Source: Bradyrhizobium sp. CSA207
GTDB lineage: Bacteria; Pseudomonadota; Alphaproteobacteria; Rhizobiales; Xanthobacteraceae
NCBI RefSeq assembly: GCF_029051685.1
Contig: NZ_JAACFT010000004.1
Location: 124,001 to 188,000, forward strand
Length of the DNA stretch: 64,000 nt
Reading direction: 5' to 3'
A program made the position numbers and the translations under genes. The notes beneath the pieces were generated by a model. The model was not told where the DNA came from, did no database searches, and saw nothing but the letters and a program-made list of their open reading frames with translations. This document shows, in pieces, positions 1 to 64,000 of the stretch. Position 1 is the first letter of the stretch, and every line of letters starts with the position of its first letter.

Positions 1-45
1 GCCGACCTCTCCCGCGAGCGGGAGAGGTGCACCGAGCACGCGGTT
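1..45. repeat. Edge of a dispersed palindromic repeat
   Basis: A perfect inverted repeat (ACCTCTCCCGC at 5-15 against GCGGGAGAGGT at 18-28) is followed by GTGCACCGAGC. Almost the same GAGAGGGTGCACCGAGC tail ends the repeat near 14450-14466, so this is probably the right end of a copy of that family, cut by the window edge. Confidence 0.5.
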
Positions 46-81
46 GAAAGTTCGCTTATGCAATTGAGAGAGAGACAAACC

Positions 82-981
82 ATGATCGACATCGGCTTCA
101 TCGGACTTGGCACCATGGGACGGCCGATGGCCGGCCATCTCCTTAGCGCAGGCCACCGCGTTCTCCTCCATGATGTCGCGCCGGTCGCGCCCGAGCTGAT
201 TGCGGCGGGCGGCGTCGCCCGCAAGTCGAGCAAGCAGGTCGCCGGGGAGGCGGATGCGGTCATCATCATGGTGCCGGATACGCCGCATGTAGAGGCCGTG
301 CTGTTCGGCAAGGACGGCGTCGCCGCCGGTATCTCCAAGGGCAAGATCGTCGTCGACATGAGCTCGATCTCGCCGCTGGCGACCAAAGGGTTCGCCAGCA
401 AGATCGAGGCGCTGGGCGCGGACTATCTCGATGCCCCGGTGTCGGGCGGCGAGGTCGGTGCCAAGGCTGCCAGCCTCACCATCATGGTCGGCGGACCGGA
501 GCGCGCCTTCAACACGATGAAGCCCGTGTTCGATAAAATGGGCAAGAATGTCACCCGCGTCGGCGCCAATGGCGACGGGCAGACGACCAAGGTCGCCAAC
601 CAGATCATCGTCGCGCTGACGATCGGTGCGGTGAGCGAGGCGCTGCTGTTCGCATCGAAAGCCGGCGCCGACCCCGCGCTGGTCCGGCAAGCCCTGATGG
701 GCGGCTTTGCCTCGTCGCGGATTCTGGAAGTGCACGGCGAGCGTATGGTGAAGCGCAATTTCGATCCGGGCTTTCGTATCGAACTGCACCAGAAGGATCT
801 CAACCTCGCCCTTGAGGGCGCGCGTGCGCTCGGCTTGTCGCTGCCGAGCACGGCGGTGGCGCAGCAGCTGTTCTCGTCCTGCGCCGCGCATGGCGGCAAG
901 GCCTGGGATCACTCGGCGATGCTGCGCGCGCTGGAACTGATGGCCGGCCACGAAATCGCCGCGCCGAGCGTTACTGGGTAA
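82..981 (+). CDS. NAD(P)-dependent beta-hydroxyacid dehydrogenase (GarR-like)
   Basis: This is a member of the 3-hydroxyisobutyrate / tartronate-semialdehyde reductase family, soluble enzymes that interconvert beta-hydroxyacids and semialdehydes with NAD(P). It opens with the nucleotide-binding motif GFIGLGTMGRPMA. It then has the family substrate loop DAPVSGGEVGAK near residue 120 and the K-x3-NQ motif with the catalytic lysine near residue 172. The length of 299 residues is normal for the family. I chose the ATG at 82 rather than an in-frame ATG eight codons earlier because AGAGAGA precedes it and the conserved fold begins at once. Which beta-hydroxyacid it uses cannot be told from sequence. 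It stands alone, with no operon partner visible. Confidence 0.9.
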   Translation: MIDIGFIGLGTMGRPMAGHLLSAGHRVLLHDVAPVAPELIAAGGVARKSSKQVAGEADAVIIMVPDTPHVEAVLFGKDGVAAGISKGKIVVDMSSISPLATKGFASKIEALGADYLDAPVSGGEVGAKAASLTIMVGGPERAFNTMKPVFDKMGKNVTRVGANGDGQTTKVANQIIVALTIGAVSEALLFASKAGADPALVRQALMGGFASSRILEVHGERMVKRNFDPGFRIELHQKDLNLALEGARALGLSLPSTAVAQQLFSSCAAHGGKAWDHSAMLRALELMAGHEIAAPSVTG

Positions 982-1071
982 CGCAAATTGCGGCTGCTTT
1001 CACGGTGGGAACCGGAACAATGATGGGTTGCAACGGTTGAAGGCGCACAACATTCACTGGAGACCGAGGAC

Positions 1072-1455
1072 ATGAAAACCCGTCTTGCGATTTCGTTGGC
1101 TGCCGCTTCGCTGCTGGCGTCGAGCGCAGCCTTTGCCCAGTCGACAACCGAAGAAGGCGCCAGGAGCGGCGCACGCGCGGGCGGCGATATCGGCGGCCCG
1201 GTCGGCGCGATGGTCGGCGGCACAGTTGGTGCGGCCGTGGGCGCCGGCCTGGAAATCCCCAATGCGATTCTGGGCGGAATCCCGCGCGATGATTCAGTGG
1301 TGGTTCACGAGCGCGTCGTGGTCGGCGAGCCGCTGCCTCCGACCGTGGTGCTGCGCCCCGTGCCGAACTACACGGAGTACCGCTACGCGGTCGTGAATGA
1401 TCGGCGTGTGATCGTCGAGCCGCGGACGCGCCGCGTCGTCAGGATTATCGACTGA
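1072..1455 (+). CDS. Secreted DUF1236-type protein with glycine-zipper stretch
   Basis: A 127-residue exported protein of unknown function. A classic signal peptide runs to about residue 23 (ending AAFAQ). A Gly/Ala-rich stretch at residues 30-65 has GxxxG spacing (GGPVGAMVGGTVGAAVGAG), as in glycine-zipper segments that pack in or against membranes. The last 35 residues (YRYAVVNDRRVIVEPRTRR and on) match the DUF1236 C-terminal pattern that I recognise as common in rhizobial periplasmic proteins. GGAGACCGAGG upstream gives a good ribosome binding site. It converges on the VanZ gene across a shared hairpin. No function should be assumed. Confidence 0.75.
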   Translation: MKTRLAISLAAASLLASSAAFAQSTTEEGARSGARAGGDIGGPVGAMVGGTVGAAVGAGLEIPNAILGGIPRDDSVVVHERVVVGEPLPPTVVLRPVPNYTEYRYAVVNDRRVIVEPRTRRVVRIID

Positions 1456-1483
1456 TCGACGTGCACATCGGCGAAAGAGAAAC

Positions 1484-1514
1484 AGGCCCTGCGGAGCGTC
1501 ACTCCGCGGGGCCT
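1484..1514. terminator. Bidirectional hairpin between convergent genes
   Basis: AGGCCCTGCGGAG (1484-1496) pairs with CTCCGCGGGGCCT (1502-1514) with one mismatch, giving a 13-bp stem. It lies between the convergent DUF1236 and VanZ genes and overlaps the last codons of the latter. There is no clean T run, so termination strength is uncertain. Confidence 0.5.
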
Positions 1515-1876
1515 TCGCTTGTGACGGCCGGGCTTGCGCGAAAGCGCGTCATGACCCAATCGGCGGCGGCCGTGAGTGCAAAGCCGAAGCACGCCGTGAG
1601 CGCGTCGACCAGAAAATCCTCCAGCCGCGCATGGCGTCCGGGCGCCCAAAACTGCATCAACTCGAGCAGGCCGATCATGACCACCGCGACTGCCGCGGTT
1701 GCAAGGCGGCGACGCGGATAGGCAAGGCCGAAAGCCAGTCCGAGAAGGACGAAGGCGAGCGCATGTTCGCCGTCTTGGCCGAGGTCGGAATGCGGCCGTA
1801 GGCGGGACGGCCCGAGGGTTGCAAAGGTCACGGCGGCGGCGAGCAGCCAGGCAAAAGAGCGAACCAAAATGGACAT
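1499..1876 (-). CDS. VanZ-family small membrane protein
   Basis: A 125-residue protein with about four hydrophobic segments (near residues 6-20, 38-55, 60-76 and 90-108). It carries the VanZ-like pattern of a conserved DxxxH motif between the first segments (DLGQDGEHALAFVLLG) and a later E-x2-Q-x5-R (ELMQFWAPGRHARLEDFLVDALT). VanZ proteins are inner-membrane proteins, known for low-level teicoplanin resistance in some Gram-positives; their role in Proteobacteria is unclear. It stands alone and converges with the DUF1236 gene. The family call is by motif and topology only. Confidence 0.75.
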   Translation of the reverse strand: MSILVRSFAWLLAAAVTFATLGPSRLRPHSDLGQDGEHALAFVLLGLAFGLAYPRRRLATAAVAVVMIGLLELMQFWAPGRHARLEDFLVDALTACFGFALTAAADWVMTRFRASPAVTSEGPAE

Positions 1877-1952
1877 CCGGTGCGCATAGCACGATTTGCA
1901 TCTACCTGTCGCGCGGCAGGGATCAGATCGCCGTGTGGTTAATGACGAAACG

Positions 1953-2561
1953 TTAAAGCGGCTCGCGCACCCCGAGGCCGTGCATGAAGCGCTCCCTGAT
2001 CTGCACGGGATCGCGGCGGGTGGTGCCGACCCCCGGCTTGTCGTCGATGCTGACGGCGATCAGGCTCGGCTCGGAGGCGGACATCGCCTCGTCGACCAAG
2101 CGCTCGAAATCCTCCTCGTCCGCCGCCCAGGCGCTGTTGGCGAGCCCCGAGCCGGCGGCGATGGCGACGACGTCGGCGACGCCGGCGGCAGGCGTCGGCT
2201 GCGCGCCGGTGATCTGGTAGATGCCGTTATCCATCACGATCATGATGAGGTTCTTCGGCTTCAGGGCCGCAATCGTCGAGAGCGCGCCGAGCTGCATCAG
2301 CAGCGAGCCATCGCCTTCGAGCGCGAACACGCGGCGCTCGGGCTGGGCCAGCGCCACGCCGAGCGCAATCGGGAAGGCGAGGCCCATGCTGCCGAGCATG
2401 TAGAAATTCTGCGGGCGGTGGCCGGCGGCCCAGAGGTCGAAATTGGTGTTGCCGATGCCGCCGATCACGGCCTCCTCGTGCTTGAGCTTCGCGATCAGAC
2501 GCGAGGTGATATCGAACCGGTTCATGACTTTGGTGTTGCGCGTGTCCAAGTCCGTATTCAT
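1953..2561 (-). CDS. ThDP-dependent 2-oxoacid decarboxylase, beta (ThDP-binding) subunit
   Basis: This is the second half of a split thiamine-diphosphate enzyme of the sulfopyruvate / phosphonopyruvate decarboxylase type (ComE-like). It has the ThDP/Mg motif GDGS (EGDGSLLMQLGAL) followed some 27 residues later by the asparagine of MDNGIYQITG. At 202 residues it is the expected size for a separate beta chain. The alpha chain gene lies directly upstream, 10 bp away, so the two form a heteromer. The gene could start twelve codons in (MNRFDITSRL), but the longer start sits closer to the upstream stop. The substrate is not decidable; a sulfo-, phosphono- or benzoylformate-like 2-oxoacid is possible. 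Confidence 0.85.
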   Translation of the reverse strand: MNTDLDTRNTKVMNRFDITSRLIAKLKHEEAVIGGIGNTNFDLWAAGHRPQNFYMLGSMGLAFPIALGVALAQPERRVFALEGDGSLLMQLGALSTIAALKPKNLIMIVMDNGIYQITGAQPTPAAGVADVVAIAAGSGLANSAWAADEEDFERLVDEAMSASEPSLIAVSIDDKPGVGTTRRDPVQIRERFMHGLGVREPL

Positions 2562-2571
2562 TTGGGCGGGC

Positions 2572-3138
2572 TCACTTGTCGAAAACCTTGCCGCCTGTGA
2601 GCAGCGGGTTGAGGATCAGCGCCACCGGCGCCTGCGTGGTGACGGCCTGCTTGATCGAGCGGTCGGCGATGAATTCGAGCTCGTCGAGGCGGGTGATGGT
2701 GTGGTGCTCCAGCGCCAGCGAATCCAGCACCGGGCGCATGGTGCGGCAGACCAGGGACTGGCCGTAATTGAACTCGCCGAGCGTGCCGCGCTCGGAGACG
2801 AACATGATCAGCGGAATCTGGTAGGGCACCGCGAGCGAGGCGAGCACGTTGGCGAGCGTTGCAAAGCCGGAGGTCTGCATCAGCACCGCGCCGCGCCGGC
2901 CGCCCATCCAGGCGCCCGAAACGATGCCGACCGCCTCTTCCTCGCGGGCGGCGGCAAAGGTCGTGAAGAAGGGATCGGCGTGCAGGTTCTTGATCAGCGG
3001 CGTCAGCACGCGGTCGGGCACGTAGGGGATCAGGCTGATCGCGTTCCGCTTCAAGGTTTGCAGGATGATGCCGTGCCAGGTTTTGTCGCCGGATGCCTGC
3101 GCCGGCTGCGGCGAGGTCTGCTGTTCCGCAGTCGCCAT
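2572..3138 (-). CDS. ThDP-dependent 2-oxoacid decarboxylase, alpha (PYR-domain) subunit
   Basis: This is the N-terminal (PYR) domain of a split ThDP decarboxylase, ComD-like. Near residue 70 it holds the REEEAVGIVSGAWMGG segment, whose glutamate activates the cofactor pyrimidine ring in this superfamily. A QTSGFATLANVL stretch and a long Rossmann-like body follow. The length of 188 residues matches separate alpha subunits. The gene is first in a two-gene operon with the beta subunit. It is divergent from a D-2-hydroxyacid dehydrogenase across a 256-bp gap, which suggests but does not prove a shared pathway (2-hydroxyacid to 2-oxoacid to aldehyde). Confidence 0.85.
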   Translation of the reverse strand: MATAEQQTSPQPAQASGDKTWHGIILQTLKRNAISLIPYVPDRVLTPLIKNLHADPFFTTFAAAREEEAVGIVSGAWMGGRRGAVLMQTSGFATLANVLASLAVPYQIPLIMFVSERGTLGEFNYGQSLVCRTMRPVLDSLALEHHTITRLDELEFIADRSIKQAVTTQAPVALILNPLLTGGKVFDK

Positions 3139-3394
3139 TGCGTTCTCCCTTCAGCCGCGCATGCTTCTTGGTCTTTGCCATCGTCCTGGCCGTCGCGGCA
3201 GTCTGCCGAACTTGACGGAGCGGGCGGGATTGTCAACATGTCCGCGCCGGCACCGTGATCCGCGCCAGACCGCCTGCCGTGGCCGGCGCCGCCATGTCAT
3301 GGGTGGCGGCAACGAAAAAGCTGGAGGGACGCATGGAGGGGTGGCGCGGCGCGCTGGTCTTGCGGATCTCCTCGAGAGAGCCGGAAGGGTCCTG

Positions 3395-4444
3395 ATGTCC
3401 GTCAACAACAAGCGCGTCTTCTATGTCAAATATCTGGCCAATCCGATCTATATCGACATCCTGAAGGCGCGGCCCGACGTCCGGCTCGATCGCATCGAGA
3501 ACGATAGCCCGGAAGACTTCTACGCGCCAATCATCGAAGCCGCCCATGTCTACCAGATCGGCGCCGCCCGCGACGAGCTCGCGCCGCATTTCCATGTCGA
3601 TGCCGCCTTCCTGAAGCGCACGCCGAACCTGCTGCTCGTCTCCAGCAATGGCGCAGGTTTCGATCCCGTCGACGTCGAGGCCTGCACCGATGCGGGCGTG
3701 CTGGTCGTCAACCAGTCCGGAGGCAATGCCCACTCGGTCGCCGAGCATGCGCTGGCGATGATGCTGACACTGTCCAAGCGCATCATCCAGTCCGACCGCC
3801 GCCTGCGCCGGGAGCGCGATGTCAACCGCAACGAGCTGGTCGGCAACGAAGTCGAAGGCAAGACTGTCGGCATCGTCGGGCTCGGCAATGTCGGCCGCCG
3901 CATCGCCGCGCTGTGCAAGGGCCTGCTCAGCATGACGGTGCTGGCCTACGACCCGTATCTCACGGCCGAGGTCATGGCGAATCGGGGCGGGGAGAAGGTC
4001 GAGCTCGAGGAGCTGCTGCGCCGCGCCGATTTCGTCTCGATCTCATGTCCGCTCGACAAGGGCAGCCGCGGCATGATCGGCGTGCGCGAATTTGCGCTGA
4101 TGCAGCCGCATGCCTATTTTATCACCACGGCGCGCGGCTTCATCCATGACGAGGATGCGCTGCTCCAGGCGTTACGCGACAAGCGCATCGCCGGCGCCGG
4201 CCTCGACGTCTGGTCCAAGGAGCCGCCGCCGCCGGAGCATCCGCTGCTCCAGCTCGACAACGTGCTGGCGAGCCCGCACACCGCGGGCGTGACCATCGAG
4301 GCGCGCCGGAACATGGGCCGGATCGCCGCCGAGCAGGTGTTGGACACGCTCGATGGCAAGCGCCCGCCGCGCATCATCAATCCCGAGGTCTGGCCGGTCT
4401 ATGCCGGGCGGTTCAGGCAGGCGTTCGGGGTGACCCCCGGGTAG
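3395..4444 (+). CDS. D-isomer-specific 2-hydroxyacid dehydrogenase
   Basis: A cytosolic NAD-dependent oxidoreductase of the phosphoglycerate / hydroxypyruvate dehydrogenase superfamily. The 349-residue chain has the NAD motif VGIVGLGNVGRRIAAL in its second half. After it come the catalytic elements TTARGF (arginine), GAGLDVWSKEPPP (glutamate region) and SPHTAGVT (histidine). The start at 3395 is preceded by GGAAGGG at the right spacing. The open frame runs on far upstream without any family similarity. It is divergent from the two-subunit ThDP decarboxylase. The true substrate is unknown; 2-oxoacid reductase and hydroxyacid oxidase directions are both possible. Confidence 0.88.
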   Translation: MSVNNKRVFYVKYLANPIYIDILKARPDVRLDRIENDSPEDFYAPIIEAAHVYQIGAARDELAPHFHVDAAFLKRTPNLLLVSSNGAGFDPVDVEACTDAGVLVVNQSGGNAHSVAEHALAMMLTLSKRIIQSDRRLRRERDVNRNELVGNEVEGKTVGIVGLGNVGRRIAALCKGLLSMTVLAYDPYLTAEVMANRGGEKVELEELLRRADFVSISCPLDKGSRGMIGVREFALMQPHAYFITTARGFIHDEDALLQALRDKRIAGAGLDVWSKEPPPPEHPLLQLDNVLASPHTAGVTIEARRNMGRIAAEQVLDTLDGKRPPRIINPEVWPVYAGRFRQAFGVTPG

Positions 4445-4457
4445 GGGCAGCCACATT

Positions 4458-4581
4458 GTCGTTCCGGGGCGCGACGAAGTCGCGAGCCCGGAATCCATTT
4501 ATCCGCCAACCCTGCTGCTCGATGGATTCTCAGATGCGCAATTGGGCATCCTAGCTCGCGCGACGCGCGCCCCGGAATGAC
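4458..4581. repeat. Dispersed palindromic repeat, GTCGTTCCGGGGCGCG family
   Basis: The element begins GTCGTTCCGGGGCGCG and ends with CGCGCCCCGGAATGAC, nearly its reverse complement. Internal short inverted repeats such as CGCGACGAAGTCGCG are also present. It fills the gap after the hydroxyacid dehydrogenase. It looks like a REP/BIME-like element and has no open frame. Confidence 0.7.
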
Positions 4582-4684
4582 TTCGATGCAGAATAGTTCT
4601 CCTGGCTTTGATCCGCGTCAAAATCTCCCTCCCGCATCCGGGCTAAATGGGATTAGAGTACCGCCGGGGCAGCAGGGAGGTCCC

Positions 4685-4897
4685 ATGTCAACTTACGTCG
4701 TCAAGTTCATGAAGGACGTGCTCGGCGAATATGGCCGGCAGTGCGAAGTCTGCCAGGGCGCGATCGAAATCGACGCTGCCGACGAGGACGAGGCCAGGGA
4801 ACAGGCGAAGGCCAGGTTCTGCAAGGACCAGGCGTTGCATCATTGGTCCCTGCATGCCGACCGCATCCAGATAAGAGCGGCCGATTTTCCGTCCTGA
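4685..4897 (+). CDS. Small conserved-looking hypothetical protein
   Basis: A 70-residue soluble protein of unknown function. The start is fixed by an excellent GGGAGG ribosome binding site at 4675-4680, just upstream of the ATG. A C-x2-C pair (CEVCQGAI) near residue 20 and a further cysteine near residue 47 might bind metal or form a disulfide. The middle is rich in Asp, Glu and Ala (IDAADEDEAREQAKARF) and is probably a helix. It ends 3 bp before the stop of the convergent acetyltransferase gene. The strong ribosome site and codon use make it a real gene; I cannot name it. Confidence 0.65.
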   Translation: MSTYVVKFMKDVLGEYGRQCEVCQGAIEIDAADEDEAREQAKARFCKDQALHHWSLHADRIQIRAADFPS

Positions 4898-4900
4898 AGC

Positions 4901-5479
4901 CTATCGGCCGGGAGCCGTTGCCGGCGGCGGCGCGGTTGCGCCGGTGCCGAGCGAGCGCTGCATCATGACGGTGTCGGACCAGCGGCCGTGGCGATAGGCG
5001 ACACCGCAGAGCAGGCCGGCGCGCGCGAAGCCGAACTTCTCGTGCAGCGCCAGCGAGGGCGCGTTGTCGGCATCGATATATCCGATCATCTGGCGGAAGC
5101 CGGCCGCCGCACAGTTGTCGATCAACTCCTGCAGCAGCAGGCGTCCGACACCGTGGCCGAGATAGTCGTGGTGCACATAGATCGAGTGCTTGGCCGTGTA
5201 GCGATAGGCGGGGCGCTTGCGGAACAGCACTGCATAGGCGTAACCCACCACCTCACCGCGAAAGGTCGCGACCAGGTGCGGCAGGCGGGTCTGCTTCAGG
5301 TTCTTGCGCCGGTCGCGCAAATCGTGCGGCTCCGGCGCGCCGGTTCCCTCGACGTCACGGGGCACCCCATTGCGGACGTGATGGCGGTAGATCGCCAGCA
5401 TCGCCTCGATATCGGCCTCGCGTGAGGGCCGGACCAGGACCGGCTCGTCATCCGCGCGCATTGCGGCTGTATCGTTCAT
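4901..5479 (-). CDS. GNAT-family N-acetyltransferase (phosphinothricin-acetyltransferase-like)
   Basis: An acetyl-CoA-dependent acyltransferase of about 192 residues. It shows the GNAT core: an N-terminal VRPSREADIEAMLAIYRHHV opening typical of the PAT/YncA branch, the acetyl-CoA loop region YLGHGVGRLLLQELI (Q/R-x2-G-x-G/A type), and the YIDADNAPSLALHEKFGF motif near the C-terminus. A GTG two codons earlier directly abuts the decarboxylase stop; I prefer the ATG at 5479. It lies just downstream of the basic amino acid decarboxylase on the same strand. It may therefore acetylate an amine or polyamine made by that enzyme, but this is inference from position. Confidence 0.85.
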   Translation of the reverse strand: MNDTAAMRADDEPVLVRPSREADIEAMLAIYRHHVRNGVPRDVEGTGAPEPHDLRDRRKNLKQTRLPHLVATFRGEVVGYAYAVLFRKRPAYRYTAKHSIYVHHDYLGHGVGRLLLQELIDNCAAAGFRQMIGYIDADNAPSLALHEKFGFARAGLLCGVAYRHGRWSDTVMMQRSLGTGATAPPPATAPGR

Positions 5480-5485
5480 CGGCAC

Positions 5486-7843
5486 TTACTCGGCAACGAC
5501 ATACGTATAAAGCCCGATGCGGCCGTTGGCATCGACCTCCTTGTAGACGCCCTGGATTTCGACGTCGAAGCCCGGAAAAATATTGAAGCAGGCCTCGAAC
5601 ATCTTGAGATAATCGACCATGGGCTTCGCCCGTTCCGTCAGCCGCTCGCCGGGCACAATGGTGGCGATGCCGGGCGGATAGACCACGAAAGGCGTGGTGG
5701 CGATGCGGCCCGCGATCGCCTCGATCGGCAAATAGTCGACGTCGTTGCGGAACAGGAAGCGCGCGGCATCGCGCGGCGACATCGCGATTTCCGGCATGTG
5801 CTCGGGCATGAACTGCCGCGACTGGAGCGCGCTGACGTCGGCGGCGCGGAAGAAGCGGTGCATCTCGCCGCAGAGATCGCGCAGCCGCATGCCGGCATAG
5901 CGCGCCTGCCGCCGCTGGTAGAATTCCGGAATTGCGTCCGCCATAAGCACATTGTCGTCATGCAGCTTCTTGAAGGCGACGAGGCCCGAGATCAGCGTGC
6001 CGGCCTTGCTCGCCTCGACGCCCGGCGTGAGCAGGAAGAGCAGGGAGTTGAGGTCGTTCTTTTCGGGAACGATGCGGTTCTCGCGCAGATATTGCGCGAC
6101 GACCGGTGCGGGAACGCCGTGCTCGGCGTAGGCGCCGGTGCTGCGGTCGAAGCCGGGGGTGAGCAGCGTCAGCTTGTTCGGATCGGTCATGGCAAAGCCC
6201 TCGCTGAGGCCGGGGAAGCCGTGCCAGGTGCTGTCGGGCGAGAGCTGCCACAGGGCGGGATTGGTGGCGAGCTCGTCGGTGGAGAGCGTCTCCCAAGCAA
6301 CGTTGTGCGCAGCGCCCGGGCGGCTGACGTCGGGAATGGCGACACGATCGGGAACGAAGGGTTCGAAGAACCAGCGCCGGTCCAGATTCTGCTCCTTCTC
6401 CTCAAATTCGCGGCGCATGGCGCGGATCTTCTTGCGCAGCTCGATGCCGAGCCGGATCGTATCGTCCCACAAAACCTCGCCGGAGCGGCCCTTCATCATT
6501 TGCGCTCCGACGTCGAGCGAGGCGAACAGCGGATAGAATGGCGATGTCGAGGCGTGCTGCATGAAGCTCTCGTTGAAGCGGCGATGCTCGACGCGCCGTT
6601 TCTGGCCGCGGATGTGACGATCCTTGATGTGGATCTGCGAGGCCTGCGAAAAGCTTGCGAGCTGCTTGTGTGTCGATTGCGTCGCGATGATGCCGGGCGC
6701 TTCGGGGGGAAGGTTCGCCAGCCCCATGGCGAAGCGGCCTGCATAGAGCGGGTGGAATTTCATGAAGCCGGCCCAGGCCTCGTCGAACAGGATATAGTCG
6801 CAGAGATGGCCGATGCGCTTCAAAATCATTTCGGCGCTGTGGATCGAGCCGTCATAGGTGCACTGCTCGACGACGGCGACGCGGAACGGCCGCTCCTTGC
6901 GCCAGGCGTCGCGATCCTCGACCAGCGGGTGGTTGCGGATCGCCTCGCGGAGAGCCTTCTCGTCGAGCGCGTCCCAGCGCATCGGACCGATCAGGCCCCA
7001 GGCGTTGCGAATGGTCGGCACGTAGATCGGGATGCCGCCGTTGATCATCAGCGCGCCGTGATGGGCGGCCTTGTGGTTGTTGCGGTCGAACAGCACGAGG
7101 TCGCCGTCAGTGACGAGCGCGCCGAGCGCGACCTTGTTGGAGGTGGAGGTGCCGTTGAGCACGAAATAGGTCTTCTCCGCGCCGAAGATCCCTGCTGCTT
7201 CCTTCTGCGCCTGCAGCGCCGGGCCCTCATGGGTGAGGAGGTCGCCGAGGTCGAGCACAGAATTGTCGAGGTCGTCGCGGAACACGGACTCGCCAAGATG
7301 CTCGACGAAGACGCGCCCGATCGGGCTGCGATTGTAGAATACGCCGCCATTGTGGCCCGGACAGGTCCAGAGCTGGTTGCCTTCCTCGGCGTAGTCGACC
7401 AGCGCGCCGAAGAACGGCGTCTTCAGCGTCTCGGCATATTGCTTCAGCCGGCTGATCAGGTTCTTGGCGATGAAGGTCGGCGTTTCCTCGGACAGGAAGA
7501 CATAGCCGTCGATGAAGTCGAGCACCTCGACCGGCAAATCCTCGAAACGTTTGCGCCGGATCAGCAGGATGATCGGGAAGTCGAGTCCGCGGCGGCGCAT
7601 CAGGTTGATCAGCGACGAGGTCTTGCCCTCCAGGCCCTTCTTGCCCCAGTCCACCACCATGCAGCCGATCGCGGCATCGGTCTGCACCGCCATCTCGGCA
7701 TCCTCCAGCTTGCGGGCCCGGACCACCTCGAAACCGGAGCGCTGGATCTCCTCGATGATCTGGTTGAAGCGGACGCCTTCGAGGTCGTCGGCGTCGAACA
7801 CAGGTGCGGCGAACAGGAAGTTGAAGCGCTTGAAATAGTCCAT
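5486..7843 (-). CDS. Orn/Lys/Arg decarboxylase, PLP fold type I, with N-terminal receiver-like domain
   Basis: A 785-residue pyridoxal-phosphate enzyme of the inducible basic amino acid decarboxylase family (SpeF/AdiA/CadA type). It converts ornithine, lysine or arginine to the diamine, CO2 being released. Residues 1-130 form the receiver-like wing domain. The PLP aspartate lies in LFDEAWAGF (D354), and the Schiff-base lysine in STHKQLASFSQ (K393, with H392). The C-terminal domain ends at a normal family length. An ATG 17 codons further upstream is possible, but the conserved sequence starts at MDYFKRF. It probably feeds polyamine synthesis or acid resistance; which amino acid is used cannot be read from sequence. 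The acetyltransferase gene follows directly. Confidence 0.9.
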   Translation of the reverse strand: MDYFKRFNFLFAAPVFDADDLEGVRFNQIIEEIQRSGFEVVRARKLEDAEMAVQTDAAIGCMVVDWGKKGLEGKTSSLINLMRRRGLDFPIILLIRRKRFEDLPVEVLDFIDGYVFLSEETPTFIAKNLISRLKQYAETLKTPFFGALVDYAEEGNQLWTCPGHNGGVFYNRSPIGRVFVEHLGESVFRDDLDNSVLDLGDLLTHEGPALQAQKEAAGIFGAEKTYFVLNGTSTSNKVALGALVTDGDLVLFDRNNHKAAHHGALMINGGIPIYVPTIRNAWGLIGPMRWDALDEKALREAIRNHPLVEDRDAWRKERPFRVAVVEQCTYDGSIHSAEMILKRIGHLCDYILFDEAWAGFMKFHPLYAGRFAMGLANLPPEAPGIIATQSTHKQLASFSQASQIHIKDRHIRGQKRRVEHRRFNESFMQHASTSPFYPLFASLDVGAQMMKGRSGEVLWDDTIRLGIELRKKIRAMRREFEEKEQNLDRRWFFEPFVPDRVAIPDVSRPGAAHNVAWETLSTDELATNPALWQLSPDSTWHGFPGLSEGFAMTDPNKLTLLTPGFDRSTGAYAEHGVPAPVVAQYLRENRIVPEKNDLNSLLFLLTPGVEASKAGTLISGLVAFKKLHDDNVLMADAIPEFYQRRQARYAGMRLRDLCGEMHRFFRAADVSALQSRQFMPEHMPEIAMSPRDAARFLFRNDVDYLPIEAIAGRIATTPFVVYPPGIATIVPGERLTERAKPMVDYLKMFEACFNIFPGFDVEIQGVYKEVDANGRIGLYTYVVAE

Positions 7844-7945
7844 GTCATATCCCGAATGTGCAAGAGAAACAGGTCTCGGCACATTCGATGACAATCAGAT
7901 GACGGCGGATCGAGCCTGGTCGGATGCGGCCCGAATGACCGGCGC

Positions 7946-10150
7946 TCAGCCAAGCAGCTTGTCCAAAGTGATCGGGAACCGGCGGATGCGTTTGCCGGTG
8001 GCGTGGTAGACGGCGTTTGCGATCGCCGCGGGGACGCCGACGATGCCGATCTCGCCCAACCCCTTGACGCCCAGTTTGTTGATGTGCGCGTCCGGCTCGT
8101 CGACGAAGATCACGTCGATGTCGTGAACATCGGCGTTCACGGGGATGTGGTACTCCGCGATGTTCGCGTTCATGATCCGGCCGAAGCGGTGGTCCATCAC
8201 CGTTTCCTCGTGCAGCGCCATGCCGATTCCCCAGACCACGCCGCCCATGATCTGGCTGCGGCCGGTCTTGGTGTTGAGGATCCGCCCGGCGGCGACGGCG
8301 CTCACGATCCGCGTGACGCGAATGACGCCGAGCTGCTCATCGATCTTCACCTCGGCGAACACCGCCGAATGGGTATTGCGCGCGTGCTTCTTGTCTTCGT
8401 CGAACTGGTTGACTTTTTCTTTCGCAATGCGTTCGATATTGCCATGACGCATCGCGTCGGCGATCGAGACCGCGCGGCTGTTGTCGGCGGCTCTGGCAAT
8501 GCTGCCGTCGATCAGAACCGTATCGGCCAACTCGGCATCGGCGAGCGGCGAGCCAGGCATTTTCCCAGCCAGGCTCAACAGTTCCTTGCGGACATCCTCA
8601 GCCGCTGCAAGCACGGCATGTGCGCTCGAGGCCGCCATCCAGGAGCCGCCTTCGACCGGCGCCTGCGGCAGGGTGGAGTCGGCAAGCCTGACGCTGATGT
8701 TCTCGATCGGCAGGCCGAGCGCATCGGCAGCAACCTGCGCCACGATGGTGTAGGTGCCGGTGCCGATGTCCGATGCGGCACAAGACACCTCGGCATGGCC
8801 GTTCGACGTCAGCACGATGCGGACCGCGACCGGCATCTGGAGCGCTTCCCACACGCCTGTCGCCATGCCCCAGCCGACCAGCTCGTTGCCGTCGTGCATC
8901 GAACGCGGCGCGGGATTGCGCCGGCTCCAGCCGAAGGCCTCCGCGCCGCGGGCGTAGCATTCGCGCAGCTGCTTGCTGGTGTAGGGCAGGTTTTCGCTCT
9001 GGTCGCGATCCGAATAGCAGTTCAGCCGCAGGTCGATCGGATCGATCTTGAGCGCAACGGCGAGCTCGTCCATGGCGCATTCGAGCGCGCAGACGCCGGA
9101 AGCGGCGCCCGGTGCGCGCATGTCGCAGGGCGTGGAAACATCGAGGTGGACGAGCTTGTGGGAGAAACGGCTGTTCGGGCTGCTGTAGAGCTGTTCGGCC
9201 CACCCGGTGTCGTTGCGTGCAAAATCCTCGTAGCGCGAGGTGACGGCGATGGCCTCGTGCGTGACCGCCTCGAGGGTACCGTCGGATTTTGCGCCGAGCC
9301 CGACGCGCTCGATGGTCATCGGCCGGTAGCCGAGCCCGTACATCTGCTGCCGCGTCAGCACGACGCGAACGGACCGCTTCAGCGCAAGTGCGGCGAGTGT
9401 TGCCAGCACCACCTGGTGTTGCGGCCGCAGTCCGGAGCCGAACGCGCCGCCGACATAGGGCGAGATTACGCGGATATCACTCGGCTTCTTGTCGAACACG
9501 CCGCAGAGGAATTTGTGGACGTTCTGGACGCCTTGCGTCTTGTCGTACACCGTGAGCTTGCCGCCGCCGTCCCAGACCGCCGTGGTCGCGAACAGCTCCA
9601 TCGGGTTGTGATGCTCGGTCGGAATGACGTAGTCCGCCTCGTGGCGCACGGCAGCCCGGGCAAGGGCAGCTGCGGCGTCGCCGCGCGGCTTGGGTGGTTC
9701 GTCCGTCTCGGCGGCGCTGCCGCGCTCGCCTTCGAGATCGGTCGCAAAGCCGCTCGGCTCATATTCGACCCGCACGAGGGTAGCCGCGAATTTCGCGGTT
9801 TCCCAGTCCTCCGCGACGACCAGCGCGATCGGCTGGCCGTTGAACTTGATCGTGTCGTCATACAGCGGACGGAACGGGGAGCCTTTCTCGGGCGCCACCT
9901 CGTCCTTCCAGGCCTCGTCATTATCGGCGAGCGGCGGACGGTTGGCATGCGTCAGCACGTCCAGCACACCATTCACGTTCAGCGCTGCGCTGGTGTCGAG
10001 GCGGGCAATGCGCCCGCAGGGAATGGTGGCTTCGACGACGAAACCATGGACGAGCCCGTCGGCCGGGAATTCGCCGGCATATTTGGCGGTCCCGGTGACT
10101 TTAGCACGGCCGTCGACGCGGGACGTTGGTGTTCCGACATAGGCGTTCAT
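7946..10150 (-). CDS. Xanthine-dehydrogenase-family molybdopterin-binding subunit (PaoC/YagR-like)
   Basis: The large catalytic subunit (734 residues) of a three-subunit molybdenum hydroxylase. It has the PTSRVDGRAKVTGTAKYAGE opening typical of aldehyde oxidoreductase large chains. The YVGGAFGSGL molybdopterin-contact motif lies near residue 235, and GVKGLGEIGIVG near the C-terminus carries the catalytic glutamate. The protein lacks the FAD and Fe-S domains, which are separate genes upstream in the same operon. Family knowledge suggests oxidation of aldehydes, possibly aromatic, to acids, with dioxygen, ferredoxin or another electron acceptor. The cofactor would be the cytidine-dinucleotide form if it behaves like PaoC. 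Confidence 0.9.
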   Translation of the reverse strand: MNAYVGTPTSRVDGRAKVTGTAKYAGEFPADGLVHGFVVEATIPCGRIARLDTSAALNVNGVLDVLTHANRPPLADNDEAWKDEVAPEKGSPFRPLYDDTIKFNGQPIALVVAEDWETAKFAATLVRVEYEPSGFATDLEGERGSAAETDEPPKPRGDAAAALARAAVRHEADYVIPTEHHNPMELFATTAVWDGGGKLTVYDKTQGVQNVHKFLCGVFDKKPSDIRVISPYVGGAFGSGLRPQHQVVLATLAALALKRSVRVVLTRQQMYGLGYRPMTIERVGLGAKSDGTLEAVTHEAIAVTSRYEDFARNDTGWAEQLYSSPNSRFSHKLVHLDVSTPCDMRAPGAASGVCALECAMDELAVALKIDPIDLRLNCYSDRDQSENLPYTSKQLRECYARGAEAFGWSRRNPAPRSMHDGNELVGWGMATGVWEALQMPVAVRIVLTSNGHAEVSCAASDIGTGTYTIVAQVAADALGLPIENISVRLADSTLPQAPVEGGSWMAASSAHAVLAAAEDVRKELLSLAGKMPGSPLADAELADTVLIDGSIARAADNSRAVSIADAMRHGNIERIAKEKVNQFDEDKKHARNTHSAVFAEVKIDEQLGVIRVTRIVSAVAAGRILNTKTGRSQIMGGVVWGIGMALHEETVMDHRFGRIMNANIAEYHIPVNADVHDIDVIFVDEPDAHINKLGVKGLGEIGIVGVPAAIANAVYHATGKRIRRFPITLDKLLG

Positions 10151-10157
10151 CGGTCCC

Positions 10158-11174
10158 TCACGCGATCTTCTTGTGAGACTGGGATTGCGGCGTGGCGTCC
10201 GCGGCCTGCGTCAGCGTCCGCACGATGGCGCGGCGCGCGAGCTCGATCTTGAAGCCGTTATGCGCACGGGCGGTCGCGCCCGCCAGCAGCAGATCCGCAG
10301 CGTGCGAAAAATGATCCACAGTTGCCGCCTGGCCGCGCAATGCTGCCTCGGCTTCGAGGCTGCGCCAGGGCTTGTGAGCCACGCCGCCGAGCGCGATGCG
10401 AGCCTGAGTGATCGCGTTGCCCTCCAGTTCGAGCGCGGCCGCAACCGACACTAGAGCAAAAGCATATGACAGCCGGTCGCGGATCTTCAGGTAGCTGTAG
10501 TTCTGGGCGAAGCCGAGCGGCGGCAGTTCAATCGCAATGATGATCTCGCCGGCGCCGAGATTGACATCGACATGCGGCGTGTCGCCGGGAAGCCGATGGA
10601 AATCGGTCAGCGCGATGGTGCGCTCACCGGAAGGTCTGGCGATGTGCACGAGCGCGCCGAGCGCGGCCAGCGCCACGCTCATGTCGGACGGGTTGGTGGC
10701 GATGCAGGAGGCGCTGGTACCGAGGATCGCATGGTTGCGATTGAGGCCGTCGAGTGCCGAACAGCCGGTGCCGGGATTCCGTTTGTTGCAAGGCGTCGCC
10801 GTGTCGTAGAAATAGGCACAGCGCGTTCGCTGCATCAGATTGCCGCCGACGGAGGCCATGTTGCGCAATTGCGCCGAGGCGCCGGCCAGGATCGCGCTGG
10901 CGAGCAGGGGATAGCGCTGCTCGATCAGTGGATGATAGGCGAGGTCCGAGTTCGGTACCAAGGCACCTATGCGCAGGCCGCCGTCGGCCGTCTCCTCGAC
11001 CTTGCGCAGCGGCAGGCGGGAAATGTCGATCAGCCGGGAGGGGCGCTCGACATTCTCCTTCATCAGGTCGATCAGGTTGGTGCCGCCGGCGATGAGCCTG
11101 GCGCCGGGATTGGCGGCCAGCAGGCGGATCGCGTCAGCGACGTCAGCGGCGCGCGAGTACTGGAAATTGTTCAT
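10158..11174 (-). CDS. FAD-binding (and probably 4Fe-4S) subunit of molybdenum hydroxylase (PaoB/YagS-like)
   Basis: The 338-residue medium subunit. The FAD-binding motif RLIAGGTNLIDLMKENV is near residue 28, and SVGGNLMQRTRC follows near residue 110. Directly after it come extra cysteines (QRTRCAYFYDTATPC, then NPGTGC, then ASC), an insertion that in E. coli PaoB carries an additional [4Fe-4S] cluster. That pattern separates it from ordinary CoxM/XdhB-type subunits. It overlaps the 2Fe-2S subunit gene by 4 bp and lies 7 bp from the large subunit gene, so the three are one operon. The electron path would be Moco to 2Fe-2S to FAD/4Fe-4S. Confidence 0.9.
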   Translation of the reverse strand: MNNFQYSRAADVADAIRLLAANPGARLIAGGTNLIDLMKENVERPSRLIDISRLPLRKVEETADGGLRIGALVPNSDLAYHPLIEQRYPLLASAILAGASAQLRNMASVGGNLMQRTRCAYFYDTATPCNKRNPGTGCSALDGLNRNHAILGTSASCIATNPSDMSVALAALGALVHIARPSGERTIALTDFHRLPGDTPHVDVNLGAGEIIIAIELPPLGFAQNYSYLKIRDRLSYAFALVSVAAALELEGNAITQARIALGGVAHKPWRSLEAEAALRGQAATVDHFSHAADLLLAGATARAHNGFKIELARRAIVRTLTQAADATPQSQSHKKIA

Positions 11175-11662
11175 GGCCGGCCCATTGCTTGCTGGATCGC
11201 GGCGACGATGTTCGGATAGGCGCCGCAGCGGCAGAGATTTCCGCTCATCAGTTCCCGGATCTCGTCGGCGTCCGCGGCGCGGCCTTCAGCCAAAAGGCCG
11301 GCCGCCGAACAAATCTGGCCCGATGTGCAATAACCGCACTGGAAGGCGTCGTGGTCGATGAAGGCTTGTTGCAGCGGATGCAACGTGCCGTCGCTGGCGA
11401 GGCCTTCGACGGTGGTGATTTCGGCGCCGTCCTTCATGATAGCAAGCGTCAGGCAGGAATTGACGCGGCGGCCGTCCACCAGCACGGTGCAGGCGCCGCA
11501 CTGACCGTGATCGCAGCCCTTCTTGGTGCCGGTCAGCGCGAGATGATCGCGCAGGGCATCGAGGAGCGTGGTCCAGGGTACGAGGTCGAGCGTGCGCCTG
11601 ACACCATTGACGACAAGATTGATCGGAATGCGTTCGGCGATCTCATGCGTGACATCGGCCAT
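11171..11662 (-). CDS. 2Fe-2S subunit of molybdenum hydroxylase (PaoA/YagT-like)
   Basis: A 163-residue iron-sulfur subunit with both [2Fe-2S] sites of the family. The plant-ferredoxin-like site is GCDHGQCGACTV plus a later cysteine in NSCLT. The helical-domain site is CGYCTSGQIC plus GNLCRCGAY. It is the first gene of the operon. E. coli PaoA carries a long Tat signal peptide that sends the enzyme to the periplasm. This protein starts at MADVTHEIAERIPIN with no twin-arginine leader, so the complex is probably cytoplasmic. Confidence 0.92.
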   Translation of the reverse strand: MADVTHEIAERIPINLVVNGVRRTLDLVPWTTLLDALRDHLALTGTKKGCDHGQCGACTVLVDGRRVNSCLTLAIMKDGAEITTVEGLASDGTLHPLQQAFIDHDAFQCGYCTSGQICSAAGLLAEGRAADADEIRELMSGNLCRCGAYPNIVAAIQQAMGRP

Positions 11663-11817
11663 GTCTTCTTCCCTGAGGGGCCTATGTTCCCTGCGACGGA
11701 GGCCAACCAGGTGTCAGGCACGCTAACGCGAGGGCCCGTCGCCTCCGCTGGCCAATAGCGCCCAACGGACGACCCGCGGCTTGGTTCCAGAGGCGGATTA
11801 GCTCGCGGGGAAGCGGG

Positions 11818-12375
11818 TCAACGCTTCGCCTCGCCGAACACTACCGTCGGCACTGCGCGGTTGACGACCTCGCGCAGCGCGAAGCTTGATTGCACCCGCG
11901 CCACGCGCGGCAGGCGCGACAGTTCGGTGCGATGGATGCGCTCGAAATCCTGGATGTCGCGCGCGAGCACGATCAGGATGTAGTCGTCGGTGCCCGACAT
12001 CAGGAAGCAGCGCACCACGGACGGGCACTTCACCACCTCCGCCTCGAACGCCTTCAGCGCCTCGTCGCTCTGGCTCTCCAGCGCGATGCGCACCAGCACC
12101 GTCGTGGTGAGGCCGAACTGCGCCAGATCCAGCGCGGCTTGGTAGGCCTGGATATAGCCGTCGTCCTCCAGCGCCTTCTGCCGCCGCGCCAGCGCGGTGC
12201 TCGACATCCCGACCTTGCTGGCAAGCTCGGTATGGCTGGCCCGAGCATTGGTCGTGAGTTCCGCGAGGATGGCGAGATCTTTCCGGTCGAGGGCCAAGGT
12301 TTGGTTTCCAGCGTGAAAGGGCTCTGCCGCGCCCGAAACCGGCGCGGGGATGCCGAACCTAGCGGATATTTGCAC
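11818..12375 (-). CDS. Lrp/AsnC-family transcriptional regulator
   Basis: A DNA-binding regulator with an N-terminal winged helix (LDRKDLAILAELTTNARASH, recognition helix around MSSTALARRQKALE) and a C-terminal RAM effector domain (VRCFLMSGTDDYILIV). It is divergent from alanine dehydrogenase, the usual place for the AldR-type Lrp regulator that senses alanine and switches on ald. The GTG start gives 185 residues with a 26-residue unconserved tail at the front. A TTG at 12297 would give about 159 residues, closer to the family norm. The call of a local ald regulator is inference from the divergent arrangement. Confidence 0.87.
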   Translation of the reverse strand: MQISARFGIPAPVSGAAEPFHAGNQTLALDRKDLAILAELTTNARASHTELASKVGMSSTALARRQKALEDDGYIQAYQAALDLAQFGLTTTVLVRIALESQSDEALKAFEAEVVKCPSVVRCFLMSGTDDYILIVLARDIQDFERIHRTELSRLPRVARVQSSFALREVVNRAVPTVVFGEAKR

Positions 12376-12439
12376 GAAACCAAACCGGCCCCGTCGCTAC
12401 GATCAAGAGGAGAATCAGAGACGTTGGAAGGAGCTCAAG

Positions 12440-13552
12440 ATGCGTGTCGGCGTGCCCAGGGAAATCAAGGTGCAGGAATATCGCGTCGGGCTCACCCCGG
12501 GCGCCGTCCGCGAATATGTCGCGGCCGGGCACCAGGTGATGGTCGAGACCGGCGCCGGCAACGGCATCGGCGCGTCCGATGATGTCTATCGGCGGGCAGG
12601 GGCCACCATCTCCGACAGCGCCCGCGACGTCTTCGCCAGTTCCGACATGATCGTGAAAGTGAAGGAGCCACAGAAAAGCGAATGGCTTCAGCTTCGCGAA
12701 AGCCAGATCCTGTTCACTTATCTGCACCTCGCGCCGGATCCCGAACAGGCCAAGGGTTTGCTCGCGTCCGGCTGTACCGCGATCGCCTATGAAACCGTCA
12801 CCGACGCGGCCGGTCGCCTCCCCCTGCTGGCGCCGATGAGCGAAGTCGCCGGCCGCCTTGCCATCGAGGCAGCCGGCGCCGCGCTCAGGCGTTCCGCCGG
12901 CGGTCGTGGCTTGCTGCTCGGCGGCGTGCCCGGGGTGCAGCCGGCGCGCTTGGTCGTGCTTGGCGGCGGCGTGGTGGGTATGCAGGCCGCGCGCATGGCC
13001 GCGGGCCTTGGTGCCGAAGTCACGGTGATCGACCGCTCCTTGCCGCGGCTGCGTGAGCTCGATGATCTCTTCGCGGGGCGCGTGCGGACGCGCTTTTCCA
13101 CCATAGAAGCGGTTGAAGACGAAGTGTTCGCCGCCGACGTCGTGATCGGCGCGGTGCTGGTGCCGGGCGCCAGCGCGCCGAAGCTCGTTACGCGCGCGAT
13201 GCTTAAATCGATGCGGCGTGGCGCCGTGCTGGTCGACGTCGCGATCGACCAGGGCGGCTGCTTCGAGACTTCGCACCCGACGACGCACACCGATCCGACC
13301 TATGAGGTCGACGGGGTCGTGCATTATTGCGTCGCCAACATGCCGGGTGCGGTGCCGGTGACGTCGAGCCAGGCGCTGAACAATGCGACGCTGCCGTTCG
13401 GCCTGATGCTGGCGAACAAGGGCTTTGCGGCGGTGCTGGAGAATCCTCATTTGCGCAACGGGCTCAACGCCCATCGCGGCCGCATCACCAACAGGGCGGT
13501 GGCGGAAAGCCTCGGGCTGGAATTCGCGCCGGTCGGAGGCCTGGCGGCGTAG
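12440..13552 (+). CDS. ald: Alanine dehydrogenase
   Basis: NAD-dependent L-alanine dehydrogenase (EC 1.4.1.1), interconverting L-alanine with pyruvate and ammonium in the cytosol. The 370-residue chain has the known active-site residues in place: R15 in VQEYRVGL, K75 in VKVKEPQ, H96 in YLHLA and the aspartate of VDVAIDQGG. The nucleotide-binding fold carries VVLGGGVVGMQAARMA. The start is fixed by GGAAGGAG seven bases upstream and by the MRVGVPREIK opening. It is divergent from the Lrp-family gene, so alanine-responsive control is likely. Rhizobia use this enzyme for alanine catabolism and in bacteroid nitrogen exchange. Confidence 0.96.
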   Translation: MRVGVPREIKVQEYRVGLTPGAVREYVAAGHQVMVETGAGNGIGASDDVYRRAGATISDSARDVFASSDMIVKVKEPQKSEWLQLRESQILFTYLHLAPDPEQAKGLLASGCTAIAYETVTDAAGRLPLLAPMSEVAGRLAIEAAGAALRRSAGGRGLLLGGVPGVQPARLVVLGGGVVGMQAARMAAGLGAEVTVIDRSLPRLRELDDLFAGRVRTRFSTIEAVEDEVFAADVVIGAVLVPGASAPKLVTRAMLKSMRRGAVLVDVAIDQGGCFETSHPTTHTDPTYEVDGVVHYCVANMPGAVPVTSSQALNNATLPFGLMLANKGFAAVLENPHLRNGLNAHRGRITNRAVAESLGLEFAPVGGLAA

Positions 13553-13600
13553 AGCATGATCCGGAAAAGTGTGCAGCGGTTTTCCGAAAAGATCATGCTC
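13552..13600. repeat. Dispersed palindromic repeat, GAGCATGATC family
   Basis: GAGCATGATC (13552-13561) and GATCATGCTC (13591-13600) are exact inverted ends, and CGGAAAA pairs with TTTTCCG inside. The hairpin begins on the last base of the ald stop codon and probably also serves as the transcript end between ald and the convergent gene. Confidence 0.75.
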
Positions 13601-13614
13601 AAATAATTTGGAGC

Positions 13615-14250
13615 CTATGCCGGTTTGCGATGGCGGCTGCCGAGCGCGGCTTCGATGGTCTCGGGCTTCTCGATGCGTTCGATCAGCATGTCGATGCGGT
13701 CGCCGCCCCAGAACAGCTCGCTGTTGAACACCATGGTCGGCACGCCGAACACGCCGAGCGATTCGGCCTCGTCGATGATGCGGTCGTGCTCGGCGCGCGC
13801 GGGACCATGGACGTAGGAGTCGAATTCGCTCGCCGATCCGCCGCAGGCGGTGATGACGCCGGTGATATCAGCCAGATCGTCGATCTCGATGTCGTGGCTC
13901 CAGAAGCGGCGAAACATCGTGTCGTGGTAAGGGCGGAAGAAGCCGTGGCGTTGCGCGAACAGCATACCGACGCTGGAATAGAAGGCGTCGTAGATCCGCC
14001 GCGGTCCCTTCATCACGAGCCCCTGCGCATTGGCGAAGCGCCGCGCGTCCATATAGGCGTAGCGTACCTTGCGCCAGAAATGCGGCGTGCGCTCCTCCAC
14101 CGTCCCCATGAATTCGGCAACGCGCAGCGTATAAGGCAGCCATTCCAGCTCGACGCCGTGCGTCTCCTCCAGCGCAAACAGGCGCTTGTTGGCGACGAAC
14201 GCATAGGGGCTCTTGTAGTCGGTGTAGATGCGCACCCGCGGTTTGGGCAT
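13615..14250 (-). CDS. DsbA-fold protein, 2-hydroxychromene-2-carboxylate isomerase family
   Basis: A 211-residue thioredoxin-fold protein. It opens with RIYTDYKSPYAFVANKRLF, where the SPYA/F segment replaces the CxxC of true disulfide oxidases and supplies the serine that binds glutathione in HCCA isomerases. The C-terminal VFGVPTMVFNSELFWGGDRID is the cis-proline and substrate loop of the same family. There is no signal peptide, so it acts in the cytosol. HCCA isomerase takes part in naphthalene breakdown, but most family members, including lone ones like this, have unknown substrates. A glutathione-dependent isomerase or transferase is the safest reading. Confidence 0.85.
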   Translation of the reverse strand: MPKPRVRIYTDYKSPYAFVANKRLFALEETHGVELEWLPYTLRVAEFMGTVEERTPHFWRKVRYAYMDARRFANAQGLVMKGPRRIYDAFYSSVGMLFAQRHGFFRPYHDTMFRRFWSHDIEIDDLADITGVITACGGSASEFDSYVHGPARAEHDRIIDEAESLGVFGVPTMVFNSELFWGGDRIDMLIERIEKPETIEAALGSRHRKPA

Positions 14251-14270
14251 CGGCGTTTCCTTTTTCTTCC

Positions 14271-14466
14271 TTTTCCCCTTGTGGGAGAAGGTGGCATAGG
14301 CGGCCTTCGGCCGCCGTTCTTAAAGCGCCGAAGCGAAGCTTCGGCTATGGCGCCGGATGAGGGGTTGCTTCAGTGAATTCAACTGCGAGAGGGTTGTCCG
14401 CGGGGACAACCCCTCGCCCGGCTTCGCTATCGCGAAGCCGCCCACGAGGGGAGAGGGTGCACCGAG
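14271..14466. repeat. Composite dispersed repeat (CTCCCCTTGTGGGAG family)
   Basis: The block starts TTTTCCCCTTGTGGGAGAAGG and ends CGAGGGGAGAGGGTGCACCGAGC. Inside are several hairpins, including GGCGGCCTTCGGCCGCC, GAAGCGAAGCTTC and GGTTGTCCGCGGGGACAACC. A related block sits at 16128-16282 and a shorter one at 63245-63335. The 230 bases from here to the next gene hold nothing else I can call. Confidence 0.7.
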
Positions 14467-14697
14467 CCCGCGGCGCTTTCAACGCCCCAACTCCTCACGA
14501 GGCGACGCAGCGTCGCTATCTGGCGCTATAGCCGGACCCTCGGGCCGCCAAATCGGCCAAAAGAAGAAAACTATTGCCCGGGGTCTCTCAGGCGGAAGGA
14601 GTTTTCTCTCCGGGGGGCAAAAACGCCAATCGCTTCCATTGCTGTTTGGGGCCGAAACGACGACATTTCCGGCACAGATTGATGGATTGACCCTGCT

Positions 14698-14916
14698 ATG
14701 GAACGCACCGGATTTGAGCCCTTCGGCGAGCGCCTGGTGTCCGCGACGGACACCCAGCCGCAGTCGCGCGCGTCAAAGCTCCTGCTGCGGGCCGGGACCG
14801 GCCTGTTCTGGTCGCTGGTGGCGGGGATCGTGCTGGCACGTGCCGCCTTCTTTGAGCCGGGCGTCTATGATGGCTTCAGCCGCGTGGCCTCGCTCGCCAG
14901 AAGCCTGATCTTCTGA
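14698..14916 (+). CDS. Small single-pass membrane protein, hypothetical
   Basis: A 72-residue protein with a soluble N-terminus of about 28 residues (ERTGFEPFGERLVSATDTQ) and one clear membrane segment (LLLRAGTGLFWSLVAGIVLARAAFF). No family is recognised. It sits 130 bp upstream of the YeiH exporter gene on the same strand. The ribosome binding site is weak. I keep it because its composition differs from the surrounding repeat DNA and the hydrophobic block is well formed. Confidence 0.45.
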   Translation: MERTGFEPFGERLVSATDTQPQSRASKLLLRAGTGLFWSLVAGIVLARAAFFEPGVYDGFSRVASLARSLIF

Positions 14917-15045
14917 GGTCAGCTCGTCTTCTAAGGCGATCCATCCCGGCTGAGGATAGAACTTCCCCTCGGTCCTGATATGTCGAAAACATATTTCCCA
15001 ATCGGACGGCGCTGCGTATAAATCCTTCTCCTCCGGGAGAGATTT

Positions 15046-16104
15046 GTGTCGCAGAATCAAGCATCCAGTTCGGCCGAGGCCAAGCCGACCACCGCCGCAA
15101 GCCGCATTGTTGCGCTGATTCCCGGCATTCTCCTCTGCATCGTTGTGGCCGGCGTTTCGGCCCTTTTGGAGCGGGCGGAGCTGGGTGTGTTCGAGCACCC
15201 CTATGTCGAGGCGCTGGTGATGGCCATCCTGCTCGGCATGGCGCTGCGCAGCTTCTGGAAGCCCGCGCCGCGCTGGCGGGCCGGCATCGCCTTCAGCGCC
15301 AAGCAGCTGCTCGAAGTCGCAGTGATGCTGCTAGGGGCCTCCATCAGCTTTGCAGCAATTGCGGCCTCGGGCGTTGCGCTGCTGGCATCGATCGCGGCTG
15401 TGGTCGTGGTCGCGCTCAGCGTCAGCTTTGGCTTGAGCCGCATGCTCGGCCTGTCGACACGACTGTCGATCCTGATCGCCTGCGGCAACTCCATCTGCGG
15501 CAATTCGGCTATCGCGGCCGTGGCGCCGATCATCGGCGCCAACAACGACGAGATCGCATCCTCGATCTCTTTCACTGCGATCCTCGGCGTGATGATGGTG
15601 CTGGGCCTGCCGCTGCTGATTCCGCTGCTGCAACTGTCCGCCACGCAATACGGCATCCTCGCCGGCCTCACCGTCTACGCCGTGCCGCAGGTGCTGGCGG
15701 CAACGGTGCCGGCGGGCCTCGTCTCGACGCAGATCGGCACGCTGGTCAAGCTGATGCGCGTGTTGATGCTGGGGCCGGTCGTCGTCGGCCTGTCGCTGGT
15801 CGCCTCGCGTTGGCAGACCGGCGCCAAGAAGACCAATGTCGGATTTTTCCGCTTAGTCCCGTGGTTCATCCTCGGCTTCCTCGCACTCGCGACGTTGCGC
15901 TCGCTGGAAATCGTGCCCGGCACCGTGGTGGGCCCGGTGACGAAGATCACGAGCTTCCTCACGGTGGTGTCGATGGCGGCACTCGGCCTCGGCGTCGATG
16001 TCCGCGTGCTCGCCAATGTCGGCGGCCGCGTCACAGCCGCCGTGACACTGTCGCTGATGCTGCTGCTCGGCATCAGCATCGCGCTGGTGCATTGGTTCAA
16101 GTGA
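15046..16104 (+). CDS. YeiH-family putative sulfate/anion exporter
   Basis: An inner-membrane protein of 352 residues with about ten hydrophobic segments and the conserved YeiH core GNSICGNSAIAAVAPIIGA near residue 150. The family (UPF0324, conserved hypothetical 698) includes TauZ-like proteins thought to export sulfate or sulfite, and paralogues of unknown substrate. The GTG at 15046 is preceded by CTCCGGGAGAG and no ATG is better placed. The gene is separated from the next operon by repeat DNA and points towards it convergently. A role in exporting sulfite or sulfate from the neighbouring 16-25 kb system is an attractive but unproven idea. Confidence 0.83.
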   Translation: MSQNQASSSAEAKPTTAASRIVALIPGILLCIVVAGVSALLERAELGVFEHPYVEALVMAILLGMALRSFWKPAPRWRAGIAFSAKQLLEVAVMLLGASISFAAIAASGVALLASIAAVVVVALSVSFGLSRMLGLSTRLSILIACGNSICGNSAIAAVAPIIGANNDEIASSISFTAILGVMMVLGLPLLIPLLQLSATQYGILAGLTVYAVPQVLAATVPAGLVSTQIGTLVKLMRVLMLGPVVVGLSLVASRWQTGAKKTNVGFFRLVPWFILGFLALATLRSLEIVPGTVVGPVTKITSFLTVVSMAALGLGVDVRVLANVGGRVTAAVTLSLMLLLGISIALVHWFK

Positions 16105-16127
16105 AAATAGTCGCGCTGCAATGACGG

Positions 16128-16282
16128 TGCACCCTCTCCCCTTGTGGGAGAGGGTGGCTTCGCAATAAGCGAAGCCGGGCGAGGGGTTCTCTCCGCGAAT
16201 GAATCTGTTGCAGTGAATGCGCGAAAGCAAACCCCTCATCCGGCGCTTCGCGCCACCTTCTCCCACAAGGGGAGAAGGGGAA
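16128..16282. repeat. Composite dispersed repeat (CTCCCCTTGTGGGAG family)
   Basis: Starts ACCCTCTCCCCTTGTGGGAGAG and ends CACCTTCTCCCACAAGGGGAGAAGG, so the two ends are inverted copies. Internal GCTTCGCAATAAGCGAAGC is another hairpin. It fills the gap between the convergent exporter and ABC transporter genes and is related to the block at 14271-14466. Confidence 0.75.
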
Positions 16283-16311
16283 GGCACCGCGCAAGCGTCG
16301 AAGAAGCAGTT

Positions 16312-17184
16312 CTAAATCACATCCGCCAGCGAGTGACCGTGCAGCTCGATGTTCAGCCCCTGCATGCCGAGATCGGTGATCTCGCCGCCCATCGCCTTGA
16401 TGCTTTCCTCACGGATCAGCGACATCAACCCGCGGCGCAGCGCCAGGAACTCCGATGACATCATCATCGATTGCTGCCGCGGGCGCTCCAGCGGAATCGG
16501 AATCTCGGCCTTGATCGAGCCGGGACGCGCCGTCATGCAGTAGACCCGGTCGGACAGGAAGATCGCCTCGTCGATGTCGTGGGTGACGAACAGCACCGAG
16601 ATCTTCAGCCGCTGCCACATGTTGGTGAGGATCTGCTGCATGATGACGCGGGTCTGTGCGTCGAGCGCGCCGAAGGGCTCGTCTAACAGCAGCACCTTCG
16701 GCCCCGTCGCGAGTGCGCGCACGATGCCGACGCGCTGCTTCATGCCGCCGGAGAGCTTTTCCGGATAGTGCTTCTCGAAGGCGTCCAAGCCGGCAAGCCC
16801 GAGCAGGGTGCGGGCCGCGCGCTCGCGCTGCGAACGCGCCATGCCGCGCATCTTCAGGCCGAACTCGACATTCTCCCGCACCGTCTTCCAGGGAAACAGC
16901 GAATATTGCTGGAACACCATGCCGCGCTCGGCGCTGGGGCCGTTGACCCTTTCGCCGTCGACCGTGACCACTCCGGTGGTCGGCTTGAGGAAACCTGCGA
17001 CCGCATTGAGCAGCGTCGACTTTCCGCACCCTGAGGGGCCGACGATCGAGACGAACTCACCCGGGTTGACATGAATCTGCGTGTCGGTGACCGCCTCAAC
17101 CGGTCCCTCGATACTGTCATAGCTGAGCGAGAAATTCTTGACCTCGATATGGCCCTGCGGTGCTTTGGTCAGGATCTCGTTCAT
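16312..17184 (-). CDS. NitT/TauT-type ABC transporter ATP-binding protein
   Basis: A 290-residue cytoplasmic ATPase with Walker A GPSGCGKST, the Q-loop in FQQYSLFPWKTV, the signature LSGGMKQR, Walker B VLLLDEPFGALD and the H-loop THDIDEA. The LFPWKTV sequence after the Q-loop is typical of the nitrate / sulfonate / taurine / bicarbonate importer group (SsuB, TauB, NrtD). It is the third gene of a binding-protein, permease, ATPase operon and overlaps the permease gene by 4 bp. Only one ATPase and one permease are encoded, so the importer is a homodimer of each. About 25-30 extra residues at the C-terminus have no clear role. Confidence 0.9.
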   Translation of the reverse strand: MNEILTKAPQGHIEVKNFSLSYDSIEGPVEAVTDTQIHVNPGEFVSIVGPSGCGKSTLLNAVAGFLKPTTGVVTVDGERVNGPSAERGMVFQQYSLFPWKTVRENVEFGLKMRGMARSQRERAARTLLGLAGLDAFEKHYPEKLSGGMKQRVGIVRALATGPKVLLLDEPFGALDAQTRVIMQQILTNMWQRLKISVLFVTHDIDEAIFLSDRVYCMTARPGSIKAEIPIPLERPRQQSMMMSSEFLALRRGLMSLIREESIKAMGGEITDLGMQGLNIELHGHSLADVI

Positions 17185-18050
17185 TTCAGCCTCCACGGCA
17201 TCACCAACTGCCCCGCGCCTCTGATGAGCATGCTCGATCCGAGGCCGAGCACGCCGATCGCGATCATGCCGAGCGCGATGTCGGCATATTGGACCAGCGA
17301 ATAGGCCTCCCAGGTGAAATACCCGATGCCGTACTGGCCCGAGATCATTTCGGCCGCGATCAGCGACACCCAGGCGACGCCCATGCCGACAGTGAGGCCG
17401 GTGAAGATGTGCGGCAGCGAGGCCGGAAAGTACACTTCGCGAAAGATCGAGCGTTCGCGCGCGCCCAGACATTGCGCCGCGCGCACCAGCACGGGATCGA
17501 CCAGCGACATGCCGTGCAGCGTGTTGACCAGGATCGGGAAGAATGAGCCGAGAAAGGTGATGTAGACGATGCTCTGCTCGTTGGTCGGCCACAGCATGAT
17601 CGCCATCGGCACCCAGGCGATCGCCGGGATCGGCCGCAGCACTTCCGCCACCGGGAAGACGATCTCATGCACCAGCTTGAAGCGGCCCATGATCAGGCCG
17701 AGCGGCACGCCGACGATGGCGGCGAGCGAAAAGCCGATGAAGATGCGCCGGCAGCTCAGCACGATGTGCATCAGGAATTTCGGATCGTGGATCGCCTTGG
17801 TGAAGCTTGCATAGACCGCGAGCGGCGAGGGCACGTTGGTGAAGCGCACGAAGAACACGACGCGATAGGTCGTGAGCAGGTGCCAGACCAGCAGGAAGGC
17901 GAGCAGCGAGAGGATGCCGATCGCGATTGCGCGCAGTCCCGCCCGATTGAGCCGATACCAGCGCAGCGCGACAGTGCCGAAGGAAGGCGCCGCCGCAGGA
18001 GCCGCGGCGGGCGCGGGGCTCGCCTCGCCGATTGCGGTTGTTGCCGGCAT
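17181..18050 (-). CDS. NitT/TauT-type ABC transporter permease
   Basis: An inner-membrane permease of 289 residues with six predicted membrane helices. It has an Ala/Pro-rich cytoplasmic leader (SPAPAAAPAAAPS) and the EAA loop AAQCLGARERSIFREVYFPASLPHIF of the BPD-transporter family. It is placed in the SsuC/TauC/NrtB group by its helices and partners. The ATG at 18050 is 35 bp after the binding-protein stop; the frame is open further upstream but there it only shadows that gene. Substrate range must be set by the unusual binding protein upstream. Confidence 0.88.
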   Translation of the reverse strand: MPATTAIGEASPAPAAAPAAAPSFGTVALRWYRLNRAGLRAIAIGILSLLAFLLVWHLLTTYRVVFFVRFTNVPSPLAVYASFTKAIHDPKFLMHIVLSCRRIFIGFSLAAIVGVPLGLIMGRFKLVHEIVFPVAEVLRPIPAIAWVPMAIMLWPTNEQSIVYITFLGSFFPILVNTLHGMSLVDPVLVRAAQCLGARERSIFREVYFPASLPHIFTGLTVGMGVAWVSLIAAEMISGQYGIGYFTWEAYSLVQYADIALGMIAIGVLGLGSSMLIRGAGQLVMPWRLK

Positions 18051-18085
18051 GCTGTCCTCGGAATGTCTGAGGAGGGCGGGACTGC

Positions 18086-19507
18086 TCACGTCTTGCCTCC
18101 GCTGACTGCCGCCTTCACCGCTTCGTCGAAGCCGAGCACCTTGCCGCTGATCTTGGCCGCATAGGCTTCGGCATCCTTCTTGAGCAGGAAGGGCGCGACA
18201 TCGCCATTCCCGACCGCGAAGAAGGCCTGGTCGGCGAACAGCTTGATGCCGCGGGTCGTATCGAAGACGTAGGCGACGTTGATCTTCTTGCCCTTGGCCT
18301 TGAAGTCGGCATAGGCCCCTAACGTGCAACTGGCAGACGAGAAAGCGAGGATGCCAGCCTCGTCCACCCAGACTTCGCCGGCCTTGCGCGGATCGGAGAT
18401 CGGCTTCTTGCAGAAGCCATCCTCGCCTGAGATTTCGTAGTTCTTGGTGCTGCCGAGCTGCGCGTCATAGTCGAGCTTCATCTCGGCATAGGCCTTGCGG
18501 ATGTAGCTGTCGTCGACCCATTTTTTGGGATCGAACTCCTTCATGCGGCCGAGGTTTTGCAACACCTTGACGTCGGCGGTGGCCGCATCGATCAGCGCCG
18601 GCTTGACCGTGGGATCGGTTGTCATGTTGCCGCTGGGGCCGAGGAAGATGTAGACGACTTCCTTGTTGATGCCCGTCCATTCCTGGATCTTTTCCGCAGC
18701 GAGCTTGGGATCGTCGCGCAGCCATTGATTGGCGGCGGCGACCGCCTTCAGATAAGCGACGACGACTTCCGGATATTTTTCGGCGAAGTCGGTGCGGACG
18801 ACGATGCCGTGGAAGGTCGGCAGATTGGTCTCGACGCCGTCGAAGATCTTTCGCGCAAAGCCACGGAACGGCAGCAACTCGGCGAAGGGGACGAAGTCGG
18901 CATGCGCGTCGATCTTCTTTTCCTGCAGATTGGTCGAGCCGACTTCCGGGCTCTGGCTGACGAGCTGGAAGAAGTCGGACGCGTAGCCGCGGTCCTGCAT
19001 CGCCTTCAGCACCATGCCGTGCGCGGCGGAGCCGAAGGGCACGCTGACGAGCTTGCCCTTGAGATCGGCGAGATCGTAGTACGGCGACTCCTTGTGAACG
19101 ACGATGCCGTTGCCGGAGCCCGACATGCTGTAGGCCGCGATGCCGATCAGGCGGCTCTTGCTCTCGGGGTTGCTGTCGAAGGTGAAGCCGTTCACGATCA
19201 GCGGGTAGTCGCCCATCATGCCGATCTGCAGCTTGTTCGCCATCATCGCGTTGGTGACGGGCGGACCGGAGGTGAAATTCTGCCACTCCAGCTCGAACTT
19301 GATGTTGGCGTATTTGCCGTCCTTCGGCAGGTATTTTTCGAGCAGATGCAGCTGCCGGATGACGACGCCGGCGGTCACCGTGTTGGTCGTGGTATCCTGC
19401 GTTCCGATGCCGAGCGTCACCGTTTCCGCCGAAGCCGGCTGCGCGAGGAGTAGCGCCAGCGACGTCACCGACATCGCGATCGAGAGCGTGGGAAGATGGC
19501 GGACCAT
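18086..19507 (-). CDS. ABC transporter substrate-binding protein with NosL-like C-terminal extension
   Basis: A periplasmic binding protein of about 473 residues, roughly 130-150 longer than usual for the NitT/TauT (NrtA/SsuA) class. A signal peptide ends near AQPASA. The binding domain follows to about residue 330, with motifs such as KLQIGMMGDYPLIVNG and DLKGKLVSVPFGSAAHG. The last 110 residues (from GEDGFCKKP on) resemble the NosL copper-chaperone fold: WVDEAGILAFSSASC, then AYVFDTTRG, then FFAVGNGDVAPFLLKKDAEAY and GKVLGFDEA. Two cysteines lie in this part. I start it at 19507 because GAGGATGAG sits at the right distance; ATGs at 19513 and 19519 are alternatives. The domain match is by eye and needs a profile search. 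Confidence 0.82.
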   Translation of the reverse strand: MVRHLPTLSIAMSVTSLALLLAQPASAETVTLGIGTQDTTTNTVTAGVVIRQLHLLEKYLPKDGKYANIKFELEWQNFTSGPPVTNAMMANKLQIGMMGDYPLIVNGFTFDSNPESKSRLIGIAAYSMSGSGNGIVVHKESPYYDLADLKGKLVSVPFGSAAHGMVLKAMQDRGYASDFFQLVSQSPEVGSTNLQEKKIDAHADFVPFAELLPFRGFARKIFDGVETNLPTFHGIVVRTDFAEKYPEVVVAYLKAVAAANQWLRDDPKLAAEKIQEWTGINKEVVYIFLGPSGNMTTDPTVKPALIDAATADVKVLQNLGRMKEFDPKKWVDDSYIRKAYAEMKLDYDAQLGSTKNYEISGEDGFCKKPISDPRKAGEVWVDEAGILAFSSASCTLGAYADFKAKGKKINVAYVFDTTRGIKLFADQAFFAVGNGDVAPFLLKKDAEAYAAKISGKVLGFDEAVKAAVSGGKT

Positions 19508-19593
19508 TCTCATCCTCATTCGGTTGGATGTGCTGTGGTTGCCATGATTGGGTGAGGGCGTGGACAGGGCAAATCCGGAATGACCACCGCAGT

Positions 19594-19602
19594 CGATTAG
19601 TT
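19594..19602 (-). promoter_or_regulatory. Shared motif AACTAATCG upstream of the binding-protein gene
   Basis: Read on the minus strand the site is CCGGCAACTAATCGACTGCGG, about 87 bp before the binding-protein start. The same 9-mer, AACTAAT(T/C)G, occurs at 21030, 21104 and 21991, each upstream of another gene of the putative regulon. It may be an operator or a promoter element. Confidence 0.5.
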
Positions 19603-19686
19603 GCCGGGAAAAGCTGATTGCATACTCCTTGGGCAGTCCTGCACTATAAAGCCGCTTGCCTGGGCACCGACCCCGGTCGCCGGCCT

Positions 19687-20460
19687 TTAGTCAGAGGCTT
19701 GTCCGCGCATCTCTTCCAGCACGTCGGGCCGGCAGACCACGATCTGGGAGCGCTTGGTCAGCACGATTCCCTTCTCCTGCATCCGCTTCAAACTGATCGT
19801 GACCCATTGCCTGGTGGCGCCGACCATGTGGGCGATGTCGGCATGGGTGAAGGCTGCCGCGATCACCCGGCCGTCGGCATCCTCGACACCGTAGAGCTCG
19901 ACCAGATGCAGCAGCAGATGCGCCAGCCGCTGTGTGATCGAACGCGTTCCCAGCATCTGCGCCAGCGCCGAATAGCACTTGCCCTTGAAGGTCAGACCCT
20001 CGATCAGGCCGATTGCCAGGTTCGGGATCTCCATGGCGAGCGTGCGCAGTTCTTTTCCGGGCAGGTGCACGACGCTGCAATTGCTGGATGCAACGCCGGA
20101 CCATTGATGCACGGTGCCTTCGAACACTTCGGGCCCGCCGACGAAATTGCCGACATGCCAATAGGCCAGCGTGATCTCGCGCCCAAGCGGCGAGGTATAG
20201 AACACGCGGATGCGGCCGCTCTCGATCAGCCAGATACCGTCATGCTTGCCGCCCTGGCTGAACAGCGTCTGGCCGCGGTTGAGCACTTTGCGGCGGCCCT
20301 GCTTCAGCACCAGCTCCCGCTCGCGCTGGCTGAGCTTGTCCATCAGCGGCGGCGGACCGCCAATCCATTGCTGGTTCTCGGTGAGCAGCAGCGAGGAGCT
20401 TCCCGCAGGCCGGACCGTTGCGGGAACCGTCCCGCGAACCACATTGGCCGCCTGCAACAT
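19687..20460 (-). CDS. Crp/Fnr-family transcriptional regulator
   Basis: A 257-residue regulator with an N-terminal cyclic-nucleotide-binding-like beta roll (residues about 45-155; LFSQGGKHDGIWLIESGRIRV) and a C-terminal winged helix (FTHADIAHMVGATRQWVTISLKRMQEKGI). It lacks the N-terminal cysteine cluster of oxygen-sensing Fnr, so the signal is something else: a nucleotide, a metabolite or a haem ligand. It lies just upstream of the ABC importer operon on the same strand. That makes it the prime candidate to bind the AACTAATYG sites nearby. The first 40 residues are not conserved-looking, so the true start could be MDKLSQRERE. Confidence 0.87.
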   Translation of the reverse strand: MLQAANVVRGTVPATVRPAGSSSLLLTENQQWIGGPPPLMDKLSQRERELVLKQGRRKVLNRGQTLFSQGGKHDGIWLIESGRIRVFYTSPLGREITLAYWHVGNFVGGPEVFEGTVHQWSGVASSNCSVVHLPGKELRTLAMEIPNLAIGLIEGLTFKGKCYSALAQMLGTRSITQRLAHLLLHLVELYGVEDADGRVIAAAFTHADIAHMVGATRQWVTISLKRMQEKGIVLTKRSQIVVCRPDVLEEMRGQASD

Positions 20461-20540
20461 CGTCTGCCTCCGGAACGTTCAATTCGTCCTAAAGCGGAGC
20501 AATGTCCGTGCCAGATTCACTCCGCTGTCGTCGCACGGCT

Positions 20541-20629
20541 TGACCGGGCGACCCAGTATTCCAGAGACAGCAATGAGTTACGGAGAGGCCGCGGCGTACT
20601 GGATTCCCGCCTTCGCGGGAATGACAGCG
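20541..20629. repeat. Dispersed repeat, TACTGGAT-CCCGCCTTCGCGGG family
   Basis: GACCCAGTATTCC near the left is answered by GCGTACTGGATTCCC on the right, and the end holds the hairpin CCCGCCTTCGCGGG followed by AATGAC. A second copy with the same layout is at 47291-47402. It lies between the Crp-family gene and the DUF971 gene. Confidence 0.7.
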
Positions 20630-20674
20630 AGTTTGTGGCGCCCGTGCTCGCGCCAATGCAAAGTCTGCGTCGGC

Positions 20675-20980
20675 CTAACCCCCCGCCAAACTCAGCAAAT
20701 ACGCCTTGGGGTAAATCCCCCGACTGTGCCCGTCCGAAAACGAGATGTTCAGCCCGTAGCCGAGATCGCCGATGTCGGTGATGGCGATGCCCGGAAACGC
20801 TTCAGGGAAGCGGCCGTCGAAGCGGGCGCGGGTGCAGTGGGCGCATTTGCATGAGAGGCGGAGCTGCTCGGCAGGCAGGCTGAGTTGATCGTCCTGCGTG
20901 GTGCGGACGCGGAGCGTGGCAAGATCGGCGCTCGCCTCGTAGTCGGCCACGGTCGGTGCCACCAATGCGGTCATGGTCAT
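20675..20980 (-). CDS. DUF971 (GBBH-like N-terminal domain) protein
   Basis: A 101-residue protein with the DUF971 signature: an LRVRTTQDDQLSLPAEQLRLSC strand-turn core, the C-x-C-x2-C set in SCKCAHC, and the closing FSDGHSRGIYPKAYL motif. The domain is also found at the N-terminus of gamma-butyrobetaine hydroxylase, where its cysteines bind zinc. Stand-alone copies occur next to Fe-S and Mrp-type genes and may assist iron-sulfur or metal handling. The start at 20980 is preceded by AGAGG; an ATG two codons later is possible. A copy of the shared AACTAATTG motif lies 50 bp upstream, which ties it to the flavoprotein and transporter genes. Confidence 0.82.
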   Translation of the reverse strand: MTMTALVAPTVADYEASADLATLRVRTTQDDQLSLPAEQLRLSCKCAHCTRARFDGRFPEAFPGIAITDIGDLGYGLNISFSDGHSRGIYPKAYLLSLAGG

Positions 20981-21029
20981 GACGAACCTCTGACTCTTCT
21001 CTACGCCGCCGCAGGCGAGCGCGAATAGC

Positions 21030-21038
21030 AACTAATTG
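21030..21038. promoter_or_regulatory. Shared motif AACTAATTG between DUF971 and ferredoxin reductase genes
   Basis: The wider site GCAACTAATTGC is an interrupted palindrome (GCAA, four bases, TTGC). It lies 50 bp from the DUF971 start and 156 bp from the reductase start, in a divergent promoter region. Confidence 0.5.
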
Positions 21039-21103
21039 CCAGAGCGCACGTGCAAAGGCGGAGCGCGGCTGCCTCCTCTTCGGTCATCGCCCGCAAAATG
21101 TGA

Positions 21104-21112
21104 AACTAATCG
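21104..21112 (+). promoter_or_regulatory. Shared motif AACTAATCG upstream of ferredoxin reductase gene
   Basis: The sequence TGAAACTAATCGACCGG lies 82 bp before the reductase start, much like the copy upstream of the binding-protein gene (AACTAATCGACTGCGG). Its centre is 74 bp from the neighbouring copy, about seven helical turns. Confidence 0.5.
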
Positions 21113-21193
21113 ACCGGCAGTTTCAGTTCGGCGTTGCCCGAGTCCTCCGTCTCCGAAATCCTTGCGCCCATCGCAGGTAAGGAGAGACGACGG

Positions 21194-21967
21194 ATGAGCG
21201 CTTTTCAGAAGGAAACGGTTCTGTCGGTCAGGCACTGGACCGACTCGCTGTTCAGCTTCACCGCGACGCGCGATCCCGGCTTCCGCTTCCAGAACGGCCA
21301 GTTCGCCATGATCGGGCTGGAGGTCGAGGGCAAACCCTTGATGCGGGCCTACAGCATGGCGAGCGCCAATCATGAGGAAGAGCTCGAGTTCTTCTCGATC
21401 AAGGTTGAGGACGGCCCGCTGACCTCGCGCCTCCAGAAGATCAGGGAAGGCGACATCATCCTGGTCGGCCGCAAGGCGACGGGCACGCTGATCACAGGCA
21501 ATCTCATTCCCGGCAAGCGTCTCTTGTTGCTGTCGACCGGCACCGGGCTCGCGCCGTTCGCCAGCCTGATCAAGGACCCCGACGTGTACGAGAACTACGA
21601 GACCATCGTGCTCGCCCATGGCTGCCGCCAGATCTCCGAGCTCGCCTATGGCGAGCACCTCGTCGACGGCCTGCGCAATCACGAATTCTTCGGACCGCTG
21701 ATCCGCGACAAGCTGGTCTATTATCCCACCGTCACCCGAGAGCCGTTCAGGAATCGCGGCCGCATCACCGACCTGATCACCTCCAACCAGATGTTCGACG
21801 ATATCGCGCAGTCCGGCCTCGATATCGCGACGGATCGCATCATGCTGTGCGGCAGCCCCGCAATGCTGGAGGAGCTGCACGCCATGTTCTCCGCGCGCGG
21901 CTTTGCGGAGGGGAACCACAGCCAGCCCGGCCATTTCGTCATCGAGAAGGCTTTCGTCGAGCGGTGA
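21194..21967 (+). CDS. Ferredoxin/flavodoxin-NADP(+) reductase
   Basis: A bacterial FPR-type reductase of 257 residues that moves electrons between NADPH and ferredoxin with FAD. Visible motifs are the FAD-binding RAYSMAS (R-x-Y-S), the GPLTSRLQKIREGD loop, the NADP-binding STGTGLAPFASLI and MLCGSPAMLEELHAM. It ends FVER, close to the C-terminal stretch seen in subclass I bacterial FPRs. GGAGAGACGACGG fixes the ATG at 21194. It is the first of four plus-strand genes leading to a flavoprotein, a ferredoxin and a HEAT protein. It most likely supplies reducing power from NADPH to that ferredoxin. Confidence 0.93.
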   Translation: MSAFQKETVLSVRHWTDSLFSFTATRDPGFRFQNGQFAMIGLEVEGKPLMRAYSMASANHEEELEFFSIKVEDGPLTSRLQKIREGDIILVGRKATGTLITGNLIPGKRLLLLSTGTGLAPFASLIKDPDVYENYETIVLAHGCRQISELAYGEHLVDGLRNHEFFGPLIRDKLVYYPTVTREPFRNRGRITDLITSNQMFDDIAQSGLDIATDRIMLCGSPAMLEELHAMFSARGFAEGNHSQPGHFVIEKAFVER

Positions 21968-21990
21968 CGCACAAATCGCTCTGCGGCGAC

Positions 21991-21999
21991 AACTAATTG
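21991..21999 (+). promoter_or_regulatory. Shared motif AACTAATTG upstream of AprA-like flavoprotein gene
   Basis: The site GACAACTAATTGCTATCGCCGG lies 73 bp before the flavoprotein start, in the 104-bp gap after the reductase gene. Its presence inside the gene row suggests a second promoter here. Confidence 0.5.
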
Positions 22000-22071
22000 C
22001 TATCGCCGGAAAGCCCCCTGAACAAATCTGATGCAAAGGCGCCGGACCTGCCGGCGAACCAGGAGCAAGCG

Positions 22072-23814
22072 ATGGCACTAGATCAGATCGTCGACGGACT
22101 TTCGGAAGTTTCCTGCGACGTGCTGGTGATCGGCGGCGGCACGGCCGGCCCGATGGCGGCACTCAAGGCGAAGCTGAAGAACCCGAAGGCCAATGTCGTC
22201 CTGCTCGAAAAGGCCAACGTCAAGCGCTCCGGCGCGATCTCGATGGGCATGGATGGCTTGAACAACGCCGTTATCCCCGGCTATGCGACGCCGGAGCAGT
22301 ACACCAAGGAAATCACCATCGCCAATGACGGCATCGTCGACCAGAAGGCGGTCTATAAATATGCGCAGAACTGCTTTGGCATCATCGAAGAGCTCGACAG
22401 TTTCGGCATTCGATTCCTGAAGAACGAGAACGGCGACTATGCCGTCAAGAAGGTGCACCACATCGGCACCTACGTCCTGCCGATGCCGAATGGCGAGACC
22501 GTGAAGAAGGCGCTGTACCGCCAGCTGCGCCGCGCGCGCATCCTGATCTCCAACCGTTACATGGCGACGCGCCTGCTCAAATCCGCCGACGGCCGCATCG
22601 CCGGCGCGATCAGCGTCAACACCCGCACCGCCGAGATCTTGGTGATCAAGGCCAAGGCGGTGATCCTGTGCATGGGCGCTGCGGGCCGACTGGGTTTGCC
22701 GACCTCAGGCTACATGTTCGGCACCTACGAGAACGCGGCCAATTCTGGCGATGGCTATGCCATGGCCTATCACGCCGGCGCCGCGCTCGCGAACCTCGAA
22801 TGCTACCAGATCAATCCGCTGATCAAGGACTATAACGGCCCGGCCTGCGCCTATGTCGCCGGCCCCTTCGGCGCCTTTACCGCCAACAACGAGGGATCGC
22901 GCTTCATCGAATGCGACTATTGGTCGGGCCAGATGATGCTGGAGTTCTACAACGAGCTCTTGTCCGGCAAGGGTCCGGTGTTCCTCCAGCTCAAGCATCT
23001 CCACCCCGACACCATTTCCGAGATCGAATCCACGCTGCACAAGGTGGAGCGGCCGACGCGCGGCCTGTTCCAGCAGGGGCGCGGGGTCGACTACCGCAGC
23101 GAATCGATCGAGATGCACATCTCCGAGATCGGCTTCTGCTCCGGCCACAGCGCCTCCGGCGTGTTCGTCGACGACAACGCGCGCACCACCGTGCCCGGCC
23201 TCTATGCGGCCGGCGACATGGCGAGCGTGCCGCACAATTACATGCTGGGTGCCTTCACCAACGGCTCGGTTGCCGGCGTTGACGCGATGGAGTTCGCCGA
23301 AAATCACGATTTCGCCGAGTTCGACGCCGCCGACATTGCCACGGAGCGCGACCGCGTGCTGGCGCCGACCAGGCGCGAGGACGGTATTCCGCCGAACCAG
23401 ATCGAATACAAGACGCGGCGTCTGGTGAACGACTATCTCCAGCCGCCGAAGGTGACGCGCAAATACGAGCTCGGCATGCGCCGCCTTGCCGAGGCGCGCG
23501 AGGACATGCAGGAGCACATGATCGCGCGCAACGCGCACGAGCTGCTTCGTGCGCTCGAAGTGCAGTCGATCATGGATTGCGCCGACATGGCCGTGCATGC
23601 CTCGCTGTATCGCGAGGAAAGCCGCTGGGGCCTCTATCACTGGCGCACCGATTTTCCCGAGAAGGACAACGAGAACTGGTTCTGCCACACCCTGCTATCC
23701 AAGCAGGACGGCAAGATGACCAGCGAAAAGCGTGCGGTTGAGCCCTATGTCGTGCCGATCGCGGATGACGAGAAGGACCTCTACGACAAGCAGCGCATCC
23801 GCGCCACCGCCTGA
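22072..23814 (+). CDS. FAD-dependent oxidoreductase, fumarate reductase / adenylylsulfate reductase alpha-like
   Basis: A 580-residue flavoprotein of the succinate dehydrogenase / fumarate reductase / AprA superfamily. GGGTAGPMAAL at residues 21-31 binds the FAD ADP part. The following EKANVKRSGAISMGMDGLNN resembles the AprA flavin loop more than SdhA. Further on are the HISEIGFCSGHSASGVFVDD active-site region and the VPGLYAAGDMASVPHNYMLG stretch that closes the FAD site. The C-terminal helical domain ends with a YHWRTDFPEKD-type motif seen in this superfamily. The small ferredoxin gene follows, as aprB follows aprA, but there is no signal peptide and no membrane anchor gene. A true APS reductase is unlikely, since sulfate reduction or oxidation partners are absent; the substrate is unknown. 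Confidence 0.85.
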   Translation: MALDQIVDGLSEVSCDVLVIGGGTAGPMAALKAKLKNPKANVVLLEKANVKRSGAISMGMDGLNNAVIPGYATPEQYTKEITIANDGIVDQKAVYKYAQNCFGIIEELDSFGIRFLKNENGDYAVKKVHHIGTYVLPMPNGETVKKALYRQLRRARILISNRYMATRLLKSADGRIAGAISVNTRTAEILVIKAKAVILCMGAAGRLGLPTSGYMFGTYENAANSGDGYAMAYHAGAALANLECYQINPLIKDYNGPACAYVAGPFGAFTANNEGSRFIECDYWSGQMMLEFYNELLSGKGPVFLQLKHLHPDTISEIESTLHKVERPTRGLFQQGRGVDYRSESIEMHISEIGFCSGHSASGVFVDDNARTTVPGLYAAGDMASVPHNYMLGAFTNGSVAGVDAMEFAENHDFAEFDAADIATERDRVLAPTRREDGIPPNQIEYKTRRLVNDYLQPPKVTRKYELGMRRLAEAREDMQEHMIARNAHELLRALEVQSIMDCADMAVHASLYREESRWGLYHWRTDFPEKDNENWFCHTLLSKQDGKMTSEKRAVEPYVVPIADDEKDLYDKQRIRATA

Positions 23815-23848
23815 TCCATCGCCAAGCGCAAGCAACAGGAGAAATACG

Positions 23849-24082
23849 ATGCCTCTCGCTTCCTATCAGACATCGGTTCCGGTGGTCGTCGACGACGCCA
23901 AATGCATCGCCGACAAGGGCTGTACCGTGTGTGTCGACGTCTGTCCGCTGGACGTGCTGCGCATCAGCGACATGACCGGCAAGGCCTACATGGCCTATGA
24001 CGAATGCTGGTACTGCATGCCCTGCGAGGCGGACTGCCCGACCGGCGCCGTCACCGTCAACATTCCTTATCTGTTGAGGTAA
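23849..24082 (+). CDS. 2[4Fe-4S] ferredoxin (AprB-like N-terminal domain)
   Basis: A 77-residue ferredoxin with eight cluster cysteines in two sets: C-x5-C-x2-C-x3-CP near residues 19-32 and C-x2-C-x2-C-x3-CP near residues 54-64 (DECWYCMPCEADCP). The longer spacing in the first set and the tryptophan/tyrosine in the second recall AprB, whose longer C-terminal tail is missing here. It lies 34 bp after the flavoprotein gene with its own CAGGAG ribosome site. It is 2 bp before the HEAT gene. It is the obvious electron carrier between the NADPH-ferredoxin reductase and the flavoprotein. Confidence 0.93.
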   Translation: MPLASYQTSVPVVVDDAKCIADKGCTVCVDVCPLDVLRISDMTGKAYMAYDECWYCMPCEADCPTGAVTVNIPYLLR

Positions 24083-24084
24083 TC

Positions 24085-25062
24085 ATGTCGAGCCCGTTCG
24101 AATCCTACGACGACCTCGAAGATGCCGACGAGCGGCTCCAGGCTGCCGATCCGGGGGAGCGCCGTGTCGCCATCATCGCGCTCGGCCATTCCGGCGATCC
24201 GGCAGCTGTCGGCCATCTCGCCAAGATGGTGGTCGATCCCGATGCCGGCGTGCGCCAGCAGGTCGCGATGGCACTTGGCGAGTTCGACGGGCCGGAGGCG
24301 GCGAGTGCGCTGGTCAAGCTGCTGGTCGACCCCGAGAGGATCGTGGCGTCCGCCGCGGCCGACAGCATGGCCGAGTTCAAGGATCCCTCCTGCGCCGACA
24401 TCATCCTGCCGCTGGTCAAGCACGCCCACGCGTTCGTTCGCATGGGCGCGCTACGTGCGCTGAAAGAGCTGCGCTGCAAGGATACGCTGAAGCCGGCGTT
24501 GGAAGCGCTGCAGGATTCCGATGCCGCCGTGCGCGTGCAGGCGATCGGCGTGATCGGCTTCCTCAAGCTGGAAGAATCGATTCCGGCGCTGACCGCGCTG
24601 ATCAACGATCCCGACGCCCATGTGCGCCGCGCCGCCGTCAGCGCGCTGGCGTTCTCGCAGATGAAGCCTGCGGCGGAAACAATCACGCGCGCGTTGAAGG
24701 ACACCGACTGGATGGTCCGCGAGATGGCGGCGGAGACTCTGGGCCTCAACATCAACGGTTCGCTCGCGGCCGACCAGCTCGTCGGCTGTCTTGCCGATGA
24801 GTTCTGGCAGGTGCGGCTGAAGGTGATCCGCAGCCTCGGGCGCATGAAGATCGAGCGCGCAGTGCGGCCGATCGGCAATTGCGTCAACCACGACCAGGCC
24901 AATTTGCGGAAAGAGGCGGCCGCCGCGCTCGGCGAGATCGCCCATCCCGACGGCGAGGCGTTCCTGGCCGTGATCGCTGACGATCCCGATCCGGATGTCC
25001 GCAAGAACGCACGCTGGGCGCTCCAGCAGATCGCGGCCCAAAAGGCACGGGCAGGGACGTAG
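24085..25062 (+). CDS. HEAT-repeat protein
   Basis: A 325-residue protein built almost wholly of about nine HEAT/PBS-lyase-like repeats of roughly 31 residues. Each has the DxDxxVRxxAxxALG pattern (DPDAGVRQQVAMALGEF, DSDAAVRVQAIGVIGFL, DPDAHVRRAAVSALAF, DPDPDVRKNARWALQQI and so on). Such proteins are scaffolds or partner-binding chaperones rather than enzymes. The gene starts 2 bp after the ferredoxin stop, so translation is coupled. It probably binds the ferredoxin or flavoprotein, perhaps as an assembly or cofactor-insertion factor. No catalytic motif is visible. Confidence 0.9.
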   Translation: MSSPFESYDDLEDADERLQAADPGERRVAIIALGHSGDPAAVGHLAKMVVDPDAGVRQQVAMALGEFDGPEAASALVKLLVDPERIVASAAADSMAEFKDPSCADIILPLVKHAHAFVRMGALRALKELRCKDTLKPALEALQDSDAAVRVQAIGVIGFLKLEESIPALTALINDPDAHVRRAAVSALAFSQMKPAAETITRALKDTDWMVREMAAETLGLNINGSLAADQLVGCLADEFWQVRLKVIRSLGRMKIERAVRPIGNCVNHDQANLRKEAAAALGEIAHPDGEAFLAVIADDPDPDVRKNARWALQQIAAQKARAGT

Positions 25063-25079
25063 CCGCGAGACAAGCTGCC

Positions 25080-25106
25080 GCTCTGGACTTCCAGAGCCAG
25101 ACGTTT
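25080..25106 (+). terminator. Possible terminator after the HEAT-repeat gene
   Basis: GCTCTGG (25080-25086) pairs perfectly with CCAGAGC (25091-25097) around an ACTT loop, followed by CAGACGTTT. The stem is short and the T run is only three bases, so it is a weak candidate. Confidence 0.4.
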
Positions 25107-25122
25107 ATTGGTCTTCGCCAAT
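25107..25122. promoter_or_regulatory. Inverted repeat upstream of the FAH-family gene
   Basis: ATTGG and CCAAT flank a TCTTCG centre, 53 bp before the FAH-family start. It could be an operator or a small hairpin; no matching site was found elsewhere in the window. Confidence 0.25.
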
Positions 25123-25174
25123 GTGATCGGCCGCTGCGTACGCGGCTGATCCGAGAAATTGCGAGGACGGCGCC

Positions 25175-26347
25175 ATGGCGACATTGACTGTGAAGGATCT
25201 TCTCCCCGAGGACGGAACGCGGGGAACGCTGGTCGGCCGCGTCTGGCTGCCGCAGGCGAACGGTCCGTCTGTGGTCGCCGTGCGGGCCGACGGCGTGTTC
25301 GACGTCACCGCAAAATTTCCGACCGTCAGCGCACTCTGTGAAGAGGATAATCCGGCCAAGGCGCTTGCTGCGACCAGGGGCGAGCGCATCGGCGATCTCG
25401 AAGCCATCGTGGCCAACACGCCGCCCGACCAGCGCGACCCCATGAAGCCGTGGCTGCTCGCGCCCGTCGATCTCCAGACGCTGAAGGCGGCCGGCGTCAC
25501 TTTCGCCATCTCGATGCTGGAGCGCGTCATCGAAGAGCGGGCCAAGGGCAATCCGGCCTCGGCCGAAGCGATCCGTAAAGAAGTGACGCGGCTGATCGGC
25601 GACGATCTGTCCAAGCTCAAGCCGGGCTCGGACCAGGCGATGCGGCTGAAGCAGGTGCTGATCGACCAGAACGCCTGGAGCCAGTATCTCGAGGTCGGCA
25701 TCGGTCCTGATGCCGAGGTCTTCACCAAGGCGCCGACCCTGTCTTCGGTCGGCACCGGCATGGATGCGGGACTGCATCCGAAGTCGACCTGGAACAACCC
25801 GGAGCCGGAGCTGGTGCTGTTCGTCTCGAGCCGCGGCAAGATCGTCGGTGGCGCGCTCGGCAATGACGTCAATCTGCGCGACTTCGAGGGTCGCTCCGCG
25901 CTCTTGTTGTCGAAGGCCAAGGACAACAACGCCTCCTGCGCGATCGGCCCGCTGCTGCGCCTGTTCGACGACACCTTCTCGCTCGACGACGCCCGCAAGC
26001 TGGACATCAGCCTGAACGTGAAGGGGGCGGACGGTTTTGTCCTCGACGGCCATTCCTCGATCAGCAAGATCAGCCGCGATCCCACCGATTTGGTCGCGCA
26101 GACCATCGGGCCCGTGCATCAATATCCCGATGGCTTCGTGCTGTTTCTCGGGACCATGTTCGCGCCCGTCAAGGATCGCGATGCGCCTGGGCAGGGGTTC
26201 ACCCACAAGCGCGACGACATCGTCACGATTGCAGCGCCCCAGCTCGGCAAGCTCGTCAACCGCATGCGTAGCAGCGACGAGTGCGAGCCCTGGACCTTCG
26301 GCATCGGCGCACTGATGAAGAACCTCGCGCAGCGGAAGTTGATCTAG
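25175..26347 (+). CDS. Fumarylacetoacetate-hydrolase-family protein, probable 2-keto-3-deoxy-sugar-acid dehydratase
   Basis: A 390-residue FAH-superfamily enzyme. The metal ligands appear as E210 and E212 in NNPEPELVLF and D231 in GNDVNLRD. A long N-terminal domain of about 160 residues precedes the catalytic fold. Length and N-terminus (LLPEDGTRGTLVGRVWLP) resemble the XylX-type enzymes that dehydrate 2-keto-3-deoxypentonates. That fits the downstream aldose dehydrogenase and lactonase genes. It would then make 2-oxoglutarate semialdehyde from the ketodeoxy acid. A hydrolase or decarboxylase role is possible too. The gene stands as a single unit, with 386 bp of repeat and promoter DNA before the next gene. 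Confidence 0.8.
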   Translation: MATLTVKDLLPEDGTRGTLVGRVWLPQANGPSVVAVRADGVFDVTAKFPTVSALCEEDNPAKALAATRGERIGDLEAIVANTPPDQRDPMKPWLLAPVDLQTLKAAGVTFAISMLERVIEERAKGNPASAEAIRKEVTRLIGDDLSKLKPGSDQAMRLKQVLIDQNAWSQYLEVGIGPDAEVFTKAPTLSSVGTGMDAGLHPKSTWNNPEPELVLFVSSRGKIVGGALGNDVNLRDFEGRSALLLSKAKDNNASCAIGPLLRLFDDTFSLDDARKLDISLNVKGADGFVLDGHSSISKISRDPTDLVAQTIGPVHQYPDGFVLFLGTMFAPVKDRDAPGQGFTHKRDDIVTIAAPQLGKLVNRMRSSDECEPWTFGIGALMKNLAQRKLI

Positions 26348-26406
26348 GCGTGTCTTCACCCCCTTCCGCGGGTGGCAGAGCGTGCACGCGCGAATTGCGG
26401 GAAGTC

Positions 26407-26490
26407 GTCATGCCCGGGCTTGTCCCGGGCATCCACGTTCTTGGTCCCGCGCGGTGAGGCGTGGATGGCCGGGACAAGCCCGGCCATGAT
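26407..26490. repeat. Dispersed palindromic repeat, GTCATGCCCGGGCTTGTCC family, copy 1
   Basis: GTCATGCCCGGGCTTGTCCC at the left is mirrored by GGGACAAGCCCGGCCATGAT at the right, with ATCCACG and CGTGGAT inside. A near-identical copy is at 36209-36292. It is a REP-like element, not a gene. Confidence 0.85.
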
Positions 26491-26608
26491 GGTGTGGCGC
26501 TGGCCAAGCCGCATCATTTCCTTCATCTTCCCGTTGCACCCCCGGAACAAAATCGCTCTGGGCGTGTTATAGGACCGTTCCCCGCAGTCCCATGCGCTTC
26601 CGGCCAAT

Positions 26609-26629
26609 AGTCAGATAATATGACTAGTC
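26609..26629. promoter_or_regulatory. Palindromic operator candidate upstream of the sugar-binding protein gene
   Basis: AGTCA (26609-26613) and TGACT (26621-26625) flank seven bases, and GACTAGTC at 26622-26629 is a perfect palindrome of its own. The GTCW-N7-WGAC layout recurs before chvE. The FadR-type regulator encoded in this operon is the likely binder. Confidence 0.4.
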
Positions 26630-26733
26630 GGAACCGATCTTCCATGAAATAGTGCCTTCCGCCGCCCTCAAGGGCGGCCGTTGGGTGCCATGTTACCATA
26701 GGCGCCCGGAATAACACTTGGGAGACACGCCTG

Positions 26734-27699
26734 ATGAACCTCAAAGCCCTTTTTGCGGCCAGCGCCACGGCCGCCTTGCTGATCGCGATGCCGGCCAGCG
26801 CCGGCCAGCTCACCATCGGCTTCTCGCAGATCGGATCGGAATCCGGCTGGCGCGCGGCCGAGACCTCCGTCTCCAAGCAGGAGGCCGCCAAGCGCCAGGT
26901 CAATCTCAAGATCGCCGACGCCCAGCAGAAGCAGGAGAACCAGATCAAGGCGATCCGCTCCTTCATCGCGCAGAACGTCGACGCGATCTTTCTCGCGCCC
27001 GTGGTGTCGACCGGCTGGGATTCGGTGCTGAAGGAAGCCAAGGAGGCCAAGATCCCGGTCGTGCTGCTCGACCGCGACATCGATCCCTCCGGCAAGGAGC
27101 TCTATCTTACCGCCGTGACCTCCGACAGCGTGCACGAAGGCGAGGTTGCCGGCGACTGGCTGGCCAAGACCGTCGGGGCTAAGGCCTGCAGCATCGTCGA
27201 ATTGCAGGGCACGGTCGGCGCGAGCGTCGCCGCCAACCGCAAGAAGGGTTTTGATACCGCCATCGCCAAGCATTCGAACCTGAAGGTGGTGCGCAGCCAG
27301 ACTGGCGACTTCACCCGCGCCAAGGGCAAGGAGGTGATGGAGAGCTTCATCAAGGCCGAAGGCGGCGGCAAGTCGATCTGCGCGGTCTATGCCCACAATG
27401 ACGACATGATGGTCGGTGCGATCCAGGCGATGAAGGAAGCCGGACTTAAGCCGGGCAAGGAGATCCTCACCGTCTCGATCGACGCGGTCCCGGATATCTT
27501 CAAGGCCATGGCCGCCGGCGAAGCCAATGCCACCGTGGAACTGACGCCGAACATGGCGGGCCCGGCGCTCGATGCCATCGCGGCCTTCAAGGACAAGGGC
27601 ACGGTGCCACCGAAATGGATCCAGACGGAATCGAAGCTCTACACCGCCGCCGACGATCCGCAGAAGATCTACGACAGCAAGAAGGGTCTCGGCTATTGA
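26734..27699 (+). CDS. Sugar ABC transporter substrate-binding protein, YtfQ/AraU-like
   Basis: A periplasmic binding protein of 321 residues, type I (ribose/galactose) fold. The signal peptide ends near AMPASAG. The mature start LTIGFSQIGSESGWRAAET is typical of YtfQ, the galactofuranose binder, and of its arabinose-binding relatives. Other YtfQ-like features are QENQIKAIRSFIAQNVDAI and the hinge VVLLDRDIDPS. GGGAGACACGCCTG precedes the ATG. Three transporter genes follow in the YtfR, YtfT, YjfF order. The locus contains an aldose dehydrogenase of the L-arabinose/galactose type, so either sugar is a good substrate candidate. Confidence 0.92.
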   Translation: MNLKALFAASATAALLIAMPASAGQLTIGFSQIGSESGWRAAETSVSKQEAAKRQVNLKIADAQQKQENQIKAIRSFIAQNVDAIFLAPVVSTGWDSVLKEAKEAKIPVVLLDRDIDPSGKELYLTAVTSDSVHEGEVAGDWLAKTVGAKACSIVELQGTVGASVAANRKKGFDTAIAKHSNLKVVRSQTGDFTRAKGKEVMESFIKAEGGGKSICAVYAHNDDMMVGAIQAMKEAGLKPGKEILTVSIDAVPDIFKAMAAGEANATVELTPNMAGPALDAIAAFKDKGTVPPKWIQTESKLYTAADDPQKIYDSKKGLGY

Positions 27700-27815
27700 G
27701 GCGGGGACTTGCGCCGTCGGCGGTTGTCCGGCGGCGCTCCCCTTCGTAGCCGCTGCACAAACGAGTATGTTGGGCGTCCGCGTGGTCCGCGGGCGCCGGT
27801 GGGAGTAACGACGCA

Positions 27816-29360
27816 ATGGAGAAAAGCCCGGATCCTGCTCCGCCGCTGCTGGAGGTGCGCGGGATCAGCAAGAGCTTTGGTGCGGTGCGTGCGTTGCAGG
27901 AAGTCGACTTCACGCTGCGTGCCGGCGAGATCCATGCGCTGCTCGGCGAGAACGGCGCGGGCAAATCCACGTTGATCAAGGCGATCACCGGCGTGTTCCC
28001 GCGCGACGCAGGCGTCATCCGCATCAGCGGCGAAGAGGTCGCGCCGCGCTCGGCCAAGGCGGCGCTTCAGGCCGGCATCGCCACCGTCTACCAGGAGGTC
28101 AATCTGCTGCCGAACCTCTCGGTGGCGCAAAACCTGTTCCTTGACCGCCAGCCGATGCGCTTCGGCATCGTGCGCGAAGGCGAGATGCGCCGCCGCGCGA
28201 AAATGCTGCTCGGCGGGTTCGGCCTCGATATCGATGTCTCAGCGCCGCTCGGCAGCTATTCGGTCGCAGTGCAGCATGTCACCGCAATCGCGCGCGCCGT
28301 CGATTTATCGGCGCGCGTGCTGATCCTCGACGAGCCGACCGCAAGCCTCGACCGCCACGAAGTCGAGATCCTCTTCGATATCATGCGTCAGCTCGCCGGC
28401 CGCGGCATCGGCATCGTTTTCGTCAGCCATTTTCTCGACCAGGTCTACGAGATATCCGATCGCATCACGGTGCTGCGCAACGGGCGGCTGGTCGGCGAGC
28501 GCGAGACCGCCTCGCTGCCGCGGCTCGAGCTGATCCGGATGATGCTCGGCCGCGAGCTAGCCGAAACCACCAGCGCGCGCGCGGCTACGGCTGAGCATCA
28601 GGCGCGCGAAGTTTGTGCGAGCTTCGAAGGCTATGGCAAGGCCGGCTATGTCGCGCCGTTCAATCTCGAACTGCGCCACGGTGAGGTCGTGGGTCTCGCC
28701 GGCCTGCTCGGCTCGGGCCGGACCGAGACGGCGCGGCTGGTGTTCGGTGCGGAGCGCGCCGATCGCGGGCAGGCGAAAGTCGAGGGCGATCCCATACGGC
28801 TCCTGTCGCCGCGCGACGGCGTGCGCCACGGCTTTGGCTATTGTCCGGAGGAGCGCAAGACCGACGGCATCGTCGCCGAGCTCACCGTGCGCGAGAACAT
28901 CGTGCTCGCGCTCCAGGCCAAGCGCGGCCTGCACAGGCCACTATCGCGGCGCGAGCAGGACGAGATCGCAGGCCGTTACGTCAAGATGCTCGATATCCGC
29001 CCGCCCGATCCGGAGCGCCCCGTCGGGCTGTTGTCCGGCGGCAACCAGCAGAAGGTGCTGCTGGCACGCTGGCTCGCGACCTCGCCGCGTCTTCTCGTGC
29101 TGGACGAGCCGACCCGCGGCATCGACGTCGGTGCGCATGCCGAGATCATCCGCCTGATCCGCGAGCTCTGCGACGATGGGCTTGCCCTGCTCGTGATCTC
29201 CTCCGAGTTAGATGAGATCGTGACCTATTCGGATCGCGTGGTGGTGCTGCGCGATCGCGCGCATGTCGACGAGCTCACGGGCGAGGCGATCGACATCAGC
29301 AACATTCTCGCGGCCATCGCCGCCGATAGCGCTGTTGTTGCGCATGAGGGGCGGGCATGA
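27816..29360 (+). CDS. Sugar ABC transporter ATP-binding protein, YtfR-like
   Basis: A double-ATPase protein of 514 residues, as usual for CUT2-type sugar importers. The first half has a complete Walker A (GENGAGKST), the signature region around GSYSVAVQHV in place of LSGGQ, and Walker B LILDEPTASLD. The second half has a degenerate Walker A (GLLGSGRTE), the signature LLSGGNQQK and LVLDEPTRGIDVG. It works at the membrane with the two permeases that follow, overlapping the first by 4 bp. The 116-bp gap after the binding-protein gene contains GC-rich inverted repeats that could lower expression of the transporter relative to the binding protein. Confidence 0.92.
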   Translation: MEKSPDPAPPLLEVRGISKSFGAVRALQEVDFTLRAGEIHALLGENGAGKSTLIKAITGVFPRDAGVIRISGEEVAPRSAKAALQAGIATVYQEVNLLPNLSVAQNLFLDRQPMRFGIVREGEMRRRAKMLLGGFGLDIDVSAPLGSYSVAVQHVTAIARAVDLSARVLILDEPTASLDRHEVEILFDIMRQLAGRGIGIVFVSHFLDQVYEISDRITVLRNGRLVGERETASLPRLELIRMMLGRELAETTSARAATAEHQAREVCASFEGYGKAGYVAPFNLELRHGEVVGLAGLLGSGRTETARLVFGAERADRGQAKVEGDPIRLLSPRDGVRHGFGYCPEERKTDGIVAELTVRENIVLALQAKRGLHRPLSRREQDEIAGRYVKMLDIRPPDPERPVGLLSGGNQQKVLLARWLATSPRLLVLDEPTRGIDVGAHAEIIRLIRELCDDGLALLVISSELDEIVTYSDRVVVLRDRAHVDELTGEAIDISNILAAIAADSAVVAHEGRA

Positions 29361-30349
29361 CAGCGCTGCTGCCGCGCCGCGGTCTTGCCCAGATTCTTGC
29401 GCTGATCGTTATCCTGGCGGTCGACCGGGTGGTGTCGCCCCAATTCTTCGATCTGCGCCTCCAGGACGGCCGCCTGTTCGGCAGCCTGATCGATGTGCTC
29501 AATCGCGGCACGCCGGTGGCTCTGCTCTCGCTCGGTATGGTGCTGGTGATCGCCACGCGCGGCATCGATCTTTCGGTCGGCGCGGTGATGGCAATCTCGG
29601 GTGCAATCGCGGCGAGCCTTGCCGACAGTCATGGGCTGCCGGTCGTGCTGGCGGCGGCGCTCGGCGCTGGGCTCGTCTGCGGATTGTGGAACGGCTTTCT
29701 CGTCAGTGTGCTCGGCATGCAGCCGATCGTCGCGACGCTGATCCTGATGGTGGCGGGGCGCGGCATTGCCCAGCTCATAACCGAAGGGCGTATCGTGACC
29801 TTCAGCTCGCCCGACCTGGTCTGGCTTGGCAATGGCTCCATCCTCGGCGTGCCGGTGCCGGTCGCGATTGCGCTGGGGATGCTGATCCTCACCGGCGCGG
29901 TGGTGCGCGGCTCGGCGCTCGGGCTCCTGATCGAGGCGACCGGCGGCAATGCGCGGGCGAGCGAGCTTGCCGGCGTCGGCACGCGCGCGATGATTTTGGC
30001 CGTCTATGTCTGGTGCGGCGTCTGCGCCGCGCTCGCCGGCGTGATCGCGGCGGCCGACATCATGGGCGCGGATGCCAACAATGCCGGCCTTTGGCTCGAG
30101 CTCGACGCCATCCTTGCGGTGGTGATCGGCGGTACCTCGCTGTTCGGCGGCCGCTTCAGCCTCGTGCTCGCCGTGCTCGGCGCGCTGATCATCCAGACCA
30201 TGAACACCGGCATTCTGCTGTCCGGCTATCCGCCGGAGTTCAACCTGCTGGTCAAGGCGGTGGTGGTGCTAACCGTGCTGCTGCTGCAATCGCCGAAGCT
30301 ATCGGGATTCTCCGGGATTATGCCCCCGTTGCGGAGGGCGAAGGCATGA
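29357..30349 (+). CDS. Sugar ABC transporter permease, YtfT-like
   Basis: An inner-membrane permease of 330 residues with about eight to ten membrane helices. It carries the CUT2 permease motif in GMVLVIATRGIDLSVGAVMAISG and a later GGTSLFGGRFSLVLAVLGAL. It is the first of two non-identical permeases, a feature of the YtfQRT-YjfF group; most CUT2 importers use one permease as a homodimer. It overlaps the ATPase gene before it and the second permease after it by 4 bp each, so all are translated together. Confidence 0.92.
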   Translation: MTALLPRRGLAQILALIVILAVDRVVSPQFFDLRLQDGRLFGSLIDVLNRGTPVALLSLGMVLVIATRGIDLSVGAVMAISGAIAASLADSHGLPVVLAAALGAGLVCGLWNGFLVSVLGMQPIVATLILMVAGRGIAQLITEGRIVTFSSPDLVWLGNGSILGVPVPVAIALGMLILTGAVVRGSALGLLIEATGGNARASELAGVGTRAMILAVYVWCGVCAALAGVIAAADIMGADANNAGLWLELDAILAVVIGGTSLFGGRFSLVLAVLGALIIQTMNTGILLSGYPPEFNLLVKAVVVLTVLLLQSPKLSGFSGIMPPLRRAKA

Positions 30350-31326
30350 AAGGCCTGCCGCCCGTCGTCATCACGGCCATCGTGCTCGTCCTGGGCTTCG
30401 CGCTCTGCGCGATGCAGTTCCCCAACATCGCCTCCACCCGCGTGGTCGGCAATCTCCTCACCGACAATGCCTTCCTCGGCATTGTCGCGACCGGAATGAC
30501 CTTCGTGATCATCTCGGGCGGCATCGATCTCTCGGTCGGCTCGGTGATCGGCTTTACCACAGTGTTCGTCGCGCTCGCGATCGAGCGCTGGGGTGTGCCG
30601 CCGCTGGTCGCCTTCGTCGCCATCCTTGTGCTCTCGGCGGGTTTCGGCGCGGCGATGGGCGCCGTCATCCATGTCTTCGACCTGCCGCCTTTCATTGTGA
30701 CCCTGGCCGGCATGTTCCTGGCTCGCGGCGCCAGCTTCCTGCTCTCGACGGAATCGGTGCCGATCAGCGCGCCGATCTATTCGACGGTGTCGGATTTCGC
30801 GTTGCGATTGCCGGGCGGCGGGCGATTGACGGCGATTGCGATCATCATGCTCGCGATCGTGATCGGCGGTGCGCTGCTGCTGACGTTCACGCGGTTCGGC
30901 GCCAACGTCTACGCGCTTGGCGGCAACCGTGTGGCCGCGAACCTGATGGGCGTTGCGGTCGGACGGATGACAGTGCGAATCTACATGCTATCGAGCCTGC
31001 TTGCAGGCATCGCCGGCATCGTTTTCTCGTTCTACACCAGCGCCGGCTACTCGCTTTCCGCCGTCGGCGTCGAGCTCGACACCATCGCCGCGGTCGTGAT
31101 CGGCGGCACCCTGCTGACAGGCGGGCAGGGCTCGGTGATCGGCACGTTCCTCGGTGTGCTGATCCAGGGCTTGATCCAGACCTACATCAATTTCGACGGC
31201 ACGTTGTCGAGTTGGTGGACCAAGATCGCAACCGGCGTGCTGCTGTTTGCCTTCATCGCCTTGCAGCAGGCGCTGGTCGCGCTCGCGCGCCGGCCCGTGG
31301 CGAAGAGTGCAGGAGCAGCGTCATGA
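30346..31326 (+). CDS. Sugar ABC transporter permease, YjfF-like
   Basis: The second permease of the importer, 326 residues. It has the matching CUT2 motif GMTFVIISGGIDLSVGSVIGFT and a C-terminal GGTLLTGGQGSVIGTFLGVLIQGL. ATGA overlaps at both ends join it to the first permease and to the regulator gene. The paired permeases form a heterodimer in the membrane. The frame stays open far upstream, but the family sequence begins at MKGLPPVV. Confidence 0.92.
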   Translation: MKGLPPVVITAIVLVLGFALCAMQFPNIASTRVVGNLLTDNAFLGIVATGMTFVIISGGIDLSVGSVIGFTTVFVALAIERWGVPPLVAFVAILVLSAGFGAAMGAVIHVFDLPPFIVTLAGMFLARGASFLLSTESVPISAPIYSTVSDFALRLPGGGRLTAIAIIMLAIVIGGALLLTFTRFGANVYALGGNRVAANLMGVAVGRMTVRIYMLSSLLAGIAGIVFSFYTSAGYSLSAVGVELDTIAAVVIGGTLLTGGQGSVIGTFLGVLIQGLIQTYINFDGTLSSWWTKIATGVLLFAFIALQQALVALARRPVAKSAGAAS

Positions 31327-32090
31327 CCTCGCGCATCGTCGTCATCCCGACGCAACGGGCTCACTCCAATCATGCGGAAGTGGCCCGCTCGATCGGCGTC
31401 GACATCATCGCCGGCCGTTACGCCGAAGGGACACGGCTGCCGGGCGATGCCGAGCTGATCGCGATGTTCGGCGTGTCGCGGCCGGTGTTGCGCGAGAGCG
31501 TGAAGACGCTGGTAGCCAAGGGGCTGCTCACCACCAAGGCGCGGGTTGGCACCGTCGTGCGCGAGCGCGGCGCCTGGAACATGTTCGACGCCGATGTGCT
31601 GGCCTGGCATCTGGACGCCGGCATCGACAAGCGCTTCCTCAACGACCTTGCCGAGATACGTCTCGCGGTCGAGCCGCGCGCGGCAGTGCTGGCGGCGGGG
31701 CGGCGATCGGAAGAGGATATTGCCGAGCTGCGCCGCTGCATGGATCGCATGCGGCTCGAGGCCTCCGATTCCGTTCGCTTTGCCGACGCCGACCTCGCGC
31801 TCCATGTTGCGGTTGCGCGCGCGTCCGGAAATCTGTTCATGCGCTCGATCGGTCATGTCATCGAGGCCGCCTTGCGCGCCTCGTTCCTGCTCAGCGCCCC
31901 GGTCGAACCGGAGGACCGCGACACCGTGCTGCTCTGGCACCAGAAGATCGTCGATGCGATCGCGGCGGGTGACGTCGCCATGGCGTCCGAGGCGATGATC
32001 TATGTCATTCACAACGGCATGCGCCGCCACGAAGGCACGGTGATCGAGACCGCACCGACCGAGGCGCCATCCGCGGATACTGGAGAGTGA
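31323..32090 (+). CDS. FadR-subfamily GntR transcriptional regulator
   Basis: A 255-residue regulator. The winged helix is near residues 18-75 (YAEGTRLPGDAELIAMFGVSRPVLRESVKTL, with the R-x-P-V-R-E-type recognition helix). The C-terminal FCD effector domain has the metal/ligand histidine pattern (DADLALHVAVARASGN and later LWHQKIVDAI). FCD regulators usually respond to sugar acids or other carboxylates. Being inside the operon, it most likely represses or activates its own transporter and sugar-oxidation genes on sensing the aldonate or ketodeoxy intermediate. Candidate sites lie at 26609 and 35026. Confidence 0.9.
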   Translation: MTSRIVVIPTQRAHSNHAEVARSIGVDIIAGRYAEGTRLPGDAELIAMFGVSRPVLRESVKTLVAKGLLTTKARVGTVVRERGAWNMFDADVLAWHLDAGIDKRFLNDLAEIRLAVEPRAAVLAAGRRSEEDIAELRRCMDRMRLEASDSVRFADADLALHVAVARASGNLFMRSIGHVIEAALRASFLLSAPVEPEDRDTVLLWHQKIVDAIAAGDVAMASEAMIYVIHNGMRRHEGTVIETAPTEAPSADTGE

Positions 32091-32092
32091 GC

Positions 32093-33019
32093 GTGACCGA
32101 ACTTCGCATCGCCATCGTCGGCTTCGGCAAGATCGCGCGCGACCAACACGTCGGTGCGATCGCCGCGACACCGGGCGCGACGCTGGCCGCCGTGGCGAGC
32201 CGCAACGCCTCGCTGCCGGGGCTGCCGCATTTTGCCACAATCGAAGAATTGCTGGAAGAAGGCCCGCCGATCGATGCGGTCTCGTTGTGCACGCCGCCGC
32301 AGGTGCGGCGCGCCCAGGCCGTTGCCGCGCTCGCCGCCGGCAAGCACGTGATGCTGGAGAAGCCGCCGGGCACAGGCGTTGCCGAGCTCGATCCGCTCAT
32401 CGCGATGGCGGCCGCGGCAAGGCGCACGCTGTTTGCGACCTGGCATTCGCGTTACGCGCCCGCGGTCGAGCCTGCACGCGAATGGCTCGCCGCGTGCCGG
32501 ATCAAGTCCGTGCACATCAGCTGGAAAGAGGATGTCCGGGTCTGGCATCCCGGACAGGGCTGGATCTGGGAGCCGGGCGGGCTCGGCGTGTTCGATCCCG
32601 GTATCAACGCGCTCTCGATCATGACCCGCATCCTGCCGCGACCCGTGTTCGTCACGGCGGCCGAGCTTGCCTTTCCCGCCAACTGCCAAGCGCCGATCGC
32701 CGCAAACCTGACACTGGCCGACATCGGCGGACTGCCGGTCACGGCCGAGTTCGATTTCCGCCAGACCGGCCCGCAGAGCTGGGATATCGTCGCGGAAACC
32801 GACCATGGCCGGATGACATTGTCGGGTGGCGGGCGGCGCATGGCCGTCGACGACAAGGTACTTGCCGAGGCGCCGGATCAGGAATATCGCGAGCTCTATG
32901 GCCGCTTCGTCGGACTCACCGCGACCGGCGCAAGCGATGTCGACCTGACGCCGCTTCGCCTCGTCGCCGATGCTTTCCTGCTCGGCAAGCGCACCATCGT
33001 CGAACCGTTTATGGATTAG
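32093..33019 (+). CDS. Aldose 1-dehydrogenase of the Gfo/Idh/MocA family (L-arabinose/D-galactose 1-dehydrogenase-like)
   Basis: An NAD(P)-dependent enzyme of about 308 residues that oxidises an aldopyranose to its lactone. It closely follows Azospirillum L-arabinose 1-dehydrogenase in layout: GFGKIARDQH at the start, DAVSLCTPPQVR, then KHVMLEKPPG with the catalytic lysine, ATWHSRYAPAVEPAREWL, and IWEPGGLGVFDPGINALSI. Such enzymes act on L-arabinose, D-galactose and sometimes D-fucose. I prefer the GTG at 32093, seven bases from GGAG. The GTG at 32087 overlaps the regulator stop but has no room for a ribosome site. Mutarotase and lactonase genes follow directly. Confidence 0.9.
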   Translation: MTELRIAIVGFGKIARDQHVGAIAATPGATLAAVASRNASLPGLPHFATIEELLEEGPPIDAVSLCTPPQVRRAQAVAALAAGKHVMLEKPPGTGVAELDPLIAMAAAARRTLFATWHSRYAPAVEPAREWLAACRIKSVHISWKEDVRVWHPGQGWIWEPGGLGVFDPGINALSIMTRILPRPVFVTAAELAFPANCQAPIAANLTLADIGGLPVTAEFDFRQTGPQSWDIVAETDHGRMTLSGGGRRMAVDDKVLAEAPDQEYRELYGRFVGLTATGASDVDLTPLRLVADAFLLGKRTIVEPFMD

Positions 33020-33021
33020 AC

Positions 33022-34098
33022 ATGGCTGGCTCAAAAATAGAAAAAGACATCTTCGGAACGCTGCCCGACGGCCGCGTGGTGGAGCGCATCGTGCTGCGCG
33101 GGGAGGGCGGATTCGAGGCCCGCGTCATCACCTACGGCGCCGTTCTTCAGGCCCTGGTCGTGCCGGACGCAAAAGGCGGCTACGACGATGTCGTGCTCGG
33201 ACACGATGCGTTTGTCGGCTATCTCGCCGAGCGAAAATTCTTCGGCGCCACCGTCGGCCGCTATGCCAATCGTATTGCCAAAGGGCAATTTTTGCTCGAC
33301 GGCGAGACGGTGCAGCTTCCCGTCAACAACAGCCCCAATGCATTGCATGGCGGTCTCGACGGGTTCGACCGAAAACTCTGGGAGATTGCCGGGATTGACG
33401 ACGGCAAGGAGCCTGCAGTCACGCTCACCTATACGAGCCCGCATCGCGAAGAGAACTATCCAGGCCGGCTCGATGTGCGCCTGACCTACCGTGTCACCGG
33501 CCCGGCCGAGCTGTCGCTGAGCATGGAGGCGCGAACCGATCGCCCGACCATCGTCAACCTGACCAATCACAGCTTCTTCAACCTCGAGGGCGCCACGTCA
33601 GGCACATCCATCCTTGATCACAGGCTGACGGTGGCCGCCGAGCATTTTCTTGCCATTGATCCGACCGCCATCCCGCTGCCGGAGCCGCCGCGTGCAGTGG
33701 CCGGAACGCCCTTCGACTTCCGCAACGCAACGGCGGTGGGCGAACGCATCCGGCAGAGCGATCAGCAATTGCGTAACGGCAGGGGCTACGACCACACCTA
33801 CTGCCTGGCGCGCGACGGCAAGCTTGCTCTCGCAGCGCGGCTGGAGGCGCCGCGCTCGGGGAGGATCATGGAGCTGTTGACCGATCAACCCGGCCTTCAG
33901 GTCTATTCCGGCAACTATCTCGACGGGACGATTTCGGGAAAGGGCGGCAAGCTCATCCGGCAGTCGGACGCCATGTGCCTGGAGCCGCACATCTGGCCGG
34001 ATGCGCCGAACCGGCCGGACTTTCCGAGTCCGCGCCTCGCGCCCGGCGAGGTCTATCGCCACCACACGGTGTATCGGTTTGCAGCGAGGGCGCCATGA
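33022..34098 (+). CDS. galM: Aldose 1-epimerase (mutarotase)
   Basis: A 358-residue mutarotase that interconverts the alpha and beta anomers of aldoses such as galactose and arabinose. It shows GRYANRIAKGQF, NALHGGLDGFDRKLW with the catalytic histidine region, LTNHSFFNLEG with the second histidine, and YDHTYCLA plus a late CLEPHIWPDAPN carrying the catalytic glutamate. No signal peptide is visible, so it works in the cytosol. It starts 2 bp after the dehydrogenase stop and overlaps the lactonase gene by 4 bp. It supplies the correct anomer to the aldose dehydrogenase. Confidence 0.93.
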   Translation: MAGSKIEKDIFGTLPDGRVVERIVLRGEGGFEARVITYGAVLQALVVPDAKGGYDDVVLGHDAFVGYLAERKFFGATVGRYANRIAKGQFLLDGETVQLPVNNSPNALHGGLDGFDRKLWEIAGIDDGKEPAVTLTYTSPHREENYPGRLDVRLTYRVTGPAELSLSMEARTDRPTIVNLTNHSFFNLEGATSGTSILDHRLTVAAEHFLAIDPTAIPLPEPPRAVAGTPFDFRNATAVGERIRQSDQQLRNGRGYDHTYCLARDGKLALAARLEAPRSGRIMELLTDQPGLQVYSGNYLDGTISGKGGKLIRQSDAMCLEPHIWPDAPNRPDFPSPRLAPGEVYRHHTVYRFAARAP

Positions 34099-34979
34099 CG
34101 GAAGAAGAGGTGCCGACCTCCGTCCTCTCCGCCGAGCACTGCCATCTCGGCGAAGGGCCGACCTATGACGTCGCTACCGATACGGCCTGGTGGTTCGACA
34201 TTCTTGAGGGGCGGCTGTTCGAGGCGCACCTTTCCAGCGGCCGCATCCGCGTCCACGCGCTCGGCCGGATGGCGAGTGCGCTCGGGCGCATCGATGCCGC
34301 GCGCCAGCTGATCGTGGCCGAGGACGGTCTCTACATCCGTCAGCTCGTCGATGGCGCGATGACGCTGTTCTGTCCGCTTGAGGCCGACAATCCCGCCACC
34401 CGCTCCAACGATTGCCGCGTGCATCAATCGGGCACGTTCTGGATCGGCACCATGGGACGCAACGCCGAGCCGGGCGCGGGCGCGATCTATGCGCTCCATC
34501 GCGGCAACATCTCGATCCTGTTCCCTCGTATCAGCATTCCCAATTCGATCTGCTTCTCGCCGGATGGCGCCACCGGCTACTTCGCCGATACCGCGCGCGC
34601 GGTGCTCTATGCCGTCCCGCTCAATCCCGCGACCGGTCTGCCGCGCGGCGAGCCGGAGGTGCTGTTGCGCCACACCGGGATCGGCGGCCTCGACGGCTCG
34701 GTGGTCGATGCCGACGGAAAAATCTGGAACGCCTGCTGGGGCGCGGGCCGCATCGATGTTTACAGCCCGCAAGGCGAGCGCCTGCGTTCGCTGCGCGTGC
34801 CGGCGCGCCAGGCGAGCTGTCCCGCCTTCATTGGGCCCGATCTGTCGCGCCTTCTGGTGACCTCCGCCTGGGAGAACATGGACGATGCGGCGCGCGCCGC
34901 CGATCCGCAGGCAGGCTGCACCTTTCTGCTCGATGTCTCCGCGCGCGGTCGCGCGGAGCCCGACGTCAAGCTTGCATAG
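34095..34979 (+). CDS. SMP-30/gluconolactonase-family sugar lactonase
   Basis: A 294-residue six-bladed beta-propeller enzyme. It opens with the metal-binding glutamate in HLGEGPTYD. It also has the RSNDCRVHQSGTFWIGTMG blade, the IPNSICFSPDGATGYFAD asparagine ligand and the GLDGSVVDADGKIWNACWGAG aspartate ligand. It hydrolyses a sugar lactone, here presumably L-arabinono- or galactono-lactone from the dehydrogenase two genes upstream. It is the last gene of the long sugar operon; chvE follows after 78 bp. The aldonate dehydratase expected next in the pathway is not in the window. Confidence 0.92.
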   Translation: MTEEEVPTSVLSAEHCHLGEGPTYDVATDTAWWFDILEGRLFEAHLSSGRIRVHALGRMASALGRIDAARQLIVAEDGLYIRQLVDGAMTLFCPLEADNPATRSNDCRVHQSGTFWIGTMGRNAEPGAGAIYALHRGNISILFPRISIPNSICFSPDGATGYFADTARAVLYAVPLNPATGLPRGEPEVLLRHTGIGGLDGSVVDADGKIWNACWGAGRIDVYSPQGERLRSLRVPARQASCPAFIGPDLSRLLVTSAWENMDDAARAADPQAGCTFLLDVSARGRAEPDVKLA

Positions 34980-35025
34980 GAGACCAGAGCCAGTACACAC
35001 CGCGTTCTCGACGAAACGAAAAGCA

Positions 35026-35040
35026 GTCTGACACATAGAC
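35026..35040. promoter_or_regulatory. Inverted repeat GTCT-N7-AGAC upstream of chvE
   Basis: GTCT and AGAC flank seven bases, 17 bp before the chvE start codon. The layout matches the GTCA-N7-TGAC site before the first sugar-binding protein gene, so one regulator may control both importers. Four-base arms can arise by chance. Confidence 0.3.
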
Positions 35041-35057
35041 ACATAAGGGAGTGAAAT

Positions 35058-36131
35058 ATGCGAAAACTGAAGACGACATTCCTCGCGCTGGCACTGGCCG
35101 GCGCTGCGACGATGGCCGTAGGCGTCACCGCGTCCGCCCAGGACAAGGCGACCGTCGGCATCGCCATGCCGACCAAATCCTCGGCGCGCTGGATCGATGA
35201 CGGCAACAACATGGTCAAGGTGCTGAAGGAGCGCGGCTACAACACTGACCTGCAATATGCCGAGGACGACATCCCGAACCAGCTCTCGCAGGTCGAGAAC
35301 ATGGTGACCAAGGGCGCCAAAGCGCTGGTGATCGCCGCGATCGACGGCACCACGCTCTCCGACGTGCTGAAGCAGGCCAAGGCCAAGGGTATCACCGTGA
35401 TCGCCTATGATCGCCTGATCCGCGGCACGCCGAATGTCGACTATTACGCCACCTTCGACAACTTTCAGGTCGGCGTGCTCCAGGCACAGTCGATCGAGCA
35501 GGGCCTCGGCCTGAAGGAAGGCAAGGGGCCCTTCAACATCGAGCTGTTCGGCGGCTCGCCCGACGACAACAACGCCTACTTCTTCTACAACGGCGCGATG
35601 AGTGTGCTGAAGCCGTATATCGACAGCGGCAAGCTCGTCGTTGTCTCCGGCCAAATGGGCATGGACAAGGTTGCGACGCTGCGCTGGGACGGCGCCACCG
35701 CGCAGGCCCGTATGGACAATCTGCTCAGCGCCTACTACGGCAACAAGAAGGTCAACGCCGTGCTGTCGCCGTATGACGGCCTCTCGATCGGTATCATCTC
35801 CTCGCTGAAGGGCGTCGGCTACGGCAGCGCCAACCAGCCGATGCCGATCATCAGCGGCCAGGACGCCGAGGTGCCCTCGATCAAGGCGATGCTGCGCGGC
35901 GATCAGTATTCGACCATCTTCAAGGACACCCGCGACCTCGCCAAGGTCACGGCCGACATGGTCGATGCCGCGCTCGCCGGCAAGCAGGTCACCGTCAACG
36001 ACACCAAGACCTATGAGAACGGCGCCAAGACCGTGCCGTCCTATCTGCTCAAGCCGGTCGTGGTCTACAAGGACAATTGGGAGAAGATCCTGGTCGACGG
36101 CGGCTACTACAAGAAGGCGCAGTTCCAGTAA
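35058..36131 (+). CDS. chvE: ChvE-type multiple-monosaccharide-binding periplasmic protein
   Basis: A 357-residue periplasmic binding protein closely resembling ChvE. The signal peptide ends near VTASAQD. The mature protein has [17 protein letters not shown], the [20 protein letters not shown] binding-site stretch and a [15 protein letters not shown] segment. In Agrobacterium ChvE binds arabinose, glucose, galactose and xylose, feeds GguAB, and also touches the VirA sensor. GGGAGTGAAAT precedes the ATG. It is followed by hairpins and then by gguA and gguB. Uptake of several plant sugars is the most likely role; a signalling role is not implied by anything in the window. Confidence 0.94.
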
Positions 36132-36146
36132 GAATCTCTCGTCTCC

Positions 36147-36170
36147 CTCTCCCCGCTCTTGCGGGGAGAG
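36147..36170 (+). terminator. Hairpin after chvE (attenuator or stabiliser)
   Basis: CTCTCCCCGC and GCGGGGAGAG form a perfect 10-bp stem around TCTT, 16 bp after the chvE stop. With the repeat that follows, it probably makes chvE mRNA more abundant than the transporter part. No T run is present. Confidence 0.5.
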
Positions 36171-36208
36171 GATCTCTCTGGTGGGATGAAGCGTATGTCA
36201 ACCAACTC

Positions 36209-36292
36209 GTCATGCCCGGGCTTGTCCCGGGCATCCACGTCCTACCTCGCAAGCGGCTGCACGTGGATGGCCGGGACAAGCCCGGCCATGAC
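36209..36292. repeat. Dispersed palindromic repeat, GTCATGCCCGGGCTTGTCC family, copy 2
   Basis: Both arms match the copy at 26407-26490 base for base over more than 25 positions; only the central loop differs. It lies inside the chvE-gguA gap, so it is transcribed with the operon. Confidence 0.85.
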
Positions 36293-36321
36293 GCTGTGGA
36301 AACGTCTAGGGACATGAAGCG

Positions 36322-37899
36322 ATGACCGCAATGCTGGAGATGCGCAACGTCAGCAAGAGCTTTTCGGGCGTGCAGGCGCTGCGCGACGTCAACTTCTCGG
36401 TTCAGGCCGGGCAGATCCATGCGCTCGTCGGCGAGAACGGCGCGGGCAAGTCCACGCTGATGAAGGTGTTGAGCGGGGTCTATCCGGCGGGCAGCTACGA
36501 GGGCACCATCGTCTTTGAGGGCGAGGAGCGCCGCTTCCGCGACATCAACGATTCCGAGGCGCTCGGCATCATCATCATCCACCAGGAGCTCGCGCTGATT
36601 CCGCTGATGTCGATCGCCGAAAACATCTTCCTGTCGCATCCGCCCTCGAAGCTCGGCGTGATCGACCGGGATGAAGTGTACCGGCGCACGCGCGAGCTGC
36701 TGGCGCAGGTCGGCCTGAAGGAATCGCCGGATACGCTGATCACCGATCTCGGCGTCGGCAAGCAGCAGCTGGTCGAGATCGCGAAAGCGCTGTCCAAGCG
36801 GGTGCGAATGCTGATCCTGGACGAGCCGACCGCGAGCCTGAACGAAGCCGACAGCGCAGCGCTGCTCGAACGCCTGATGACGTTCCGCGAGCAGGGCATC
36901 GGCTCGATCCTGATCTCGCACAAGCTCAACGAGGTCGCCCGCGTCGCCGACCACATCACCGTGCTGCGCGACGGCCGCACCGTCGACGGCATCGATTGCC
37001 GCAGTGAGCCGGTCGAGGAGGACCGCATCATCCGCAGCATGGTCAATCGCGATCTCGCCCACCGCTTTCCGGAGCGCCGCGCGAAGATCGGCGAGCCCGT
37101 CCTCAGCGTGGAGAACTGGTCGGTCTATCATCCGATCCATCCCGAGCGGCAGGTGATCAAGAACGTCAATTTCGGCGTGAAGCGCGGCGAGGTGGTGGGC
37201 ATTGCGGGACTGATGGGCGCCGGCCGCACCGAATTCGCCATGAGCCTGTTCGGCCGCTCCTGGGGCACCAATGTCAGCGGCTCGATCCGGCTCGAAGGCC
37301 ACGAGCTCGTGCTGCCGAATGTGGCCGCCGCGATCGATGCCGGTCTCGCCTACGTCACCGAAGACCGCAAGCAGCTCGGGCTGATCCTCGCCGACGACGT
37401 CCGCAAGAACATCACGCTGGCCAGCCTCGACCAGGTCGCCCCGCGCCGGGTGATCGACGACATCGCCGAGCTCAAGGTCGCCAGCGACTATCGCGGTCGC
37501 ATGCGCATCCGCTGCTCCGACGTCTACCAGGAGACCGGCCAGCTCTCCGGCGGCAACCAGCAGAAGGTGGTGCTGTCGAAATGGCTGATGACCGACCCCA
37601 AGGTCCTGATCCTCGACGAGCCGACACGCGGCATCGACGTGGGTGCGAAATACGAGATTTACTGTATCATCAACGAGCTCGCGGAGGCCGGCCGCGGCGT
37701 CGTGGTGATCTCCTCGGAGATGCCCGAGCTGCTCGGTATCTGCGACCGCATCTGCGTCATGAACGACGGTGCCTTCGTCGGGGAGTTCGCGGGCCTTGAT
37801 GCGACGCAGGAAAAGATCATGCGCGCCATCATGCGCAACGATAGAAACTTTGGGAGCGGCACGCCTGTTGCCGCGGAGATGGGAGGATCGCAGGCATGA
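36322..37899 (+). CDS. gguA: Multiple-monosaccharide ABC transporter ATP-binding protein
   Basis: A 525-residue double ATPase of the GguA/MmsA/XylG type. N-terminal half: GENGAGKST, FLSHPP-type Q-loop region, VGKQQLVEIAKAL as signature, and LILDEPTASLNE. C-terminal half: GLMGAGRTEFAMS, QLSGGNQQK and LILDEPTRGIDVG. It works with ChvE and the permease after it, whose gene it overlaps by 4 bp. The short ATG-to-domain distance (AMLEMRNVSKSFSG) supports this start. Confidence 0.93.
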   Translation: MTAMLEMRNVSKSFSGVQALRDVNFSVQAGQIHALVGENGAGKSTLMKVLSGVYPAGSYEGTIVFEGEERRFRDINDSEALGIIIIHQELALIPLMSIAENIFLSHPPSKLGVIDRDEVYRRTRELLAQVGLKESPDTLITDLGVGKQQLVEIAKALSKRVRMLILDEPTASLNEADSAALLERLMTFREQGIGSILISHKLNEVARVADHITVLRDGRTVDGIDCRSEPVEEDRIIRSMVNRDLAHRFPERRAKIGEPVLSVENWSVYHPIHPERQVIKNVNFGVKRGEVVGIAGLMGAGRTEFAMSLFGRSWGTNVSGSIRLEGHELVLPNVAAAIDAGLAYVTEDRKQLGLILADDVRKNITLASLDQVAPRRVIDDIAELKVASDYRGRMRIRCSDVYQETGQLSGGNQQKVVLSKWLMTDPKVLILDEPTRGIDVGAKYEIYCIINELAEAGRGVVVISSEMPELLGICDRICVMNDGAFVGEFAGLDATQEKIMRAIMRNDRNFGSGTPVAAEMGGSQA

Positions 37900-39086
37900 C
37901 CGACAAGACGGTTTCGCTGCCCGAGGAGCGCCGGCACGGCAGCTTCATCAAGAACAATCTGCGCAACTACGGCATGCTGATGTCGCTGATCGCGATCATG
38001 CTGTTCTTCCAGGTCATGACCGGCGGCACGCTGCTGCAGCCGCTCAACCTGACGAATCTGGTGCTCCAGAACAGCTATATCGTGATCATGGCGCTCGGCA
38101 TGTTGCTCGTGATCGTCACCGGCCATATCGACCTCTCCGTCGGTTCGGTCGCGGGCTTCGTCGGCGCGGTGGCCGCCGTGCTGATGGTGACGTACAAGGT
38201 CGACTACACGCTCGCCTTCATCGCCTGCCTCGTGCTCGGCGCGGCAATCGGCGCGGCACAAGGCTACTGGGTGGCCTATTTCAAGATCCCGTCCTTCATC
38301 GTGACGCTGGCTGGCATGCTGGTGTTCAAGGGGCTCGCGCTCGCGGTGTTGCAGGGCCAGTCGCTCGGACCATTTCCGCCGACCTTCCAGAAATTGTCAT
38401 CGGGCTTCATTCCTGAGCTGTTGCCGGAGGCCGGCACGCTGCATCCGACCTCGATGCTGATCGGCGCCGTGCTGGCGCTGGGGCTGGTCTATGCCAGCGC
38501 CCGGGGCCGTGCGCGCGAGCAGTTGCATGGCATCGAGGTCGAGCCCTACGCGTTCTTCCTCGGAAAGAGCATCGTGCTGGCCTGCGCGGTGCTGTACGCG
38601 ACCTATCTGATCGCGACCTATCGCGGCCTGCCCAACGTCCTGGTGATCATGAGCGCATTGATCGCGCTCTACGGCTTCGTCACCCGCCGCACCGTGATCG
38701 GACGGCAGATCTACGCTGTCGGCGGCAACGCCAAGGCGGCAAGCCTGTCCGGCATCAAGACCGAGCGGTTGACCTTCTTCACCTTCGTCAACATGGGCGC
38801 GCTCGCAGCTCTCGCCGGCCTCGTCTTCGCCGCGCGCCTCAACACCGCGACCCCGAAGGCCGGTCTCGGCTTCGAGCTCGACGTCATCGCCGCCTGCTTC
38901 ATCGGCGGCGCCTCGGCCTATGGCGGCGTCGGGCGCGTCGGAGGCGCCGTGGTCGGCGCCATGATCATGGGCGTGATGAACAACGGCATGTCTATCCTCG
39001 GCATCGGTATCGACTACCAGCAGGTGATCAAGGGCCTGGTGTTGCTCGGCGCGGTCTGCATCGACGTGTATAACCAGCGCAGGTAG
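37896..39086 (+). CDS. gguB: Multiple-monosaccharide ABC transporter permease
   Basis: A 396-residue inner-membrane permease of the GguB/MmsB/XylH type, larger than RbsC because of an extra cytoplasmic loop near residues 195-220 (YASARGRAREQLHGIEVEPYA). The CUT2 motif is in GMLLVIVTGHIDLSVGSVAGF, and GGASAYGGVGRVGGAVVGAMI lies near the C-terminus. A soluble leader of about 30 residues precedes the first helix. It ends the sugar locus. In Agrobacterium gguC follows; here it does not, though an FAH-family gene of the same broad superfamily lies at the other end of the locus. Confidence 0.93.
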   Translation: MTDKTVSLPEERRHGSFIKNNLRNYGMLMSLIAIMLFFQVMTGGTLLQPLNLTNLVLQNSYIVIMALGMLLVIVTGHIDLSVGSVAGFVGAVAAVLMVTYKVDYTLAFIACLVLGAAIGAAQGYWVAYFKIPSFIVTLAGMLVFKGLALAVLQGQSLGPFPPTFQKLSSGFIPELLPEAGTLHPTSMLIGAVLALGLVYASARGRAREQLHGIEVEPYAFFLGKSIVLACAVLYATYLIATYRGLPNVLVIMSALIALYGFVTRRTVIGRQIYAVGGNAKAASLSGIKTERLTFFTFVNMGALAALAGLVFAARLNTATPKAGLGFELDVIAACFIGGASAYGGVGRVGGAVVGAMIMGVMNNGMSILGIGIDYQQVIKGLVLLGAVCIDVYNQRR

Positions 39087-39163
39087 GGCGCGGCCACTTC
39101 GCCCGGCAGCTTGATCTCGAATTGCTATGGATCGCTCGTGCCGGGGCGCTGTTGATCGTCTCG

Positions 39164-39571
39164 TCAGCGGGAGCGCTTTGGCAATTTCGGGAGCTTGGCG
39201 GGGTCGAATTGCGGCGCCGGTTGTTGCGCCGCCGGCGCGGGCGGCCGGTCTTCACTGTAAATGAGCGTGCCCTCGAGCAGCACGCCGGGGAACTGTTCGG
39301 CCGTGGCTGTGTATCGAGCGATCTTGCCGGAGCAGGTCCCTTCCAGCGTAAGCTTGAGTTCGTCGTCGGTTCCGAAAACCGTGGGCAGCTGTTCGGTATG
39401 CCTTTTGGTCAGGAGGGTCGCGGTAAACCGTTCGCCGCTGACGTCGACGGAGCCGCTGTACGTCATGACCCCGTCACAGCCCCAGATCATCCCGTCCGCG
39501 ACATGGGCGATGCCGGTGCCTTGACCGGTCGGCGTCTTGAACCACGCCCTGTATGTGCCGTCCTTGAGCAT
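39164..39571 (-). CDS. GrlR-family-like protein
   Basis: A 135-residue protein matching the GrlR beta-barrel pattern: LKDGTYRAWFKTPTGQGTGI at the start, GMIWGCDGVMTYSGS in the middle and a repeat of LKLTLEGTCSGK later. The C-terminal tail is Pro/Ala-rich (RPPAPAAQQPAPQFDPAKLPKLPK). In enteropathogens GrlR is a small repressor partner of the type III secretion activator GrlA; stand-alone copies in rhizobia have no known function and may bind a lipid-like ligand. I choose the methionine before LKDGTYR; fifteen further residues are possible upstream. It is convergent with gguB and has no operon partner. Confidence 0.65.
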   Translation of the reverse strand: MLKDGTYRAWFKTPTGQGTGIAHVADGMIWGCDGVMTYSGSVDVSGERFTATLLTKRHTEQLPTVFGTDDELKLTLEGTCSGKIARYTATAEQFPGVLLEGTLIYSEDRPPAPAAQQPAPQFDPAKLPKLPKRSR

Positions 39572-39655
39572 GAACTTCTCAAACCCTCGTTGCTGAGAGA
39601 GCAGATTCAGCGGCACAAGTTTAAGATTGCGTTAAGTTTGCGTCGCGCCGCCGGT

Positions 39656-39811
39656 CTACTGGGTCACGAACAGCACAAAAGCGATTGCCACGGAAAGGCT
39701 GACCGCGGATGCGGTCGCCACCGTGGAGAGAACACCCATTCTCCTGAGTGCCGCAGCGAACAGGATGATGATGGGGGTCGCCGTCAGCAGGCCGATTTGC
39801 GCGTCGCTCAT
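39656..39811 (-). CDS. Tiny membrane protein, hypothetical
   Basis: A 51-residue protein with two hydrophobic segments (IGLLTATPIIILFAAALRRM and VATASAVSLSVAIAFVLFV). It starts at MSDAQIG; the open frame runs on upstream with no sense. It is divergent from norE, and the FNR-type box lies between them, so oxygen- or NO-linked expression is possible. No family recognised. Confidence 0.45.
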   Translation of the reverse strand: MSDAQIGLLTATPIIILFAAALRRMGVLSTVATASAVSLSVAIAFVLFVTQ

Positions 39812-39921
39812 GATCTTGTCCGCAGGTCTATGAAACTTGGGTCCGTCAACGTCTACCGCCGGCCACCCTGGCCCACATTGCGACGGCGCAAACGAAAAGC
39901 CATCGATCGATTCCTCCGTAT

Positions 39922-39935
39922 TTGTCCGGCGACAA
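39922..39935. promoter_or_regulatory. FNR/FixK2/NnrR-type box upstream of norE
   Basis: TTGTC-CGGC-GACAA is a perfect inverted repeat with the TTG-N8-CAA layout of Crp/Fnr-family sites, centred 62 bp before the norE start. In Bradyrhizobium such sites are bound by FixK2 or NnrR under low oxygen and nitrogen oxides. Confidence 0.75.
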
Positions 39936-39990
39936 ACTCCGCCTCGGCCTGGAAAGCTATTCCTGAACGACATCCTGATCCGGGAAACAG

Positions 39991-40566
39991 ATGTCGGCGA
40001 CCGATTGCGAACAACACGGCACAGACTGGGGTATCCTGGAGGATCTGCCTGGCGATCCCATGATCTGGGTGCTGATCTTCAGCGAATTGGCCGTCTTCGG
40101 CCTGTTCCTTGGCGCCTTCGTCGTCACCCGCGCGATTCATCCGGCGATGTTCGCCTCCGGGCAGGCCTCGCTCGATTCCGGCCTTGCCGGGCTCAACACC
40201 ATCGTTCTGGTGACCAGCGGCTGGGCGGCGGCCCGCGGCACGGCTGCCGTGCGAACCGCTAGCAAGCGCGCGTCGCGCCGCTGGCTGCTCAGTGCCATGG
40301 CACTTGGCGGCCTGTTCATCGCGCTCAAGCTCGTCGAATACGCCGCAGAGATCGATCGCGGGATTGGCCTGGAAACCAGCACGTTCTTCACCCTCTACTT
40401 CCTCCTGACCGGCTTCCATCTCCTCCATGTCGGCCTCGGCATCGTGATTCTTGTGGTGGTCTGCCGCCGCGCCGAGCCGGCCGGCGTCGAGACAGGAACC
40501 GCGTTCTGGCACATGGTCGATCTGGTCTGGATCGTCATGTTCCCGATTCTGTATCTGGTGCGGTGA
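39991..40566 (+). CDS. norE: NorE: cytochrome c oxidase subunit III-like protein of the NO reductase cluster
   Basis: A 191-residue inner-membrane protein with five helices, of the haem-copper oxidase subunit III family. Motifs are GDPMIWVLIFSELAVFGLFLGAF, a LVEYAAEID stretch and the FHLLHVGLGI histidine helix, ending in FWHMVDLVWIVMFPILYLV. NorE is not a core subunit of cytochrome c-type nitric oxide reductase but helps its activity or assembly. norF follows at once. The N-terminus (MSATDCEQHGTDWG) is preceded by GGAAACAG. Expression is probably controlled by the box 57 bp upstream. Confidence 0.92.
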   Translation: MSATDCEQHGTDWGILEDLPGDPMIWVLIFSELAVFGLFLGAFVVTRAIHPAMFASGQASLDSGLAGLNTIVLVTSGWAAARGTAAVRTASKRASRRWLLSAMALGGLFIALKLVEYAAEIDRGIGLETSTFFTLYFLLTGFHLLHVGLGIVILVVVCRRAEPAGVETGTAFWHMVDLVWIVMFPILYLVR

Positions 40567-40568
40567 CG

Positions 40569-40829
40569 ATGCCGAATCGACTCGACATCACGTGGATCGC
40601 GCTGATCGGCCTCGCGCTCGCGACCCTCCTGATTCCACCGCTGCTGCCGCGACCGCTGTTCGGCAACGCCCTGCTGCTGGCCTTCGCCGCCGTCAAGGGC
40701 CGCCGGATCGTGCTTGATTTCCTTGACTTGCGGACGGCGCCGGCGCTCTGGCGCGGTCTCGTCAGCGCGTGGATCTTCATCGTGCTGCTGTTTGCCTGGC
40801 TCGCCTCCGCCGCCGTCGCCGTGATCTGA
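40569..40829 (+). CDS. norF: NorF: small membrane protein, subunit IV-like
   Basis: An 86-residue membrane protein with three hydrophobic segments (ITWIALIGLALATLLIPP, LFGNALLLAFAAVKGRRIVLDF, LVSAWIFIVLLFAWLASAAV). The KGRRIVLDFLDLR stretch after helix two is typical of NorF / COX IV-like proteins. A GTG at 40563 overlaps the norE stop and is an alternative start. It is needed, with NorE, for full NO reductase activity in some denitrifiers. Confidence 0.87.
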   Translation: MPNRLDITWIALIGLALATLLIPPLLPRPLFGNALLLAFAAVKGRRIVLDFLDLRTAPALWRGLVSAWIFIVLLFAWLASAAVAVI

Positions 40830-40837
40830 CGCGCTCA

Positions 40838-40851
40838 TTGCGCCCTGACAA
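40838..40851. promoter_or_regulatory. FNR/FixK2/NnrR-type box upstream of norC
   Basis: TTGCGCCCTGACAA has the TTG-N8-CAA form, centred about 83 bp before the norC start codon. It resembles the FNR-type box described upstream of norCBQD in Bradyrhizobium. It gives norC a promoter separate from norEF. Confidence 0.75.
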
Positions 40852-40927
40852 AGAACGGGCCGGGCGAAGCGGCAATAAATCGCATCATCGCTTTTCTCAA
40901 CACGACTCTTACCGGAAAGGATTGGCA

Positions 40928-41380
40928 ATGGCTGAACGCCTGACCAAGTCGGCCGCTCGAAACGTCTTCTACGGCGGCTCGGCCTTTTTCTTCGCCATCT
41001 TCATAGGACTGACGGCGCACAGCCATTACTACATGGCCACGACCTCGACCGATGCGAGCACGCTGACGGCGTCGGTGGCCCGCGGCAAGCATGTCTGGGA
41101 AAAGAACTCCTGCATCAATTGCCACACCTTGCTGGGCGAGGGCGCCTATTTCGCTCCTGAAGTCGGCAACGTCTGGGATCGCTGGGGTGGCAACGAGGAT
41201 CCGGCCGGCGCCCGCGAGACGTTGAAGGCCTGGATGCAGTCGCAGCCGTCCGGCGCGCCGGGTCGTCGGCAGATGCCGCAATTCAACCTCAGCGACCAGG
41301 AACTCAACGACCTCGCCGACTTCCTGCAATGGGTCAGCACGATCAAGCGCCAGGATTGGCCACCGAACAAGGCCGGCTGA
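40928..41380 (+). CDS. norC: Nitric oxide reductase subunit C (cytochrome c)
   Basis: A 150-residue membrane-anchored monohaem cytochrome c. One N-terminal helix (FYGGSAFFFAIFIGLTAHS) holds it in the inner membrane. The periplasmic domain binds haem through CINCH near residue 63, with the axial methionine in RQMPQFNL near the C-terminus. It passes electrons to NorB, which reduces two NO to N2O. GGAAAGGATTGGCA precedes the ATG. norB follows after 45 bp. Confidence 0.96.
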   Translation: MAERLTKSAARNVFYGGSAFFFAIFIGLTAHSHYYMATTSTDASTLTASVARGKHVWEKNSCINCHTLLGEGAYFAPEVGNVWDRWGGNEDPAGARETLKAWMQSQPSGAPGRRQMPQFNLSDQELNDLADFLQWVSTIKRQDWPPNKAG

Positions 41381-41425
41381 GCGCGCTGCCGTCCACGGAT
41401 CCTTTCAAGACAGAGAGAACCTGAG

Positions 41426-42772
41426 ATGAAATATCAAACCCAGAAAGTCGCGATGCTGTATTTTTACGGCGCGCTGACGCTGTTCCTGGCCCAGGTCATA
41501 TTCGGCCTGCTCGCCGGGACCATCTACGTCCTGCCCAACACGCTGTCGGTCATTCTGCCGTTCAACATCGTCAGGATGATCCACACCAACGCGCTGATCG
41601 TGTGGTCGCTGATCGGCTTCATGGGCGCGACCTACTTCCTGCTTCCGGAGGAAACCGAGACCGAGCTGTACAGCCCGCTGCTCGCAAAGATCCAGTTCTG
41701 GATGTTCTTTGGCGCGGCGGGTGTGGCCGTGGTCGGCTATCTCTTCCATTATCACGAGGGCCGCGAATTTCTCGAGCAGCCCTTCATCATCAAGGTCGGC
41801 ATCGTCGTCGTCTGCCTGATGTTCCTGTTCAACGTGACGATGACGGCGCTCAAGGGCCGCAAGACCACCGTCACCAACATCCTGCTGTTCGGCCTGTGGG
41901 GCGTTGCGATCTTCTTCCTGTTCGCCTTCTACAATCCGGCCAATCTTGCGGTCGACAAGATGTACTGGTGGTACGTCGTGCATCTCTGGGTCGAGGGCGT
42001 CTGGGAGCTGATCATGGCCTCCGTGCTCGCCTACCTGATGATCAAGCTCAACGGCATCGATCGCGAGGTGGTGGAGAAGTGGCTCTACGTCATCATCGGC
42101 CTTGCCTTGTTTTCCGGCATTCTCGGCACCGGCCATCACTTCTACTGGATCGGCGCACCCGGCTACTGGCAGTGGATCGGCTCGCTGTTCTCCACGCTCG
42201 AAGTCGCGCCGTTCTTCACCATGGTGATCTTCACGGTGCAGATGACGTGGAAGGCCGGCCGCAAGCATCCCAACCGCGCCGCGCTGCTGTGGTCGGTGGG
42301 CTGCTCCGTGATGGCGTTCCTCGGCGCCGGCGTCTGGGGCTTCCTGCACACGCTGTCCTCGGTCAACTACTACACCCATGGCACGCAGGTGACGGCCGCG
42401 CACGGCCATCTCGCCTTCTTCGGCGCCTATGTGATGCTGAACCTGTCGGTGATGGCCTATGCGATCCCGCAGATCAGGGGCCGCGCGCCCTATAATCAGT
42501 GGCTCAGCATGGCGAGCTTCTGGATCATGTGCACCGCCATGATGGTGATGACCTTCGCGCTGACCTTTGCCGGCGTGATCCAGGTCCATCTGCAACGTGT
42601 GCTCGGCCAGAGCTATATGGACGTGCAGGACCAGGTCGCGGTGTTCTACTGGGTCCGGCTCGGCTCCGGCGTATTCGTCGCCATCTCCGCGCTGATGTTC
42701 GTCTGGGCGGTGCTGGTCCCCGGACGCGAGAAGCAGCCGGCCATTTCCGTCGCGTTGCAACCCGCCGAATAG
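41426..42772 (+). CDS. norB: Nitric oxide reductase subunit B (catalytic)
   Basis: The catalytic subunit, 448 residues with twelve predicted helices, of the cytochrome c-dependent (cNor) type; the quinol-type enzyme would carry a 200-residue N-terminal extension. Visible elements are RMIHTNALIVWSLIGFMGATY (low-spin haem histidine), HLWVEGVWELIMA (non-haem iron ligands, with the conserved glutamates), GTGHHFYWIG (paired histidines) and HGHLAFFGAYV (haem ligand). It reduces NO to N2O in the inner membrane during denitrification or NO detoxification. Confidence 0.96.
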   Translation: MKYQTQKVAMLYFYGALTLFLAQVIFGLLAGTIYVLPNTLSVILPFNIVRMIHTNALIVWSLIGFMGATYFLLPEETETELYSPLLAKIQFWMFFGAAGVAVVGYLFHYHEGREFLEQPFIIKVGIVVVCLMFLFNVTMTALKGRKTTVTNILLFGLWGVAIFFLFAFYNPANLAVDKMYWWYVVHLWVEGVWELIMASVLAYLMIKLNGIDREVVEKWLYVIIGLALFSGILGTGHHFYWIGAPGYWQWIGSLFSTLEVAPFFTMVIFTVQMTWKAGRKHPNRAALLWSVGCSVMAFLGAGVWGFLHTLSSVNYYTHGTQVTAAHGHLAFFGAYVMLNLSVMAYAIPQIRGRAPYNQWLSMASFWIMCTAMMVMTFALTFAGVIQVHLQRVLGQSYMDVQDQVAVFYWVRLGSGVFVAISALMFVWAVLVPGREKQPAISVALQPAE

Positions 42773-42781
42773 GCGTGAAAG

Positions 42782-42810
42782 GCGGCCGCGGGGGCGCGCG
42801 GCCGCTTTTT
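42782..42810 (+). terminator. Rho-independent terminator inside the nor operon
   Basis: GCGGCCGC (42782-42789) and GCGGCCGC (42798-42805) form a perfect 8-bp stem followed by TTTTT. It sits 10 bp after the norB stop and before norQ, so it probably lets only part of the transcripts run on into norQD. Confidence 0.8.
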
Positions 42811-42831
42811 CCTGGACGATTTCGGAGAGAG

Positions 42832-43647
42832 ATGATGAAAGCAGCACTTCACGCCGTGACGGCGCCTGCACCCGAGCATCTCGCCTATGTCGCGAACGGC
42901 AACGAATGCGCGCTGTTCGAGCACGCCTGGCGCCATCGTCTGCCGGTCCTGCTCAAGGGGCCGACCGGCTGCGGCAAGACCCGCTTCGTCGCGCATATGG
43001 CGGCACGGCTGGGCTTGCCGCTCCACACCGTGGCCTGCCATGACGACCTCACCGCGGCCGATCTCACGGGACGCTATCTGCTCAGGGGTGGCGACACGGT
43101 GTGGACCGACGGTCCGCTGACGCGGGCGGTGCGCGAAGGCGGCATCTGCTATCTCGACGAGGTCGTGGAGGCGCGCAAGGACGTCACCGTGGTGCTGCAT
43201 CCGCTCACCGACGATCGCCGCATCCTGCCGCTTGAGCGCACCGGTGAAGAGCTCGCGGCGCCAGACAGCTTCATGCTCGTGGTCTCCTACAATCCCGGTT
43301 ACCAGACGCTGCTCAAAGCGCTGAAGCCGTCGACGCGGCAGCGTTTCGTCGCCATCGAGTTCGGCTTCCTTCCGCCGCAGCAGGAGGTCGCGGTGGTCGC
43401 CGCCGAAAGCGGACTTGCAGCCGAACGCGTGCGGCCGCTGGTTGCGCTGGCCGGTCTTCTGCGAGCATTGAAAGGCCACGACCTGGAGGAGGGCGTCTCG
43501 ACCCGCCTCGTGGTCTATTGCGCGACCTTGATTGCGGCGGGAGTCTCGATCGCCGATGCCGTGCTGGCCGGCATGATCGAGCCTTTGACCGACGATGCCG
43601 ATGTCAAGGCTGCGCTGCTCGACGTCGCGCGCGCCGTCATCTCGTGA
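42832..43647 (+). CDS. norQ: NorQ: MoxR-type AAA+ ATPase for NO reductase activation
   Basis: A 271-residue AAA+ ATPase of the CbbQ/NirQ/NorQ group. Walker A is GPTGCGKT near residue 45. Walker B is ICYLDEVVEAR near residue 105, and VVSYNPGYQ (sensor 1) lies near residue 150. It works with the NorD VWA protein to insert the non-haem iron or otherwise activate NorB. GGAGAGAG precedes a double ATG; either may be used. norD starts 9 bp after it. Confidence 0.95.
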   Translation: MMKAALHAVTAPAPEHLAYVANGNECALFEHAWRHRLPVLLKGPTGCGKTRFVAHMAARLGLPLHTVACHDDLTAADLTGRYLLRGGDTVWTDGPLTRAVREGGICYLDEVVEARKDVTVVLHPLTDDRRILPLERTGEELAAPDSFMLVVSYNPGYQTLLKALKPSTRQRFVAIEFGFLPPQQEVAVVAAESGLAAERVRPLVALAGLLRALKGHDLEEGVSTRLVVYCATLIAAGVSIADAVLAGMIEPLTDDADVKAALLDVARAVIS

Positions 43648-43656
43648 GGGGGCGCA

Positions 43657-45570
43657 ATGCTCGATTTCCTCGAGCTTGAAGAAACTGTCGGCCGCGCCTG
43701 GCACCGCCTGGTCGGCGGCACCGCGAGCTATCCGGTCCATGCCGAACAGGCGGTGTCACTGGCGGAGGTGCGCGGCCGGATCGCGGTGATGTTCCGTGCC
43801 CTCGGCGGCGAGAGCGGTGTCCAGATCGCGAGCGCCGGCCTGCGCAGATCGGAGCACCGGCTCGGCTGGCGGCAGCGCATCGGGCTCGGCGACGAGCGTC
43901 TCGACCAGCCGGGGCGCGATGCCGCGACCATCTTCCTGCCGGACCGCATCGCGATCTTCGACGATCGCGCGCTGAATGCGTCGCTGTACCGATGGCTCGC
44001 TGCGTGGTTTGCCGTTGCGCCCGTCGAAACGAGCGAGGAGGCTGATCCGCTGCGGCGCGACCTCCTGATGCTGCGACGAGCAAGCGAGATCGCAGTCTTC
44101 GTGCTCACGCAATGCCCCGGGCTTGCCGACGACTACGCGCAGCTTGCCGCGGCCACCGCGACAGCGCGTCCGCGCCGGCCGCTGCCGCACGTCGAACAGG
44201 AGGTCGAGCAGATCGTCCTCGCCTTGCTCGGCGCCGGAAGGGCGCCTCCAGGCAGGCTGTGGGCGGCGATGATGGGGACAGGCCCGCTGCCGGCCAAGGC
44301 GCCGCCGGGTTATCGTTCGATCCTGCCGTGCCCGTTGTGGGGCGATTGCTGGGCGCGCGAGCTCTCGCCTGTACATGCGGGCGACGACGAGACCGCGCCG
44401 GGTGCGGAACAGGCATCAGCGGACGACCGCAAGCGCTTCGCGGTCCGCGAGTGCGACGACGGCGCCAATCGGCGGGATCCGTTCGTGCTCAACCGCTTCG
44501 AGAAGATCATGGCGATGGCCGAGATGGTCAATGTCGATCGTCCTGCCGACGACAACGAGGACGAGGACGCGCAGAAGGCAGCGGATGATCTCGACGAGAT
44601 CACGCTCGGGCGCCGCAGCGGCAAGCCCGCGACCAGGCTCAAATTCGATCTCGACCTGCCGCCCGAGGCCGTCGATGCGTCACGGCTCGATGCTGGCCTG
44701 CTGTATCCCGAATGGGACTATCGCAGTCAGTCCTATCTGCCGGATCATTGCCGTGTGCTTGCAGCCGCGGCGTCCGAGACCGGCGAGAGCTGGACGCCGG
44801 ATGAATCCACGCGCCGCCATGTCCGGCAGGTGCGGCGCCGGTTCGAAGTTTTGCGGCCGCGCCGCGAATTGATGCGCGCGCAGGCCGACGGGCACGACCT
44901 CGATCTCGATGCGCTGGTGCGGGCGCGCTGCGATCTGCGGGCCGGCAGCGGTTCGATGGATCGCGTCCATGTGGCGATGCGGCCGCAGGGGCATGATCTC
45001 GCCGTCACCTTGCTGGTGGATGTCTCGCTCTCCACCGACGCCTGGGTCGACGGCTACCGCGTGCTCGATGTCGAGAAGGAGGCGCTGCTGGTGCTCGCCC
45101 ACGGGCTCTCCGCCTGCGGTGATCACCACAGCATCCAGACCTTCACCTCGCGCCGGCGGTCCTGGGTGCGGCTCGAGACGGTGAAGGCGTTCGGTGAGCC
45201 GATGAGCGCGGCGGTCGAGCGTCGTATCGGCGCGCTCAAGCCGGGCTACTACACCCGCATTGGCGCGGCGGTACGCCACGCCGCAGCCGGGCTCGCCAGG
45301 CAGCCGCACCGCAAGAAGCTGCTGCTCGTTCTCACCGACGGCAAGCCGAACGATGTCGATCACTACGAAGGACGTTTTGCGGTCGAGGATACCCGCAAGG
45401 CGGTGCAGGAGGCGCGCCGGCTCGGCATCGCCGTGTTCGGCGTGACCGTCGACGCGACGGCGCAGTCCTATTTCCCAACCCTGTTCGGGCGGAGCGGCTA
45501 CGCCATCGTCGGCAATATTCGCCGACTGCCCGCGGTCTTGCCGGCGATCTACCGGCAGGTGGCGCACTGA
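43657..45570 (+). CDS. norD: NorD: VWA-domain NO reductase activation protein
   Basis: A 637-residue cytoplasmic protein with a C-terminal von Willebrand factor A domain. The metal-ion site is D-x-S-x-S in LLVDVSLSTDAWVDG near residue 455, with LLLVLTDGKPNDVDHYEG further on. The middle has an acidic stretch (ADDNEDEDAQKAADD). It is the partner of the NorQ ATPase, and both are needed for active nitric oxide reductase. The length matches other NorD proteins. It ends the nor cluster. Confidence 0.94.
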   Translation: MLDFLELEETVGRAWHRLVGGTASYPVHAEQAVSLAEVRGRIAVMFRALGGESGVQIASAGLRRSEHRLGWRQRIGLGDERLDQPGRDAATIFLPDRIAIFDDRALNASLYRWLAAWFAVAPVETSEEADPLRRDLLMLRRASEIAVFVLTQCPGLADDYAQLAAATATARPRRPLPHVEQEVEQIVLALLGAGRAPPGRLWAAMMGTGPLPAKAPPGYRSILPCPLWGDCWARELSPVHAGDDETAPGAEQASADDRKRFAVRECDDGANRRDPFVLNRFEKIMAMAEMVNVDRPADDNEDEDAQKAADDLDEITLGRRSGKPATRLKFDLDLPPEAVDASRLDAGLLYPEWDYRSQSYLPDHCRVLAAAASETGESWTPDESTRRHVRQVRRRFEVLRPRRELMRAQADGHDLDLDALVRARCDLRAGSGSMDRVHVAMRPQGHDLAVTLLVDVSLSTDAWVDGYRVLDVEKEALLVLAHGLSACGDHHSIQTFTSRRRSWVRLETVKAFGEPMSAAVERRIGALKPGYYTRIGAAVRHAAAGLARQPHRKKLLLVLTDGKPNDVDHYEGRFAVEDTRKAVQEARRLGIAVFGVTVDATAQSYFPTLFGRSGYAIVGNIRRLPAVLPAIYRQVAH

Positions 45571-45645
45571 CCGGAGTAAAAGCCGCGGCGCGCCGCTGTC
45601 GGGTGAGCTATTGCCCAGCAGATGGGTATATGATCGAATGACCGG

Positions 45646-46308
45646 ATGAACGATAGCCGGGCCACATCCGACCTCATCATCTTCGATTGCGACGGCGTGC
45701 TCGTCGACAGCGAGGTGTTGAGCTGCCAATGCCTGTCGGACGTGCTGGCCGGGTTCGGGATCGCGCTCAGTCCGGAGCAGGCGCTCGAGCTGTTTCTCGG
45801 ACGCAGCACGAAGGCGATCGAGCAACACTATCGTGATCTCGGGCAGGATGTGCCGGAGATCTTCCTGCCGCGATTGAAGTCGCGCGTGCTGGAGACGTTT
45901 GCCGCTTCGCTCGAGCCGATCCCCGGCGTGGCTGCCGTGCTGTCGGATCTGAAGGGGCCGTTTTGCGTGGCGTCGTCGAGCGACCTCGACCGCATCTCGC
46001 TCTCGCTTGATGTGACCGGGCTCGCGCCGCATTTTGGCGACCGGCTCTACAGCGCGCAGATGGTCAGGCACGGCAAGCCGGCGCCCGACCTCTTTCTCCA
46101 CGCCGCCGAACAGATGCAGGCCGATCCGTCTCGCACTGTCGTGATCGAAGACAGCGTCAGCGGCGTGAAGGCGGCCAAGGCGGCCGGCATGACGGTCTGG
46201 GGATTTGTCGGCGGCAGCCATTATCGCGGACGCGACGGCCACGCTATATTGTCCGGCGCCGGGGCCGATCGGGTCTTTGCGCGCATGACCGATTTCTGGG
46301 AGGCGTGA
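45646..46308 (+). CDS. HAD-superfamily phosphatase / phosphoglucomutase-like hydrolase
   Basis: A 220-residue HAD subfamily IA enzyme. Motif I is FDCDGVLVDSE with the nucleophile and acid aspartates. Motif II is in CVASSSDLDRI, and motifs III/IV are in KPAPDLFLHAAEQM and VVIEDSVSGVKAAKAAG. It removes phosphate from a small sugar or polyol phosphate. It overlaps the regulator gene by 4 bp and heads the polyol locus. Family members in similar loci may clear toxic sugar phosphates; the true substrate is not known. Confidence 0.88.
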   Translation: MNDSRATSDLIIFDCDGVLVDSEVLSCQCLSDVLAGFGIALSPEQALELFLGRSTKAIEQHYRDLGQDVPEIFLPRLKSRVLETFAASLEPIPGVAAVLSDLKGPFCVASSSDLDRISLSLDVTGLAPHFGDRLYSAQMVRHGKPAPDLFLHAAEQMQADPSRTVVIEDSVSGVKAAKAAGMTVWGFVGGSHYRGRDGHAILSGAGADRVFARMTDFWEA

Positions 46309-47267
46309 CGTCAGCCATGGCCGCCGAGAACGAAAAATCCAGGCTCGACGACGCCGCGCGCGCTGGCTGGCTCTATTTCATTGCCGGCCACACCCAGGAC
46401 GAGATCGCAAAAATGCTCCAGGTATCGCGGGCCTCGGCCCAGCGGCTGGTGTCGCTGTGCCTTGCCGAGCGGCTGATCACGTTTCGCCTCGAACATCCCA
46501 TCGCCGCCTGCATGGAACTGGCAGCGCGCCTCAAGGAGCGCTATGACCTCGTCCATTGCGAAGTGGTGCCGGCCGATCCGGCGGCGCCTCAGGCCAACGC
46601 AGGCATCGCCGAGCGCTGCGCCAATCTGCTGGATGCGACGCTACGTTCGGAGACGCCCGTCATCGTCGCGCTCGGGACGGGACGCGCGGTGCGCGCCGCG
46701 GTCGAACGCGTCACGCCGATCGACCGCCCCAATCATCAGATTGTTTCGCTGGTCGGCAACATTTCCGCCGACGGCTCGGCGAGCTTCTACGACACCGTTG
46801 GCCGGCTCGCCGACCGCACCGGTGCGCGGCACTATCCGATGCCGCTGCCGTTTCTGATGTCGTCCGAGGACGAGCGCAACAAGATGGTCAGGATCGAGCC
46901 GATCGCGAAGGTGAAGGCAGTTGCCGCCAAGGCTGACTTACGCCTCGTCGGCATCGGCCAGATGGACCAGAAGGCGCAGGTCCATGTCGACGGCTTCGTC
47001 ACCCGCGACGAATTGTTCGAGATGATGCGGCAGGGAGCGATCGGCGAGATCACTGGTTGGGCTTATGACGCCAAGGGCCGCCTGCTCAAGGCCGGCACCA
47101 ACAAGCGCCTGACCAGCATTCCGCCGGAGGTGCCGGCGAAGACCACGACGATCGGCGCCGCGGTCGGCGCCGCCAAGGTGCCGGCGATCGCGGCGGCGCT
47201 GAATGGGCGCCTGATCAACGGCCTGATCACGGACGAGGCGACAGCAACGGCGATTCTGGAGCGGTAG
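46305..47267 (+). CDS. SorC-family sugar-binding transcriptional regulator
   Basis: A 320-residue regulator. It has an N-terminal HTH (HTQDEIAKMLQVSRASAQRLVSLC, residues about 28-52) and a C-terminal sugar-phosphate-binding domain of the DeoR/SorC superfamily, with IVALGTGRAVRAAVE, VSLVGNISADGS and GIGQMDQKAQVHVDGFV. The GTG start overlaps the HAD gene stop; an ATG four codons later is an alternative. A large palindrome 211 bp downstream, in front of the transporter operon, is the natural operator. The likely inducer is a phosphorylated or free polyol. Confidence 0.9.
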   Translation: MTSAMAAENEKSRLDDAARAGWLYFIAGHTQDEIAKMLQVSRASAQRLVSLCLAERLITFRLEHPIAACMELAARLKERYDLVHCEVVPADPAAPQANAGIAERCANLLDATLRSETPVIVALGTGRAVRAAVERVTPIDRPNHQIVSLVGNISADGSASFYDTVGRLADRTGARHYPMPLPFLMSSEDERNKMVRIEPIAKVKAVAAKADLRLVGIGQMDQKAQVHVDGFVTRDELFEMMRQGAIGEITGWAYDAKGRLLKAGTNKRLTSIPPEVPAKTTTIGAAVGAAKVPAIAAALNGRLINGLITDEATATAILER

Positions 47268-47290
47268 GGCGGACGATCTCGCCACTTACA

Positions 47291-47402
47291 CCGCTGTCAT
47301 CATCCGCGAAGGCGGATGATCCAGTACGCTGCGGCTCCGCTTGGGGCAAACCAGCCGATGGCACGGAGTACTGGATGCCCCGCCTTCGCGGGGCATGACG
47401 AG
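47291..47402. repeat. Dispersed repeat, TACTGGAT-CCCGCCTTCGCGGG family
   Basis: CATCATCCGCGAAGGCGGATGATCCAGTAC at the left is followed by GGAGTACTGGATGCCCCGCCTTCGCGGGGCATGAC at the right. Both halves hold strong hairpins. It is related to 20541-20629 and lies between the regulator and transporter genes. Confidence 0.72.
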
Positions 47403-47477
47403 GAGGGTCTCCCGCACCGCAGCACTCATAAGTTGCCCATGCGCCCGCGCGCCGGCTTGACAACGGCACGCCCTCAG

Positions 47478-47512
47478 TTGAACATACGCCCAACGCGTGG
47501 GCATATGCTCAA
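47478..47512. promoter_or_regulatory. Large palindromic operator for the SorC-type regulator
   Basis: TTGAACATACGCCCA (47478-47492) and TGGGCATATGCTCAA (47498-47512) are inverted with 13 of 15 positions paired, around ACGCG. The left arm starts with a possible -35 (TTGAAC), and GCATAT 17 bp on could be the -10, so a bound repressor would block the promoter. The site is 25 bp before the binding-protein start codon. Confidence 0.7.
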
Positions 47513-47537
47513 AAGCGCGAGCCTAAGGGAGGTCATC

Positions 47538-48851
47538 GTGAAACACGTCATGGGCGCCGTCTGCGGCGCGTCCGTCCTGCTGCTATCCGTCTCCGCGGTG
47601 GCCGAAACCACCCTGACCATTGCCACCGTGAACAACGGCGACATGATCCGGATGCAGGGTCTGACCAGCGAATTCACCGCGAAGAATCCGGACATCACAG
47701 TCAAATGGGTGACGCTGGAAGAAAACGTGCTGCGTCAGCGCGTCACCACCGACATCGCCACCAAGGGCGGGCAGTTCGACGTGCTCACCATCGGCACTTA
47801 CGAGGTGCCGATCTGGGCCAAGAAGGGCTGGCTGGTGCCGCTGGCCAATCTCGGCGCGGACTACGATGTCGCCGACCTGCTGCCGAAGATCAAGGATGCG
47901 GTCTCCGTCGACGGCAAGCTCTATGCCGCACCGTTCTACGGCGAGAGCTCGATGGTGATGTACCGCACCGATCTGTTCGAGAAGGCCGGGCTGAAGATGC
48001 CGGAGAAGCCGACCTGGGATGTCGTGATCGACGCCGCCAAGAAGCTCACCGACAAGAGCGCCGGCGTCTACGGCATCTGCCTGCGCGGCAAGGCCGGCTG
48101 GGGCGAGAACATGGCGTTCCTCTCGGCCATGGCCAATTCCTACGGCGCGCGCTGGTTCGACGAGAAGTGGCAGCCGCAGTTCAACACGCCGGAATGGAAG
48201 GCGACGCTTACGACCTACGTGAATCTCATGAAGGAGGCCGGACCTCCCGGCGCGAGCTCGAACGGCTTCAACGAGAATTTGGCGCTGTTCAACGCCGGCA
48301 AGTGCGCGATGTGGATCGATGCCACCGTGGCGGCGTCCTTCGTCAGCAATCCAAAGGACTCCAAGGTCGCCGACAAGGTCGGCTTCGCGCTCGCGCCCAA
48401 CACCGGGCTCGGCAAGAACGCCAACTGGCTGTGGGCCTGGAGTCTCGCGATCCCCGCCGGCTCGAAGAAGGCCGAAGCCGCCGAGAAGTTCATCGCCTGG
48501 GCGACCAGCAAGGACTACACCAAGCTCGTAGCGGCGAAGGAGGGCTGGGCCAACGTGCCGCCGGGCACGCGGACCTCGCTTTATCAGAACCCTGATTATC
48601 TGAAGGTCGCGCCGTTTGCGAAGCTGACGCTGGCCTCGATCGACGCTGCCGATCCGAACAAGCCGACCGTGAAGCCGGTGCCTTATGTGGGCGTGCAATA
48701 CGCTGCGATCCCGGAATTCCAGGGCATCGGCACGCAGGTCGGCCAGCAATTCTCGGCCGCGCTTGCGGGATCGATGACGGTCGATGCAGCGCTGACCGCG
48801 GCGCAATCGGTCACCGAGCGCGAGATGAAGCGCGCCGGCTACATCAAGTGA
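47538..48851 (+). CDS. smoE: Polyol ABC transporter substrate-binding protein (SmoE/MtlE-like)
   Basis: A periplasmic type-II (CUT1) binding protein of 437 residues. The signal peptide ends near VSAVAE. The mature chain begins TTLTIATVNNGDMIRMQGL and holds MPEKPTWDVVIDAAKKL and NLALFNAGKCAMWIDATV, as in sorbitol/mannitol binders. The GTG at 47538 is preceded by AAGGGAGG. The ATG at 47502 lies inside the operator palindrome and has no ribosome site, so I reject it. Three transporter genes follow after a strong hairpin. Binding of a hexitol or pentitol is likely. Confidence 0.92.
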   Translation: MKHVMGAVCGASVLLLSVSAVAETTLTIATVNNGDMIRMQGLTSEFTAKNPDITVKWVTLEENVLRQRVTTDIATKGGQFDVLTIGTYEVPIWAKKGWLVPLANLGADYDVADLLPKIKDAVSVDGKLYAAPFYGESSMVMYRTDLFEKAGLKMPEKPTWDVVIDAAKKLTDKSAGVYGICLRGKAGWGENMAFLSAMANSYGARWFDEKWQPQFNTPEWKATLTTYVNLMKEAGPPGASSNGFNENLALFNAGKCAMWIDATVAASFVSNPKDSKVADKVGFALAPNTGLGKNANWLWAWSLAIPAGSKKAEAAEKFIAWATSKDYTKLVAAKEGWANVPPGTRTSLYQNPDYLKVAPFAKLTLASIDAADPNKPTVKPVPYVGVQYAAIPEFQGIGTQVGQQFSAALAGSMTVDAALTAAQSVTEREMKRAGYIK

Positions 48852-48881
48852 ACCCGAGCTCTCCCTCCTGAGCTCAAACTA

Positions 48882-48913
48882 GCGGCCATCCACGTCGCTT
48901 GGTGGATGGCCGC
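48882..48913 (+). terminator. Strong intraoperonic hairpin after the binding-protein gene
   Basis: GCGGCCATCCAC and GTGGATGGCCGC form a perfect 12-bp stem with an 8-base loop, followed by CTTCTTCCCC. Such hairpins often stabilise binding-protein mRNA and reduce read-through into permease genes. Confidence 0.65.
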
Positions 48914-48940
48914 CTTCTTCCCCCAGCGGAGAAGCTGACG

Positions 48941-49813
48941 ATGGCAACCCGGCAGACGCAGATCCTTGCGCGGTCGCTCCTGACGCCGGCCGTCGGCTTG
49001 CTCTTCATCTGGATGATCGTCCCGCTGGCGCTGACGCTCTATTTCTCGACGCTGCATTACAGCCTGCTCGATCCCGGCTCCGAGGCGTTCGTTGGCCTTG
49101 AGAACTTTCGTTACTTCCTCACCGACCCTGCCTTCCTCGATTCGCTGCAGAACACGCTGGTGCTGGTCGGCTCGGTGCTGGCGCTGACGATCCTGCTCGG
49201 CACTCCGCTGGCGCTGCTGCTCGATCAGCCCGTGATCGGGCGCAACATCGTCCGGCTGATGGTGATCGCGCCGTTCTTCGTGATGCCGACGGTGAGCGCG
49301 CTGGTCTGGAAGAATTTGTTGATGCATCCGGTCTCCGGCCTGTTCGCCTGGATCGCGTCGCTGTTCCACCTGACGCCGATCGACTGGTTCAACGACGTGC
49401 CGCTGCTCTCGGTGATCCTGATCGTCGCCTGGCAGTGGCTGCCGTTCGCGACGCTGATTCTGCTGACCGCGCTGCAATCGCTCGACGAGGAACAGAAGGA
49501 GGCGGCCGAGATGGACGGCGCCAGCGCGCTCTCGGCCTTCATCTACATCACGCTGCCGCACCTGGCGCGTCCCATTACCGTGGTGATCCTGATCGAGACC
49601 ATCTTCCTGCTGACGGTGTTTGCGGAAATCTTCGTCACCACCGGCGGCGGCCCTGGCCTGCAAACCACCAACATCGCCTTCCTGATCTATTCGCAGGCGT
49701 TGATTCAGTTCGACGTCGGCAGCGCCTCTGCAGGCGGCCTGGTCGCGGTGGTGATCGCCAACATCGTCGCCTTCTTCCTCGTCCGCATCGTCGGCCGCAA
49801 TCTGGAGGCGTGA
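48941..49813 (+). CDS. smoF: Polyol ABC transporter permease (SmoF/MtlF-like)
   Basis: The first of two CUT1 permeases, 290 residues with six helices. The EAA loop is EEQKEAAEMDGASALSAFIY followed by ITLPHLARP. CGGAGAAGCTGACG leads to the ATG; the frame extends 14 codons upstream without conserved sequence. It pairs with the next permease in the membrane. The gap to that gene is only 4 bp. Confidence 0.92.
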   Translation: MATRQTQILARSLLTPAVGLLFIWMIVPLALTLYFSTLHYSLLDPGSEAFVGLENFRYFLTDPAFLDSLQNTLVLVGSVLALTILLGTPLALLLDQPVIGRNIVRLMVIAPFFVMPTVSALVWKNLLMHPVSGLFAWIASLFHLTPIDWFNDVPLLSVILIVAWQWLPFATLILLTALQSLDEEQKEAAEMDGASALSAFIYITLPHLARPITVVILIETIFLLTVFAEIFVTTGGGPGLQTTNIAFLIYSQALIQFDVGSASAGGLVAVVIANIVAFFLVRIVGRNLEA

Positions 49814-49817
49814 GACC

Positions 49818-50648
49818 ATGGCACGGATGGCGACGACGCAGCGGGTGGTGGTATCGACCATCGGAGCGTGGTTCTTCGGCTTCCTGATCTTCTTCCCGAT
49901 CCTCTGGATGGTGCTGGCGAGCTTCAAGACCGAGCTGGAAGCCTTCGCCATCCCGCCGTCCTTCGTGTTCTTCCACTGGACCACTGAAAACTACGCCACC
50001 GTGCAGGAGCGCAGCGACTATCTGCATCATGCGATAAATTCGATCATCATCGCCGGCGGCTCGACGCTGATTGCGCTTTTGATAGCCATTCCCGCGGCTT
50101 GGTCGATGGCGTTCTCGCCGACCAAGCGCACCAAGGACATCCTGCTCTGGATGCTCTCGACCAAGATGATGCCGCCGGTCGGCGTGCTGGTGCCGATCTA
50201 CCTGATCTACAAGAGCTTCGGCCTGCTCGATTCCCGCATGGGTCTCGTCTTCATCCTCTGTCTCGGCAACCTGCCGATCGTGATCTGGATGCTCTTCACC
50301 TATTTCAAGGAGATCCCGCGCGACATCCTCGAGGCCGCGCGGATGGATGGCGCCACCATCGGCCGCGAGCTCGTCTACGTGCTGACGCCGATGGCGATCC
50401 CGGGCCTCGCCTCCACCATGCTGCTCAATCTCATCCTCGCCTGGAACGAGGCGTTCTGGACGCTCAATTTATCGACCTCGAGCGCCGCGCCGCTCACCGT
50501 GTTCATCGCCTCCTATTCGAGTCCGGAAGGACTGTTCTGGGCAAAACTGTCGGCGGCCTCGACGCTGGCGATCGCGCCCATTCTCGTCCTCGGTTGGTTC
50601 AGCCAGAAGCAGCTCGTGCGCGGGCTCACCTTCGGCGCGGTGAAGTAA
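49818..50648 (+). CDS. smoG: Polyol ABC transporter permease (SmoG/MtlG-like)
   Basis: The second permease, 276 residues with six helices. It has a CUT1 MalG-type EAA loop: PRDILEAARMDGATIGRELV, then YVLTPMAIPGLAS. The start FGFLIFFPILWMVLASFKTE helix is typical of MalG-type subunits. It sits between the first permease and the ATPase gene, with 15 bp to the latter. Confidence 0.93.
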   Translation: MARMATTQRVVVSTIGAWFFGFLIFFPILWMVLASFKTELEAFAIPPSFVFFHWTTENYATVQERSDYLHHAINSIIIAGGSTLIALLIAIPAAWSMAFSPTKRTKDILLWMLSTKMMPPVGVLVPIYLIYKSFGLLDSRMGLVFILCLGNLPIVIWMLFTYFKEIPRDILEAARMDGATIGRELVYVLTPMAIPGLASTMLLNLILAWNEAFWTLNLSTSSAAPLTVFIASYSSPEGLFWAKLSAASTLAIAPILVLGWFSQKQLVRGLTFGAVK

Positions 50649-50663
50649 AAGGGCTGCCGGATC

Positions 50664-51671
<1,008 letters not shown>

Positions 51672-51709
51672 CAAGAAACGGCAAGAACGGCAAGAAACGG
51701 AAGAGCAAC

Positions 51710-52483
51710 ATGTACCTGGAAAAATTCAAGCTGGACGGCAAGATGGCGTTCATCACCGGCGGCGGGCAGGGCATTGGTCTCGCCTGCGCCGAGGCGCTGG
51801 CCGAAGCCGGCGCCAAGGTCGTCATCGGCGATCGCGACAGCAAGGTCGCAGACAGCGCAAAGGCCAGTTTAAAGGCAAAGGGTTATGACGTCGAGACCGC
51901 GGTGATGGACGTCACCGACACCAGGCGCGTGGCGGAGGTCGCCAATGATCTCGTCGCGCGCCACGGCAAGGTCGACATTCTCGTCAACAATGCCGGCATT
52001 GCCCGCAGCGAGACGCCGGCGGAGACCGTCACCGACGAGCATTGGCTCAACGTGATCGACGTCAATCTCAACGGCACCTTCTGGTGCTGCCGCGAGTTCG
52101 GCAAGCATATGCTCAAGGCGAAGAGTGGCGCCATCGTCAATATCGGCTCGATGTCCGGCTTCATCGTCAACAAGCCGCAGGAACAGTGCTTCTACAACGC
52201 CTCCAAGGCCGCCGTGCACCATCTCACCAAATCGCTCGCCGCCGAATGGGGCGCTCGCGGGATCCGGGTCAACGCGGTGGCGCCGACCTATATCGAGACG
52301 CCGCTCAACGCCTTCGTGAAGAGCAACGCAAAAATGTACGACGCCTGGATCGGTGGAACCCCGATGGCGCGGATGGGGCAGGTCGACGAGATCGCCTCCG
52401 TCGTGCTGTTCCTCGCTTCGGAAGCCGCGAGCCTGATGACCGGCAGCATCGTGCTGGTGGATGGCGGCTATACTTGCTGGTAG
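51710..52483 (+). CDS. SDR-family polyol dehydrogenase
   Basis: A 257-residue classical short-chain dehydrogenase. The cofactor motif is TGGGQGIG near residue 17, NNAG (VNNAGIA) lies near residue 90, the catalytic serine is in IGSMSG, and the catalytic pair is Y-x3-K in YNASK near residue 160. It takes the slot that mannitol dehydrogenase (MtlD) has in mtlEFGKDYZ-type operons. It should therefore oxidise the imported polyol to a ketose with NAD. Sorbitol to fructose, ribitol to ribulose and arabinitol to xylulose are all possible. The two kinases downstream do not settle it. Confidence 0.87.
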   Translation: MYLEKFKLDGKMAFITGGGQGIGLACAEALAEAGAKVVIGDRDSKVADSAKASLKAKGYDVETAVMDVTDTRRVAEVANDLVARHGKVDILVNNAGIARSETPAETVTDEHWLNVIDVNLNGTFWCCREFGKHMLKAKSGAIVNIGSMSGFIVNKPQEQCFYNASKAAVHHLTKSLAAEWGARGIRVNAVAPTYIETPLNAFVKSNAKMYDAWIGGTPMARMGQVDEIASVVLFLASEAASLMTGSIVLVDGGYTCW

Positions 52484-52521
52484 GCTTGCGTCAAAGCTGA
52501 CGAGAGCGACCGGGAGTGACA

Positions 52522-54168
52522 ATGCCGCGAGCGTATATCGGCGTCGACGTGGGGACCACGAGCACGCGGGCAGGGGTGTTCGACGAGGCCGGTACCCTTC
52601 TGGCCACCGCCCGGCATCCGATCAGGATCTGGCACGAGGCCGGCGATATCGTCGAGCAATCGTCCGCCGACATCTGGGACGCCTGCGCTAAATCGGTGCG
52701 GGCCGCGCTGGCGGAAGCTGGCATCGCGCCTGACAGCGTCGGCGGCGTCGGATTTGACGCCACCTGCTCGCTGGTGCTGGTCGACCGCCAGGGCGAGCCG
52801 GTCACCGTCAGTTCTTCCGGCGACAAGCAGCGCAATGTCATCGTCTGGATGGATCATCGCGCCACGGCCGAGGCGCGGCTGATCAACGAAACCGAGGACG
52901 CCGTGCTGCGCTATGTCGGCGGCTCGATCTCGCCCGAGATGGAGATGCCGAAGCTGTTGTGGCTGAAGCGGCATGCGAGCGCCAGCTTTGACGCCGCCGG
53001 TCACTTCTTCGATCTGGCGGACTTCCTGACCTGGCGCGCCACCGACTCGCTGCAGCGCTCGACCTGCACCGTCACGTGCAAATGGAACTATCTCGCGCAT
53101 GACAGCGGCGGCTGGAGCGCGCCGTTCTTCCAGCGCATTGGCCTATCGGATTTCGTCAGCGAAAATTATGCCCGCATTGGTACCGAGATCGTCGCGCCCG
53201 GCACGCGGCTCGGCGCGGGTCTCACCCGCGCGGCGGCAGCTGACCTCGGCCTGTCACCTGGCACACCGGTGGGCGCGGCGCTGATCGATGCGCATGCCGG
53301 CGGCATCGGCGCGATCGGCGGCCGCGACGGATCGGGCGAGGCGACTGATGTCTGCGACCGCCTCGCCTACATCATGGGAACGTCGGCCTGCATCATGGCC
53401 ACGACCAGGGAGCCATGCTTCGTGCCGGGCGTTTGGGGGCCTTATTACTCCGGCATGGTGCCAGACTTCTGGCTCAACGAGGGCGGGCAGTCCGCCGCGG
53501 GCGCGGCGATCGACCATCTGCTCAAGTCGCATCCCGGCTTTGGCGAGGCGAGCGCGGCGGCGCGCAGCGAGGGGCTCGACATCATCGAATTCCTGGAGCG
53601 CCGCATCATCGCGCGCGCAGGAGATGCCAGCCGTGCCGCGCTGCTGGCCCGCGACGTCCATGTCCTCCCCGAATTCATCGGCAATCGCTCGCCCTACGCC
53701 GATCCTGATACCCGCGCGGTGATCGCGGGCCTCGATCTCGACACCGATATCGGCGCGATGGAGCGGCTGTTCGTTGCCGGCCTCTGCGGGCTCGCTTATG
53801 GTCTTGCCGAGGTGATCGAAGCTTTTGCCGCACATGGCGTTCGTTCCGGCATCATGATCATGGGCGGCGGCGCGAGCCGCAGTCCGCTGGTGCGGCAGAT
53901 CATGGCTGATACCACCGGTCTCACCGTCGCGCTGCCGCAGACGAAAGAGCCGGTGCTCCTGGGCGCCGCGATGCTTGGCGCGGTCGCCGGCGGTGCCTAT
54001 GCCTCGATCGGCGAGACCATGGCAAAGATGTCGGCGCTGGGACGAAAGAGCGAACCGACCGCGCCCGACATGGCCGCGTTTCACGCCCGCAAGCGCGATG
54101 TCTACAAGCTGCTGCGCGAGGTCGATCGCGGCAGCCGCGCGGCGATGCGCGGAATGGCCGGAGGTTGA
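52522..54168 (+). CDS. FGGY-family pentulose kinase (D-ribulokinase-like)
   Basis: A 548-residue sugar kinase of the FGGY family. The phosphate-binding DVGTTSTRAGVFD lies at the N-terminus and VIVWMDHRATAEA near residue 110. GGASRSPLVRQIMAD is the second ATP-side motif. The VLPEFIGNRSPYADPDTRAVI region resembles D-ribulokinases more than xylulokinases (about 485 residues) or glycerol kinases. CGGGAG lies six bases before the ATG at 52522. It would phosphorylate the ketopentose made by the dehydrogenase upstream, for the pentose phosphate pathway. Confidence 0.88.
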   Translation: MPRAYIGVDVGTTSTRAGVFDEAGTLLATARHPIRIWHEAGDIVEQSSADIWDACAKSVRAALAEAGIAPDSVGGVGFDATCSLVLVDRQGEPVTVSSSGDKQRNVIVWMDHRATAEARLINETEDAVLRYVGGSISPEMEMPKLLWLKRHASASFDAAGHFFDLADFLTWRATDSLQRSTCTVTCKWNYLAHDSGGWSAPFFQRIGLSDFVSENYARIGTEIVAPGTRLGAGLTRAAAADLGLSPGTPVGAALIDAHAGGIGAIGGRDGSGEATDVCDRLAYIMGTSACIMATTREPCFVPGVWGPYYSGMVPDFWLNEGGQSAAGAAIDHLLKSHPGFGEASAAARSEGLDIIEFLERRIIARAGDASRAALLARDVHVLPEFIGNRSPYADPDTRAVIAGLDLDTDIGAMERLFVAGLCGLAYGLAEVIEAFAAHGVRSGIMIMGGGASRSPLVRQIMADTTGLTVALPQTKEPVLLGAAMLGAVAGGAYASIGETMAKMSALGRKSEPTAPDMAAFHARKRDVYKLLREVDRGSRAAMRGMAGG

Positions 54169-54173
54169 ACCGG

Positions 54174-55109
54174 ATGCTGATTTCCTGCGGCGATGCGCTG
54201 ATCGATTTCGTGCCGACGCGAAGCGGCGACGGCCGCGAGGCGGCGATGCCGGCCGTCGGCGGCTCCTGCCTCAATGTTGCGATCGGCATGGCGCGGCTCG
54301 GCGCGCCCACCGGTTTCGTCGGCGGCATCTCGACCGACATGTTCGGGCGCATGATCGCCGACCATGCCGCTTCCTCCAACGTCGAGCTTGGTCTTGCCAC
54401 CCGCAGCGATCACCAGACCACGCTCGCTTTCGTGCGCATCGTCGCGGGCGAGTCGCACTATGCTTTCTACGACGCCGAGACTGCGACGCGGAGCTGGACC
54501 TATCGGCGCGGGACCATTGCGTTCGATACCGTCGAAGCCCTCCATGTTGGCTCGACCACGCTGGTCAACGACCGCGGCGCCGCCGAGACCAAAGCCCTGA
54601 TCGCCGATGCGCAGGCATCCTCGACGATCTCCTTCGATCCGAACTGCCGGCCCAATCTGGTCAGGGACAAGCCGGCCTACCTTGAGCGCATGGCCGAATT
54701 CGCTAGGCACGCCGATCTCATCAAGATGTCTGACGTCGATTTCGCCTACCTCTACGGCGAAGAGCACTGGCAGCAGCGGGCGAGCACGCTGCTGGAACAA
54801 GGGACAAGCCTCGTCGTCATCACCCGCGGCAACAACGGCGCCATCGCCTGGCATGCGGAAGCAGGGCAGATCGAAGTCGCAGCGCCGCAGGTCGAGATCG
54901 CCGACACCATCGGTGCCGGCGACAGTTTTCAGGCGGCGTTGCTGTTCGCCCTGCACAAGCAGAGGCGCCTCGTCCGCGAGCAGCTGAAGCATATCAGCAC
55001 TGCCGAACTCCGCCGCGCGCTGTTCTTTGCCGCCAATTGCGCCGGCCTGACCTGCACCCGCCCGGGCGCCGATCCGCCCTGGAGCCATGAGATCACATGG
55101 AACTGGTAG
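54174..55109 (+). CDS. PfkB-family carbohydrate kinase (fructokinase-like)
   Basis: A 311-residue ribokinase/fructokinase. The first PfkB signature is near VGGSCLNVAIGMARLGAPTG (residues about 30-50). The second, DTIGAGDSFQAALLF, carries the catalytic aspartate near residue 245. It takes the slot of mtlZ (fructokinase) in the matching Pseudomonas operon, which suggests that a hexitol giving fructose is among the substrates. The ATG at 54174 follows GGAGG; a TTG that overlaps the previous stop is less likely. It ends 6 bp before the convergent LysR gene stop. Confidence 0.9.
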   Translation: MLISCGDALIDFVPTRSGDGREAAMPAVGGSCLNVAIGMARLGAPTGFVGGISTDMFGRMIADHAASSNVELGLATRSDHQTTLAFVRIVAGESHYAFYDAETATRSWTYRRGTIAFDTVEALHVGSTTLVNDRGAAETKALIADAQASSTISFDPNCRPNLVRDKPAYLERMAEFARHADLIKMSDVDFAYLYGEEHWQQRASTLLEQGTSLVVITRGNNGAIAWHAEAGQIEVAAPQVEIADTIGAGDSFQAALLFALHKQRRLVREQLKHISTAELRRALFFAANCAGLTCTRPGADPPWSHEITWNW

Positions 55110-55115
55110 CCGCCA

Positions 55116-56009
55116 TCACAGCCGCGCCACGATTTTCTCGGCGCATTTGAGGAAGGTGCGGATCAGCGGGCTCTGGGAATCCCGCCGCCAGCACACCGCG
55201 ATGTCGATGGAATCGGCGGCATCGCGCAGCGGCCTGAACACGATGCCGCGCGGCGCGCCGAGCTTGGCGCAGGCCGGCACGATGGCAAGACCTTCGCCGG
55301 CAAGAACCAGGCTCATCGCCGAATGTACCGTCTCGACCCGGCTGGCAATCGGCATCACGATCTGGTGCCGCCGCAGCAGGGCGGCGACCGCGGAGGAGGC
55401 GGGATCCTGGTCCGGCGGCGGCAACGCGATCAGCGGGCGGCCCTGTAGCCGGGCCATCGGCACCGTGTTCAGGCGGGCCAGCGGCGAGCGGATCGGCATC
55501 ACCAGCATCAACGGCTGCGCCCCGATCCGCGCCACCTGGATCTCGGGATGGTGGATCGCGGGCATGCACAGCGCGACCGTGACGCTGCGGTCGAGCAGCC
55601 GCGCCTCGCGCGTCGATGCGCTGAGTTCTGCGAAGTCGAGATCGACGCCGGGAACGGACCGGCGCAATTCGGGGATCAGCCGCGGCAGCACCGCGTTCGC
55701 CAGCACGAACATGTAGCCGACCGACAGCCGGCCGCGCCGGCCGGAGGCCACTGCACGGGCGGCTTCGGCGCCGTCGGCGGCGAGTGCAAGCGCCTCGCTG
55801 GCGCGCGCCAGCAGCGCCTGGCCCGCCTCGGTCAGGTCCATGCCGCGCGTGCCGCGGCGAAACAATGGCGCGCCGATCTCGGCCTCCAGCTTGCGGATCT
55901 GGACCGAGAGCGGCGGCTGCGCCATCCGCAGCCGCTCGGCGGCCTTGCCGACGCTGCGCGCCTCGGCCACGGCGACGAAGTAACGGAGCCGGCGAAGATC
56001 CATTGGCAT
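55116..56009 (-). CDS. LysR-family transcriptional regulator
   Basis: A 297-residue LysR regulator. The winged helix occupies residues 1-60 (DLRRLRYFVAVAEARSVGKAAERL, then RMAQPPLSVQIRKLEAEIGAPLF), and a periplasmic-binding-like effector domain follows. The frame stays open far upstream on this strand but only shadows the amidase gene. It is divergent from the amidase across 117 bp, the standard arrangement for a LysR regulator and its target. The ligand may be the amide or its acid product. Starts at 56009 and 56003 cannot be told apart. Confidence 0.9.
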   Translation of the reverse strand: MPMDLRRLRYFVAVAEARSVGKAAERLRMAQPPLSVQIRKLEAEIGAPLFRRGTRGMDLTEAGQALLARASEALALAADGAEAARAVASGRRGRLSVGYMFVLANAVLPRLIPELRRSVPGVDLDFAELSASTREARLLDRSVTVALCMPAIHHPEIQVARIGAQPLMLVMPIRSPLARLNTVPMARLQGRPLIALPPPDQDPASSAVAALLRRHQIVMPIASRVETVHSAMSLVLAGEGLAIVPACAKLGAPRGIVFRPLRDAADSIDIAVCWRRDSQSPLIRTFLKCAEKIVARL

Positions 56010-56126
56010 ACCGAAAACGTATGGGTTGGCGATCAAAATCGTATTGGACGGCGAGTTAACAAAACTGTCATTCTCGCTGTCAATGCTATCGGCCAACGGC
56101 GGCCGGCTTCGGAGCGTGATTTGACG

Positions 56127-57548
56127 ATGAACGGCGATCCCTGCCTGCTGTCCGCAACCGAACTGCGCGGCCTCATCACCGAAAAACGGATTTCCCCCGT
56201 CGAGCTCACCCGCGCGGTGCTCGCCCGCGCCGAGGCGCTGCAGCCCAAGCTGAACTGCTTCATCACGCTCTGCGGCGACGAGGCGTTGGCGCAGGCGCGC
56301 GAGGCCGAGCGCAAGGTGATGGCCGGCGAGCCGCTCGGCCTGCTGCATGGCATTCCCGTCACCGTCAAGGACATCGTCAACACCAGGGGCGTCAGGACCA
56401 CCTTCGGCGCCGTTCCCTACAAGGACAACGTGCCGGCCGAGGATGCGGTCGCGGTCGCAAGGCTGCGCGCGCAAGGCGCGATCCTGATCGGCAAGACCAC
56501 CACGCCGGAATTCGGCAGCAAATGCCTGACCGACTCGCCGCTGTTCGGCCGCACCCGCAATGCGTGGAGCGCGGAGCGTTCGTCCGGCGGCTCCAGCGGC
56601 GGCGCGGCGGTGGCGGTGGCCAGCGGCATCGCGCCGCTGGCGATTGCGACCGACGGCGGCGGCTCGACGCGGATTCCGGCGGCCTGCAACGGCGTGGTCG
56701 GGCTGAAGCAGAGCAATGGCGTCATCGCGCACAGCCAGGCGCTGGATGCTTTCGGCAACCAGACCTATGTCACGCCGACCACCCGCACAGTTGCCGATAC
56801 CGCATTGATGATGCAGGCCATGGCCGGGGAGGACGCCTGCGACCCCTGGTCGATCGGCGTTGCCGTGCCGGACTTCATCGGCACCGCGATGCCGCGCGGC
56901 GATCTGCGCGGGCAGAAAATCCTGTTCTGCCTCTCGCCGCCCGGCCGCCCGGTGTCCGCGGACGTCGCGACGGCCTTCAAGGCGAGCCTCGATCGGCTCG
57001 CGGGCCTTGGCGCCGAGCTCGAGGAGTTCTCTGGAGACGGTTTCGACATCGAACCGATCTGGCGCGCCATCAACCACACGCTCTGGCGGACCCGCTTTGC
57101 AAAATTGGCGGCCGAGCACAGCGGCGAACTCAGCGAAGCCTTCCTCAAGCAGCTTGCGCTTGCCACCGAAGTCAGCGGGGTCGGATATCAGGAGGCGATG
57201 TTCGCGCGCACCGCGCTGTTCCGCCGGGTGCAATCCCTGCTTGCGCGCGGCAATCTGCTGGCGATGCCGACCCTCACCCGCACCGCGCTGCCGATCGAGC
57301 AGGACCTGTTCGGCACCATCGAGATCGACGGCAAGCGCTTTGACAGCGTCCGGCCGCACTGGTTCCCCTGGACCATGCCCTTCAACATGACCGGGCACCC
57401 CGCCGTCAGCCTGCCCTGCGGCTTCGGCCGCGACGGGTTGCCGATCGGGCTTCAGCTCGTCGGCCGCTTCCGTGACGATGCCGAATTGCTGCGCGTGAGC
57501 GCGCTGTTCGAGGCCTCGCACGATCTTCTGTCCCGTTGGCCCGGCTGA
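56127..57548 (+). CDS. Amidase-signature-family amidohydrolase
   Basis: A 473-residue enzyme of the amidase signature family with the full Ser-cisSer-Lys triad: K81 in PVTVKDIV, S156 in the SSGGSSGG loop and S180 in DGGGSTRIPA. It hydrolyses an amide to acid and ammonia. The typical C-terminal GLQLVGRFRDDAELL motif is present. No GatC partner and no signal peptide are seen, so this is not the tRNA amidotransferase but a catabolic amidase. Downstream lies a dipeptide-type importer, which suggests that an imported amide or peptide-like compound is the substrate. Confidence 0.9.
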   Translation: MNGDPCLLSATELRGLITEKRISPVELTRAVLARAEALQPKLNCFITLCGDEALAQAREAERKVMAGEPLGLLHGIPVTVKDIVNTRGVRTTFGAVPYKDNVPAEDAVAVARLRAQGAILIGKTTTPEFGSKCLTDSPLFGRTRNAWSAERSSGGSSGGAAVAVASGIAPLAIATDGGGSTRIPAACNGVVGLKQSNGVIAHSQALDAFGNQTYVTPTTRTVADTALMMQAMAGEDACDPWSIGVAVPDFIGTAMPRGDLRGQKILFCLSPPGRPVSADVATAFKASLDRLAGLGAELEEFSGDGFDIEPIWRAINHTLWRTRFAKLAAEHSGELSEAFLKQLALATEVSGVGYQEAMFARTALFRRVQSLLARGNLLAMPTLTRTALPIEQDLFGTIEIDGKRFDSVRPHWFPWTMPFNMTGHPAVSLPCGFGRDGLPIGLQLVGRFRDDAELLRVSALFEASHDLLSRWPG

Positions 57549-57582
57549 GATGGGGCACGGGAAAGACATCTTTCTTGTGGCT

Positions 57583-57697
57583 ATCCTTCGAGACGCCCGC
57601 TTTGGGCGGGCTCCTCAGGATGAGGTCTTGTTTTGCGGCGAAATGGCAAACCCTCATGGTGAGGAGCCCGCCAAGGCGGGCGTCTCGAACCATGAAG
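57583..57697. repeat. Dispersed palindromic repeat, TTCGAGACGCCCGC family
   Basis: ATCCTTCGAGACGCCCGCTTTGGGCGGGCTCCTCAGGATGAGG at the left is mirrored by CCCTCATGGTGAGGAGCCCGCCAAGGCGGGCGTCTCGAACCATGAAG at the right. The copy sits between the amidase and importer genes and is unrelated in sequence to the other families here. Confidence 0.75.
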
Positions 57698-57785
57698 GCC
57701 GAGCACTCTCTCGTTTCCTAGGCACTTGCGTCCCGCGCCCGGACATGTTGATCGTGGCGCGGGTGAGCCCTGAAACCGAGCGCGC

Positions 57786-58736
57786 ATGAGCGTATTTGTC
57801 CTCCGACGTCTGGTGACCTTGGTGGCGACGCTGGTCGGCGCTTCCCTGATCATTTTCCTGGTGCTGGACGCGCTTCCCGGTAACGCCGCGCAGATGCTGA
57901 TGGGTGCCGATGCGTCGCCGGATGCGGTGCGCGCGCTCACCGTCAAGCTCGGCCTCGATCAGCCGCTGGCCGTTCGCTATCTGCACTGGATCAAGGGTCT
58001 TGTCCTCGGCGACCTCGGCAACAGCTATGTCTACGGCACGCCGGTCGCCAGCCTGATCGCGGAGCGGCTGGTGCTGACGGTCCCGCTCGCGATCATGTCC
58101 ATGCTGATCACGGTGACCCTGGCGCTTTCGGCCGGCATCTACACCGCGGCCAACCACAACAAGCTCGGCGATGTCGGCGTGATGTCGCTGACGCAGGTCG
58201 GTATCGCGCTGCCGAACTTCTGGTTTGCAATTCTCCTGGTGCTGCTGTTCTCGGTGCGGCTGCAATGGTTGTCCGCCGGCGGATTTGCCGGCTGGGAGGA
58301 CGGCATCTGGCTCGGCATCAAATCGCTGCTGCTGCCGGCAGTCTCGCTCGCGGTGGTGCAGGCCGCGATCCTCGCGCGCGTCACGCGCTCGGCGGTGCTG
58401 GAAGTGCTGCGTGAGGATTTTGTCCGCACCGCGCGTGCGAAGGGGCTCGGCAAACGCGAGGTGCTGTGGCGCCACGTGCTGCGCAACGCCATGATCCCGG
58501 TGATGACGGTGATGGGCCTGCAATTCGCCAATCTGCTCGCCGGCACCATCGTGATCGAGAACGTGTTCTATCTGCCGGGCCTCGGCCGCCTGATCTTCCA
58601 GTCGATCGCCAATCGCGACCTCATCGTGGTGCGCAATTGCGTGATGCTGCTCGCCACCATGGTCGTCATCGTCAATTTCGTGGTCGACGTGCTCTATGCC
58701 TTCGTCGATCCCCGCATCAAGGTGCACGACCTGTGA
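57786..58736 (+). CDS. Dipeptide/oligopeptide-type ABC transporter permease (DppB-like)
   Basis: A 316-residue inner-membrane permease with six helices. It opens with the standard LVTLVATLVGASLIIFLVLD helix and LDQPLAVRYLHWIKGLVLGDLG. Its EAA loop is FVRTARAKGLGKREVLWRHVLRNAMIPV. It is the first gene of a five-gene importer operon and overlaps the next permease gene by 4 bp (GTGA). Family members import di- and oligopeptides, nickel or other small compounds. Confidence 0.93.
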   Translation: MSVFVLRRLVTLVATLVGASLIIFLVLDALPGNAAQMLMGADASPDAVRALTVKLGLDQPLAVRYLHWIKGLVLGDLGNSYVYGTPVASLIAERLVLTVPLAIMSMLITVTLALSAGIYTAANHNKLGDVGVMSLTQVGIALPNFWFAILLVLLFSVRLQWLSAGGFAGWEDGIWLGIKSLLLPAVSLAVVQAAILARVTRSAVLEVLREDFVRTARAKGLGKREVLWRHVLRNAMIPVMTVMGLQFANLLAGTIVIENVFYLPGLGRLIFQSIANRDLIVVRNCVMLLATMVVIVNFVVDVLYAFVDPRIKVHDL

Positions 58737-59629
58737 GTGATCCGCTCGCCGCCGCAGTCGGATTGCCCACGGCACCCGCGCCGACGCGTCCCGCCACGGG
58801 CTTTTGGCGGAGGGCGCTGCGCCATCGCAGCTTTATGCTGGGCGGCGCGCTCAGCCTCGTGGTGCTCGCCTCGGCGCTGCTGTCGCTGGTATGGACGCCG
58901 TGGTCGCCCTACGAGATCGACATCGCCTCAAAACTCAGGCCGCCGTCGGCGGCGCACTGGCTCGGCACCGATTCCTTCGGCCGCGACATCGTCTCGCTGC
59001 TGCTGGCGGGCGCCCGCTCCACCATCATGGTCGGCATCATCGCGGTGAGCATAGGTCTTACCTTCGGCGTCTGCCTCGGCTTGATCGCGTCTGCCCGGCG
59101 CGGCTGGACCGAAGAGATCATCATGCGCTTCTCCGACTTCACCTTCGCTTTTCCGGCCGTGCTCTCCGCCATCATGCTTGCTGCGGTCGTGGGCCCGGGC
59201 ATGGTGACCTCGATCGTCGCGATCGGCATTTTCCAGATTCCGACGCTGACCCGGCTGACGCGCGGCTCGGCCAACGCGATCTGGGCGCGTGAGTTCGTGC
59301 TGGCGGCGCGTGCCGCGGGCAAGGGGGCTTTCCGCATCACCATCGAGCATGTGCTGCCCAACATCCTGTCGATCCTGATCGTGCAGGTCACCATCCAGTT
59401 CGCGCTCGCAATTCTCGCGGAAGCCGCCTTGTCCTATCTCGGCCTCGGCACGCAGCCGCCGCAACCGTCCTGGGGCCGCATGCTGAACGACGCGCAGACG
59501 CTGCTGTTCCAGTCGCCGATGCTGGCGGTCTATCCGGGTGCGGCGATCGCGGTCGCCGTGCTCGGCCTCAATCTCCTCGGCGATGGACTGCGCGATCTGC
59601 TCGATCCGAGACTGGCGCGGGAGCGGTGA
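58733..59629 (+). CDS. Dipeptide/oligopeptide-type ABC transporter permease (DppC-like)
   Basis: The second permease, 298 residues with six helices. It has the conserved HWLGTDSFGRDIVSLLLAGAR after the first helix and the EAA loop FVLAARAAGKGAFRITIEHVLPN. A PALSYLGLGTQPPQPSWGRML-like stretch near the end is typical of DppC. The GTG start is fixed by the overlap with the first permease gene. A Pro/Ala-rich leader of some 25 residues precedes the first helix. Confidence 0.92.
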   Translation: MSDPLAAAVGLPTAPAPTRPATGFWRRALRHRSFMLGGALSLVVLASALLSLVWTPWSPYEIDIASKLRPPSAAHWLGTDSFGRDIVSLLLAGARSTIMVGIIAVSIGLTFGVCLGLIASARRGWTEEIIMRFSDFTFAFPAVLSAIMLAAVVGPGMVTSIVAIGIFQIPTLTRLTRGSANAIWAREFVLAARAAGKGAFRITIEHVLPNILSILIVQVTIQFALAILAEAALSYLGLGTQPPQPSWGRMLNDAQTLLFQSPMLAVYPGAAIAVAVLGLNLLGDGLRDLLDPRLARER

Positions 59630-59631
59630 GG

Positions 59632-60645
59632 ATGGCTGATCCCGCAACTATACCGCTGATCGCAGTCGACAATCTCGGCGTCCGCCTCAACACCAGCCGC
59701 GGCCCTGCGCAGGCCGTGCGCGGCGTCAGCTTCGCGCTGAAGCGCGGCGAGACGCTGGGGCTGGTCGGCGAATCCGGCTGCGGCAAGTCGGTCACCGCGC
59801 TGTCCCTGATGGGGCTGTTGCCCGACAGTGCCGTCGTGACCGGCAGCATCCGGCTCGACGGCAGCGAACTGGTCGGGCTTTCGGATCCAGATTATTGCGG
59901 CTTGCGCGGCAACCGCATCGGCATGATCTTCCAGGAGCCGATGACCGCGCTCAACCCGATGCACACGATCGGGCACCAGGTCGCCGAGCCGCTGCGGCGT
60001 CACAAGAAATATTCGGCTGCCCAGGCGCGCAAAGAAGCCATCGCCTTGCTCGACCGCGTCGGACTGCCGGATCCTGCAAGGCGTATCGATGCCTATCCGC
60101 ATCAGTTTTCCGGTGGCCAGCGCCAGCGCGTCACGATCGCGATGGCGCTCGCCTGCGGCCCCGACCTGCTGATTGCGGACGAGCCGACCACTGCGCTCGA
60201 CGTCACCATTCAGGGCCAGATCCTTGACCTCATCGCCGACCTCGTCGAGGAGCGCGGCATGTCGATGATCCTGATCTCGCACGATCTCGGCGTCATCGCC
60301 GAGAACGTGCAGCGCATGATGGTGATGTATGGCGGCACCGTGGTCGAGAGCGGGCCGACCGACGAGGTGTTCCGCCGCATGGGGCATCCCTACACACAGG
60401 GTCTGTTCCGCGCCCGCCCGAAGCTCGGCGCGCGCAAGGGGACGCGGCTGAAGACGATCTCGGGCACGGTGCCGGAGCTCGCCGACCTGCCATCCGGCTG
60501 CACCTTTTCGGATCGATGTCCGCTCGTGATCGATCGATGTCGCGCCGCGCTTCCGCCGATGGTGGACGTCGGACCAGGCCATGGCGTGCGCTGCATCAGG
60601 ACGGATGTCTCGATGGCTGAAAGGGTCGGAGCGTTGACCGCATGA
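59632..60645 (+). CDS. Dipeptide/oligopeptide-type ABC transporter ATP-binding protein (DppD-like)
   Basis: A 337-residue ATPase. Walker A is GESGCGKSV, signature FSGGQRQRV, Walker [14 protein letters not shown] and H-loop [10 protein letters not shown]. The C-terminal extension ends with the cysteine set [15 protein letters not shown] that marks the Opp/Dpp group and can bind an Fe-S cluster in some members. ATG at 59632; it overlaps the next ATPase gene by 4 bp. Confidence 0.93.
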
Positions 60646-61646
60646 CCGCCGCGCCTCTACTCGACGTGAAGGATCTCGAGCAGCGCTACACGCTGCCACG
60701 CGAAAGCCTGTTCCGTCCGCCGGGGCAGGTGCGTGCGCTCAACGGCGTGAGCGTGCGGGTCGACGTGGGCAAGAGCCTCGGTGTCGTCGGTGAATCCGGC
60801 TCGGGCAAGTCGACATTCGCGCGGCTGGTGATGGCGCTGGAGCGGCCGACATCGGGGCAGGTCGCGCTGCTCGGGCGCGACCTCAACCATATCTCCACTG
60901 ACGAGCTGCGCCGCGCCCGCCGCGACTTCCAGATGGTGTTCCAGGATCCCTATGGCTCGCTCGATCCGCGTCAGACCATTGCGCGCATCGTTGCCGAACC
61001 GCTGACCGTGCTGGAGGAGGCCGATCGCACCACGTTTCGCGCGCGGGTCTCCGCCGTGCTGCGGCAGGTCGGCTTGCGCGATGCCGATATGGACAAATAT
61101 CCGCACGAGTTCTCCGGCGGCCAGCGTCAGCGCATCGCGATCGCGCGCGCCCTCATCACCCAGCCGAAGCTGATCGTCGCTGACGAGCCGGTCTCCGCCC
61201 TCGACGTCTCCGTGCAGGCGCAGGTGCTTAACCTGATGCAGGACCTTCAGGAGCAGTTCGGCCTGAGCTACGTCCTGATCAGCCACGATCTCGCCGTCGT
61301 CGACTATCTCTGCGACGAGGTTGCGGTGATGTATCTGGGCCGGATCGTCGAGCAGGGACGCCCCGAAGACCTGTTCGAGCGTTGCGCCCATCCCTATACG
61401 CGGGCGCTGCTGGACGCCGTGCCGCGTGCGCGCGCCGGCGGCGGCCGGCGCCGACGCGGGGCGCAAGTGATCGCCTCGCAATCGGCGGCCGCGACCGGAT
61501 GTCCCTATGCCGCGCGCTGCCCGCTTGCCGACCAGCATTGCCGCGAGGTCCAGCCTGAGCTACGCGAGCTGGGCGAGGCGCATCTGGCCGCCTGCCACAA
61601 GGCGGAGGCGGTGATGGCGTTGCCGCACGTCGCCATGGAAGGTTAG
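60642..61646 (+). CDS. Dipeptide/oligopeptide-type ABC transporter ATP-binding protein (DppF-like)
   Basis: The second ATPase, 334 residues. Walker A is GESGSGKST, signature FSGGQRQRI, Walker B LIVADEPVSALDVS and H-loop ISHDLAVVDYL. The C-terminal cysteine set is GCPYAARCPLADQHC. As usual for DppF-type subunits it keeps the RARRDFQMVFQDPYGSLDPR Q-loop region. It pairs with the upstream ATPase as a heterodimer. Confidence 0.93.
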   Translation: MTAAPLLDVKDLEQRYTLPRESLFRPPGQVRALNGVSVRVDVGKSLGVVGESGSGKSTFARLVMALERPTSGQVALLGRDLNHISTDELRRARRDFQMVFQDPYGSLDPRQTIARIVAEPLTVLEEADRTTFRARVSAVLRQVGLRDADMDKYPHEFSGGQRQRIAIARALITQPKLIVADEPVSALDVSVQAQVLNLMQDLQEQFGLSYVLISHDLAVVDYLCDEVAVMYLGRIVEQGRPEDLFERCAHPYTRALLDAVPRARAGGGRRRRGAQVIASQSAAATGCPYAARCPLADQHCREVQPELRELGEAHLAACHKAEAVMALPHVAMEG

Positions 61647-61700
61647 TATCCGCTGTGGAATTGGCGTAGATTGGGAAGACAGAAGGCCGGGGAGTTACGC

Positions 61701-63197
61701 ATGTTCAGGAAACTATCCGTCGTCGCGTTCGCCGCCATGCTCGCTGCGGCACCGCTGCCGGTGCTGGCGCAAGGCAAGAAGGACAGCGTCGTCATGGCCA
61801 TGGCGCTGGAGCCTCCGGGGCTCGATCCTACCAACGCGGCCGCCGCGGCGATCGCCGAGGTCACGCTCTACAACATCTATGAGACGCTGACCAAGATCAA
61901 CGAGGACGGCACCACTTCGCCCCTGCTGGCGGAGAGCTGGACCGCTTCGCCCGACCTGAAGACCTATACGTTCAAGCTGCGCAAGGGCGTCAAATTCCAC
62001 AATGGTGAGCCGTTCGATTCCGCGGCGGTGAAGTTCTCGTTCGAGCGCAACGCTGTCGCCACCAGCACCAACAAGGACAAGAGCCTGTTCCAGAGCTTCG
62101 TGTCCGTTGCCGCGCCCGATGCCGATACGGTCGTGATCACCCTGAAAAACGCCGAGCCGAACTTTCCGTTCCTGATGGGGCAGGCGAGTGCTTCGATCGT
62201 CGAGCCGAAGAGCGCGCCGACGAATATCACGCAGCCGGTCGGGACCGGGCCCTATCAGCTCGGCGCCTGGGCCAAGGGATCTTCGATGACCCTGAGCAAA
62301 TGGGCCGACTATCGCAACGCCGCCGCGATCAAGCTCTCCAAGGTGACGATCCGCTTCATCTCCGATCCGTCGGCGCAGACGGCGGCGCTGCTCTCGGGTG
62401 ACGTCGATGCGTTTCCGCGCGTTGCGGCCCAGCGCAGCATCGCGCAGTTCAAGGCCGATCCGCGCTTCAACGTTATGGTCGGCGGCTCCAGGGCCAAGAC
62501 CATCGTCGCCATCAACCATCGCAAAAAGCCGCTCGACGACGTCCGCGTCCGCCGCGCCATTCTCGCCGCGATCGACCGCAAGGCGATGATCGACGGCGCC
62601 GTCGATGGTTTCGGCACGCCGATCGGCAGCTTCTACGTGCCGACCGCGCTCGGCTATGTCGATACCACCGGCATCAACCCCTACGATCCCGCGAAGGCCA
62701 AGAAGCTGCTGGCCGAGGCCGGCGTCACCACGCCGCTCGAGCTGTCGCTGAAGCTGCCGCCGCCGTCTTATGCGCGGCAGGGCGGCGAGATCCTCGCGGC
62801 CCAGCTCGCCAAGGTCGGCATCATCGCCAAGGTCGAGAACGTCGAATGGGCGCAGTGGCTGTCGCAGGTGTTCGCCGGCAATGGTCCGCACAATTTCGAC
62901 CTCACCATCGTCAGCCATGTCGAGCCGTTCGACCTCGTCAAGATCACCGAGCCGGACTACTACCTCGGCTACAACAACGAGGCCTTCAACGCGCTCTACA
63001 AGCAGATCGTGTCGACACCGGATGAGGCGGCCCGTGTGAAACTTCTCGGCGACGCCCAGCGCATGCTGGCAACCGACGCCGTCTCCGCCTACCTGTACCA
63101 GCCGCAGCTGATCACCATCACCAACAAGAAGCTGAAGGGCGTCTGGAAGGAAGTCCCGCAGTACGAGAACGATTTTTCGGCCTGGTATTGGGAGTAG
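61701..63197 (+). CDS. Dipeptide/oligopeptide-type ABC transporter substrate-binding protein (DppA-like)
   Basis: A periplasmic binding protein of 498 residues, SBP family 5. The signal peptide ends near LPVLAQG. The mature chain has VVMAMALEPPGLDPTNAAAA, YTFKLRKGVKFHNGEPFDSAAVKFSFER and the PVGTGPYQLGAW motif typical of peptide and nickel binders. The gene comes last in the operon, whereas dppA and oppA usually come first. Its ligand is unknown; with the amidase upstream an amide-containing compound is a reasonable guess. GGGGAG precedes the ATG at 61701. Confidence 0.93.
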   Translation: MFRKLSVVAFAAMLAAAPLPVLAQGKKDSVVMAMALEPPGLDPTNAAAAAIAEVTLYNIYETLTKINEDGTTSPLLAESWTASPDLKTYTFKLRKGVKFHNGEPFDSAAVKFSFERNAVATSTNKDKSLFQSFVSVAAPDADTVVITLKNAEPNFPFLMGQASASIVEPKSAPTNITQPVGTGPYQLGAWAKGSSMTLSKWADYRNAAAIKLSKVTIRFISDPSAQTAALLSGDVDAFPRVAAQRSIAQFKADPRFNVMVGGSRAKTIVAINHRKKPLDDVRVRRAILAAIDRKAMIDGAVDGFGTPIGSFYVPTALGYVDTTGINPYDPAKAKKLLAEAGVTTPLELSLKLPPPSYARQGGEILAAQLAKVGIIAKVENVEWAQWLSQVFAGNGPHNFDLTIVSHVEPFDLVKITEPDYYLGYNNEAFNALYKQIVSTPDEAARVKLLGDAQRMLATDAVSAYLYQPQLITITNKKLKGVWKEVPQYENDFSAWYWE

Positions 63198-63244
63198 GGG
63201 AGCGCGAGGGCACCCGCATCGTTCGGAGCGCGCGGCCCGTTGCT

Positions 63245-63335
63245 GTGCCCTCTCCCCTTGTGGGAGCGGGCAACGACGCTCATCGACACGAACTCGCACG
63301 GGTGAGGGGTTTGTTTCCGCGGAGAAGGACCCTCT
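63245..63335. repeat. Partial dispersed repeat (CTCCCCTTGTGGGAG family)
   Basis: Starts CCCTCTCCCCTTGTGGGAGCGGG and runs to GGTGAGGGGTTTGTTTCCGCGG, close to the blocks at 14271 and 16128 but interrupted by unrelated bases. It may also act as the transcript end of the importer operon. Confidence 0.55.
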
Positions 63336-63470
63336 CGGCACGAGCTGCCGTTTGACTTCGGCGCGCGGCAGCTTGCGTGGCGAGAAGACGGCGGCTGCCA
63401 GTGCGGCGCCGGTTGCCCTGCGAGTGCAGCCGAAGCCAACGGGTTTGAACAGCCCGACGTGAGCAAACTC

Positions 63471-63551
63471 CTAGAGAGCGAGGACGTGGAAATACACGAC
63501 AAGAATTAGCGCCGCGCTGACGATAATCATGCCGCTAAGAAACCGACCCAT
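63471..63551 (-). CDS. Possible 26-residue single-pass membrane peptide
   Basis: The frame reads MGRFLSGMIIVSAALILVVY and six further residues, a short basic start and one membrane helix, like many tiny membrane peptides of alphaproteobacteria. GAGAGAAGCA before the ATG is a plausible ribosome site. There is no other support. Confidence 0.3.
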   Translation of the reverse strand: MGRFLSGMIIVSAALILVVYFHVLAL

Positions 63552-64000
63552 TGCTTCTCTCGCCGAACGCCCTAATTCCTTCAGTTACGAAAGGTTGACA
63601 GCATCGCAGACCTCTAGCGGCAAGTCTCACAATTTGAACGCATTCGGCGGTGTCAGCACGGAGCGTTTGAAGCCGGGCTCGCAGATCGTCCGCCAGTGCT
63701 CTCCCTCCAGACGTCCCCGACTTCGTGGGGCAGGCTATGGCCGAGGCCGCCAGCGCCCGGCCACGGCAGAAGGCCCAGCATTCCATAACCTGCAAAGAGA
63801 GAATGCGCATTCCTAATGCGCAAGCCGCAACCCCGATACCAGTCTGGACGACCGCGGACCAAGGAAGAGAAAAAACCGCTGATGACGCCAACCACTTGAA
63901 CGATCATCCACTTTCCGCAGTCATGTTCTGCCGAAGTCCCTTCCCGTCATGTTGTCGCGCTAGCGCGCGGGGTTTCGACAGCGCTCTCAGATATTTATTG
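63552..64000. other. Region without a confident gene; possibly a decayed small membrane-protein gene
   Basis: Two overlapping minus-strand frames each hold part of a hydrophobic pattern: one begins MIVQVVGVISGFF at 63907, the other has SAVVQTGIGVAACALGMRIL from 63891. Together they look like one frameshifted small membrane protein, but neither alone makes a convincing gene. The rest of the stretch, to the window end, shows nothing I can call. Confidence 0.3.

Follow-up and report, generated by a model that had tools for sequence, protein, structure and literature searches.

Which reaction might be served by a locus of the soil bacterium Bradyrhizobium sp. CSA207 that places an importer for a small anion back to back with a set of redox genes? 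Profile searches and open reading frames in the window, as the whole 64-kb stretch of DNA analysed is called here, bear out the two gene rows facing apart that a sequence-only reading had described, with all nine genes on the strands and in the order claimed (start codons were picked by eye). The minus-strand row encodes the ATPase of a NitT/TauT-type ABC importer (16312..17184; PF00005 (ABC_tran), 3.9e-34), its permease (17181..18050; PF00528 (BPD_transp_1), 9.6e-25), a periplasmic binding protein with an SsuA/TauA fold and a NosL-like C-terminal domain at about residues 380-470 (18086..19519; NMT1, 9.3e-9), a Crp/Fnr-family regulator (19687..20460; HTH_Crp_2, 2.2e-15; cNMP_binding, 3e-15) and a DUF971 (GBBH-like_N) protein (20675..20980; PF06155, 2.8e-12). 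The plus-strand row encodes an Fpr-type ferredoxin-NADP reductase (21194..21967; NF008178, 9.8e-39), an AprA-like FAD protein of family PRK08275 (22072..23814; FAD_binding_2, 8.8e-32; NF006131), an AprB-like two-[4Fe-4S] ferredoxin (23849..24082; Fer4_7, 6.5e-9) and a HEAT-repeat protein (24085..25062; HEAT_2, 3.2e-72). A YeiH-family membrane protein, likely a sulfite exporter, lies just outside this 16312-25062 region on the plus strand (15046..16104; PF03601, 1.6e-68). Two stretches suspected of being interspersed repeats are each single-copy in the window. The same gene set recurs across many genera and is therefore far beyond chance; at least 572 stretches in one genome collection encode a relative of the flavoprotein (E<=1e-3). 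From the computed gene set, its co-occurrence, promoter motif, APS reductase kinship, altered active site, HEAT fusion and sulfonate-binder fold, the answer proposed here, with a probability of about 0.5, is a co-regulated nutrient system that imports an organosulfur oxyanion and releases sulfite from it with electrons from ferredoxin.

The transporter and redox genes form one system, as the sequence-only reading had supposed. First, of 249 sampled genomes, those with the flavoprotein family are the very 14 that also encode the binding protein with the NosL extension; in one of them (G110), a distance of about 1.9-2.9 Mb on a single contig separates the two. Second, an operator-like motif is common to both rows. 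DUF971 accompanies the flavoprotein at close range in 96 of 106 loci, and the binding protein is linked in 74 of the 87 flavoprotein loci that have more than short flanks (window included; some of these still end at contig edges). Conservation of the redox genes away from the transporter, which that reading had named as evidence against itself, is seen in part. Where an intact binding protein was not linked, eight records or genomes, L006 not among them, were searched: the gene was on another contig in three, interrupted in one and absent from four, namely three genomes and one plasmid that was searched alone. Three Burkholderia-type genomes possess the enzyme and lack the dedicated binding protein. 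The two rows are on separate contigs in Xanthobacter (L088, L164), a Beijerinckiaceae MAG (L091, L166) and Paraburkholderia tropica (L108, L165). Such separation, the distance in G110 and the enzyme standing alone in three genomes would suit two independent units that are neighbours by chance, but the sharing of the same 14 of 249 genomes, one of them unlinked, and of a promoter motif largely refutes this idea and leaves it very improbable.

Within the window, the motif (AACTAATYG) has four occurrences, every one upstream of a system gene (0/100 shuffles): AACTAATCG at 19594..19602 on the minus strand, about 75 bp upstream of the binding protein; AACTAATTG at 21030..21038 (plus), between the divergent DUF971 and Fpr genes; AACTAATCG again at 21104..21112 (plus), about 82 bp upstream of Fpr; and AACTAATTG at 21991..21999 (plus), about 73 bp upstream of the flavoprotein. 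Matches fall at system genes in 87 of 87 cases for 23 other Bradyrhizobium loci, 11 of 12 for five Rhodopseudomonas-type loci and 26 of 27 for 56 further loci; the unlinked Xanthobacter binding protein also has the motif upstream, and the cyanobacterial loci L008 and L123 have one and three unassigned matches, respectively. It is absent from 12 of 32 loci with a Crp gene, and L088 (the enzyme half in Xanthobacter), L091, L166 and both halves in G110 also lack it. Only near-exact sites cluster at system genes, and a longer form, GCAACTAATTGC, searched with up to three mismatches, shows no excess over the whole window (27 found vs 32.4 expected). Across the bacterium's own genome, SAACTAATYGM has seven exact sites, vs one for a reversed-pattern control; three of the seven are in this cluster, and three of the four elsewhere were inspected and show no link to the system. 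Six other genomes gave mixed results with this pattern, control counts equalling pattern counts in G005 and G060. In G067, one motif site lies past the 3′ end of another yeiH gene. A known RNA leader at the motif was rejected, the three Rfam matches (E 0.2-0.73) being all far under their gathering scores. The Crp/Fnr regulator may act through the AACTAATYG sites.

The flavoprotein, the candidate catalyst, passes NF006131 (PRK08275) with 1059.7 bits against a cut-off of 587, and stays below the cut-offs of both TIGR02061 (aprA; 159.9 vs 641.75 bits) and TIGR01812 (FrdA/SdhA; 166.6 vs 567.3 bits). Its closest solved structure is the PAPS reductase alpha subunit 8a8o of Methanothermococcus thermolithotrophicus (3.3e-61), and in the tree with AprA, FrdA and SdhA that had been called for, built without 8a8o and without the TcuA-like row of CH34, the family is sister to the APS reductases with a join support of 100/100. 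An earlier tree included that TcuA-like row, whose very long branch fell inside the family. No grouping of the flavoprotein within a family of known substrate was found in these comparisons. At the columns that we take to be AprA W234 and R265, with the roles assigned to these residues, all 42 family members have Tyr and Leu and all five APS reductases compared have Trp and Arg (four AprA and one annotated APS reductase alpha of Ilyobacter), so that AprA chemistry cannot simply be transferred; the positions of AprA H398 and N74 are kept in 42 of 42. Likewise, the residues presumed to correspond to the catalytic R286, H354, R399 and H242 of SdhA are missing in all 42 members, together with the flavin-bearing His. 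Because the model of the flavoprotein has a pLDDT of 75.9 with weak stretches, these active-site statements rest on sequence alignment. Membership among true APS reductases is ruled out by the aprA score and the Tyr/Leu columns, and identity as a fumarate reductase/succinate dehydrogenase by the active-site columns and the separate tree branch. The NCBIfam family name, which calls the enzyme a fumarate reductase/succinate dehydrogenase, is thus contradicted by its active-site columns, and the protein is AprA-like rather than FrdA-like by structure match, tree and columns alike, as first read from the locus.

The partners of this enzyme are similarly constant. The ferredoxin scores 31.9 of 135.65 bits with the aprB model, below its cut-off, and all 105 ferredoxins of the family carry a CW-x-C motif of AprB type, recognised by pattern in 103 and by reading in L008 and L011. 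Electron supply through Fpr and ferredoxin, which the sequence-only reading had drawn from family knowledge, gains from the surroundings of relatives: of 67 loci, 27 have FdxA and six an NfnAB-like protein. The Fpr in the window itself scores 133.1 of 390 bits with NF008178, below cut-off. In Tsukamurella, the flavoprotein and the HEAT protein are one fused protein (NF010374, 1568.1 bits vs 1196), which supports a partnership of HEAT with the enzyme; the earlier reading had cast HEAT as scaffold or maturation factor. DUF971, whose place is taken by Mrp/NBP35 in two cyanobacterial loci, is proposed to be an Fe-S maturation factor.

As for the substrate, the nearest NCBIfam models are SaoA, TauB and NtrCD for the ATPase and SaoP and NtrB for the permease, all below cut-off. 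The binding protein, modelled with a pLDDT of 92, has sulfonate binders first both by sequence (120.8 of 163.5 bits for the SsuA family and 68.6 of 304.25 for TauA, both below cut-off) and by fold (structure comparison of the model: SsuA Z 31.3, TauA Z 30.4). Its NosL domain (PF05573) scores 20.1 vs 24 bits in the window, below the Pfam cut-off, and is matched in 34 of 44 alignment members (E<=10, best 1e-6). The YeiH protein passes PF03601 (231.3 bits, cut-off 24.5) and is below cut-off for TIGR00698 (149.4 vs 232.6 bits). The same gene is found in 17 of 23 other Bradyrhizobium loci, and L063 and L066 have a different YeiH inside the cluster, between DUF971 and Fpr; including these two, YeiH is present in 19 of 30 Bradyrhizobium/Rhodopseudomonas-type loci and was not seen in the other 11, some of which end early. 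It occurs in seven of 67 loci, vs about 0.4 expected, and any YeiH/TauE/TSUP gene in 12 of 67, four of those 12 having supplied queries. In Xanthobacter, the row reads Crp, binding protein, permease, ATPase, FdxA, Fpr and YeiH, with YeiH 3.6 kb after the unlinked binding protein. YeiH confers sulfite resistance in Salmonella and is treated as a sulfite exporter in Hyphomicrobium, according to excerpts of the two reports (PMC12880088; PMC12423496). A Nostoc locus contains sulfonate binding proteins together with genes for methionine and cysteine synthesis. One marine subgroup of loci has copper-chaperone genes, which are outside the proposed explanation; more than 10 kb downstream in this subgroup, four stretches hold nothing consistent.

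From YeiH and the SsuA/TauA-like binding, the earlier formula of an organosulfur, organonitrogen or other oxyanion can be narrowed to what is probably an organosulfur compound giving sulfite, with a sulfonate as the favoured case. It is unlikely that the substrate is instead another small anion or an organonitrogen compound, with YeiH nearby only incidentally: nitrate and bicarbonate binders, the next structural matches of the binding protein (Z 26-28), and allophanate-hydrolase-like amidases near the module in eight of 67 loci (cyanobacteria and proteobacteria) would fit such a substrate, but sulfonate binders rank first by both measures, and YeiH is enriched, accompanies the transporter in Xanthobacter and stands inside the cluster in L063 and L066.

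In the preferred reading, the ABC importer with its SsuA/TauA-like binding protein would bring a small organosulfur oxyanion, with a sulfonate as the likeliest candidate, into the cytosol. There, electrons would pass from NADPH through Fpr (with FdxA or an NfnAB-like protein in relatives) to the AprB-like ferredoxin and on to the FAD of the AprA-like flavoprotein; this enzyme, in complex with the HEAT protein, would cleave the substrate and yield sulfite. This sulfite would enter sulfur assimilation, the surplus leaving through YeiH. DUF971 would assist the loading of Fe-S clusters, and the Crp/Fnr regulator, acting at the AACTAATYG sites, would switch the transporter genes in concert with those of the enzyme. 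We infer sulfite as the product and a reductive direction. The opposite direction, in which the enzyme would remove sulfite or an organosulfur intermediate and deliver electrons to ferredoxin and NADP, is quite improbable: dissimilatory APS reductase is reversible (excerpt of PMC10322725) and YeiH suggests that sulfite is present, but all 42 members have lost the Arg and Trp of the AprA site, the proteins encoded alongside pass electrons from NADPH to ferredoxin, and for the nearest relative among solved structures, itself a reductase, the reverse reaction could not be measured (same source).

How sulfite would be set free can be specified only tentatively. A remodelled FAD/Fe-S enzyme of APS reductase type, with its HEAT partner, could possibly free sulfite reductively from an imported organosulfonate without O2; within the same tentative reading, the substrate could bear another S-O, S-N or S-S sulfo group, and it would not be nucleotide-activated sulfate. 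As a matter of general chemistry, N5 attack is disfavoured where the leaving group is an unactivated sulfonate carbon, which counts against sulfonate cleavage. In a rather doubtful alternative, the flavoprotein and ferredoxin would pass electrons to an oxygenase from another part of the genome, which would desulfonate the imported compound, as has been proposed for AsfAB and the Ssu monooxygenase when aromatic sulfonates are used. Excerpts on the Asf system of Pseudomonas putida S-313 lend this some credit, describing a sulfur-controlled set of binding protein, ABC importer, reductase and ferredoxin, that is, a reductase/ferredoxin pair plus a sulfonate importer (PMC4267179); LLM-type monooxygenases and TauD are near the module in six and four of 67 loci, counts that include the query-supplying locus. 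Against it, the loci examined show no oxygenase that consistently accompanies the module, and a mean column identity of 75% (37 rows), together with the fusion and linkage of HEAT, suggests a flavoprotein that itself bears the substrate. Moreover, the flavoprotein family has no match at E<=1e-30 in NC_007974, the megaplasmid of C. metallidurans CH34 on which an excerpt places asfRAB (PMC2864759). This comparison was made through the replicon and not with the AsfA sequence itself; a row of LysR, TcuA-like and TcuB-like genes in L012 may, as a guess, be the CH34 asf genes.

Searches of open-licence papers aimed at the system and its near relatives yielded no description, experiment or named pathway, in keeping with the earlier statement that none was known, and the excerpts of PMC9694294, PMC8557817, PMC7661421, PMC6971185 and PMC3826726 contain nothing on it; the system, widely shared across genera, appears undescribed. 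If the proposed function is true, a route to organic sulfur that has not been described is common to rhizobia, methylotrophs, Burkholderiales, cyanobacteria and actinobacteria, and the APS reductase fold acquires a new kind of substrate. The clear gene set, fixed partners and promoter motif make the system directly testable.

Among known systems, Asf resembles the module in its layout of binding protein, ABC importer, reductase and ferredoxin, whereas a HEAT or DUF971 partner is not mentioned in the excerpt of its description (PMC4267179). SsuABC and TauABC share the binding-protein fold and the kinship of ATPase and permease, but the binding protein of the present system is below the SsuA and TauA cut-offs and bears a NosL-like domain. 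For ATPase and permease, the NCBIfam models that score highest are those of the Sao ABC transporter (NF040729, NF040733), and neither protein reaches the cut-off (262.1 of 360 and 148.2 of 295 bits). FrdA and SdhA have the FAD_binding_2 fold in common with the flavoprotein, which differs in lacking the catalytic set and flavin-bearing His and in forming a separate branch; the VIA-align Z scores, 39.4 to FrdA and 43.8 to 8a8o, inform on fold only. Closest are AprAB and 8a8o, which share with the family an FAD alpha subunit and a two-[4Fe-4S] partner with the CW motif; the family differs from them in having an importer, HEAT and DUF971, and a true AprA coexists with a family member in three of the four genomes checked.

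The gene set is a real and widespread system, apparently undescribed in the open-licence papers searched. All nine genes claimed by the sequence-only reading were confirmed in the window, and a YeiH-family gene (15046-16104) lies just beyond the span it had given. Among 106 flavoprotein-bearing loci, the window counted, the same locus carries the ferredoxin in 105, the HEAT protein in 103, DUF971 in 96, the dedicated binding protein in 74, and Fpr and Crp in 60 each. Since 19 loci (L001 and L013-L030) are too short to reveal a transporter, linkage of the binding protein is more fairly given as 74/87, with part of these 87 longer loci still truncated at contig ends. The window is part of a Bradyrhizobium genome: among the matches listed, the flavoprotein is 92-98% identical in 23 loci of named Bradyrhizobium (L042-L063 and L068). 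The co-occurrence check proposed with the sequence-only reading was positive: in 249 genomes spread over the phylum, the flavoprotein family (above its cut-off) and the NosL-extended binding protein (E<=1e-60) are each found in 14, the identical 14, from seven genera (hypergeometric chance 3.6e-23, a plain figure that ignores shared ancestry). Flavoprotein scores in the 249 genomes are bimodal, at least 1058.9 or at most 218.4 bits. In one of the 14 (G110), both parts are on one 4.8 Mb contig, 1.9-2.9 Mb apart. Xanthobacter has a single row of Crp, binding protein, permease, ATPase, FdxA, Fpr, YeiH and a LysR gene (L164), and DUF971, flavoprotein, ferredoxin and HEAT on a separate contig (L088); these split halves still fit together as parts of one system. 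The idea of a single joint system is thus borne out by linkage, co-occurrence, fitting unlinked parts and a shared promoter motif, and is well supported. Some cases do not match this picture: no dedicated binding protein was found in three Burkholderia-type genomes with the enzyme (L107, L111 and L121), or on a Nostoc plasmid, searched alone, which has ordinary sulfonate binders only.

The motif, AACTAATYG, was first spotted by eye in intergenic sequence. It has four sites in the 64 kb (19594, 21030, 21104 and 21991), all upstream of system genes, where 0.11 are expected and none of 100 shuffles reached four. As the pattern is post hoc in the window, the real test lies in other loci, where the zone counted for a system gene ran from 250 bp upstream of its stop-to-stop frame to 450 bp inside that frame. 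Across 23 more Bradyrhizobium loci, all closely related, 87 of 87 matches fall in this zone, as do 11 of 12 across five Rhodopseudomonas-type loci and 26 of 27 across 56 other loci, for which base composition predicts about six matches (binomial figure 5.6e-12, assuming that zones make up a third of a locus). The 27 matches are confined to 21 of the 56 loci, so that most lack the motif; none was found in L088, L091, L165 or L166, or at either half in G110. The unlinked Xanthobacter binding protein has it directly upstream. Enzyme promoters tend to GCAACTAATTGC, a dyad of the form GCAA-N4-TTGC, and transporter promoters to GCAACTAATCGAC. The dyad is spaced like Fnr-type sites, so its likely reader is the Crp/Fnr protein encoded in the cluster. 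Among 61 loci examined, the motif is present in 20 of the 32 Crp-bearing ones versus 1 of the 22 that carry GntR alone (Fisher p 1.2e-5), and in 4 of the remaining 7.

The module is carried by rhizobial plasmids (L006, L124, L126 and further ones), and in Sinorhizobium chiapasense it lies <8 kb from a gene annotated NodA. A plasmid record of Acinetobacter baumannii, a clinical isolate from cerebrospinal fluid (L009), has the full module, DUF971 included, and a UTRA-domain regulator. Anti-phage Qat genes adjoin it on Methylobacterium pMRAD01 (L007), and a CBASS-island-like nucleotidyltransferase/ThiF/Mov34/SAVED set on a Tsukamurella plasmid (L011). In the record of Acidithiobacillus caldus pTcM1 (L122, L127/L130), the dedicated binding-protein gene is interrupted at 17.8-20.4 kb: its two matched pieces are separated by an ISL3-family transposase gene (ISAtc1). 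A second Bradyrhizobium lineage of the module may be partly decaying: in L027, L028 and L030 the flavoprotein is 75-80% identical to that of the window, with one in-frame stop codon counted, and one genome among these relatives has it in two pieces on two contigs.

Several observations point to sulfite as the likely product. First, TauA and SsuA are the first matches of the N-terminal part of the binding protein by sequence and by Foldseek, and VIA-align gave Z scores of 31.3 for SsuA, 30.4 for TauA and 26-28 for nitrate and bicarbonate binders. Second, 7 of 67 loci contain YeiH (two of these, the window and L123, supplied queries), whereas the background of 19 copies in ten genomes (about 60.6 Mb), five of them picked for having YeiH, would predict about 0.4. 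YeiH is present in 19 of 30 Bradyrhizobium/Rhodopseudomonas-type loci, 17 Bradyrhizobium loci having the window's type in the same place and L063 and L066 a different YeiH inside the cluster, between DUF971 and Fpr; none was seen in the remaining 11, some of which are cut short. YeiH is described as the main factor in Salmonella sulfite resistance (PMC12880088), and in Hyphomicrobium it is taken to be the sulfite exporter (PMC12423496). Third, genes for sulfonate binding proteins and for methionine/cysteine synthesis accompany the Nostoc locus, and YeiH and TauE the Pseudanabaena locus. The count for TauE/TSUP-type genes, 7 of 67 loci, is given little weight because three of these loci supplied the queries. 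Less in line with this picture, allophanate-hydrolase-like amidases lie near 8 of 67 loci in cyanobacteria and proteobacteria (amidase loci L008, L065, L076, L077, L082, L084, L086 and L117; also L053 and L057). The C-terminal domain of the binding protein is NosL-like, two of its Cys being kept in only 40 of 74 binding proteins. In a marine subgroup, four protein clusters (10, 7, 9 and 9 loci) share the row with the module, their L074 members being SCO1/SenC, a PCuAC copper chaperone, a cytochrome c and an unannotated membrane protein with a Cys-Cys pair. Together with the NosL-extended binding protein in the same row, these clusters suggest a copper link, which the sulfonate reading leaves unexplained. 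These gene clusters lie near permease/ATPase in L070, L071, L074, L076, L077, L081, L082, L085, L095 and L103.

As to electron supply, the window has Fpr, and FdxA is found in 27 of 67 loci and near 2 of the 23 Bradyrhizobium loci. Six of 67 loci, Acidithiobacillus caldus among them, have a large NfnAB-like protein with GltD-like and DHOD-reductase-like parts (best model NF005128, below its cut-off). Since such proteins normally pass NADPH electrons to ferredoxin, the enzyme would probably run in the reductive direction. In two cyanobacterial loci an Mrp/NBP35 protein follows HEAT and DUF971 gave no match; as Mrp proteins, in which DUF971 is often present, handle Fe-S clusters, a maturation role is proposed for DUF971. 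The best reading is that the system reductively releases sulfite from a sulfonate, to which we give about one chance in two.

Among known systems, PMC2864759 names asfRAB genes for Cupriavidus metallidurans CH34. The megaplasmid of this strain has a row of LysR, TcuA-like and TcuB-like genes (L012:10295-16226) that may be asfRAB, in which case AsfAB would be TcuAB-type proteins. The flavoprotein proved AprA-like, as had been proposed: its closest solved structure is the Methanothermococcus PAPS reductase alpha subunit (3.3e-61), followed by AprA (about 5e-39) and SdhA (2.7e-25). In the tree advised by the sequence-only reading (26 rows, long branches flagged by the program), the family forms one clade (support 86/93, recovered in 82% of bootstrap trees) and joins the five APS reductase rows at 100/100; three other FAD proteins of the window's genome, two of them with SdhA motifs, stand outside this group. 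A true AprA accompanies it in 3 of 4 genomes tested, so it is no stand-in for AprA there. In Tsukamurella it is fused to HEAT (893 aa, above the NF010374 cut-off). All 105 ferredoxins have CW-x-C in the second cluster motif, with a Trp at a place where a Trp of AprB relays electrons to FAD. The catalytic and flavin-bearing residues of SdhA are absent in 42/42 family members. At the positions of AprA W234 and R265, 42/42 members have Tyr and Leu, whereas 5/5 APS reductases compared have Trp and Arg. According to PMC10322725, Trp206 and Tyr207 of the methanogen PAPS reductase bind FAD; the flavoprotein has Tyr-Glu there in the structure-match alignment. AprA K267 is kept in the family, and the positions of AprA H398 and N74 are kept in 42/42 members.
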